Notes under the pieces: model-generated
Databases searched by the model: none
What the model saw: only the letters and a program-made list of their open reading frames with translations
What the model was told of the DNA's origin: nothing
Shown here: piece after piece, positions 1 through 33,791 of the stretch
Layout of the letters: every line of letters starts with the position of its first letter
Position numbering within the stretch: the first letter of the stretch is position 1
Assembly (NCBI RefSeq): GCF_900155545.1
Contig: NZ_LT732526.1
Coordinates: forward strand, 463,214 to 497,004
Reading direction: 5' to 3'
DNA length: 33,791 nt
Source: Clostridium sp. Marseille-P2415
Lineage (GTDB): Bacteria > Bacillota > Clostridia > Lachnospirales > Lachnospiraceae
Made by a program: the position numbers and the translations under genes

Positions 1-136
1 AGATTCCCAATAAAGCACGGAAATAAGTTCCTCACCTTTATAGAGTACTGGATGGATAGTGCTGGTGGTCTGCAAAAGAGTATGAACCATGAAAAAAGGC
101 AACATAACCATTGCAGCCTGCTGCCGGGAAAAGTAA

Positions 137-190
137 TTGCACATTAAAATGGGATATGTTACCATAGTGACATGAAACAATCGTGTCACT
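137..190 (+). promoter_or_regulatory. Candidate toxin promoter and 5' stem
   Basis: A possible sigma-A promoter reads TTGCAC (137-142), 17 bp, TACCAT (160-165). It is followed at once by a perfect 7-bp inverted repeat, AGTGACA (166-172) and TGTCACT (184-190), which would form a stem at or near the 5' end of the transcript. 5' stems are typical of stable type I toxin mRNAs. The -10 box is weak, so the promoter is tentative. Bases 1-136 show no gene that I recognise. Confidence 0.4.
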
Positions 191-203
191 GCAAGGGCGT
201 TGG

Positions 204-229
204 CCTTCCATCATTACATAGATGGGAGG
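204..229 (+). promoter_or_regulatory. Hairpin sequestering the toxin Shine-Dalgarno
   Basis: CCTTCCATC (204-212) can pair with GATGGGAGG (221-229) over 9 bp with one G-U wobble and an 8-nt loop. The right arm is the Shine-Dalgarno sequence of the small ORF starting at 232, so the full-length mRNA would be translationally closed. Sequestration of this kind is known for Firmicutes and enterobacterial type I toxin mRNAs. The pairing is visible; its function is inferred. Confidence 0.6.
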
Positions 230-231
230 TG

Positions 232-342
232 ATGTGGATGAAGTACGACTTTAAAGACTTTATGGCTTTTGGTACATTCATTTTAGCATTGCTTACCTTT
301 ATTTTTTATAATTGTAAGCAGCCTTTTTCTATAAAGTCTTAG
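232..342 (+). CDS. Holin-like type I toxin peptide
   Basis: A 36-residue peptide starting MWMKYDFKDFMAFG, with one hydrophobic segment (about residues 9-23, FMAFGTFILALLTFI) and a polar, basic tail. The layout YDFKDFMAFGTFILALLTFI closely matches the small putative holin-like toxins of Firmicutes (Hol_Tox type, relatives of TxpA/BsrG), which insert in the membrane when not repressed by an antisense RNA. GGGAGG lies just upstream and a second in-frame ATG is at 238. The 3' untranslated region is overlapped by a convergent antisense transcript with its own promoter and terminator, which is the expected antitoxin arrangement. Family assignment is by pattern from memory. Confidence 0.75.
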   Translation: MWMKYDFKDFMAFGTFILALLTFIFYNCKQPFSIKS

Positions 343-354
343 AAATGGGCATAG

Positions 355-448
355 AAAAACCACCCTTGTAAACTTTGGCGAGTGAAAAGGATGGAGTTTC
401 TATTCTGAGTATTTGGCCAACCCCTTGTATTGGGGCGGTTGTTTCTTT
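355..448 (-). ncRNA. Antisense antitoxin RNA
   Basis: A promoter on the minus strand (TTGCAA 478-483, 17 bp, TAGAAT 455-460) would start a leftward transcript near 448. It would end at a hairpin formed by 387-394 and 360-367 (8 bp with one G-U), followed by a U-tract encoded by the A-run at 355-359. The roughly 95-nt RNA overlaps the 3' untranslated region of the toxin mRNA, including its terminator stem, and so can base-pair with it. This is the classic layout of TxpA/RatA-like type I modules. Ends are predicted, not mapped. Confidence 0.6.
418..447 (+). terminator. Toxin mRNA terminator
   Basis: CAACC (418-422) pairs with GGTTG (437-441), extended inside by CC/GG, and is followed by a T-rich tract (TTGTTTCTTT). 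On the other strand the same bases form the 5' stem of the antisense RNA, so the stem-loop is a likely first contact point between the two RNAs. Confidence 0.6.
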
Positions 449-454
449 AATATT

Positions 455-483
455 ATTCTAATACATATTTACTGTATTTGCAA
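455..483 (-). promoter_or_regulatory. Antitoxin RNA promoter
   Basis: Reading leftward: TTGCAA (478-483), exactly 17 bp, TAGAAT (455-460). A well-spaced sigma-A promoter driving the antisense RNA into the toxin gene's 3' region. Confidence 0.6.
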
Positions 484-496
484 GTGAAAGTGATGT

Positions 497-525
497 CATT
501 TTAGTAACACTATGATACTAAAATG
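497..525. repeat. Perfect 10-bp inverted repeat
   Basis: CATTTTAGTA (497-506) and TACTAAAATG (516-525) are perfect inverted repeats with a 9-nt spacer, just upstream of the antisense RNA promoter. No T-run follows, so it is not a terminator. It could be a protein-binding site. The rest of 526-650 shows no gene that I can support. Confidence 0.5.
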
Positions 526-650
526 ATACTACTATTTTTAGCAAGGACAGCAAGACAAGCGATCGTCCTTATTTTTTCAACGGAATTACAAATAAATTCA
601 ATGCTTTCACGATGGACAATCGGAAATTTTAATGGAATATTTTGCCAATA

Positions 651-682
651 AAAAGCAACATAATAGGTATTTTGTTGCTTTT
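651..682 (+). repeat. Left recombination site of invertible segment
   Basis: 10-bp arms AAAAGCAACA (651-660) and TGTTGCTTTT (673-682) surround a 12-bp core TAATAGGTATTT. The site at 1486-1517 has the same two arms and, on the opposite strand, a core differing at 2 of 12 positions (AATTAGGTATTT). Arms plus an asymmetric core is the usual structure of a tyrosine recombinase crossover site. The two copies flank the recombinase gene in inverted orientation, which would allow inversion of the segment rather than excision. Confidence 0.7.
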
Positions 683-789
683 GGATGTACAACTTACTTG
701 ATAATAGCATTTTCGCGAAAGCAAGTCAACAATTACGGCGTTTTTTGTCTAAACATCGGGATAGAACGAATATATTGTCGGGATAGATA

Positions 790-1350
790 CTATAATTGCA
801 CAATGGAATACAGCTCGTCCTTTTGATCCTGGTTGATTCCGATATAACGTAATGTTACAGAAGAAGAGCCATGATTAAAGGTATCCATGATGAGCCCGAT
901 GTTGTATTTGGATATCTTATAAGTCCAATAACCCCATGTTTTTCTAAGCGTATGGGTACCAATGTTTTCGATGCCCAATGCATCTCCTGCTTCCTTTAAT
1001 TTTTTGTACACATGAATTCGTCCCAGGTATCCCCCCTTTTGACTAAAAAACAGATAATCTCCATATGTCAGCCTCTGTTCTTTCACATAACTGTTCAGGC
1101 ACTTTCGAAGGGTATCATTTAGCTTGATGCGCTTTTCTTTGGCTGTTTTTTGTTCCCGCACAGTTAAGTGCTCCCGAAATACGCCTTTATCCGTGTAAAT
1201 ATCAGAAACCCGGAGCGGCAGCAGGTCGCTGATTCGAAGGCCGGTGTTGATACCGAACTTAAAGATCAGGCCATATTTGGGGTGAATGCCGTTTAAATAA
1301 TGATATAATTGCTTGATTTTTGCCTTATTGCGGATTGGTTCAACGGTCAT
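790..1350 (-). CDS. Tyrosine recombinase, catalytic domain only (FimB/RecV-like)
   Basis: A 186-residue site-specific recombinase consisting almost only of the catalytic domain, as in FimB/FimE and clostridial RecV-type invertases; full phage integrases have about 350-400 residues. Visible active-site residues are R39 (TGLRISDL), K68 or K71, H133 and R136 (HTLRKTWG), H160 (FNHGSS) and the nucleophile Y169 (LRYIGI). GGAGAG stands a few bases before the ATG. The gene lies between two inverted 32-bp sites and points away from the chemoreceptor gene. Its promoter is embedded in a 13-bp inverted repeat, suggesting autoregulation. No other phage or conjugative gene is nearby. It is more likely a DNA invertase than the relic of a prophage, but the latter remains possible. 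Confidence 0.85.
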   Translation of the reverse strand: MTVEPIRNKAKIKQLYHYLNGIHPKYGLIFKFGINTGLRISDLLPLRVSDIYTDKGVFREHLTVREQKTAKEKRIKLNDTLRKCLNSYVKEQRLTYGDYLFFSQKGGYLGRIHVYKKLKEAGDALGIENIGTHTLRKTWGYWTYKISKYNIGLIMDTFNHGSSSVTLRYIGINQDQKDELYSIVQL

Positions 1351-1370
1351 AGCTTTGCTCTCCTATAAAA

Positions 1371-1405
1371 GAAACTTTTTGTAATTATAATATACAAAAA
1401 GTTTC
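1371..1405 (-). promoter_or_regulatory. Recombinase promoter within operator-like repeat
   Basis: GAAACTTTTTGTA (1371-1383) and TACAAAAAGTTTC (1393-1405) form a perfect 13-bp inverted repeat with a 9-bp spacer. On the minus strand a TATAAT box (1384-1389) sits in the spacer, with TTGTCG (1405-1410) as a poor -35 at 15 bp. A protein bound to the repeat would block the promoter of the recombinase gene. Confidence 0.55.
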
Positions 1406-1453
1406 GACAAAAATACATATAAATTTTTTGATTTTCTAAAAAAAGCAAAAAAA

Positions 1454-1467
1454 TATCTTATAAGATA
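1454..1467. repeat. 14-bp perfect palindrome inside the segment
   Basis: TATCTTATAAGATA (1454-1467), an uninterrupted palindrome about 20 bp inside the right recombination site. Possibly an accessory or regulator binding site; it is AT-rich, so chance cannot be excluded. Confidence 0.35.
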
Positions 1468-1485
1468 AGGAACAAAAAAATATAA

Positions 1486-1517
1486 AAAAGCAACAAAATA
1501 CCTAATTTGTTGCTTTT
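1486..1517 (-). repeat. Right recombination site of invertible segment
   Basis: Inverted copy of the site at 651-682: arms AAAAGCAACA (1486-1495) and TGTTGCTTTT (1508-1517), core AAATACCTAATT. Read on the minus strand, the last 19 bases match the left copy exactly. It lies about 100 bp before the start of the downstream chemoreceptor gene, so inversion of 651-1517 would change the sequence immediately upstream of that gene. Confidence 0.7.
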
Positions 1518-1615
1518 GATATGCCGAATGGCTTCGGACTGGAATGCAGAGTAGAAAGAACTGCATCTGCAATGAATGGTGCTCTGTGAATTTAATCATA
1601 TTGGAGGAAATGAAA

Positions 1616-3709
1616 ATGAATGATGGGAAAATAGTACGCCCGGAAAAGCAGCTAAAAGAACTGAAAAACAGACTGGCAGGTCAGACATCAATTAAGAAAA
1701 AACTTCTGACCGGTATTATCGGTTTGGCAGTTACCATAACGGTATTCTGCGGAATCGCAAATGCCATTATCTTATACAAAGATGCCAGAAATAATATGAA
1801 TACCCGCCTGATTGAGAATAGAAACGCATATTGTTCTTCCGTTGAAAATGCCATTGAAATATTCCGGACCAGGGTAGAAGCAATCGCTCAAAATACAGCT
1901 ATCACAGATACGGGCAGATCCCAGGAGGAAAGAAAAAAGATTTTATCCCAGCTTGCCGAACAAAACGGGTTTGCAGATCTGGCTGTGACCGATTCGAGCG
2001 GAAAGTCAACCAGCGGAGCAGATGTCAGTGAGCGGGAGTACTTTAAACAATCCATGTCAGGAAGTACCTACATATCCTCTACCTTAGTAAGCTCCGTTAC
2101 CGGAAACACCATTTTGATTGTTTCTGCACCGGTTAATAACGGAGGATACAGCGGAATTGTTTATGCAACATTGGACAGCGATACATTCAGCGCGATGATT
2201 GATGCTGTAGAGATAGGAAAATCCGGATATGGCTTTATCGTAGATAAAGATGGTAAATTCATTGCCCATCGGGACCGGACAAACGTCATGGATCAGGTGA
2301 ATTACATTGAGAAGGCCAAAGAGGACCGTTCTTACTCCCATTTGGCGGATCTGATCCAGAATATGATTTCAGGGACCACCGGTATGAAGACCATAGAATT
2401 CAAGGGGGAACAGCAGGTTGTCAGCTATATGGGCATTCCGGATACAGACGGCTGGTCCATCGGAGTCACGGCCAAAACTTCCGAAATGCTTAATAGTCTT
2501 TACGTATCCATTGGCATTACCTCAGTGATGGCTGTACTGTTTGTTCTTTTTTCCATTTTCATTGCGTTTCGGATTTCCGGGCCGATCGTAAATCCTATCG
2601 TTGCTCTGGTACGCAGGATCGAGGCCCTTGCAGAAGGCGACCTGCATTCTGAGGTGCCGCAGGTACAGTCTGAGGATGAGATCGGCAAGTTGTCTAAATC
2701 CTTTACAAGCACGGTAAATACGTTAAATGACTATATCCGGGAAATTTCATTTATTCTGAACAGTCTGGAACAGGGGAATTGTACGGTTGAAACCAGGCAG
2801 AATTATACCGGTGACTTTATTCAGATCAGGGATTCTTTAAATAAGATCATTCTTAATTTAAACGCGGTATTTACCAATATCCGGGGAGCGTCCAATCAGG
2901 TCGCCAGCGGTGCAGACCAGGTTTCCAGCGCTTCCCAGGCCCTGGCTTCCGGTGCTGCAGAGCAGGCATCAACGGTAGAGGAACTCAATGCTTCCATCGC
3001 CGGTGTGGCACAGCAGGCGGAGCAGAATGTCAGCAATGTCCGGAAAGCCACCGAGCATGTTGCGCAGGCGGACTCCGGAATAAAGGAAAGCAACGAGCGC
3101 ATGCAGAACTTAAATGCTGCCATGGGAGAAATCAGTGAGTCTTCAGAAAAAATATCTTACATAACAAAAGTTATTGAAGATATCGCATTTCAAACCAATA
3201 TTCTTGCTCTCAATGCCGCCATTGAAGCTGCCCGTGCCGGAAGTGTGGGAAAAGGTTTTGCGGTGGTTGCCGATGAGGTGCGCAATCTGGCTGCCAAATC
3301 TGCCGAAGCTGCAAAACAGACAGCCGAGTTGATCGAACACTCGGTGGAAACGGTTCTGAAAGGAGAGAGGCTTGCGGATGAAACCGCACAGATTCTCATG
3401 GAGGTGGCTGAAAGAGCAAGACTTGCGGATCAGTCCATAAAGAAGATTGATGAAGCTTCCTCTGATCAGGCGCAGTCCATTGAACAGATCAACCAGGGGT
3501 TATTTCAGGTATCGGCGGTGGTACAGACCAATGCCGCCACAGCAGAAGAAAGCTCTGCCTCCAGTGAGGAGCTTGCCGCCCAGGCTCAGGCACTGCAGCA
3601 GGAAGTTAATAAGTTTAAGCTGAAGGAGGAGACTGCTGTACCCGGTCCGGAGGACAATTACGAATCCTTTGCCTCTCATGCAGTTTCCGGCGAATCAGGA
3701 AAATATTAA
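1616..3709 (+). CDS. Methyl-accepting chemotaxis protein with periplasmic Cache domain
   Basis: A 697-residue transmembrane chemoreceptor. TM1 is at about 30-53, an extracellular dCache-like ligand domain at about 55-295 ([17 protein letters not shown] near 210), TM2 at about 297-322, HAMP directly after, and a long cytoplasmic coiled coil with the conserved hairpin tip ([15 protein letters not shown], around 521-560) that binds CheA/CheW. I place the start at 1616 because GGAGG (1603-1607) is 8 bp upstream; an in-frame ATG at 1610 is too close and 1544 has no ribosome site. The gene follows an invertible-looking segment, so its expression may be phase variable. Ligand unknown; dCache receptors commonly sense amino acids or organic acids. 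Confidence 0.92.
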
Positions 3710-3720
3710 GTTAAATAAGG

Positions 3721-3873
3721 GATTCCCGTAAAAGCGTAAAGGCCATACATGAAATTGAAGCAGCCTCTTCCGGGCAGGCGAATGCCATCGAAGAGATCAA
3801 TCAGGGCCTGGCACAGGCCCTGCAGCATGAGGCCGGAAAATTCAGGCTGCAAAATGAAAAAGATTTATATTAA
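3721..3873 (+). pseudogene. Remnant of a third chemoreceptor (3' end)
   Basis: Eleven bases after the stop of the preceding receptor, an open stretch without a start codon encodes KSVKAIHEIEAASSGQ, then NAIEEINQGLAQ, then ALQHEAGKFRL before a stop. This matches the C-terminal end of a receptor signalling domain (compare [11 protein letters not shown] and [11 protein letters not shown] in the gene upstream) but lacks about 25 residues between LAQ and ALQ, where the [10 protein letters not shown] segment should be. It looks like the decayed end of a tandem receptor lost by recombination. Confidence 0.75.
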
Positions 3874-3971
3874 GGAAAGGATCATGATAAATTTTCAGGT
3901 TGAACTCTGCTCAAGAAATAGTTATACTTAAGCAATGCGAGGTCAGCCCCATAATATATGGATTGAGCCGT

Positions 3972-4011
3972 GCAGGACGTTGGAGGATACATTGCCAATG
4001 TCCTGCTTTTT
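3972..4011 (+). terminator. Rho-independent terminator
   Basis: GCAGGACGTTGG (3972-3983) pairs with CCAATGTCCTGC (3995-4006), 12 bp with one G-U, 11-nt loop, followed by TTTTT. It closes the first chemoreceptor transcript. The rest of 3874-4027 shows no gene. Confidence 0.85.
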
Positions 4012-4027
4012 AGCAAATCATGCATGA

Positions 4028-4070
4028 TTGCCTGTTTCCATAATTTATGCTATAATAATTATGGTATAAT
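4028..4070 (+). promoter_or_regulatory. Promoter of second chemoreceptor
   Basis: TTGCCT (4028-4033), 17 bp, TATAAT (4051-4056); a second TATAAT follows at 4065-4070. A perfect inverted repeat, CCATAATT (4038-4045) and AATTATGG (4057-4064), overlaps the -10 box and may be an operator. About 165 nt of untranslated leader separate it from the gene; I see no riboswitch I can name there. Confidence 0.65.
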
Positions 4071-4230
4071 AATGACTCGTAGAATCAGAAACTAAAGTAC
4101 GATAGTTTATGATACTATAATTCAAAAGATACTGTGTTTGAATTTCCATATACTTAAGAGAAATGCCTGTGACGAAATATTCAATCCCCGGGATTTTTCG
4201 AAATTACAATTTTGAGGAGGCACAAGAAAC

Positions 4231-6177
4231 ATGAAATATTTAAAAAACAAGCTTTTACTTTTTATCTCCCTGCTGCTGATTTTTACAGTTATATTCTTAA
4301 CGGCCATTACTTCGGTTCTTTATTACCGAAGTTCCATGGATGAGGCCAAAAAGAATTCGTCTTATCTGGCGGCGGCATATGAACAGGGAATCGATTCGGT
4401 GTTAAATATTTACCGCAGGGAATTAAAGGTAACTGCATCAAAGAGTTTCCTGACGGATGGGAAAACATCGGGTTCCGAACAAAAGCGTCTGCTGGAAGAG
4501 GAAGCGGAAGCTTCAGGGTTTCATTACATAACAGTGGCGGATGCACAGGGAACCAATGATAAGGGCGACAATATCGCAGATCAGGACTTTTTTAAGGAAG
4601 CTCAAAAAGGAGCGGTTTATATCTCGGATCCGTTTTTAAATGAAGAACAGGAACTGACTTTTTACATAGCAGCTCCGATCGCTGACACCGGAAAGGTCCT
4701 GTATGGATCTCTTCCATATGAAGCCATCAGCGCTGAACTGACAAAAATCAAGATCGGTGAGAGCGGATATGCATTTGTTATTAACAAGAATGGTATTACT
4801 GTCATTCATCCGAGCGAAGACAATGTATCCAATCCAAAAAATTATTTTGAACTGGCAAAACAGGATCCATCCTATGCTCCTACGGCTAAGATTTTCAAGG
4901 AAATGATTTCCGGTAAAACCGGGACAGGCTTCAGCTATTACAACGGTCAGCGCCGTCTGGTGGGATATGTTCCCTTAAACGGACCGGAAGGCTGGTCGGT
5001 TGCCGTAACCACGCCTTTGACGCAGATAGAGGGAAATCTGCGCTATACGCTGATGATGTGTGTGATCGCAGGGCTCGTCCTGCTTTTATCAGCCATTGCT
5101 GTCACCCGTGTATTCTCTCAAAGGATTACCAAACCGATTGTCGGCGCAACACAAAGGATCGAACGGCTGGCCCGGGGAGATCTTGAGGAGGACATTGAGC
5201 CGGTAAAGGGAAAAGACGAAAGTGCACGGCTTATTATAGCTCTGCAAAACACGATCCATGGACTTAAGTCCTATATCGTGGATATTTCAAATGTACTGAG
5301 CGCCGTGGCCGCCAGAGATTTAACAATAAAAAGCTCCGTACAGTATCAGGGCGATTTTGTTCCGATTCAGACAGCCCTGGAACAGATCCTGAATTCCCTA
5401 AACAGTACCCTGTGGAATATCGTACAGGCGACGGACCAGGTACGTGCAAGCTCCGCACAGGTTGCGCTCGGCGGACAGAATCTGGCTGAGAATTCGGCGG
5501 AACAGGCGGCTACCACAGAGAGCCTGACCCATTCTCTGGAAGTGGTATCTCATCACATTCAGGACAACGCAGAGCACTCCCTTTCCATGAAGAAAATGAC
5601 GGAATCAGCTCTTTTGGAAACCCGGCATGGAGATGAGGAAATGCAGAGACTTCAGCAGTCCATGGCGAGCATTGACACTTCCTCCAAACAGATTCAGAGC
5701 ATCATCCACATTATTGATGATATTGCTTTCCAGACCAATATTCTGGCATTAAATGCAGCGGTAGAGGCGGCTCGTGCCGGTGAGGCAGGAAAAGGCTTTT
5801 CCGTTGTAGCGGATGAAGTCCGGGAGCTGGCTTCTAAAAGTGCGGATGCTGCGAAGCAGACCACGGACCTGATCCACAGCACCATTCAGTCCGTAGCACA
5901 GGGAAAGCAGAATACGGAGCAGACTGCCGGTGCGTTTAAAAAGATCGTAGAACAGACCAATTCCATTAATACGCTGGTTTCAAAGATATCCGAATCGTTG
6001 AAGAGCCAGGCGAATAGCGTTTCCGAACTGGAAGACGGGATGCAGAAGATTTCCATGGTCACCCAGGCGAACTCGGCCACAGCGGAAGAAAGTGCGGCAA
6101 CCAGCGAAGAACTTTTAAGCCAGATGCAGGCGTTAAAAGAAATGGTTATGGAGTTCCATTTAACAGAGTCAGTCTAA
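4231..6177 (+). CDS. Methyl-accepting chemotaxis protein with periplasmic Cache domain
   Basis: A 648-residue transmembrane chemoreceptor. TM1 at about 7-30, dCache-like ligand domain at about 35-270 ([16 protein letters not shown] around 185-200), TM2 at about 272-298, HAMP at about 299-352, then the signalling coiled coil with the tip [19 protein letters not shown] (around 496-515) followed by the usual [25 protein letters not shown] precedes the ATG. It has its own promoter and is followed within about 50 bp by the promoter of the leader-controlled ABC transporter operon. Its extracellular part differs clearly from that of the upstream receptor, so the two probably sense different ligands. 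Confidence 0.92.
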
Positions 6178-6226
6178 AGAACGGTATGGAAGTATCTGGA
6201 TAAGGGAAAACTTTATAAAAAAACGA

Positions 6227-6270
6227 TTGACAAATAAGTAATGCAACAGTATAGTAAACATATATGTTTA
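6227..6270 (+). promoter_or_regulatory. Promoter and start-site palindrome of amino-acid ABC operon
   Basis: TTGACA (6227-6232), 17 bp, TATAGT (6250-6255) is a near-consensus sigma-A promoter. Overlapping the end of the -10 box and the predicted start site is a perfect 16-bp palindrome, TAAACATATATGTTTA (6255-6270), a likely repressor operator. Together with the downstream attenuator this gives two layers of control. Confidence 0.8.
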
Positions 6271-6297
6271 GTATGAATAAGGGAAGGAGAGAAGGAT

Positions 6298-6405
6298 ATG
6301 AAAACGGGCTGCATGCGGGACATGGATCATAGGATGAATTGTTGTAGCTGTAGATGTTTTATCAGAAGAGATATAGTTTGTCTGCGAGCGCGTTTGGGTA
6401 TCTGA
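6298..6405 (+). CDS. Cysteine-rich leader peptide
   Basis: A 35-residue ORF with a good ribosome site (AAGGAGAGAAGG) six bases or fewer before its ATG. Cysteines are at positions 5, 15, 16, 18, 20 and 28; the dense part reads MNCCSCRCF. It lies between a strong promoter and an intrinsic terminator in front of an amino-acid ABC transporter, and its stop codon lies within a sequence able to pair with the terminator stem. That is the logic of a transcription attenuator sensing Cys-tRNA charging. A second such leader, with MNCCC, precedes the nitrogenase-like operon at 23905. No independent protein function is likely. Translation is not proven. Confidence 0.7.
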   Translation: MKTGCMRDMDHRMNCCSCRCFIRRDIVCLRARLGI

Positions 6406-6480
6406 TTTCCGGTTTTTATCTTGTAACACAGAGAAAATAAATGGAAGGAAGCAGGTATGTGCGTATGCCTGCTTTCTTTT
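6398..6480 (+). promoter_or_regulatory. Cysteine attenuator: antiterminator and terminator
   Basis: Terminator: AAGCAGGTATG (6449-6459) pairs with 6464-6474 and is followed by a T-rich tract. Alternative: GTATCTGATTTCC (6398-6410), which contains the leader stop codon, can pair with GGAAGCAGGTAT (6447-6458) through CC/GG, UU/AA, CUG/CAG and wobble pairs with one bulged A. A ribosome reaching the stop would mask this strand and favour termination; a ribosome stalled on the Cys codons upstream would leave it free and allow readthrough. The pairing is visible; the switch is inferred. Confidence 0.65.
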
Positions 6481-6555
6481 GCTTTTATGATACAAAAAGG
6501 GAGGAAGGTTAACAGATGTTTCAGATAAGAGAGAAAACGGAGGGAGAGAAGAGCC

Positions 6556-7236
6556 ATGGATTTTGAGTTTATCCGTTCCTATGTGCCGCTGTATGCAGAG
6601 GCGGCGGGTATGACGCTTCGGATATCCTTTCTGGGGATTCTGCTTGCCGCAGCCATCGGTCTTTTGTGCAGCCTGGTTAAGGTTTTTAAAATACCGGTGC
6701 TTAAGAATTTTGTAAATGGCTACATAGAGGTGTCCAGAAATACACCTCTTTTGATCCAGCTGTTCTTTTTATATTTTGGCCTTCCTAAAATAGGGCTTGT
6801 TTTAAGCTCTGAAAGCTGTGCTGTGACCGGGCTGGCTTTTTTAGGAGGAAGCTACATGGCGGAAGCATTCCGCACGGGAATCGATCAGGTACCGGCCATC
6901 CAGTCGGAATCAGGTCTCAGCCTGGGGCTTACAAAGGGGCAGGTATTCCGGTATATCATACTCCCGCAGGCGGTTGCCACATCGGTCCCGGTATTTTGTG
7001 CCAACATCATATTTCTTGTTAAGGAAACATCGGTGTTCAGTGCGGTAGCTCTGGCTGATTTGATGTTTGTGGCAAAGGATCTGATCGGAATTTACTATAA
7101 AACAGATGAGGCTCTTTTTATGCTTGTAATAGCCTATCTTATTATTTTACTTCCGATATCCTTACTCTGTACCTGGATAGAAAGGAGGGTCCGCTATGCA
7201 GAATTTGGGAATTCGGATACTGTTCGAGGGAAATAA
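6556..7236 (+). CDS. Amino-acid ABC transporter permease (HisM/GlnP type)
   Basis: A 226-residue inner-membrane permease of the polar amino-acid importer family. Hydrophobic segments lie near the N-terminus (about 12-42), in the middle (about 65-105) and at the C-terminal end (about 148-215). The ATPase-contacting EAA loop reads EAFRTGIDQVPAIQSESGLSLG (in part, around 103-124). GGAGGG lies upstream of the ATG. It is the first structural gene after the cysteine attenuator, and its end overlaps the next permease gene by 41 bp. With the partner permease it should form the heterodimeric channel. Substrate probably cysteine, cystine or a related sulfur compound, inferred from the leader peptide. 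Confidence 0.9.
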   Translation: MDFEFIRSYVPLYAEAAGMTLRISFLGILLAAAIGLLCSLVKVFKIPVLKNFVNGYIEVSRNTPLLIQLFFLYFGLPKIGLVLSSESCAVTGLAFLGGSYMAEAFRTGIDQVPAIQSESGLSLGLTKGQVFRYIILPQAVATSVPVFCANIIFLVKETSVFSAVALADLMFVAKDLIGIYYKTDEALFMLVIAYLIILLPISLLCTWIERRVRYAEFGNSDTVRGK

Positions 7237-7873
7237 TTTCCTCCGGCTGTGCGCCGGGCTGTGGGTATCCCTCCGGATTGCGGTCCTGTCCATGGTTTTA
7301 TCCGCCGGGCTTGGAATACTCCTCGGCATGGTGATGACCAGCAGGAAAAAAACGGTCCGGTTTTTCTGCCGTCTCTATCTGGAGACAGTCCGGATCATGC
7401 CGCAGCTGGTATTGTTGTTTCTCGTTTATTTCGGGGCGGCAAAGCATTTGAATGTCAATCTTTCCGGAGGAACCGCCGCGGTCATTGTATTTACCTTTTG
7501 GGGAACGGCGGAGATGGGGGATCTGGTGCGAAGTGCACTGGAATCCATACCCGCTCATCAGTATCAGAGCGGTTTCGGACTGGGGATGACAAGGCTTAAA
7601 GTCTACCGGTATATTATCATTCCACAGACCGTCCGAAGGCTGCTCCCGTCGGTCATGAACCTTTTGACGAGAATGATCAAGACCACATCCCTTGTTGTTT
7701 TGATCGGTGTGATCGAAGTGGTTAAGGTCGGGAAACAGATCATTGATGCATCCAGGTATACCGTTCCTGACGCGGCACTTTGGGTGTACGGGGTGATTTT
7801 CATCCTGTACTTTGCAATCTGTTACCCGTTTTCCAGGGCCGCTGCCCTGTTGGATAAAAAATTAAAGGATTGA
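7196..7873 (+). CDS. Amino-acid ABC transporter permease (HisQ/GlnP type)
   Basis: A 225-residue second permease of the same importer. N-terminal hydrophobic segment at about 15-45, EAA loop [19 protein letters not shown] at about 105-123, LPQ/IPQ element [14 protein letters not shown] after it, and a final membrane segment near 195-215. The start at 7196 follows GGAGGG and lies inside the 3' end of the first permease gene, so translation of the two is probably coupled. The stop is 5 bp before the ATPase gene. Confidence 0.9.
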
Positions 7874-7878
7874 GAAAA

Positions 7879-8631
7879 ATGAGACAGGAAGAGATTTTAA
7901 AGACAGAGAATCTTAGGAAGTCCTATGAAAACGGCCAGCCGGTTTTAAAGGATATTTCCTTTACACTGAAAAAAGGAGAGGTCGTGGTGGTGGTAGGGCC
8001 TTCCGGCTGCGGGAAGAGCACCTTTCTGCGATGTCTCAACATGCTGGAGCCCATTGACTCCGGGACGGTTCAGTTTAAGGACCGGATCATTGACAGGAGC
8101 AAACGGGATGTCCATGAAATAAGACAGAAGATCGGCATGGTATTCCAGAGCTATGATCTGTTCCCCCATAAGACCATTCTGGGGAATATCCTGTTAGCTC
8201 CCTTAAAAGTACAGAAACGGGATAAGAAAGAAGCGGAAAAGGAAGCAGAACAGCTTCTGACCCGGGTGGGACTTCTGGATAAAAAGGATTCTTACCCCAG
8301 GCAGCTGTCCGGGGGACAAAAGCAAAGGGTGGCCATTGTACGGGCGCTTATCATGCATCCGGAAATTCTTTTATTAGATGAAATCACGGCAGCCCTGGAC
8401 CCGGAGATGGTACGGGAGGTTTTACAGGTAGTGCTGGAGCTGGCAAAAGACGGAATGACCATGGTCATCGTTACCCATGAAATGGAATTTGCCAAAGCAG
8501 TGGCGGACCGCGTCCTGTTCATGGACCAGGGCGTAGTTGTGGAAGAGGGCCGGCCGGAAGAGTTTTTCAATTCTCCCCGGACAGACCGGGCGAAACAGTT
8601 TTTAAATACGTTTCATTATGAGGCGTTATAA
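7879..8631 (+). CDS. Amino-acid ABC transporter ATP-binding protein
   Basis: A 250-residue cytoplasmic ATPase of the GlnQ/HisP type that powers the two permeases. Walker [10 protein letters not shown] (about 40-48), signature LSGGQKQR, Walker B LLLDE and the switch histidine in VTHEMEF are all present. The D-loop region reads [10 protein letters not shown] instead of the more common DEPTSALDPE. I start at ATG 7879 (AAAGGA 9 bp upstream); an in-frame TTG at 7870 overlaps the preceding stop and is less likely. The gene sits between the permeases and the binding protein in one operon. Confidence 0.93.
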
Positions 8632-8658
8632 AATAAAAATGAAATGGAGGATATCATT

Positions 8659-9528
8659 ATGAAAAAAAGATTATTGGGTGCATTATTAGGCATTGCCATG
8701 GCAACAGGTCTTTTGGCAGGCTGCGGCCAGGCCGGGGATAACGGAGGAAGCACAGGAGGGGCCGCTGCCAAGGCAAGAACCCTGTCTGAGATCAAGGAAG
8801 CCGGAACCATCAAGATCGGCGTGTTCAGTGACAAAAATCCATTTGGATATGTAGATTCCAACGGAAAGATCCAGGGCTATGATGTTTATTTTGCAAAGCG
8901 TCTGGCTAAGGACTTATTCGGAAGCGAGGATAAGGTTGAATTCGTATACGTAGACGCTGCCAGCCGCGTGGAATATTTAAAGTCCGCAAAAGTGGATGTG
9001 ATCCTGGCTAATTTCACTGTTACAGACGAGAGGAAGGAACAGGTGGATTTTGCACTTCCTTATATGAAGGTCGCTCTGGGCGTCGTATCTCCGGATGCCA
9101 GTCTGATCTCCGATGTGGGGGATTTAAAGGATGGGACTCTGATCGTGGTAAAGGGAACCACAGCAGAAACCTATTTTTCCGAAAATCATCCGGAAATCAA
9201 GCTGTTAAAGTTTGATGAATATCAGGAAGCCTATGATGCGCTGCTGGATGGAAGAGGGGATGCGTTCTCTACCGATAACACAGAGGTACTTGCATGGGCG
9301 CTTCAAAACAAGGGCTTTACGGTAGGAATCGAATCCATCGGAAATCTGGACACCATCGCTCCGGCCGTGCAGAAAGGAAACAAAGAGCTTCAGGATTGGA
9401 TTAACAGTGAGATCGAGACCCTTGGCAAGGAGCAGTTCTTCCATAAGGATTTTGAGGAAACCTTAAAGCCGGTCTATGGAGACCAGATCGATCCGGAAAA
9501 TCTGGTTGTGGAAGGCGGCCAGGTTTAA
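8659..9528 (+). CDS. Amino-acid ABC transporter substrate-binding lipoprotein
   Basis: A 289-residue binding protein of family 3 (polar amino acids). A lipoprotein signal ends in the lipobox LLAGC with the modified Cys at about 22, then a low-complexity G/A/S linker and the two-lobed binding domain from about residue 45. Conserved elements are KIGVFSDKNPFGYVD, NFTVTDERKEQVDF and GTTAETYF. The sequence resembles CjaA-type cysteine-binding proteins in its FTVTDER and PY segments, which fits the cysteine leader peptide, but this similarity does not fix the ligand. GGAGG is 8 bp before ATG 8659. Last gene of the operon, followed by a terminator. Confidence 0.9.
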   Translation: MKKRLLGALLGIAMATGLLAGCGQAGDNGGSTGGAAAKARTLSEIKEAGTIKIGVFSDKNPFGYVDSNGKIQGYDVYFAKRLAKDLFGSEDKVEFVYVDAASRVEYLKSAKVDVILANFTVTDERKEQVDFALPYMKVALGVVSPDASLISDVGDLKDGTLIVVKGTTAETYFSENHPEIKLLKFDEYQEAYDALLDGRGDAFSTDNTEVLAWALQNKGFTVGIESIGNLDTIAPAVQKGNKELQDWINSEIETLGKEQFFHKDFEETLKPVYGDQIDPENLVVEGGQV

Positions 9529-9592
9529 GGGACAGGGATTTGAGAATAAATATCACCAGGCAGTTAAAAAGGCTTAATGAGAAAAATAGCCG

Positions 9593-9620
9593 GCAGGGCG
9601 TCTTGACGTCCTGCTTTTTT
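9593..9620 (+). terminator. Terminator of the amino-acid ABC operon
   Basis: GCAGGGCG (9593-9600) and CGTCCTGC (9607-9614) pair with one G-U, closing further inward, then TTTTTT (9615-9620). Confidence 0.8.
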
Positions 9621-9630
9621 CATCCCATAA

Positions 9631-9654
9631 TAACATCGTTATATAACGGTGTTA
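9631..9654. promoter_or_regulatory. Palindromic operator of the TetR gene
   Basis: A 24-bp palindrome with a single asymmetric position: half-site TAACATCGTTAT (9631-9642) and its inverse with C for T at the sixth position. It ends 16 bp before the TetR-family start codon, so autorepression by the TetR protein is the simplest reading. Confidence 0.75.
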
Positions 9655-9670
9655 CAGGAAGGGAGAAGAA

Positions 9671-10288
9671 ATGAGTGCTCAGGTAAATGACACACGTCTG
9701 GCCATTCTGGAGGCGGGCAGGAAAGAATTTCTGGAATATGGCTATGAAGGGGCTTCCTTAAGAAGGATCGCCAGGGAGGCCTCTGTGACAACAGGAGCCA
9801 TTTATGGGTATTTTCCGGGTAAGGAGGCGCTGTTTGATGCATTGACCGGGGAGGCGGCGGATGGGCTTTTGGAAAGGTACAGACAGATTCATGATGAATT
9901 TGCCGGACTTTCTCCCGGCCAGCAGGCGGATTCCCTGGAGAGCATCACCGATGAATCCGTTCCGTGGATGATCAACTACATTTATGACCGTTTTGACGGA
10001 TTCAAGCTGTTATTTTGTAAGAGCAGCGCGGGGATATGTGACAGCTATTTCAGCCGGCTGGCTCAGATAGAAGAGAAATCCAGCTGGGATTTTATTAGAG
10101 CCATGAAGGAATTGGGGCATGAGGTGCCGGATATGGACAGCACATTGATCCACATCCTGTCCCGCTCCTTTTTTCAGCAGATTCTGGAGTTTGTGGCCCA
10201 TGACGTTCCGAGAGAAAAGGCACTTTCCTATGCGCTGGTGCTGGGGAGGTTTCAGCATGCCGGGTGGAAGAAAATCATGGGGCTTTGA
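9671..10288 (+). CDS. TetR/AcrR family transcriptional regulator
   Basis: A 205-residue regulator. The N-terminal helix-turn-helix is clear (ASLRRIAREASVTTGAIYGYF, in part, about 27-47, followed by GKEALFDAL), and the C-terminal part is a helical ligand-binding and dimerisation domain with no family I can name. GGAAGGGAG precedes the ATG, and a 24-bp palindrome directly upstream is its probable operator. It is followed by an AraC-type regulator and a siderophore-type ABC pair on the same strand; whether it controls them or a distant target is not visible. Confidence 0.88.
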   Translation: MSAQVNDTRLAILEAGRKEFLEYGYEGASLRRIAREASVTTGAIYGYFPGKEALFDALTGEAADGLLERYRQIHDEFAGLSPGQQADSLESITDESVPWMINYIYDRFDGFKLLFCKSSAGICDSYFSRLAQIEEKSSWDFIRAMKELGHEVPDMDSTLIHILSRSFFQQILEFVAHDVPREKALSYALVLGRFQHAGWKKIMGL

Positions 10289-10371
10289 TGCTAAATTGGC
10301 AAGCTGTTATATTGCCTGGTGAGAAAAGCTTTCAGGGTATGGGTACGTATGAGAGAAAGGAAATGGTAATA

Positions 10372-11388
10372 ATGGATGGCGTTGTGATGAGAAACAGGAT
10401 TTATAATCCGAATAAAATGGATTGTCCGGTCAGCAGCATGTTTAACAATTTATATGGAGCCGATTCGTTTCAGAGCGAGCAGCAAATTCCAGAGGGGATC
10501 GGAAAGGGATATGGAAAAAGATATATTCTGGGCCCATTCATGGAGATATTTATTTCAGATACAACCTTTTATGAGAATTTGACCATACGGGAGGAGATAC
10601 ATGTTTCTCCCCATTATGGTCTGGCTTTTTGCCTGAAAGATCCGCTCCACTGGAGGATGGATGACAGCAGGAAAGAGTACTTGATCGGCTGTGAGGAGAG
10701 TTACATATTCAATGGATTATCCGGAAACACTTCCTGCACTTATTATGCAGATAAGCGTTTTTTCGGTATCAGCCTCCTGTATAATCCGGAAGTGATCGGT
10801 GACCTGATCGCTTGTATGGGCAATAAAACTGTGGCACAGAAATGCAACGAAAATATGTTTTATGTGAAAAAGCTTTCTCCCAATATCCGTTTGATCCTGA
10901 ATGAGATGATTTGCTGCCAATACTGCGGGGATGTTAAGAAAATCTACCTGGAGGGAAAAGCGCTGGAGCTACTTGCAGTGTACCTGGATGAACTTGTATT
11001 TGAAAATGGGAGGTCCGATACCCTTCTAAAGCTTTCGCCGGCTGACATGGAGGCCCTTTATCATGCCCGTAGGATTTTGGATGAAAACATTGTATTGGCT
11101 CCGACGATCGGGCAGCTTTCAAGGCTCACCTGCCTTAATGAATATAAGCTGAAAGCCGGATTCAGGAAAGTGTTTGGCATGCCTGTGCACAGCTATATTA
11201 TCGACAAGCGGCTGGAACTGGCACGGTTTCTTATGGCGGAGCAGAGGCTGGGGGTGACGGAAACAGCCTTGCTGGTCGGATACAGCAATACAAATTATTT
11301 TACTGAAAAATTTAAATCCAAATATGGCATCAAGCCTTCCGAATACAGAAAATTACAGAAACCAGGCTTTGCACGAAATCCTTTTTGA
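10372..11388 (+). CDS. AraC family regulator (PchR-like)
   Basis: A 338-residue regulator. The C-terminal AraC domain has two helix-turn-helix units (TIGQLSRLTCLNEYKLKAGF and TETALLVGYSNTNYFTEKF, both shortened, at roughly 245-325, ending in GIKPSEYRK). The N-terminal two thirds is a sensory domain with the spacing of PchR/YbtA-like proteins that sense siderophores. I prefer ATG 10372 (AAAGGA upstream); ATG 10363 is an alternative, and earlier in-frame codons overlap the TetR gene. It directly precedes two fused ABC transporter genes of the siderophore import type, which it probably activates. Confidence 0.85.
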   Translation: MDGVVMRNRIYNPNKMDCPVSSMFNNLYGADSFQSEQQIPEGIGKGYGKRYILGPFMEIFISDTTFYENLTIREEIHVSPHYGLAFCLKDPLHWRMDDSRKEYLIGCEESYIFNGLSGNTSCTYYADKRFFGISLLYNPEVIGDLIACMGNKTVAQKCNENMFYVKKLSPNIRLILNEMICCQYCGDVKKIYLEGKALELLAVYLDELVFENGRSDTLLKLSPADMEALYHARRILDENIVLAPTIGQLSRLTCLNEYKLKAGFRKVFGMPVHSYIIDKRLELARFLMAEQRLGVTETALLVGYSNTNYFTEKFKSKYGIKPSEYRKLQKPGFARNPF

Positions 11389-11405
11389 GTGAATATTAGT
11401 CCTTT

Positions 11406-11468
11406 TTGGAACATGTGCCTGGATCAAATATAAGGTATAATGGCAGTTGTTGGTTAGTCTTATCTAAC
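11406..11468 (+). promoter_or_regulatory. Promoter and candidate iron-regulator operator
   Basis: TTGGAA (11406-11411), 17 bp, TATAAG (11429-11434) is a fair promoter; a TATAAT-like box also follows. Downstream is GTTAG (11453-11457), 6 bp, CTAAC (11464-11468), which resembles a DtxR/IdeR-type iron box (GTTAG...CTAAC). The match to an iron box is by eye and uncertain. Confidence 0.45.
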
Positions 11469-11533
11469 TGTATTGCTTTTAGTGAGAGCTGTTATAAAAA
11501 ACAGCCGTATTATAGAAAGAAAGGTGGTTCGTT

Positions 11534-13357
11534 ATGAAACAAAAAAATTCTATGGTCCCTGAGCCCAAAACCGGCATGGCCAGGTTGATGGAGCTTGCGG
11601 CTACCAAAAAGCCTCTTATGGCCGCTTCGGTGATCTTATCTGCGCTGGCATCTGTTGCCTCGTTTATTCCTCATATCGCAATATACTTTGTCGTGAGGGA
11701 AATCATGGGAGCGTTCCCTGATTTTGGAAATCTTGATCTTCAAAAAACAGTTGGGTTCGGCTGGCTGGCCTTTGGGGGCATCCTGCTCAATGTATTGTTG
11801 TACTTTGCTGCTTTAATGTGTTCGCACCTGGCTGCTTTTGGTACGCTGTACGAGCTGAAAGTAAACTTTGCATCCCATCTTGCAGAAGTACCGCTGGGAT
11901 TTCATATGCTGGCCGGCAGCGGTAAGCTGCGCAAGATTATGGATGAAAACATCGAGAAGATTGAAGGATTCATCGCCCACCAGCTGCCGGATATGGTGGC
12001 TTCTTTTGTGGCGCCGGTGATCATGTTCATCATTCTTCTGTCTGTAGACTGGCGTTTTGGGCTTGCAGCAGCAGCCGGCATTGTTATAGCCTTTGTAATT
12101 CAGGTAAAAGCCTATGGCAATGACGGAGCGAAAACCATGATGGAGAAGTACCAGAGTGCCCTGGAGGATATGAACAACGCTTCCGTGGAATATATCAGGG
12201 GGATCACCGTTGTCAAAGCCTTTGGACAGACGGTCTATTCCTTCCGCAGGATGCACGGTGCCATTAAGGATTACACCAAAATGGTAATCCCCTATACCCT
12301 GAGCTGGGAAAATTATATGTCGGCCTTTCATACGGTCATCAATAACATTTACCTGTTTCTGATTCCGGTGGGAATCCTGATCGGGATCAATACGTCTGAT
12401 TACGTTGACTTTGCCGCCACATTTATTTTTTACCTCATTTTTGTCCCCTCCATTGCAACCATTCTGATGAAGATCATGTATGTTTCTAACAGCGGAATGC
12501 AGATCATAGGAGGAGTGGAGCGCATGGATGAGATTCTGCATACCCCATCGCTTCTTAAGCCTCAGAGTCCGAAAGAAACCTCCGGGCATGAGATTGTATG
12601 TCAAAACGTATTTTTCTCGTATGCCGGTCAGGAGACCCAGGCTCTTTCGGACATTTCTTTCCGGGCGGAGGAAAATCAGATTACTGCCATCGTCGGCCCT
12701 TCGGGCGGAGGTAAAAGTACCATTGCTCATCTGATTCCGCGCTTTTTTGATGTAACGGAGGGAGCGATCCGGATCGGAGGCGTTGACGTGCGCGATATGA
12801 AAAGCGAGTATCTGATGAAAAAGGTCAGCTTTGTATTCCAGGATGTGTTTCTCTTTAAGCAAAGCATTCTGGAGAATATCCGGCTCGGGAATCCCAGCGC
12901 TGCCGATGAGCAGGTGATCGCTGCAGCCAGGGCGGCACAGTGCCATGAATTTATTGAGAAGCTGCCGGACAAATATCATACGGTCATAGGTACAAAAGGG
13001 ATTCATCTTTCCGGCGGAGAGCAGCAGCGCATTGCTATAGCCAGAGCCATTGTAAAAAACGCCCCCATTGTGCTTCTGGATGAGGCTACTGCATTTTCTG
13101 ATCCGGAGAACGAACATCTGATTCAGCAGGCATTTCAAAAGCTGATGCAGGGGAAAACGGTAATTATGATTGCACACCGTCTGTCAACCATCCGAAGTGC
13201 GGATAAAATCATAGTAGTAGACAAGGGCCGTCTCATTGAGCAGGGAAGCCATAATGAATTGCTGGAGAAAAAAGGAAAATATTTTGATATGTGGAATACA
13301 TATACGAAAGCACTTGACTGGAAGATGGACCGAAAGGGGGTAAAAGAACATGCATAA
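11534..13357 (+). CDS. ABC transporter permease-ATPase, siderophore type (YbtP/IrtA-like)
   Basis: A 607-residue half-transporter with six membrane segments at about 30-330 followed by an ATPase domain. Walker A GPSGGGKST starts at residue 388, signature LSGGEQQR, Walker B VLLLDE; the D-loop region reads TAFSDPENE where most exporters have TASLDPENE. It has an exporter-like fold, but pairs of this type with an AraC partner (YbtP/YbtQ, IrtA/IrtB) import ferric siderophores, which is what I infer here. Ribosome site AAGGTGG. It overlaps the next gene by 8 bp; the two products should heterodimerise. A drug or peptide exporter is the alternative. Confidence 0.85.
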   Translation: MKQKNSMVPEPKTGMARLMELAATKKPLMAASVILSALASVASFIPHIAIYFVVREIMGAFPDFGNLDLQKTVGFGWLAFGGILLNVLLYFAALMCSHLAAFGTLYELKVNFASHLAEVPLGFHMLAGSGKLRKIMDENIEKIEGFIAHQLPDMVASFVAPVIMFIILLSVDWRFGLAAAAGIVIAFVIQVKAYGNDGAKTMMEKYQSALEDMNNASVEYIRGITVVKAFGQTVYSFRRMHGAIKDYTKMVIPYTLSWENYMSAFHTVINNIYLFLIPVGILIGINTSDYVDFAATFIFYLIFVPSIATILMKIMYVSNSGMQIIGGVERMDEILHTPSLLKPQSPKETSGHEIVCQNVFFSYAGQETQALSDISFRAEENQITAIVGPSGGGKSTIAHLIPRFFDVTEGAIRIGGVDVRDMKSEYLMKKVSFVFQDVFLFKQSILENIRLGNPSAADEQVIAAARAAQCHEFIEKLPDKYHTVIGTKGIHLSGGEQQRIAIARAIVKNAPIVLLDEATAFSDPENEHLIQQAFQKLMQGKTVIMIAHRLSTIRSADKIIVVDKGRLIEQGSHNELLEKKGKYFDMWNTYTKALDWKMDRKGVKEHA

Positions 13358-15101
13358 TTGGAAGAAAGCGTTGATGCTTACCGATAAAGGCTATTCGGAT
13401 TTAAAGAAGGCCATTGCTGCCTGTACCGTTACAAATCTGGCACTTATGCTGCCCTTTGCAGTGACCATACAGGTTTTTGCCGAGCTGTTAAAGCCGCTGA
13501 TGGCACAGGAAATCTCCTGGATGAGGATATGGTTTCTGTTTGGATGCGGCGCTGCTGCGGCTGTACTGGTGTTTCTGGCCAGCAAAAATGATTATAAAAA
13601 AACCTATGTTACCTCTTATCTGGAAGCAGAGAATTCTAGAATCAGCGTTGCCGAGCGAATCCGGAAGCTGCCCATGAATTTCTTCAACTCAAAGGACTTA
13701 TCAGAGCTGACTACAAATATTATGGCTGACTGTTCGACGACGGAGCATGTTCTAAGCCACCTCCTCCCGCAGCTGGGTGCCAATGCCATTTCCGTTACCA
13801 TTATCTGCGTCATGATGGCTGTTTTTGACTGGAGACTGGCGCTTGCTGTGTTTATTACCGTACCTGTTGCTTTCCTTGTTATTTTAGGAAGTAAAAAAAT
13901 CCAGGCCCATTTCAGTGAGAAACAGGTGGAGGCGAAACTAAAAGCGTCTGACCAGGTGCAGGAGTATCTGGATGGAATCAAGGTCATTAAGGCCTGCGGG
14001 CTGGATGGTTCGAAGTTCTCGGCATTGGATGATGCCCTGCGCCTGATGAAGAAAATGGCAATCAAAATGGAAGTAGTCACAGGGGCTTTTGTCGTCGGGG
14101 CCCAGATGATTTTACAGGCTGGTGTCGGGCTCACCGTTTTTGTCGGGACCTATCTGCTGACGGGAGGCAAAATTGAGCTGATCCCATTGCTGATGTTTTT
14201 TGTCATAGTTGTCAGGATTTATGGGCCGATTCTTGTCGAATTCACCCTTTTGCCGGAATTGTTTTATCATAGGATTGCCACGAAGCGGATGCGCACGCTT
14301 ATGACGGTTCCGGTTATGGAAGGCGATGCGCAAAAGCCGCTGACACACTGGGATATTAACTTCGAAAATGTCTCTTTTGGTTATAATGCGGAAAGTCCCC
14401 GGGAGGATATGGTAATCAAAAATTTTACGGTATCCATTCCTTCGGATGCCATCACAGCGCTGGTAGGGCCCTCTGGCTGCGGGAAAAGCACTATCTCACG
14501 GCTGATCGCCCGGTTCTGGGATGTAAACGAAGGCAGTGTAAAGATCGGGGGAATTGATGTGAAAACCCTTGATCCGGAGCACCTGATGAGCTATATGTCC
14601 TTTGTTTTTCAGGATGTCGTGCTGTTTCATGATACGGTCTACAATAACATCCGTATCGGAAACATGGAAGCCACGAAAGAGCAGGTCATAGAAGCGGCGA
14701 AAGCAGCCTGCTGTGACGGTTTTATAAACGCCTTACCGGATGGATACCAGACAATGCTTGGTGAAAACGGAAGTACGCTTTCGGGAGGGGAACGGCAGCG
14801 GATATCCATTGCCCGCGCACTTTTAAAAAATGCGCCTGTCGTACTCTTAGATGAAGCAACCGCTTCACTTGACCCTGAGAACGAGGCACTCATTCAGCAG
14901 GCTGTTTCTAAACTGATTGAAGGCAAAACAGTAATTGTCATCGCCCATCGCTTAAGAACCGTGGCAGGGGCGGATAAAATTATTGTACTCAATGAGGGCA
15001 GGCTGGTTGAGGAAGGCACACATGATGAACTGATGAAAAACAGGGGGCTGTATGAAAGGCTGTACCGCATTCAGCAGGAGAGTCTGGGGTGGAGTGTATA
15101 G
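13350..15101 (+). CDS. ABC transporter permease-ATPase, siderophore type (YbtQ/IrtB-like)
   Basis: A 583-residue partner of the preceding half-transporter: membrane domain at about 20-310, ATPase domain with Walker [10 protein letters not shown] (from residue 373), signature LSGGERQR, Walker B VLLLDE and intact TASLDPENE. GGGGG and AAAGAA lie before the ATG, which is inside the end of the previous gene, so translation is coupled. In such pairs the two ATP sites are often unequal, and here the D-loop difference lies in the first subunit. No terminator is evident before the desulfoferrodoxin promoter. Confidence 0.87.
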   Translation: MHNWKKALMLTDKGYSDLKKAIAACTVTNLALMLPFAVTIQVFAELLKPLMAQEISWMRIWFLFGCGAAAAVLVFLASKNDYKKTYVTSYLEAENSRISVAERIRKLPMNFFNSKDLSELTTNIMADCSTTEHVLSHLLPQLGANAISVTIICVMMAVFDWRLALAVFITVPVAFLVILGSKKIQAHFSEKQVEAKLKASDQVQEYLDGIKVIKACGLDGSKFSALDDALRLMKKMAIKMEVVTGAFVVGAQMILQAGVGLTVFVGTYLLTGGKIELIPLLMFFVIVVRIYGPILVEFTLLPELFYHRIATKRMRTLMTVPVMEGDAQKPLTHWDINFENVSFGYNAESPREDMVIKNFTVSIPSDAITALVGPSGCGKSTISRLIARFWDVNEGSVKIGGIDVKTLDPEHLMSYMSFVFQDVVLFHDTVYNNIRIGNMEATKEQVIEAAKAACCDGFINALPDGYQTMLGENGSTLSGGERQRISIARALLKNAPVVLLDEATASLDPENEALIQQAVSKLIEGKTVIVIAHRLRTVAGADKIIVLNEGRLVEEGTHDELMKNRGLYERLYRIQQESLGWSV

Positions 15102-15111
15102 GCGGAATCTG

Positions 15112-15140
15112 TTGTAAATCATTGGAATTTATGGTATACT
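15112..15140 (+). promoter_or_regulatory. Promoter of desulfoferrodoxin gene
   Basis: TTGTAA (15112-15117), 17 bp, TATACT (15135-15140). AAAGGAGG at about 15172-15179 is the ribosome site of the gene. Confidence 0.7.
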
Positions 15141-15186
15141 GAACCTGCAATTAAAAAGGGGTCATAAGTAAAAGGAGGTTAGTCAT

Positions 15187-15561
15187 ATGAAGTTTTTGAA
15201 ATGTAATCATTGCGGTAACATTGTGGCGGTCGTAGAGGAAAAAGGCGGCACGATTACATGCTGCGGTGACGAAATGCAGGAATTAATCGCCAACACAACA
15301 GATGCGGCAACGGAAAAGCATGTCCCTGTAATCGAAATGGATGGACAGAGTGTGATAGTTACGGTAGGTTCTGTTGAGCATCCCATGCTTCCTGAGCATT
15401 TCATCGGCTGGATCGCATTGGAGACCAGACAGGGGAACCAGAGAAAGATATTAAACCCGGGTGATAAGCCGGTTGCTGAATTCGCACTGTGCGATGGCGA
15501 TGAAGTGGTTGCTGCATACGAATATTGTAATCTCCACGGATTATGGAAAGCGGACAAATAA
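15187..15561 (+). CDS. dfx: Desulfoferrodoxin (two-iron superoxide reductase)
   Basis: A 124-residue cytoplasmic enzyme that reduces superoxide to hydrogen peroxide without making oxygen, typical of anaerobes. The N-terminal desulforedoxin domain has the FeCys4 ligands C6, C9, C25 and C26. The catalytic neelaredoxin domain has the His4-Cys site as H45 (in EKHVP, with the lysine next to it), H65 (EHPM), H71 (EHFIGW), C114 and H117 (CNLHGLW). All ligands are intact and the length is normal for the class. It is a single gene with its own promoter and terminator. Confidence 0.95.
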   Translation: MKFLKCNHCGNIVAVVEEKGGTITCCGDEMQELIANTTDAATEKHVPVIEMDGQSVIVTVGSVEHPMLPEHFIGWIALETRQGNQRKILNPGDKPVAEFALCDGDEVVAAYEYCNLHGLWKADK

Positions 15562-15577
15562 AGAGAAGAAGAGTGGA

Positions 15578-15613
15578 AAAGCTCACAGGCCTGACGGTCC
15601 GTGAGCTTTTTTT
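15578..15613 (+). terminator. Terminator of desulfoferrodoxin gene
   Basis: AAAGCTCAC (15578-15586) pairs with GTGAGCTTT (15601-15609), followed by a T-run to 15613. Confidence 0.88.
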
Positions 15614-15650
15614 GTGCGGGCAGCGAGCCAAACGAACATGTTTCCGATTC

Positions 15651-15685
15651 TTGACTTCTGCCCTGATTTGTTCTAGTATTAGAAC
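15651..15685 (+). promoter_or_regulatory. Promoter with inverted repeat over the -10 box
   Basis: TTGACT (15651-15656), 17 bp, TAGTAT (15674-15679). A perfect repeat GTTCTA (15670-15675), 4 bp, TAGAAC (15680-15685) straddles the -10 box and looks like an operator for a repressor not identified here. Confidence 0.6.
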
Positions 15686-15721
15686 TGGCAGTTTTACTTA
15701 AAGACAGGAGAAAACCGTAGA

Positions 15722-16879
15722 ATGAATAAGAAAGAAACGAATGAAATAAAGAAACTTTTTACTCCGGCCAATTGTGCTATCAGCCGCATCTGCGGCTGTT
15801 ATGTGGACGCGGAAAAGAACAAAAGAACGGAGATTAAGGAGGCATTTTTATCCCTTCCGGAGGAGGAAGCTTTTAAGTATTTTACCATTTTTAAGAGTGC
15901 CTTATCCGGAACAATAGGAAAGAATATGATCAATATGGAATTTCCCTTACATACGGAAGCCGAAGACGGAACCCAGAATTTTCTGCTTAAGCTCAGGGAC
16001 AGCCAGCTAAAGGATGAAGCCCTGATTGAGGAATTCTATGATAAGGTGATCGCCAGTTACGATTATGGTGAGAATTTTTACATTATTTTGATCCATTGTG
16101 CCTATGATATTCCCGCAAAGTCCTCGGATGGTCTTGAAATGTTTGATGCCTCCGATTTTGTTTATGAATTCATCCAGTGCACCATTTGTCCGGTGAAGCT
16201 GTCAAAAGCAGGCCTTTGTTACAATTCGGAGGCGAATGTGATTGAAAACCGCAGCAGGGACTGGATTGTGGAAGCTCCGGATACCGGCTTTTTATTTCCG
16301 GCCTTTACCGACCGCAATACCGACATCCACAGCCTTTTATACTATACCAAAAACCCGGAGCAGATGCCGGAGCGCCTGATCGACGAACTATTGGGCTGTG
16401 TGATGCCCATGTCCGCCAAGAGCCAGAAGGAGACGTTCCAGGCCATTGTGGAGGAAACCCTGGGAGATAACTGCGATTTTGAGACGGTTAAGAGCCTCCA
16501 CGAGAATATAAATGAGATTCTTGAAGAGACAAAGGATGAACCTGCTCCCTTTACCCTGGACAAGTATCAGATGAAAAGGCTTTTGGAGAACAATGGAGCC
16601 AGCCAGGAAAAGCTGGAGGAGTTTGAACAGCGTTACGGAAAGAACGAAGAAGGGCCCGGGCCTGCCTTCATCGCTTCCAATGTGGTCAATGCCAAAAGCT
16701 TTGAGATTAAGACAACGGATGTGAGTATCAAGGTGGCCCCTGATAAAACCTATCTGGTGGAAAACCGGATGATCGACGGCCGGCCATGTATTGTGATCGG
16801 CATCAGCGAACATGTGGAAATCAACGGGATCACGGTAAGGCCCATTGCGGCAGAACGGACAACGGAGCCGGAGGAATAG
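15722..16879 (+). CDS. DUF4317 family protein
   Basis: A 385-residue soluble protein recognised as the DUF4317 family, widespread in Lachnospiraceae and Ruminococcaceae and of unknown function. The N-terminus NKKETNEIKKLFTPANC and the segment ISRICGCYVDAEKNK are characteristic; no signal peptide, membrane segment or catalytic motif is evident. Acidic, with a helical middle region. Its promoter carries an inverted repeat, so it is probably regulated. The gene converges with the acyltransferase gene, leaving a gap of only 2 bp and no room for a separate terminator. Confidence 0.85.
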   Translation: MNKKETNEIKKLFTPANCAISRICGCYVDAEKNKRTEIKEAFLSLPEEEAFKYFTIFKSALSGTIGKNMINMEFPLHTEAEDGTQNFLLKLRDSQLKDEALIEEFYDKVIASYDYGENFYIILIHCAYDIPAKSSDGLEMFDASDFVYEFIQCTICPVKLSKAGLCYNSEANVIENRSRDWIVEAPDTGFLFPAFTDRNTDIHSLLYYTKNPEQMPERLIDELLGCVMPMSAKSQKETFQAIVEETLGDNCDFETVKSLHENINEILEETKDEPAPFTLDKYQMKRLLENNGASQEKLEEFEQRYGKNEEGPGPAFIASNVVNAKSFEIKTTDVSIKVAPDKTYLVENRMIDGRPCIVIGISEHVEINGITVRPIAAERTTEPEE

Positions 16880-16881
16880 GC

Positions 16882-18042
16882 TCACCGGCTTTTTAAGGGA
16901 CGGACCAGGCTTTTAAAAAGGCTCTGAACACAAAGGACTACGGTCTGATCAAAGAGAAAGGCCGCCGCGGCTGACAGAACCAGAACCAGGAGGAAGGATA
17001 GCATGGTGCTGCCGGCCATTCCAGGAGCGAGCCCGGTGATATCAAGCCGCTCCCTGACATAATAAAGCACGTACCAGTGAACCAGCAGGATGGAATAACT
17101 GTACCGGATCAGGAAATTCATCAGGATCCCTGGCTTTGGAAGACGGTTTTCCAGGGAACGCAGCAGAAGAAAGAGCGAGCCTGCTATAAGAATCATGGCA
17201 GGGGCGCCTTCCGCCAGCAGTATGGCTTTGTAATCGGAACGGAATGCGGTGCAGAGGACCGTAAACACACCGGATGCCAGCCCAAGTCCCCACCAGGCTT
17301 TCCTGTGTTCCATGGAAATGGGATGGGCGAAGTAATAGCCAAGCAAAAATACCCCTTCCCACGGGCTGATCATGAGCTCAAGGTTTAAGGGCAGGCCCAT
17401 AACCGGCAGATAAACGGCCAGACAACGGAAGAGCAGAATCAGGACCGCCAGTCCCTGAAGCATGGAGCCGGTCAGGTGCTTAAAAAGAATGCTAAAAAAC
17501 GGAGCCAGGACAGAAAGGGACAAAATGACATAAATTACCCATAGGTGGGGTGCCCAGTCAATGGGTCCTGCCGCCATATCCCTTAAGGCTTTCCAGATTC
17601 CGGCAATGAAACCGGAATTGAAATATTGGCAGGAAAGCAGGATATAAATGCAGTAATAACAAAAGAAGGGAAGCGCCACCTTTAGGAATCTTTTATAATA
17701 AAAGGACACGAAGCCCTCTGTTTGTCCGCTCAGGATCAGAGCACCGCTGTTCATGATGAACAGCGTGTTGCAGACCTGCATAATAGAGGAAAGGGACTGT
17801 ACCGCCACCCAGGTTACACCTCCGGCAGAAAGGCCGGCGGCAGAAAAATCCATGCAGTGGACCAGGATAACAAAAAGGGTTGCAAGAAGACGTATGTAAT
17901 CCAGGTAGAGAATCCTGCTTTTTCCAACAGGATTTCCCAAAAACAGGTGTTTTAAGTAGTCTCTGCCGTGGAGCTGCCGCCTGATATGGAGGCAGCAGGA
18001 AACGGCGATAAAAGCCAGTATTGTCAGCTGTAATTTTCCCAT
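16882..18042 (-). CDS. Acyltransferase 3 family membrane protein
   Basis: About 386 residues with roughly ten membrane segments. Typical features of the acyltransferase 3 (OafA/WecH) family are YLDYIRLLATLFVILVHC after the first segment, with the conserved His, and HLWVIYVILSLSVLAPFF in the middle. These enzymes transfer acetyl or succinyl groups to cell-surface sugars or small molecules. I start at ATG 18042 because AAAGGG lies 8 bp upstream; in-frame ATGs at 18081-18084 would add about 14 residues. Monocistronic and convergent with the DUF4317 gene. Substrate not inferable; no glycan gene cluster surrounds it. Confidence 0.82.
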   Translation of the reverse strand: MGKLQLTILAFIAVSCCLHIRRQLHGRDYLKHLFLGNPVGKSRILYLDYIRLLATLFVILVHCMDFSAAGLSAGGVTWVAVQSLSSIMQVCNTLFIMNSGALILSGQTEGFVSFYYKRFLKVALPFFCYYCIYILLSCQYFNSGFIAGIWKALRDMAAGPIDWAPHLWVIYVILSLSVLAPFFSILFKHLTGSMLQGLAVLILLFRCLAVYLPVMGLPLNLELMISPWEGVFLLGYYFAHPISMEHRKAWWGLGLASGVFTVLCTAFRSDYKAILLAEGAPAMILIAGSLFLLLRSLENRLPKPGILMNFLIRYSYSILLVHWYVLYYVRERLDITGLAPGMAGSTMLSFLLVLVLSAAAAFLFDQTVVLCVQSLFKSLVRPLKSR

Positions 18043-18146
18043 GCTTTCTATCCCTTTCCGGTCCGTTTTTGAAGTCCCCATCATTATATCACAGGAAGGC
18101 CGTCATAACAAACCCAAACGCTTTACGCGGTCCGTGGAAAATTCCG

Positions 18147-18200
18147 TGGTCAATCTTTTGAGGCTATGGTATACTTAAGGAAACACCCTGGGGGTATACC
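18147..18200 (+). promoter_or_regulatory. Promoter and 7-bp inverted repeat before the FokI-like gene
   Basis: TGGTCA (18147-18152), 17 bp, TATACT (18170-18175). GGTATAC (18168-18174), which includes most of the -10 box, is repeated in inverse as GTATACC (18194-18200) across the predicted start site. This arrangement suggests a repressor or controller site. Just upstream TCCGTGG occurs twice, 12 bp apart. Confidence 0.55.
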
Positions 18201-18247
18201 TAGTGCCCAAAGAACATGGGCAGGAAAAAGGAAAACACAGAGAGGAA

Positions 18248-19978
18248 ATGACAGTGGCAGACAGAACATTTGGCTGGGTACAGGAGGCCTATACCCTGGG
18301 AAATTTAAAAAATGTAGTATCCGTGTTTGTGCCGGATTCAGAGATCAACCGGATCCTGCGCATGGATAAGATTCCCAGACTCATATCGGAAAAAGACGGA
18401 AGAGATGAGTTTATTCGGGAATTAAGCGGCAGGGAGATCTCCATCCCCTATACCCATTTGAAGGGAAAGGGGACACCTGCCGGATATACAAGGAGCAATG
18501 CCCCCTGTTCCGGGATTATCCAGGCAGTCCTGCCGGGACAGCGAAAGGAATACCAAAGTGACTGGCCCGCAGATTCCTTTCTGCGGTGGGCGGTCAGCAT
18601 CGGTTTTCTTCATTACGACCGGAAAGAGGATGTCTGTTCCCTGTCCGTACTGGGGCGCCGGTATGCGGATGCGCCCGCAGACAGCGAAGAGGAGGTTTTC
18701 GTATTAAAGACGGCATTCCTTTCCTATCCGCCCGTATGCAGAGTGCTGTCCCTGCTGGGAGAAGAAGGGCATTTGACAAAGTTTGAGATCGGGGCCAGGC
18801 TAGGTTTCATCGGCGAGGCCGGCTTCACTTCCATTCCCCAGTACATGATCCTGCAGGGGCTGTTGGAAGCGGAAACCCGGGAAGAAAAGACAAAGCTTCT
18901 TCAGGATACGGAAGGTACCAGTGATAAATACGTCCGGACCATTTGCAGCTGGCTCATACAGATGGGCTGGGTCAACAAGGTGCCAAAGGAGGTAACCGCT
19001 CATATAGGCTGTCAGACCTTTACCGGAACAATTCCCCAGTCCTATCAGCTGACGTTAAAGGGAAGGACCGTATTAAAGCACGTTACCGGTGTTTCAAAAT
19101 TCCCCAGGATTCCCAAACGGGTGATGTGGGATATGCTGGCTACCAAGGTGGCGGACCGGGAATATCTGCGCAACCGCAGGACCTATATCATAAAATATTT
19201 AGAGGGGGCCTACCGTTCCGCTTTGCAGGTAAAGGAATATTTAAAAGGTGTGGGTATGGAAGAGGAGGCGGAGACCATTCTCGATGACATCCGAAGCCTT
19301 GAAAATATTGGCCTTCATGTGAAAAAAGCCGGAAGCACTTATCGGATCATGGATGAAATAACCGGCCTTTTACTGCCTGCCGTAAACCATGGACCGGCGC
19401 CGGTGAAATCGGAAGTGTCTGTATGCAAGGATTATTTAAGATCCCGTTTGACCCACGTGGACCATAAGTATCTGCTCCTTTTGGATCTGGGGTACGACGG
19501 CACTTCGGACCGGGATTATGAGATACAGACTGCCGGGCTTTTGACAGATGAGCTGGATTTTAAGGGAGCCAGGCTTGGCGATACCAGAAAGCCGGATGTC
19601 TGCGTATACTATGGGGAAGACGGACTGATTCTTGATAATAAGGCTTATGGAAAGGGGTATTCCCTTCCGATCAAGCAGGCTGACGAGATGTACCGCTACA
19701 TAGAGGAAAATAAGGAACGCAATGAGATGCTAAATCCTAACAAATGGTGGGAGATCTTTGACAGGCGTGTGGTGCGCTATCATTTTGCTTTTGTTTCAGG
19801 AGCCTTTACAGGCGGATTTAAGGAGAGGCTTAATAATATCCGGATGCGTTCGGGAATCTGCGGAGCCGCAGTCAATTCCATGAACCTTCTTTTGATGGCG
19901 GAAGAACTGAAGTCCGGAAGACTGGGCTACAAAGAATGTTTTGCACTTTTTGACTGCAATGACGAGATTGTATTGTAA
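18248..19978 (+). CDS. FokI-like type IIS restriction endonuclease
   Basis: A 576-residue protein resembling R.FokI (about 580 residues) from end to end. The recognition part starts RTFGWVQ at residue 6 and contains SNAPCSGIIQA, FLRWAVSIGF, HLTKFEIGARLGF, GEAGFTS and RVMWDMLATK. The C-terminal cleavage domain has RKPD with D450, then LDNKAYGKGYSLP with D463 and K465, then QADEMYRYIEEN and NKWWEIF. These match FokI D450, D467 and K469, with a loop four residues shorter, so the nuclease looks intact. ATG 18248 gives an N-terminus as long as FokI's; GTG 18254 has better ribosome-site spacing, and GTG 18203 is unlikely. No methyltransferase is in the window, which is odd for an active enzyme. The stop is 30 bp before the Crp-like start. 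Confidence 0.88.
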   Translation: MTVADRTFGWVQEAYTLGNLKNVVSVFVPDSEINRILRMDKIPRLISEKDGRDEFIRELSGREISIPYTHLKGKGTPAGYTRSNAPCSGIIQAVLPGQRKEYQSDWPADSFLRWAVSIGFLHYDRKEDVCSLSVLGRRYADAPADSEEEVFVLKTAFLSYPPVCRVLSLLGEEGHLTKFEIGARLGFIGEAGFTSIPQYMILQGLLEAETREEKTKLLQDTEGTSDKYVRTICSWLIQMGWVNKVPKEVTAHIGCQTFTGTIPQSYQLTLKGRTVLKHVTGVSKFPRIPKRVMWDMLATKVADREYLRNRRTYIIKYLEGAYRSALQVKEYLKGVGMEEEAETILDDIRSLENIGLHVKKAGSTYRIMDEITGLLLPAVNHGPAPVKSEVSVCKDYLRSRLTHVDHKYLLLLDLGYDGTSDRDYEIQTAGLLTDELDFKGARLGDTRKPDVCVYYGEDGLILDNKAYGKGYSLPIKQADEMYRYIEENKERNEMLNPNKWWEIFDRRVVRYHFAFVSGAFTGGFKERLNNIRMRSGICGAAVNSMNLLLMAEELKSGRLGYKECFALFDCNDEIVL

Positions 19979-20007
19979 TGTTTTTAGAAACATGGAGGTT
20001 TGATGAT

Positions 20008-20676
20008 ATGGTGCTGGGTGACTACCTTCCTTTCTGGAATAAGCTGACGGAAAGACAGAGAATGCTTCTGAAAGAAAAAGCCAGGGAAGCAAGGTTTGAA
20101 AAGGGCATGCTGGTCCACGGCGGGGCTGATGGCTGCAGCGGGCTTTTGCTTGTGACCGCAGGGCAGCTCAGGGTTTATATGATATCGGATGAGGGACGGG
20201 AGCTGACACTTTACCGTTTGTTTGAGCGGGATATCTGTCTGTTTTCCGGTCCCTGTATGGTTAAAAACATTGAGTTTGATGTGACGGTGGAAGCAGAGCA
20301 GGATTCCGCAGTCTGCATGATACCGCCGGAGGTTTACAGGAAGCTGATGGATCAGTCCGCAGAAGTCTCCAATTTTACCAATGAGCTGATGGCTTCCCGT
20401 TTTTCCGACGTCATGTGGCTGATGGATCAGGTATTAAACAAGAAAATGGATGGCCGTCTGGCTGCCTTTCTTTTGGAGGAGGGGAGGCTTAACGGTTCCA
20501 AAGAGCTTTCCATCACCCACGAACAGATCGCCCATCACCTGGGTACGGCCAGGGAAGTAGTGACCCGGCTCCTCAGGCTGTTCCAGGCGGATCATCTGGT
20601 AAAGGTCACAAGGGGAAGTGTGGAACTGCTTGATGAAAAGGGCCTGGAACTGCTGGCAGCAGGCAGCTTAAGATAG
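20008..20676 (+). CDS. Crp/Fnr family transcriptional regulator
   Basis: A 222-residue regulator: N-terminal cyclic-nucleotide-like beta barrel (about 20-120), dimerisation helix, and C-terminal winged helix with SITHEQIAHHLGTAREVVTRLLR (in part, about 165-187). No N-terminal cysteine cluster like that of Fnr is present; a few scattered Cys (38, 76, 82, 97 region) could be redox sensitive but this is not shown. Start chosen at ATG 20008 with GGAGG 9 bp upstream; an upstream in-frame ATG at 19978 overlaps the FokI-like stop. It is downstream of the nuclease gene and upstream of the SulP gene, either of which it may control. Confidence 0.87.
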   Translation: MVLGDYLPFWNKLTERQRMLLKEKAREARFEKGMLVHGGADGCSGLLLVTAGQLRVYMISDEGRELTLYRLFERDICLFSGPCMVKNIEFDVTVEAEQDSAVCMIPPEVYRKLMDQSAEVSNFTNELMASRFSDVMWLMDQVLNKKMDGRLAAFLLEEGRLNGSKELSITHEQIAHHLGTAREVVTRLLRLFQADHLVKVTRGSVELLDEKGLELLAAGSLR

Positions 20677-20713
20677 GATTTTTTGTATTATTTGGGAAAC
20701 ATTTGAAATTCGC

Positions 20714-20742
20714 TTGCATTCTTTTCTTTTCACCGTTATATT
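20714..20742 (+). promoter_or_regulatory. Promoter of SulP gene
   Basis: TTGCAT (20714-20719), 17 bp, TATATT (20737-20742). Just downstream TATAAA and TTTATA form an inverted repeat with a 3-bp spacer, at the likely start of the transcript. Confidence 0.6.
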
Positions 20743-20788
20743 ATAGAAAGTTTATAAAAAATTTATAATATGCGAAGGATCAGGAGAG

Positions 20789-22429
20789 ATGAGAGATACC
20801 GTACCCCAATTTTTTTTAACGATAAAACATTATACAAGGGAGCAGTTTATAAAGGATTTTATTTCCGGAATTATCGTGGCAATCATTGCTCTGCCCCTTT
20901 CGATCGCTCTTGCCCTGGCTTCCGGTGTTACCCCGGAGCAGGGCCTTTATACGGCCATTGTCGCGGGCTTTGTGATTTCTTTTTTAGGCGGCAGTAAGGT
21001 ACAGATTGCAGGGCCTACGGCAGCATTTGCATCCATTGTAGCCGGTATCGTCTTAAAAAACGGGCTTGACGGTCTGGCTGCGGCAACCATCATGGCCGGG
21101 ATCATTCTGGTTATCATGGGATTTTTACGGCTGGGAAGCCTGATCCGTTTTATTCCGTATACCATTACAACCGGCTTTACCACCGGTATTGCGGTGACTA
21201 TTTTTATCGGACAGATAAAAGATTTCCTCGGGCTTACTTTTTTAAAGGCACCGGTGGAGACCATGGAAAAGCTGGAGCAGGTGATCCGCTGCATCGGAAC
21301 GTTTAATCCCATGGCATTGGCAACAGGAATGACCGCTCTTGCCGTACTCATAATATGGCCAAGGTATTTTAAGAAGGTGCCTCCCTCTTTGATTGCAGTC
21401 ATTCTTACTGCTGTTTTGGTAAAGGCATTGGAGCTTCCGGTCCATACCATCGGGGATCTGTATCCCATTTCCCCCAGCCTTCCGGCTTTTCATATTCCGG
21501 AGCTGTCCTTTGCTGTAATGCAGAAGGCTATGCCGGATGCAGTGACCATTGCGGTGTTAGCTGCCATTGAATCCTTGTTGTCCTGCGTCGTGGCTGACGG
21601 CATGGTGGGTGGCAGACACAATTCCAACATGGAGCTGATCGCCCAGGGGGTGGGAAATACCTGCTCCGCTTTATTTGGAGGAATCCCGGCTACAGGCGCC
21701 ATAGCGCGGACCGCCGCTAATATCAAAAACGGAGGAAGGACTCCGGTAGCAGGAATGGTTCATGCAGTTCTTCTGCTGCTGATCCTGATATTCCTCATGC
21801 CCTATGCGGCTCTTATCCCGATGCCGTCCATTGCAGCGATTCTGTTTATGGTCGCTTATAATATGAGCGAGTGGAGGGAGTTTGTTTCCATTGTAAAGAC
21901 ATCTCCCAAAAGCGACTGGTCCGTGCTATTGGTCACCTTTATCCTGACTGTGGTATTTGATCTTGTTGCGGCCATCGGCGTTGGACTGGTGTTTGCCTCT
22001 CTGCTGTTCATGAAGCGAATGGCGGATGTGGCGGATGTAAACGGCTGGAGGTATTTAGAGGACGGAAAAGAGGAGAATGATGGGGACCGCATTGACTTAA
22101 AGCCTGTTCCGGGACATGTGGCCGTATTTGAAATCAATGGCCCAATGTTCTTCGGAGCCGCCGATAAGATATCCAAGGTGGTTCTGGAAGAGGGAAAGAG
22201 AGTGCTGATACTTCGTATGCGGAGCGTTCCGGCCATGGATGCAACTGCCTTAAAAAGCTTAAAAAAGCTTTACCATAGTTTAAAACGAAAGAACGTCATA
22301 CTGGTATTATCCCATGTAAACGAACAGCCTATGACAATGATGGAAAGGGCGGGATTTGTGGATGCCGTGGGAAGAGAGAATATTGCAGGATGCATTGATG
22401 AAGCTTTAATGCGCGCTTCCGGTTTATAA
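20789..22429 (+). CDS. SulP family inorganic anion transporter with STAS domain
   Basis: A 546-residue membrane transporter of the SulP/SLC26 family. The transport domain spans about 20-410 (VAIIALPLSIALALASGV near 30 and GGSKVQIAGPTAAFASI near 67 are family hallmarks), and a cytoplasmic STAS domain follows at about 430-540 (VFEINGPMFFGAADKI, SVPAMDATALKSLKKL). Family members move sulfate, bicarbonate or other anions by proton or sodium symport or by exchange. Given the sulfur theme of the neighbouring operon sulfate is attractive, but bicarbonate is equally possible on sequence. AAGGA is 9 bp before the ATG. Own promoter; shared bidirectional terminator with the PocR gene. Confidence 0.93.
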   Translation: MRDTVPQFFLTIKHYTREQFIKDFISGIIVAIIALPLSIALALASGVTPEQGLYTAIVAGFVISFLGGSKVQIAGPTAAFASIVAGIVLKNGLDGLAAATIMAGIILVIMGFLRLGSLIRFIPYTITTGFTTGIAVTIFIGQIKDFLGLTFLKAPVETMEKLEQVIRCIGTFNPMALATGMTALAVLIIWPRYFKKVPPSLIAVILTAVLVKALELPVHTIGDLYPISPSLPAFHIPELSFAVMQKAMPDAVTIAVLAAIESLLSCVVADGMVGGRHNSNMELIAQGVGNTCSALFGGIPATGAIARTAANIKNGGRTPVAGMVHAVLLLLILIFLMPYAALIPMPSIAAILFMVAYNMSEWREFVSIVKTSPKSDWSVLLVTFILTVVFDLVAAIGVGLVFASLLFMKRMADVADVNGWRYLEDGKEENDGDRIDLKPVPGHVAVFEINGPMFFGAADKISKVVLEEGKRVLILRMRSVPAMDATALKSLKKLYHSLKRKNVILVLSHVNEQPMTMMERAGFVDAVGRENIAGCIDEALMRASGL

Positions 22430-22453
22430 AAATACCGATAGACAGGAAAACAG

Positions 22454-22504
22454 GCCATAAGGGACCGGAGGAAAGGGAATGCTCCGGTCCCTTATGGCTT
22501 TTCT
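22454..22504. terminator. Bidirectional terminator
   Basis: A perfect 17-bp stem, 22454-22470 paired with 22482-22498, with an 11-nt loop, followed by a T-rich stretch to the right. It separates the converging SulP and PocR-receptor genes. It can act in both directions, though the run of A on the left is short. Confidence 0.88.
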
Positions 22505-23549
22505 ATTTCATATTTGCCATCTTGTTTAATTCACCTGTTAAGGCCAATACTTCCTCTACGCTGGCTGTTGTTTCCTCTATTCCCGATGCCTGAGTTTCTG
22601 TATTTTTCATTGTGGAATCCGATATCTGTAGGGTTATGCTTAATGATTTCTGTATGTCATCGGTAAGTTTAACGATTTGCATTGCGGTATCCTTCGAATT
22701 TTGCGAGAGCTTTTGAATTTCAGTTGCCACAACCGCAAAGCCTTTTCCTGCCTCACCTGCCCGGGCTGCTTCGATCGAAGCATTTAAGCCTAATAATTTT
22801 GTCTGATCCGCAATACTTTTAATTGAATTAAGAATTACATTAATCTGCTCTGATATTTGTTTTACATTTAAGATTTCTTTATTCAGTTCATTCTGATTTT
22901 CATTCACTGTTATAGAAGATGCAGCCAGCTCTTCCATTGTAGCTTCAATGATCGAGAAGCGGTCTACCAGATCCCTGCTCATAGATTTTAGTTTATATTT
23001 ATGATAACCAACCTGTGAAAGGGCATTTGCTACAATAAACAGCACTTCCGCTGCAGCATTGATATTTTTTTCTGTGATAATATTAATTTCATGAACAGCT
23101 TCTACATATTTTTCTTCATTGACTCCGATTTCTTTAGCTGTACGCCGGAATTCATCCTCATTTGGTTGTTTGTTCAGAATCTGACCGCCGAGTATTGTTC
23201 CAATTAATTCACCTTCGACCAGGATCGGTGCTGCAAAATCAATAAGACCTGCGTGGCATTTGTAAACATAAGGTTTTCCGGTTCTTGCCGCTGTTTCGCC
23301 CCCTCTTTTGTGTGATACAGCACATCTGTCATTACCGGTTTTCGTGGAATGTGTATACTGAGCGCAGAATTTTGTGTAGGAACTTGGATTTGTGACTGGA
23401 TTTCCATCCCTGTCTACGGCAACACTTGCAAGATTCATACTCTGTGCAAAATTATCCAAGAATCTTTGCAGCAGACTGATGTCAATTACATCCGGAAGAT
23501 TGATTTCTGAAATCATCTTATCTTGAATTTCATTCGTATTATTCTGCAA
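22503..23549 (-). CDS. Soluble chemoreceptor with PocR sensory domain
   Basis: A 348-residue cytoplasmic chemoreceptor without membrane segments. Residues about 20-185 form a PocR domain, with C62, C76 and C98 in the conserved FC...C...[14 protein letters not shown] pattern; such domains are thought to bind small organic molecules. The second half is a short methyl-accepting domain with [20 protein letters not shown] (246-265). It starts at TTG 23549, a rare start supported by AGGAGGG at good spacing. The gene is divergent from the nitrogenase-like operon, so it may sense a compound used by that operon, or be regulated with it. Three Cys in the sensor could also bind a metal cluster. Confidence 0.88.
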
Positions 23550-23818
23550 TACCTTGCCCTCCTGTAAATGATAAAATTATCAATAATTTCCTTGAAAAAA
23601 TTGTATCATATATGTGGTATTTTGTATATAAAAATACAAATATACTGATATCCCCCGTAATATGTCAGTTATTAAGAAAGTATTTTGTAGAATCATGCCG
23701 CAATCATATCGGCAAAATCATAATCACTTTTTTGCAGCAATGGGCCATGGGCAATGGGCCAGGACAGAATGAGCGGACAAGTTGTTAAAAAAATATTATA
23801 AAAATATAAAAAAAGATA
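23550..23818. other. Divergent intergenic region
   Basis: No gene here. It holds the ribosome site and probable promoter of the minus-strand receptor (a TACAAT-like -10 near 23600 and an inverted repeat TTTGTA...TACAAA at about 23624-23643), an inverted repeat TGCCG (23696-23700) with CGGCA (23710-23714), and three 7-bp-spaced copies of ATGGGC at 23740, 23747 and 23754. The last two elements lie 60-120 bp upstream of the nitrogenase-like operon promoter, where activators often bind. Confidence 0.5.
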
Positions 23819-23847
23819 TTGACATCTAAAAAAGATGATATTATAAT
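23819..23847 (+). promoter_or_regulatory. Promoter of nitrogenase-like operon
   Basis: TTGACA (23819-23824), exactly 17 bp, TATAAT (23842-23847): a full-consensus sigma-A promoter, so basal initiation is expected to be strong and control must come from repression and attenuation. The spacer contains CATCT (23823-23827) and AGATG (23833-23837) in inverse, a possible operator; another imperfect inverted repeat (AAACCTAT at 23858, ATAGGGTTT at 23874) follows the start site. No -24/-12 sigma-54 promoter as used by nif genes is seen. Confidence 0.88.
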
Positions 23848-23904
23848 CAATACATATAAAACCTATAAAAATAATAGGGTTTACAAAGAAAGGATGTCAT
23901 TCAT

Positions 23905-24021
23905 ATGAAAAACACGATGTTTTCTAACAGGGATAATGATTCTGCAAATTTTGAAAAGATGAATTGTTGTTGTAAAACTGTGTGCATGTGTATGAATACA
24001 GCTTATTTTTGTATGTATTAG
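23905..24021 (+). CDS. Cysteine-rich leader peptide of nitrogenase-like operon
   Basis: A 38-residue ORF with Cys at 21, 22, 23, 27, 29 and 36 (MNCCCKTVCMCM), all in the second half, and six Met. AAAGGA is upstream of the ATG. It occupies the leader between a consensus promoter and a very strong terminator, and its stop codon is 2 nt before the antiterminator strand. It is related in motif (MNCC) and position to the leader at 6298, which precedes an amino-acid transporter. The dense run of Cys codons just before the control structure indicates sensing of charged Cys-tRNA; Met codons may contribute. A functional metal-binding peptide is a less likely alternative. Confidence 0.75.
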   Translation: MKNTMFSNRDNDSANFEKMNCCCKTVCMCMNTAYFCMY

Positions 24022-24023
24022 AA

Positions 24024-24081
24024 TACCTGAATCCGTAGCAGAAGGAGTTTCGCAGGTACTATAATAGTACCTGTTTTTTTT
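24024..24081 (+). promoter_or_regulatory. Cysteine attenuator: antiterminator and terminator
   Basis: Terminator: CAGGTACT (24053-24060) pairs with AGTACCTG (24066-24073), a perfect 8-bp stem with a 5-nt loop followed by eight T. Alternative: TACCTG (24024-24029), immediately after the leader stop, is complementary to CAGGTA (24053-24058), the left half of the terminator. A ribosome ending the leader would cover TACCTG and let the terminator form; a ribosome stalled on Cys codons would leave it free to act as antiterminator. Confidence 0.8.
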
Positions 24082-24198
24082 ATAAACGGAAATAAATGAT
24101 AAAATCCATCAATAACGCCATTGGATCAATCCATACGGACAGGAAGATGCACGAAATACATAATGAGTACCTTAGCAGCGATTCCCAAGTGAGAGAAG

Positions 24199-24363
24199 GT
24201 GATTCATATATCCTATTCAAATGCTTCTTATCCTGAAAATGAATACATCAGGCTGATTCATGAAATGGCCGGTAACGTAAAGTATGGTTCCATAACCATT
24301 ACGATTCAGGATGGAAAAATAGTGCAGATCGAAAAAATAGAGAAAATCAGATTAAAGGACTGA
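24199..24363 (+). CDS. yezD: YezD-like small protein (DUF2292)
   Basis: A 54-residue protein whose C-terminal half (YGSITITIQDGKIVQIEKI, then EKIRL) matches the YezD/DUF2292 family: B. subtilis YezD, as I recall it, has YGSITIKIHNGQIVQID and TEKHRF. Function unknown; members are often found with sulfur assimilation genes of Firmicutes, which fits the cysteine attenuator just upstream. The start is uncertain: GTG 24199 is the first usual start codon after an in-frame stop, but the best ribosome site (AGAAGGTGAT, 24194-24203) is better spaced for a non-standard start at 24205-24210. First structural gene of the nitrogenase-like operon. Confidence 0.78.
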   Translation: MIHISYSNASYPENEYIRLIHEMAGNVKYGSITITIQDGKIVQIEKIEKIRLKD

Positions 24364-24452
24364 CTGGACAACCGGAGGTTCTGATAAGCAGCAATGCATA
24401 TCAGGCGAAGGTTGTCTTTTTTAATATCCTTATTTAAGAAAGCGAGATTGAG

Positions 24453-25325
24453 ATGGCAAATACATATCAAAACCTGCAAAAGTCACACCCGTGCTTTGGA
24501 GGAAATAAAAACAACGTGGGCCGGATCCATCTTCCGGTGAGTCCGGGCTGCAATATTTCCTGCAAGTTCTGCGACAGAAAGATCAATGATGATGAAGAAA
24601 GGCCCGGAGTAACCTCTAAGGTGCTCACTCCCTTGCAGGCATTGGAGGTGCTTGACAAAGCCCTTGCCCTTTGCCCGGAAATTACGGTAGCAGGCATTGC
24701 AGGGCCGGGCGATACCCTGGCCACGGATTATGCACTGGAAACCTTCCGGCTGGTAAAGGAGCATCATCCGGAACTGATCAAATGCATGAGCACCAACGGG
24801 CTCCTTCTCTATGAAAGGGCGGATGAGATCATTGAAATCGGAGTGGAATCCGTAACCGTTACGGTAAATGCGGTGGACCCTGAAATTGAAGCGAAGCTTA
24901 ACCGGTGGATCGTGTATCATGGGAATGTTTACGAAGGAGCCCGGGCGGCTGAAATCCTGATAGAAAACCAGTTAAAGGGCATTAAAAGAATTGCGGATGC
25001 AGGGATCACGGTTAAGGTAAATACCGTGCTGGTACCAAATATAAACGGAGAGCACATCGAGGATATTGCAAAGGCCGTAAAAGAGGCGGGCGCAAGCATA
25101 TACAACATCATCCCGTTAATCCCCCAGTCGGATCTTTCCGATGAAACAGCCCCGGTGTGCCGCGAGATCGACGAGGCCAGGACTGCGGCAGGAAAGTACA
25201 TCGATGTTTTCCGGCATTGCCAGCACTGCCGTGCGGATGCAGTTGGAATGCTAGGGGGAAAGGATTTCGGAGATATGATATACCAGAGAAGGATCGCAGG
25301 AAGCGATACCTTCTCCCATGGATAA
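24453..25325 (+). CDS. NifB-like radical SAM protein, minimal form
   Basis: A 290-residue radical SAM enzyme matching the catalytic core of NifB, which builds the carbide-containing 8Fe-9S precursor of nitrogenase cofactors. It has the N-terminal HPCF (H12, C14) near the first accessory cluster, the SAM-cluster motif CNISCKFC (C33, C37, C40), GIAGPGD, STNGL, NAVDPEI and LIENQLKGI, and the C-terminal RHCQHCRADAVGMLG that binds accessory clusters. The C-terminal NifX-like domain of many NifB proteins is absent, but a separate NifX-like gene follows 22 bp later. No strong ribosome site is evident before the ATG. It indicates that the operon makes its own complex iron-sulfur cofactor. Confidence 0.9.
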   Translation: MANTYQNLQKSHPCFGGNKNNVGRIHLPVSPGCNISCKFCDRKINDDEERPGVTSKVLTPLQALEVLDKALALCPEITVAGIAGPGDTLATDYALETFRLVKEHHPELIKCMSTNGLLLYERADEIIEIGVESVTVTVNAVDPEIEAKLNRWIVYHGNVYEGARAAEILIENQLKGIKRIADAGITVKVNTVLVPNINGEHIEDIAKAVKEAGASIYNIIPLIPQSDLSDETAPVCREIDEARTAAGKYIDVFRHCQHCRADAVGMLGGKDFGDMIYQRRIAGSDTFSHG

Positions 25326-25347
25326 AGAAAAAAGGATGTAAAACGGC

Positions 25348-25707
25348 ATGATTTATAAAATTGCAATTGCATCATCAGACGGAAAAGTAGTCAATCAGCA
25401 TTTCGGCAGAGCCGGGGTTTTTTATATTGTCAACGCTGACAGCGGGGATATGACCTTCATATATGAGGAAAGCCGCAAAACAGCCCCTGTGTGCAGCGGA
25501 CAGGAGCATGATGACGCACAGTTAAAAGCGCTGGCAGCCATGCTTAGAGATTGTGATTATGTCTTAGTCAGCCGGATCGGATATGGCGCGCGGGCCGCCT
25601 TGGAGCGGGATCACACAGAGGCGTTCGAATTGCCGGGGTATATTGAGGATTCCATTCGGAGACTTCTTTCTTACGTAGAGGTCCGGAATTTATTGAATGA
25701 AACATAG
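25348..25707 (+). CDS. NifX/NafY-like cofactor-binding protein
   Basis: A 119-residue protein with the dinitrogenase iron-molybdenum cofactor fold (NifX/NafY/NifB C-terminal family): KIAIASSDGKVVNQHFGRA at the N-terminus with the conserved HFG (18-20), and DYVLVSRIGYGARAALE near 70-87. Such proteins hold or carry the NifB product or cofactor between assembly proteins. Directly behind the NifB-like gene, whose missing C-terminal domain it resembles, so it may work with it in trans. Followed after 9 bp by the first NifD-like gene. Confidence 0.85.
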   Translation: MIYKIAIASSDGKVVNQHFGRAGVFYIVNADSGDMTFIYEESRKTAPVCSGQEHDDAQLKALAAMLRDCDYVLVSRIGYGARAALERDHTEAFELPGYIEDSIRRLLSYVEVRNLLNET

Positions 25708-25716
25708 AAAGGATAC

Positions 25717-27168
25717 ATGACCATGAGCGAAACATATTCAGGAATCAGGGAAAGCCGGCCAAACCGCTATAATGATCTGGGTTCCACCGGCAGCCGGGCA
25801 GAGGCGGATTTTAAGAAAGGCTGTTTAAAGAAGGCGGACCGGAGCTTTGCACAAGGACTGCAGTGCCAGCAGATCAACAGTATGGCAGCCTTAATGTCCC
25901 TGGAGGATTCTGTATTCATTGCCCATTCCCCTCAGGGCTGTGTGGGCTGTACCTCTCTGGCAGCAGACCAGTACCGGGTAGGGCAGGCGCACCGGGGGGT
26001 GAAGCACATTAAGAATCCGAGAATCATCGTGTCAAACCTGGATCAGAACAATGTGATCTTCGGAGGGGAAAATAAGCTTAGAAAAGCCGTTGAAGATGCG
26101 GTATCAAGGTACCAACCCAAGCTCATCTTTGTATTTGCCTCCTGTGCCTCCGGTATCATCGGAGACGACATTGACGCCATTGTAAAGGATCTGCAGGAAA
26201 ATATGGATGCACTCATTATTCCGGTCCACTGCGAAGGCTTCAAATCGAAAATCTGTGCTTCCGGTTTTGATGCGGCTTTTATTTCAATCAACAAATACAT
26301 ATTGAAAAAGCAGAAGCTTGAAAAGAAAGAAGGCCTGGTTAACTTATTTGCACCGGTTTCCATAAGCTATGCCGACCAGAAAGAAATGGAGCGGATGCTG
26401 TCCCTGCTGGGACTTTCCGTAAACTATATTCCTTTTTACAGTTCGCTGGAAAAAATAAAGCAGATCCCGGCAGCCCAGGCCTCGACTTCAATCTGTAAAG
26501 TGTTCGCAGATGAATTCATGAAAACGCTGTATGAGGATTATGACATTCCCTATTCCCATACGGTTATGCCCATCGGGGTGCGCAATACGGATATATGGTT
26601 CCGGGGAATCGCGGAGATTGCGGGAAAAGAAAAAGAAGCGGAAGAAATCATTCGGAGAGAGCATGAAAGGATCCTTCCTCTGGTCGGATCCATTAAGAAC
26701 CGGCTGAAGGGGAAACGGGTATTTATCTGCGGCGGAACCGGCCGTTCCTTTGCAGCCGCTGCGCTGATCGATGATTTCGGAATGGAGCTGGCAGGGCTTG
26801 AGACACCGACCTATGATGAAGACGCGCAAGCGGATATCGAGCATCTCAATACGATCCACCCAAATTATGTCATTGACATTGCAAACATGCAGCCCTTTGA
26901 ACAGGTGAATCTGGTGAAAAAGCTGAAACCGGACGTATTCATCGGAGTTCCGGAATGGGCGGCAAAGCTGGGGATACCGACTACCCATGTGCTGGATATG
27001 AAACGGCCTACCATGGGATATGACGGACTTTTGTTTCTCGGGAATAAAATTGTCGACCAGCTTGAGAATCCCGGTTTTAATGTGAAGCTGTCGCAGCATA
27101 TCAGACTGCCTTACAGGGACAGCTGGTACGAAGAAGATGCATTTAAATATATAACCGGAGGTGAATGA
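25717..27168 (+). CDS. NifD-like nitrogenase-family component 1 alpha subunit (pair 1)
   Basis: A 483-residue member of the nitrogenase component 1 superfamily. Probable cluster ligands at the subunit interface are C50, C75 (SPQGC) and C143 (ASCASGIIGDDID), matching NifD C62, C88 and C154; C78 is extra. Both ligands of the active-site cofactor have counterparts: C260 (TSIC, exactly 17 residues before IP, as in NifD C275) and H424 (THVLDM, 10 residues before GYDG, as NifD H442). The VHCEGFK stretch is shared with NifD, but the residues at NifD Q191 and H195, needed for N2 reduction, are C180 and F184. So it is probably a reductase with a NifB-type cofactor that does not fix nitrogen. ATG 25723 is an alternative start. 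Confidence 0.88.
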   Translation: MTMSETYSGIRESRPNRYNDLGSTGSRAEADFKKGCLKKADRSFAQGLQCQQINSMAALMSLEDSVFIAHSPQGCVGCTSLAADQYRVGQAHRGVKHIKNPRIIVSNLDQNNVIFGGENKLRKAVEDAVSRYQPKLIFVFASCASGIIGDDIDAIVKDLQENMDALIIPVHCEGFKSKICASGFDAAFISINKYILKKQKLEKKEGLVNLFAPVSISYADQKEMERMLSLLGLSVNYIPFYSSLEKIKQIPAAQASTSICKVFADEFMKTLYEDYDIPYSHTVMPIGVRNTDIWFRGIAEIAGKEKEAEEIIRREHERILPLVGSIKNRLKGKRVFICGGTGRSFAAAALIDDFGMELAGLETPTYDEDAQADIEHLNTIHPNYVIDIANMQPFEQVNLVKKLKPDVFIGVPEWAAKLGIPTTHVLDMKRPTMGYDGLLFLGNKIVDQLENPGFNVKLSQHIRLPYRDSWYEEDAFKYITGGE

Positions 27169-27169
27169 G

Positions 27170-29312
<2,143 letters not shown>

Positions 29313-29344
29313 GGCATGGGAATGCCGGAACAAGGAGGTTAAAC

Positions 29345-30808
29345 ATGGCGATTCATTTATCAAGTTCGAATCTGGCGACCAGAGAGAACCGGTTAGGTTC
29401 CATTACGGGATACGTTGGAGATTTGCATGATCTTGCATTACAGAGCAGGTGCGGAACTCTAAAAGGCTGCGGACGCTGTTTTTCCCAGTCGAGTTCCTGC
29501 CTTTCGGGATGTGCTCTCAGCCAGCTTGGCGGGATCCGGGATGTGGCGGTCATTCATCACGGTCCTTCCGGATGCTCAGCGACTGCAAGCTCTCAGTACA
29601 TTGTTACCAATCAGGTCGCGGCAAAAAGAGGGGTAGAAAATCATTCCGTTTATATTGGCACGGACATGAATGAGAATGATACCATTTTCGGCTCTGCGGA
29701 TGCGCTGGCAGATATCATTCTTGAAGTCAACCGGAGGTATCAGCCAAAGGCCATATTTGTCAGCAGCTCCTGTGCAACAGGGATCATCGGCGAGGATATA
29801 GACAGCGTTGTGGATGAAGTAAAAGACCAGATCCCGGTGCCTGTCATTGCCGTACACTGCGAGGGCTTTAAATCCCGCATCTGGGCAACCGGATTTGATA
29901 TATCCGACCACGCGGTTTTAAGCGGAATTGTAAAGCCGCCGAAGCAGAAGAGGAACACCATCAATTTTAAAAACTTCTATGAAAGCGCCAGAGGTGAGAT
30001 CATTGAAATATTTAAAAATTTTGATCTGGATCCGATTTTTTTATATGCCAACGCCACCGTAGAAGAACTGGAACGCCTGTCGGAATCCGTTGCCACAACG
30101 TGTATCTGCGGGACCCTGGGAAATTATCTTGGAAACGGCCTGGAGGAGCAATACGGCGTGCCTTATATCCGGACCATCAATCCGCTGGGGATCACCGGAT
30201 TTGAGACCTGGCTCCGTGAGATCGGAAGGGTGGCAGGAAAACTGCCCCAGGTAGAGAATTACATAGAAGAACAAAGAAAGATCTATATCCCCCGGATCGA
30301 AGAGGTCAAAAAGGAGCTAAAGGGACTTAAGGCGGTTCTGGGTATGGGGCCCGGATACACCTTTGAAGTGACCAGGGTATTAAATGAATTGGGGATCGAA
30401 GTGGTTTGGGCTCTTGCCTGGCATTATGATAAGAAATATGAAAACGGCGACGTGCCGCCTGCCATGAGCTATCTTCTTGATAACGGCATTAATTTTGAAA
30501 CCAGTGTATCAGACCAGCAGAATTTTGAGGTAATGAATATCTTAAACAAGTACCGGCCGGACTTATATCTTTCCAGGCATCCGGGCTCCACGGTATGGGC
30601 CATCAAGCAGGGAACGCCTGCGGTATTTGTGGCTGATGAATATATGATATTCGGTTACAGGCACACCCTGGAATTCGCTCATACGGTTTTAGATACCATA
30701 AGAAACAGAAGCTTTGGGCAGAATCTGGCAAAAAGGGTGAAACTTCCGTATACAGACTGGTGGTATAAACAGGATGTGGGAAGCTTCTTAGAGGAGGCAA
30801 TCATCTGA
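29345..30808 (+). CDS. NifD-like component 1 alpha subunit (pair 2)
   Basis: A 487-residue second alpha-like subunit. Cluster ligand candidates are C52, C77 (GPSGC) and C143 (SSSCATGIIGEDID). An extra N-terminal cysteine group, C36, C42 and C45 (with C56 just beyond), is not found in NifD and could bind another iron-sulfur cluster. C255 (in TCIC) corresponds to NifD C275, but there is no histidine at the H442 position: the region reads FVADEYMIFGYRH. NifD Q191 and H195 are replaced by W180 and F184. As in NifE, loss of the histidine suggests a scaffold role, or a different cofactor binding mode. AAGGAGG before the ATG. The 1-bp TGATG overlap with the next gene means coupled translation. Confidence 0.88.
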   Translation: MAIHLSSSNLATRENRLGSITGYVGDLHDLALQSRCGTLKGCGRCFSQSSSCLSGCALSQLGGIRDVAVIHHGPSGCSATASSQYIVTNQVAAKRGVENHSVYIGTDMNENDTIFGSADALADIILEVNRRYQPKAIFVSSSCATGIIGEDIDSVVDEVKDQIPVPVIAVHCEGFKSRIWATGFDISDHAVLSGIVKPPKQKRNTINFKNFYESARGEIIEIFKNFDLDPIFLYANATVEELERLSESVATTCICGTLGNYLGNGLEEQYGVPYIRTINPLGITGFETWLREIGRVAGKLPQVENYIEEQRKIYIPRIEEVKKELKGLKAVLGMGPGYTFEVTRVLNELGIEVVWALAWHYDKKYENGDVPPAMSYLLDNGINFETSVSDQQNFEVMNILNKYRPDLYLSRHPGSTVWAIKQGTPAVFVADEYMIFGYRHTLEFAHTVLDTIRNRSFGQNLAKRVKLPYTDWWYKQDVGSFLEEAII

Positions 30809-32106
30809 TGGCGAAAATATTAGATAAACAAAGATATAAATGTGCAATGAGTGCCATGCAGACCGTTCAGGCAATCGAACGGGCCATCCCCGTACTCCAT
30901 TCCGGGCCGGGATGTGCCCAGAAACTGTCTAATTCCTCCGGAAGCTCCGGCTATTTTTCTCCCAACATCTATCCGTGTACCAGCATCAATGAAAAGGATG
31001 TTGTTTTCGGCGGAGCACAGAAGCTTGAGTCTACCATCAAACATTCCCTGGAAGTCATTGACGCCGATTTATATGTGGTTTTGACCGGCTGCATCCCGGA
31101 GATTGTGGGCGACAATACCGGGGAAGTGGTAGAGGGGTTCCGGGATGCAAAAAAACCGGTGATCTATGCATCAACCGCAGGCTTTAAGGGCAATAACTAC
31201 AAAGGCCACGAGCAGGTGGTGGATGCGATCATTGACCAGCTTTTGGAGAAATCAGATATCCGGGTGAAAAATCTGGTCAATATATGGGCTGATGTGCCTT
31301 ATCAGGATGAATTCTGGCTCGGGAATTTAAGGGAGCTTGAAAAGCTGGTCACAGAGCTGGGGCTTACGCCAAACACCATATTCGGATATAAAAGAGGATT
31401 AAGTAACGTAAAGAGGATACCGACAGCCGAATTCAATCTTCTGGTATCCCCCTGGGTCGGGCTTAACAATATGAAGAAAATGGAGCAGAAGCTTGGGATC
31501 CCTTATCTTCACTATCCGACCCTTCCCATCGGTGCCTTTGAAACCAGTAAATTCCTTCGGGAAGTGGGCGGATTTGCCGGAGTACCAAAGGAGAAAATTG
31601 AAAAGCTCATTGCTGAGAAGGAAGCCTATTACTACTATTATATCGAGCGCTATGCGGATCTGTTCCTGGAGACCAGAGTCATGTCAAAGCAGTTTACGGT
31701 AGTGTCCGATGCCCAGTATGCCCTCGGCATTACCAAGTTTCTGGTCAATGATCTGGGCTTGTTTCCCGCAAAGCAGTTTGTGGTGGATGATACGCCGAGA
31801 GAATTCCGGGATGCGGTCCGGTCCTGTTTTAAAGAACTGAATTTTGGGATAGAAGCAGAGGTGAGCTTTGAGACCGATGGCTATAAGATCCACAATGAGA
31901 TCAGAGCCCATGATTATCACGGATACCCGCTGATCCTCGGAGGCTATTGGGAAAAAGAGGCGGCAAAGCAGACCGATGCCCATTTCCTTAATGTATCCTG
32001 GCCGGTGAATGAAAGGCTGGTCATGAACAGCTATTATGCAGGATATGACGGAGGCCTTAAACTGATCGAAGATATCTATTCGGTCGCCAAAACAAGATTT
32101 AATTAA
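30808..32106 (+). CDS. NifK-like component 1 beta subunit (pair 2)
   Basis: A 432-residue beta-like subunit that should pair with the preceding protein. Cluster ligand candidates are C12, C36 (SGPGC) and C95 (LTGCIPEIVGDN), the last with PEIVGDN as in NifK/NifN. It shares KDVVFGGAQKLESTI and NERLVMNSYYAGYDGGLKLIED with its pair 1 homologue, so the two pairs probably arose by duplication. It lacks the long N-terminal extension of NifK. GAGGAGG lies within the end of the upstream gene. NifN-like or catalytic role not decided. Confidence 0.87.
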   Translation: MAKILDKQRYKCAMSAMQTVQAIERAIPVLHSGPGCAQKLSNSSGSSGYFSPNIYPCTSINEKDVVFGGAQKLESTIKHSLEVIDADLYVVLTGCIPEIVGDNTGEVVEGFRDAKKPVIYASTAGFKGNNYKGHEQVVDAIIDQLLEKSDIRVKNLVNIWADVPYQDEFWLGNLRELEKLVTELGLTPNTIFGYKRGLSNVKRIPTAEFNLLVSPWVGLNNMKKMEQKLGIPYLHYPTLPIGAFETSKFLREVGGFAGVPKEKIEKLIAEKEAYYYYYIERYADLFLETRVMSKQFTVVSDAQYALGITKFLVNDLGLFPAKQFVVDDTPREFRDAVRSCFKELNFGIEAEVSFETDGYKIHNEIRAHDYHGYPLILGGYWEKEAAKQTDAHFLNVSWPVNERLVMNSYYAGYDGGLKLIEDIYSVAKTRFN

Positions 32107-32133
32107 CAGATCCGTTTTAAGGAAGGGAGTATC

Positions 32134-32550
32134 ATGTCATATAAAATTGCAGTTGCATCTTCTGACCGGATAAACATTGATGGGAATTTTGGAGCGGCCC
32201 ATGAATTTCTGGTCTATGAAGTGGCGGAGAGCGGGAAGTATGTTTTTTTAGAAATAAGAAAAACCCCGGAAGAAGTAAAAGAGCCTTCCGCATGTAAGGA
32301 CGGGTGTGCAGGAAGCGGCTGCGGCGGTTTAAAGGGAAATCATCCCAATGTGGAGGCCATAGCAGACTGCCGGTGCGTGATCTGTAAAAAAATCGGTTTC
32401 CACATTCAAAAACAGCTTGAGAAAAAAGCGATCAGTGCCTTTGATGTGGAAGGGGAAATGGAAGATGCATTGCAGAAAATCACATTGTATTTCCACCGGG
32501 TGGATCACCACCAGACACTTAGAAGAATCTCAAATGAAACGTTGAAATGA
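32134..32550 (+). CDS. NifX-like protein with cysteine-rich insert
   Basis: A 138-residue second member of the NifX/NafY fold: YKIAVASSDRINIDGNFGAAHEF at the N-terminus (shortened) with NFG in place of HFG. Between the two halves is an insert CKDGCAGSGCGG (C54, C58, C63), and CRCVIC (C79, C81, C84) follows; six Cys in 31 residues suggest a bound iron-sulfur cluster or metal. A cofactor or cluster carrier is the likely role, perhaps dedicated to pair 2. GGAAGGGAG precedes the ATG. Its stop overlaps an in-frame ATG of the next reading frame (32547), but the lipoprotein gene more likely starts at 32568. Confidence 0.82.
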   Translation: MSYKIAVASSDRINIDGNFGAAHEFLVYEVAESGKYVFLEIRKTPEEVKEPSACKDGCAGSGCGGLKGNHPNVEAIADCRCVICKKIGFHIQKQLEKKAISAFDVEGEMEDALQKITLYFHRVDHHQTLRRISNETLK

Positions 32551-32567
32551 AAGGCTGGGAGAAAATT

Positions 32568-33395
32568 ATGAAAAAATCGGCAAAAAAGTTAGCTTTGGCA
32601 GCAGTTCTGGCAGCACTGGGAGCAGCAATGCTGTCCGGATGCGGAAAAAAGACAGCGGCAGCAGACAGCGGCGTTACAAAAGTGGTAGTAGGAACCGGTA
32701 ACGCCTATGAGCCCTATTGCTTCCTGGATGAAAAAGGAAATCTTGCCGGGTATGAATACGAGGTTTTAAAAGCAGTGGATGAACTGCTTCCCCAGTATGA
32801 ATTTGAATATCATACCTCTGATTTTGCCAATGTACTGATTTCCCTCGATGCAGGTAAGATTGATATTGCAGCGCACCAGTATGAATGGAACGAGGAGAGA
32901 GGGGAAAAGTATCTGTTTGGAAAAGAACCGTATACCACCTATGTGACCTATCTCGCCGTAGCAAGCGGCCGGACGGATATTCAGTCTCTTAATGACTTAC
33001 AGGGGCGGAAAGTAAAGAGCTCCGCCGGATCAAATTCCGTTTATATCCTGGAAAATTACAATAAGGAACATCCGGATAACCCCATCAATATTGATTATGT
33101 GAACAATTCGACCGATGAAGAAACCATTACCGGAATCTTAAACGGAGTCTGGGATGCAACCATCCTGACAAAGCGGGATACGGAAAAACTGAATAAAAAC
33201 TACGGAGACGGCGGGGAAGTCATAAAGGTGACGGGAGAACCGGTCCAGTCTTCTTCCACGTTTTTTGTCTTTGCAAAAGGAAATACCGAATTGCAGGAGG
33301 CAGTGGACGGAGCGGTAAAACAATTAAAAGAAAGCGGAAAGCTTGCACAGATATCCACGGATATAATCGGCGGAGATTATACGGAAAGTGAGTAA
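32568..33395 (+). CDS. Amino-acid type ABC substrate-binding lipoprotein
   Basis: A 275-residue family 3 binding protein. The signal peptide ends in lipobox MLSGC with the lipid-modified Cys at about 24; the binding domain starts near 38 (TKVVVGTGNAYEPYCFLDE). The segment AAHQYEWNEERGEKYLFGKEPY resembles (in part) TcyJ/TcyK and YxeM proteins of Bacillus, which bind cystine and related sulfur amino acids. I choose ATG 32568 because it gives a normal signal peptide and has GGGAG upstream; ATG 32547 would add seven residues. Placed at the end of the nitrogenase-like operon, it probably captures the substrate of that enzyme, or its sulfur product. Confidence 0.87.
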   Translation: MKKSAKKLALAAVLAALGAAMLSGCGKKTAAADSGVTKVVVGTGNAYEPYCFLDEKGNLAGYEYEVLKAVDELLPQYEFEYHTSDFANVLISLDAGKIDIAAHQYEWNEERGEKYLFGKEPYTTYVTYLAVASGRTDIQSLNDLQGRKVKSSAGSNSVYILENYNKEHPDNPINIDYVNNSTDEETITGILNGVWDATILTKRDTEKLNKNYGDGGEVIKVTGEPVQSSSTFFVFAKGNTELQEAVDGAVKQLKESGKLAQISTDIIGGDYTESE

Positions 33396-33400
33396 TTGGT

Positions 33401-33791
33401 ATGGATAAACTGTTTGGCTGGGAGCGGTTTTTTGAAAATATCCCTAAAATTCTTCCATATTTATCAGTGACCTTTTCGATTGTGGTTTATGCTACCGGAT
33501 TCGGAGTGCTTCTTGCCATTTTGATCGTTCTGGTACAGATCAAAAAAATTCCGGTACTGTATCCGTTTTTTAAGGTGTATGTCTCATTTATGAGAGGTAC
33601 ACCGATGCTGGTACAGTTGATGCTCATTTATTACGGCATACCGGCCCTGATTGATCCTGTTTTCGGCACCAATATAAACCGTGGCTGGAGTACGGTGACT
33701 TTTGCTTATATCACCTTTATTCTCAATCAGGGAGCATTTCTTTCGGCCATATTCTACAGTGCGGTCACATCGATCCCCTATGGGCAGACAG
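33401..33791 (+). CDS. Amino-acid type ABC permease (partial, runs off window)
   Basis: The first 130 residues of a HisM/GlnP-type permease, beginning MDKLFGWERFFENIPKI. Membrane segments at about 20-45 and 65-80 and the family hallmark YVSFMRGTPMLVQLMLIYYG (shortened, about 60-80) are present; the sequence ends in the EAA loop. It follows the binding protein by 5 bp and is part of the same operon. The TcyL/YxeN-like character supports uptake of a sulfur-containing amino acid or derivative. An ATPase and a second permease are expected beyond the edge. Confidence 0.85.
   Translation, partial: MDKLFGWERFFENIPKILPYLSVTFSIVVYATGFGVLLAILIVLVQIKKIPVLYPFFKVYVSFMRGTPMLVQLMLIYYGIPALIDPVFGTNINRGWSTVTFAYITFILNQGAFLSAIFYSAVTSIPYGQT

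Follow-up and report, generated by a model that had tools for sequence, protein, structure and literature searches.

Gene content and extent of the operon

The locus was analysed within a stretch of 33,791 nucleotides (the window) from Clostridium sp. Marseille-P2415. All of the genes that an earlier note had named were present where it had placed them, and all were read in one direction, on the + strand. A sigma-A-type promoter (23819..23847) was found at the upstream end; its TTGACA, 17-base spacer and TATAAT were kept in all 11 Lacrimispora loci. Downstream of a leader region, described below, lay a yezD-like gene (24199..24363, GTG start tentative), which gave the only DUF2292 match in the genome (Pfam PF10055, 57.8 bits, cut-off 22). 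A second hairpin with a U tract, a candidate element, was located between yezD and nifB (24366..24422); it was whole in eight of the 11 Lacrimispora loci, cut off in two and outside the view in one. A similar hairpin was observed 3' of yezD at loci L085 and L106.

The following genes encoded a minimal NifB/MarB-type radical SAM protein (24453..25325), the NifX-like X1 (25348..25707; Pfam PF02579, 64.8 bits), the nitrogenase-like alpha subunit D1 (25717..27168) and its beta partner K1 (27161..28435), a NifH-type reductase, H, the sole H of the operon (28464..29312), a second alpha subunit, D2 (29345..30808), with its beta subunit K2 (30808..32106), the NifX-like X2 (32134..32550; PF02579, 46.2 bits), a TcyK/YtmK-type substrate-binding lipoprotein (32547..33395) and a TcyL-type permease cut by the window end (33401..33791). 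The operon end proposed previously, 33791, proved too early, as tcyL, tcyM and tcyN continued to G000:C9:501290 and were complete beyond the window (G000:C9:499113-501290). Just past the window end the genome contig contained an N marking a scaffold join, and beyond it near-identical copies of the K2 end, X2, the binding-protein gene and tcyL occurred. Because of the N at the join and the near identity of the copies a true duplication was rejected; the repeat is most likely an assembly overlap.

The earlier assignment of a TcyK-type importer was borne out. The solved chains nearest to the binding protein were Lmo2349 and YtmK, and the permeases and ATPase gave their best matches to cystine-transporter models. 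These matches were all below the NCBIfam cut-offs, and cystine is therefore only a putative ligand. The importer resembles TcyKLMN (YtmKLMN) in these nearest matches of its binding protein, permeases and ATPase, and differs in the sub-cut-off scores.

A Cys-rich leader and terminator

The leader encoded a peptide of 38 amino acids with six Cys residues and a CCC core (23905..24021; MKNTMFSNRDNDSANFEKMNCCCKTVCMCMNTAYFCMY). A Cys-rich leader with five or six Cys residues was present, above chance, in all 11 Lacrimispora loci that had the upstream side in view. Three core columns were Cys in 10, 10 and 11 of the 11 loci, and both TGT and TGC were used at three of the six Cys columns. An intrinsic terminator followed (24053..24081), with a stem at 24053-24073 (CAGGTACTAT/ATAGTACCTG) and a U8 tract; the stretch 24020-24082 had a folding energy of -15.9 kcal/mol (z -2.62), equalled by three of 200 shuffles. 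The terminator was directly 3' of the leader in 10 of the 11 loci, the exception being L038, in which the leader was shortened and there was no terminator behind it.

The proposed antiterminator (24024..24058) would form by pairing of TACCTG (24024-24029), which starts two bases past the leader stop codon, with CAGGTA (24053-24058), the 5' part of the terminator. In the 10 terminator-bearing loci CCTG occupied the fifth to eighth bases past the stop codon, able to pair with CAGG of the terminator. The layout of a Cys attenuator, as described earlier, was supported. A scan of 80 named D1K1 loci for a Cys leader with a terminator recovered only L045, L047 and L048, all from Lacrimispora; two other rows came from the end of a different protein and were discarded. 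An Rfam search of the window gave no match over threshold, and the leader gave weak matches only (E values of 0.46 and 2).

Leader-peptide attenuators control the trp, his and leu operons. The locus shares with these a short open reading frame in which codons for the presumed regulating amino acid are clustered, a terminator with a U run and putatively competing hairpins; it differs in that the presumed signal is cysteine and the genes downstream are nitrogenase-like. Judged from these elements, the operon is probably switched on at cysteine shortage. When Cys-tRNA is scarce the ribosome would stall at the leader Cys codons, TACCTG could then pair with the terminator's 5' arm, and the polymerase would read through. 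When cysteine is sufficient, a ribosome at the leader stop codon would cover TACCTG and the terminator would form. This direction of control, on when cysteine is short, is one that we infer from the sequence.

The two DK pairs, NifB and the reductase

The placement of D1 and D2 was determined in a tree of D subunits with Mar, Nif, Vnf and NifE rows for reference. Six rows, from Nif, Vnf and NifE, formed a group apart (support 100/100), and neither D protein fell within it. D2 and R. rubrum MarD were members of one 21-row clade (100/100). D2 had R and H where the alignment placed Arg428-His429, the loop I pair proposed as a Mar hallmark; the pair was found in 20 of the 21 Mar-clade rows, L170 being without the His. 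All six P-cluster Cys residues and the cofactor Cys270 were present in D2K2. Four of the six MarD pocket residues (Cys73, Gln74, His194, Trp195, Phe199 and His375) were kept in D2, with Ser at 73 and Ile at 194, and K2 matched MarK with 385 bits. By these features D2K2 is a Mar-type pair and a putative C-S reductase.

D1 and D3 formed a clade (100/100) outside the Mar clade, to which they were joined with support of only 83/46. D1 had gaps at both positions of the Arg-His pair, and its chemistry may therefore differ from that of Mar. His424, two columns from NifD His442, was invariant in nine of nine D1/D3 sequences; the Cys275 equivalent and all P-cluster Cys residues were kept in D1, and K1 carried three P-cluster Cys. 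The best solved relative of K1 was MarK (226 bits), and K1 adjoined D1 in all 80 named loci by tblastn. On tree and residues, D1K1 is a separate clade beside the Mar, Nif, Vnf and NifE rows. The system had originally been set apart from Mar as a whole; this stood for D1K1 but not for D2K2, which lies inside the Mar clade with its hallmark residues.

NifB matched TIGR01290 with 285.6 bits over residues 9-269, short of the cut-off of 343.65; this model also covers a NifX-like portion, for which this operon has a gene apart from nifB. NifB was 42% identical to the NifB portion encoded in the nif operon of this genome. H was 73% identical to the genome's own NifH, scored 457 bits against 1cp2 (Clostridium pasteurianum NifH) versus 290 against MarH, and with 457.6 bits passed the NifH equivalog cut-off of TIGR01287. 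Since the reductase is NifH-type, and not the MarH-type partner expected of Mar, the Mar-type label applies to the DK pair only and not to the whole system.

R. rubrum MarBHDK (PDB 9FMG, 9D9U) resembles the operon in the clade of D2K2, the P-cluster Cys, the cofactor Cys, the Arg-His pair, the pocket Trp, Phe and His, the NifB-type maturase and the probable sulfur role. Unlike MarBHDK, the operon has a second DK pair, a NifH-type reductase, NifX-like genes, an importer, a Cys leader and, in relatives, cysK; identity to the R. rubrum subunits was 33% for D2 and 42% for K2. The cysK of relatives contrasts with R. rubrum, which a passage of PMC9147875 describes as making methionine. IsrBHDK of Rhodobacter capsulatus is likewise a group IV enzyme of anaerobic organic-sulfur assimilation with its own importer, but it is without P-cluster and cofactor ligands kept in D1 and D2, IsrB is not NifB-like and the importer is Ssu (PMC11423573). 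Sulfur genes such as cysK also lie near clostridial group IV-A MarHDK-like genes at mlp clusters, according to passages of PMC10418091, and several DK copies with one H proposed for more than one DK are found in NflDK1-5 of Heliophilum, according to passages of PMC9147875. None of these passages describes a Cys attenuator or a two-pair operon.

Distribution and proposed function

D1K1 was present at 75% identity or more in 80 named clostridial records and so is not peculiar to this organism. These loci were the best 80 of 249 relatives (75-91% identical to D1); among protein clusters, the 120 best listed were at 79% or more, and 805 passed 1e-10, perhaps including other family members. Of 13 sampled genomes with D1 (70% or more), 12 also had D2 and the thirteenth had a D2 fragment. 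D2 (65% or more) occurred in 21 sampled genomes, nine of which lacked a useful-length D1; one of these nine had a D1 fragment, and no D1 was found in the other eight. Two genomes speak against strict nesting of D1 within D2 genomes: G578 had a 46% D1 relative and no D2, and in the D1 genome G436 neither NifB nor a D2 ortholog was seen. Passages of PMC10418091 and PMC9147875 had already described sulfur-linked group IV genes in Clostridia, genomes with multiple DK copies and a single H proposed to serve more than one DK. A literature search returned no paper joining tRNACys, operon, nitrogenase and sulfur.

The sulfur-linked, non-nitrogenase reading put forward earlier was supported, and both DK pairs most likely take sulfur from organic compounds rather than fix nitrogen. 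We consider it probable that the operon is under cysteine attenuation and serves to scavenge sulfur anaerobically by means of two DK reductases. NifB would make an [Fe8S9C] cluster, and the single NifH-type protein would supply electrons to both reductases. The Mar-type DK2, like DK1 with its changed cofactor pocket, would reductively cleave a C-S bond in a small organosulfur compound brought in by the TcyK-type importer, and the released sulfide or thiol would be converted to cysteine by cysteine synthase. The cluster type, C-S cleavage, the substrates and the sharing of H and NifB are what we infer.

It is unlikely that D1K1, rather than being a reductase itself, acts as a NifEN-like assembly scaffold on which the cofactor of D2K2 is completed. 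D1 did prefer the NifE model (171.8 bits) over NifD (150), and NifE was the second-best solved family for K1 (102 bits); D2 and K2 tilted to NifE likewise, however, so this preference says little, and the best structural match of D1 among the families listed was MarD, not NifE. The gene combinations bear on a scaffold in both directions. D1 nearly always accompanied D2 while nine of the 21 D2 genomes had no useful-length D1, as such a role would suggest, but D2K2 occurred without D1K1 in Lacrimispora G006, G018 and G020 and in the eight sampled genomes noted above. Moreover, among 35 well-flanked D1K1 loci 16 showed no NifB in view, and another importer sometimes stood beside D1K1. R. rubrum MarB, H, D and K gave active enzyme in a foreign host, which may, however, have contributed nif assembly genes of its own (PMC12552129).

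A true nitrogenase was rejected on the tree and on the replacement of Gln191 and His195 (by C and F, respectively, in D1 and by W and F in D2). The same replacements make it very improbable that the enzyme is of group IV-A (Nfa type) and able to reduce some N2, despite the Cys275 equivalent and the His near the His442 column in D1 and the ligands for N2 reduction ascribed to Endomicrobium proavitum Nfa in a passage of PMC9147875. The operon has no NifE, NifN or NifV genes and is surrounded by sulfur genes and a Cys leader, and a full-looking nif operon lies elsewhere in the genome. An Isr-type reductase of isethionate or another sulfonate, releasing sulfite, is very improbable. Isr is a group IV sulfur-assimilation enzyme said to occur in intestinal bacteria (PMC11423573), and importers that we labelled SsuABC-like lay near some D1K1 modules. 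Nevertheless, an Isr-type enzyme was rejected on residues and maturase, with IsrD and IsrB compared by description: IsrD retains a single P-cluster Cys of the three and lacks the Cys275 equivalent, whereas D1 and D2 keep all; the resemblance of IsrB to NifB is limited to the radical SAM motif, while NifB of this operon follows the NifB model along its length; and the operon's own importer is cystine-type, not Ssu.

The scavenging reading can be extended tentatively, to a degree that we would put somewhat below an even chance. One NifB and one NifH-type reductase would serve exchangeable DK1, DK2 and, in some cases, DK3 modules, each with its own organosulfur compound. DK1 would be a new functional class, a C-S reductase widespread in rumen and gut clostridia, with [Fe8S9C] held by Cys and a relocated His, unlike Mar and nitrogenase. 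Direct cysteine feedback on DK1 would act through leader attenuation or, in other genera, DK1 would lie beside a tRNA-Cys gene in its operon. If true, a large uncharacterised clostridial branch of the nitrogenase superfamily, with many ruminant and gut members, liberates organically bound sulfur, and small hydrocarbons may be formed as by-products; one could then compare how the move of one His ligand tunes the same iron-sulfur cluster to C-S or N2 chemistry. Counts of nifH, nifD and nifB in gut and rumen metagenomes would be no sure sign of nitrogen fixation, given that the H of this operon passes the NifH equivalog cut-off.

cysK was missing from the operon in the window and from four others of the 12 Lacrimispora operons. 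The idea of a two-step pathway, in which DK2 makes methanethiol and DK1 demethylates, was weakened by L040, a DK2-only operon with both cysK and a Cys leader. The operon would supplement what appear to be genes for the uptake and activation of sulfate, which the genome also contained.

Gene order and attenuation geometry of the operon

The operon started at a TTGACA-17-TATAAT promoter (window 23819-23847), which was followed in order by a 38-aa leader, a terminator, yezD, nifB, X1 (NifX-like), the first nitrogenase-like pair D1 and K1, the reductase gene H, the second pair D2 and K2, X2 (NifX-like) and a closing TcyKLMN-type importer, whose final genes lay past the end of the window. The Cys-rich leader was found 5' of the operon in all 11 Lacrimispora loci (the window's genus or its near kin) whose upstream side was visible, only L041, the twelfth, being cut there; the leader had 34-39 aa and 5-6 Cys, the length being counted from an inner ATG in three loci. 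Promoter hexamers were identical in all 11, and 10 carried a terminator with a U run, ending 56-60 bases past the leader stop; in those 10, a CCTG at bases 5-8 past the stop was pairable with CAGG in the terminator. Judged by sequence, this layout has the geometry of leader-peptide attenuation; in locus L038 the arrangement was lost. The gene set listed in the earlier note was borne out by these results, as was the layout of a Cys attenuator. Scanning of the 80 named D1 loci revealed no leader and terminator in other genera. A further hairpin with a U tract (window 24366-24422; CTGACTGG) began at the yezD stop in the yezD-nifB gap and is perhaps a second attenuator; a similar hairpin was also present 3' of yezD in loci L085 and L106.

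The 5.2 Mb genome had nine PF00148 matches: four in a nif operon on contig C8, which looked full (H, I1, I2, D, K, E, N-B and others, with labels taken from the ORFs), four in the operon of the window, which spans G000:C9:463214-497004, and one in a repeated piece. Just past the window's end (G000:C9, about 497005), an N was followed by a repeat, almost identical and some 2.5 kb long, that ran from the end of K2 through tcyL and is likely to be a scaffold-overlap assembly artefact.

Mar-type and NifH-type components

Among solved structures, D2 was most similar to MarD of the methylthio-alkane reductase Mar (302 bits; the next family, NifD, scored 112) and K2 to MarK (385 bits; next 69). In a MAFFT alignment to MarD, D2 had Cys at 66, 91, 158 and 270, and Gln74, Trp195, Phe199, His375 and Arg428-His429 were all present; positions 73 and 194 were not the same. 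These positions, their roles, and the Mar structure and hallmark are as described in PMC12552129. A tree built from 54 D-type sequences (LG+C20; L140 left out, VnfDG trimmed to the first 480 residues) placed D2 and MarD in separate subclades of one 21-row clade with 100/100 support; Arg-His was present in 20 of these rows, L170 having Arg-Ala. By these sequence criteria D2K2, half of the operon, is of the Mar type, and D1K1, the other half, is a separate clade. The earlier note had proposed such a phylogeny and had considered the operon separate from Mar, a view that held for D1K1 and failed for D2K2.

The H protein scored 457 bits to 1cp2, the C. pasteurianum NifH, and 290 to MarH; it exceeded the NifH equivalog cut-off and shared 73% identity with the NifH of the same genome. 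H proteins of about 52% identity occur in Chlorohelix and at further clostridial loci. These scores indicate that H is not MarH. The operon thus resembles a chimera in which Mar-type DK is combined with a NifH-type H.

A Treponema saccharophilum plasmid had a similar layout, in the order OAH sulfhydrylase, cysK, radical SAM protein, NifX-like and H, after which came an ABC importer enclosed by two DK pairs; both of its D subunits were placed in the Mar clade. Related systems described in other papers include isethionate reductase (PMC11423573), clostridial IV-A MarHDK-like genes beside sulfur genes (PMC10418091), several heliobacterial NflDK with one shared H (PMC9147875), a termite spirochete operon shared by cysteine synthase and nifDK-like genes (PMC13067680), and an L-cluster common to Mar and NifEN (PMC13245594). 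The accessible part of PMC8762117, on cysteine coding, does not mention nitrogenase. Literature searches, which covered few subscription papers, turned up no description of a comparable operon with Cys attenuation or with two pairs.

Distribution of the DK pairs

A scan of genome contigs gave 249 relatives. The best 80 of the 249, the named loci, were 75-91% identical to D1, and all had clostridial names, many being from ruminant or gut samples; K1 adjoined D1 in all 80. NifB was not in view in 16 of the 35 loci having 8 kb on both sides. Of 20 genomes picked from the named set, among them some whose loci already showed NifB, 19 had NifB and 18 had D2 (at least 75%). In the genus, 25 genomes were covered: eight had D1 (at least 89%) and 12 had D2, including all eight D1 genomes. 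Across 346 genomes of the family, D2 (at least 65%) was present in 21 and D1 (at least 70%) in 13; D2 was whole in 12 of these 13 and a fragment in the other. Among the 21 with D2, 12 had D1, one had a D1 fragment and eight had none found. Because of these counts, it was concluded that D2K2 has no need of D1K1 and that D1K1 is nearly always accompanied by the shared parts. Genome G578 had a 46% relative of D1 and no D2.

A third pair, D3K3, about 49% identical to D1, was found in genomes G008 and G019 with its own ABC importer and without its own H or NifB (L037:4912-10216 and L041:4781-10763); in G019 it directly adjoined the main operon. Other clostridial genomes (G358, G126, G070, G182 and G214; loci L154-L156, L157 and L159-L162) had three or four nitrogenase-like D subunits apiece, among which a 14-sequence clade kept Mar His429 and not Arg428.

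Sulfur-related genes and tRNA-Cys genes

The operon is real, well conserved and sulfur-linked. A cysK-like gene lay between H and D2 in seven of the 12 Lacrimispora operons, one copy being incomplete, and was missing from five, the window's included. The L040 copy reached 322.7 bits against the cysteine synthase model, under the cut-off of 344.15; none of the three other cysK-like genes in the window genome was more than 52% identical to it. A CysK-like ORF (at least 35%) was within three genes of nitrogenase-like genes in 34 of the 80 named loci, many contigs in this set being short. In agreement with these data, the sulfur link claimed in the earlier note was retained. Further neighbours, putative and labelled by likeness, were CysE-, IscS-, IscU-, MetC-, MalY- and Rrf2-like.

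SulP was encoded upstream of the operon in 10 of 11 Lacrimispora loci, preceded in seven of the 10 by a Crp-type regulator (window, L035, L039, L040, L042, L043 and L044). About 11 kb ahead of the window were putative sulfate uptake and activation genes (ORF-based names; one stretch reads N), including a PAPS-reductase-family match. Window 18203-19978, ahead of the Crp-type and SulP genes, encoded a protein in which Pfam recognised all four FokI domains; apparently similar sequences occurred at this position in other Lacrimispora loci.

NifB was in view in 26 of the named loci, and in nine of these a tRNA-Cys(GCA) gene was located 5' of nifB: L085:1599-1668, L106:3484-3553, L107:2965-3035, L108:2965-3035, L111:132-202, L112:2622-2691, L113:2662-2731, L114:3690-3760 and L116:2598-2667. 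All nine were outside Lacrimispora, with the gene inside the operon and CCA not encoded; both genes scored with the Rfam tRNA model gave 38-39 bits. The gap to nifB was 30-86 bases in seven, and in the remaining two the listed nifB start fell upstream of the tRNA. The tRNA-Cys gene may link the operon to the availability of cysteine. A further tRNA-Cys(GCA) gene was observed in Lacrimispora (L036:2086-2158), just 5' of a second TcyKLM-like importer.

Two enzyme genes, one for an alcohol dehydrogenase resembling GldA and one for a PLP enzyme resembling HisC, were found 3' of the importer (L033:1029-3231), with similar ORFs in several other Lacrimispora loci; as a guess, the GldA-like enzyme could act as a methylthioacetaldehyde reductase that supplies Mar.
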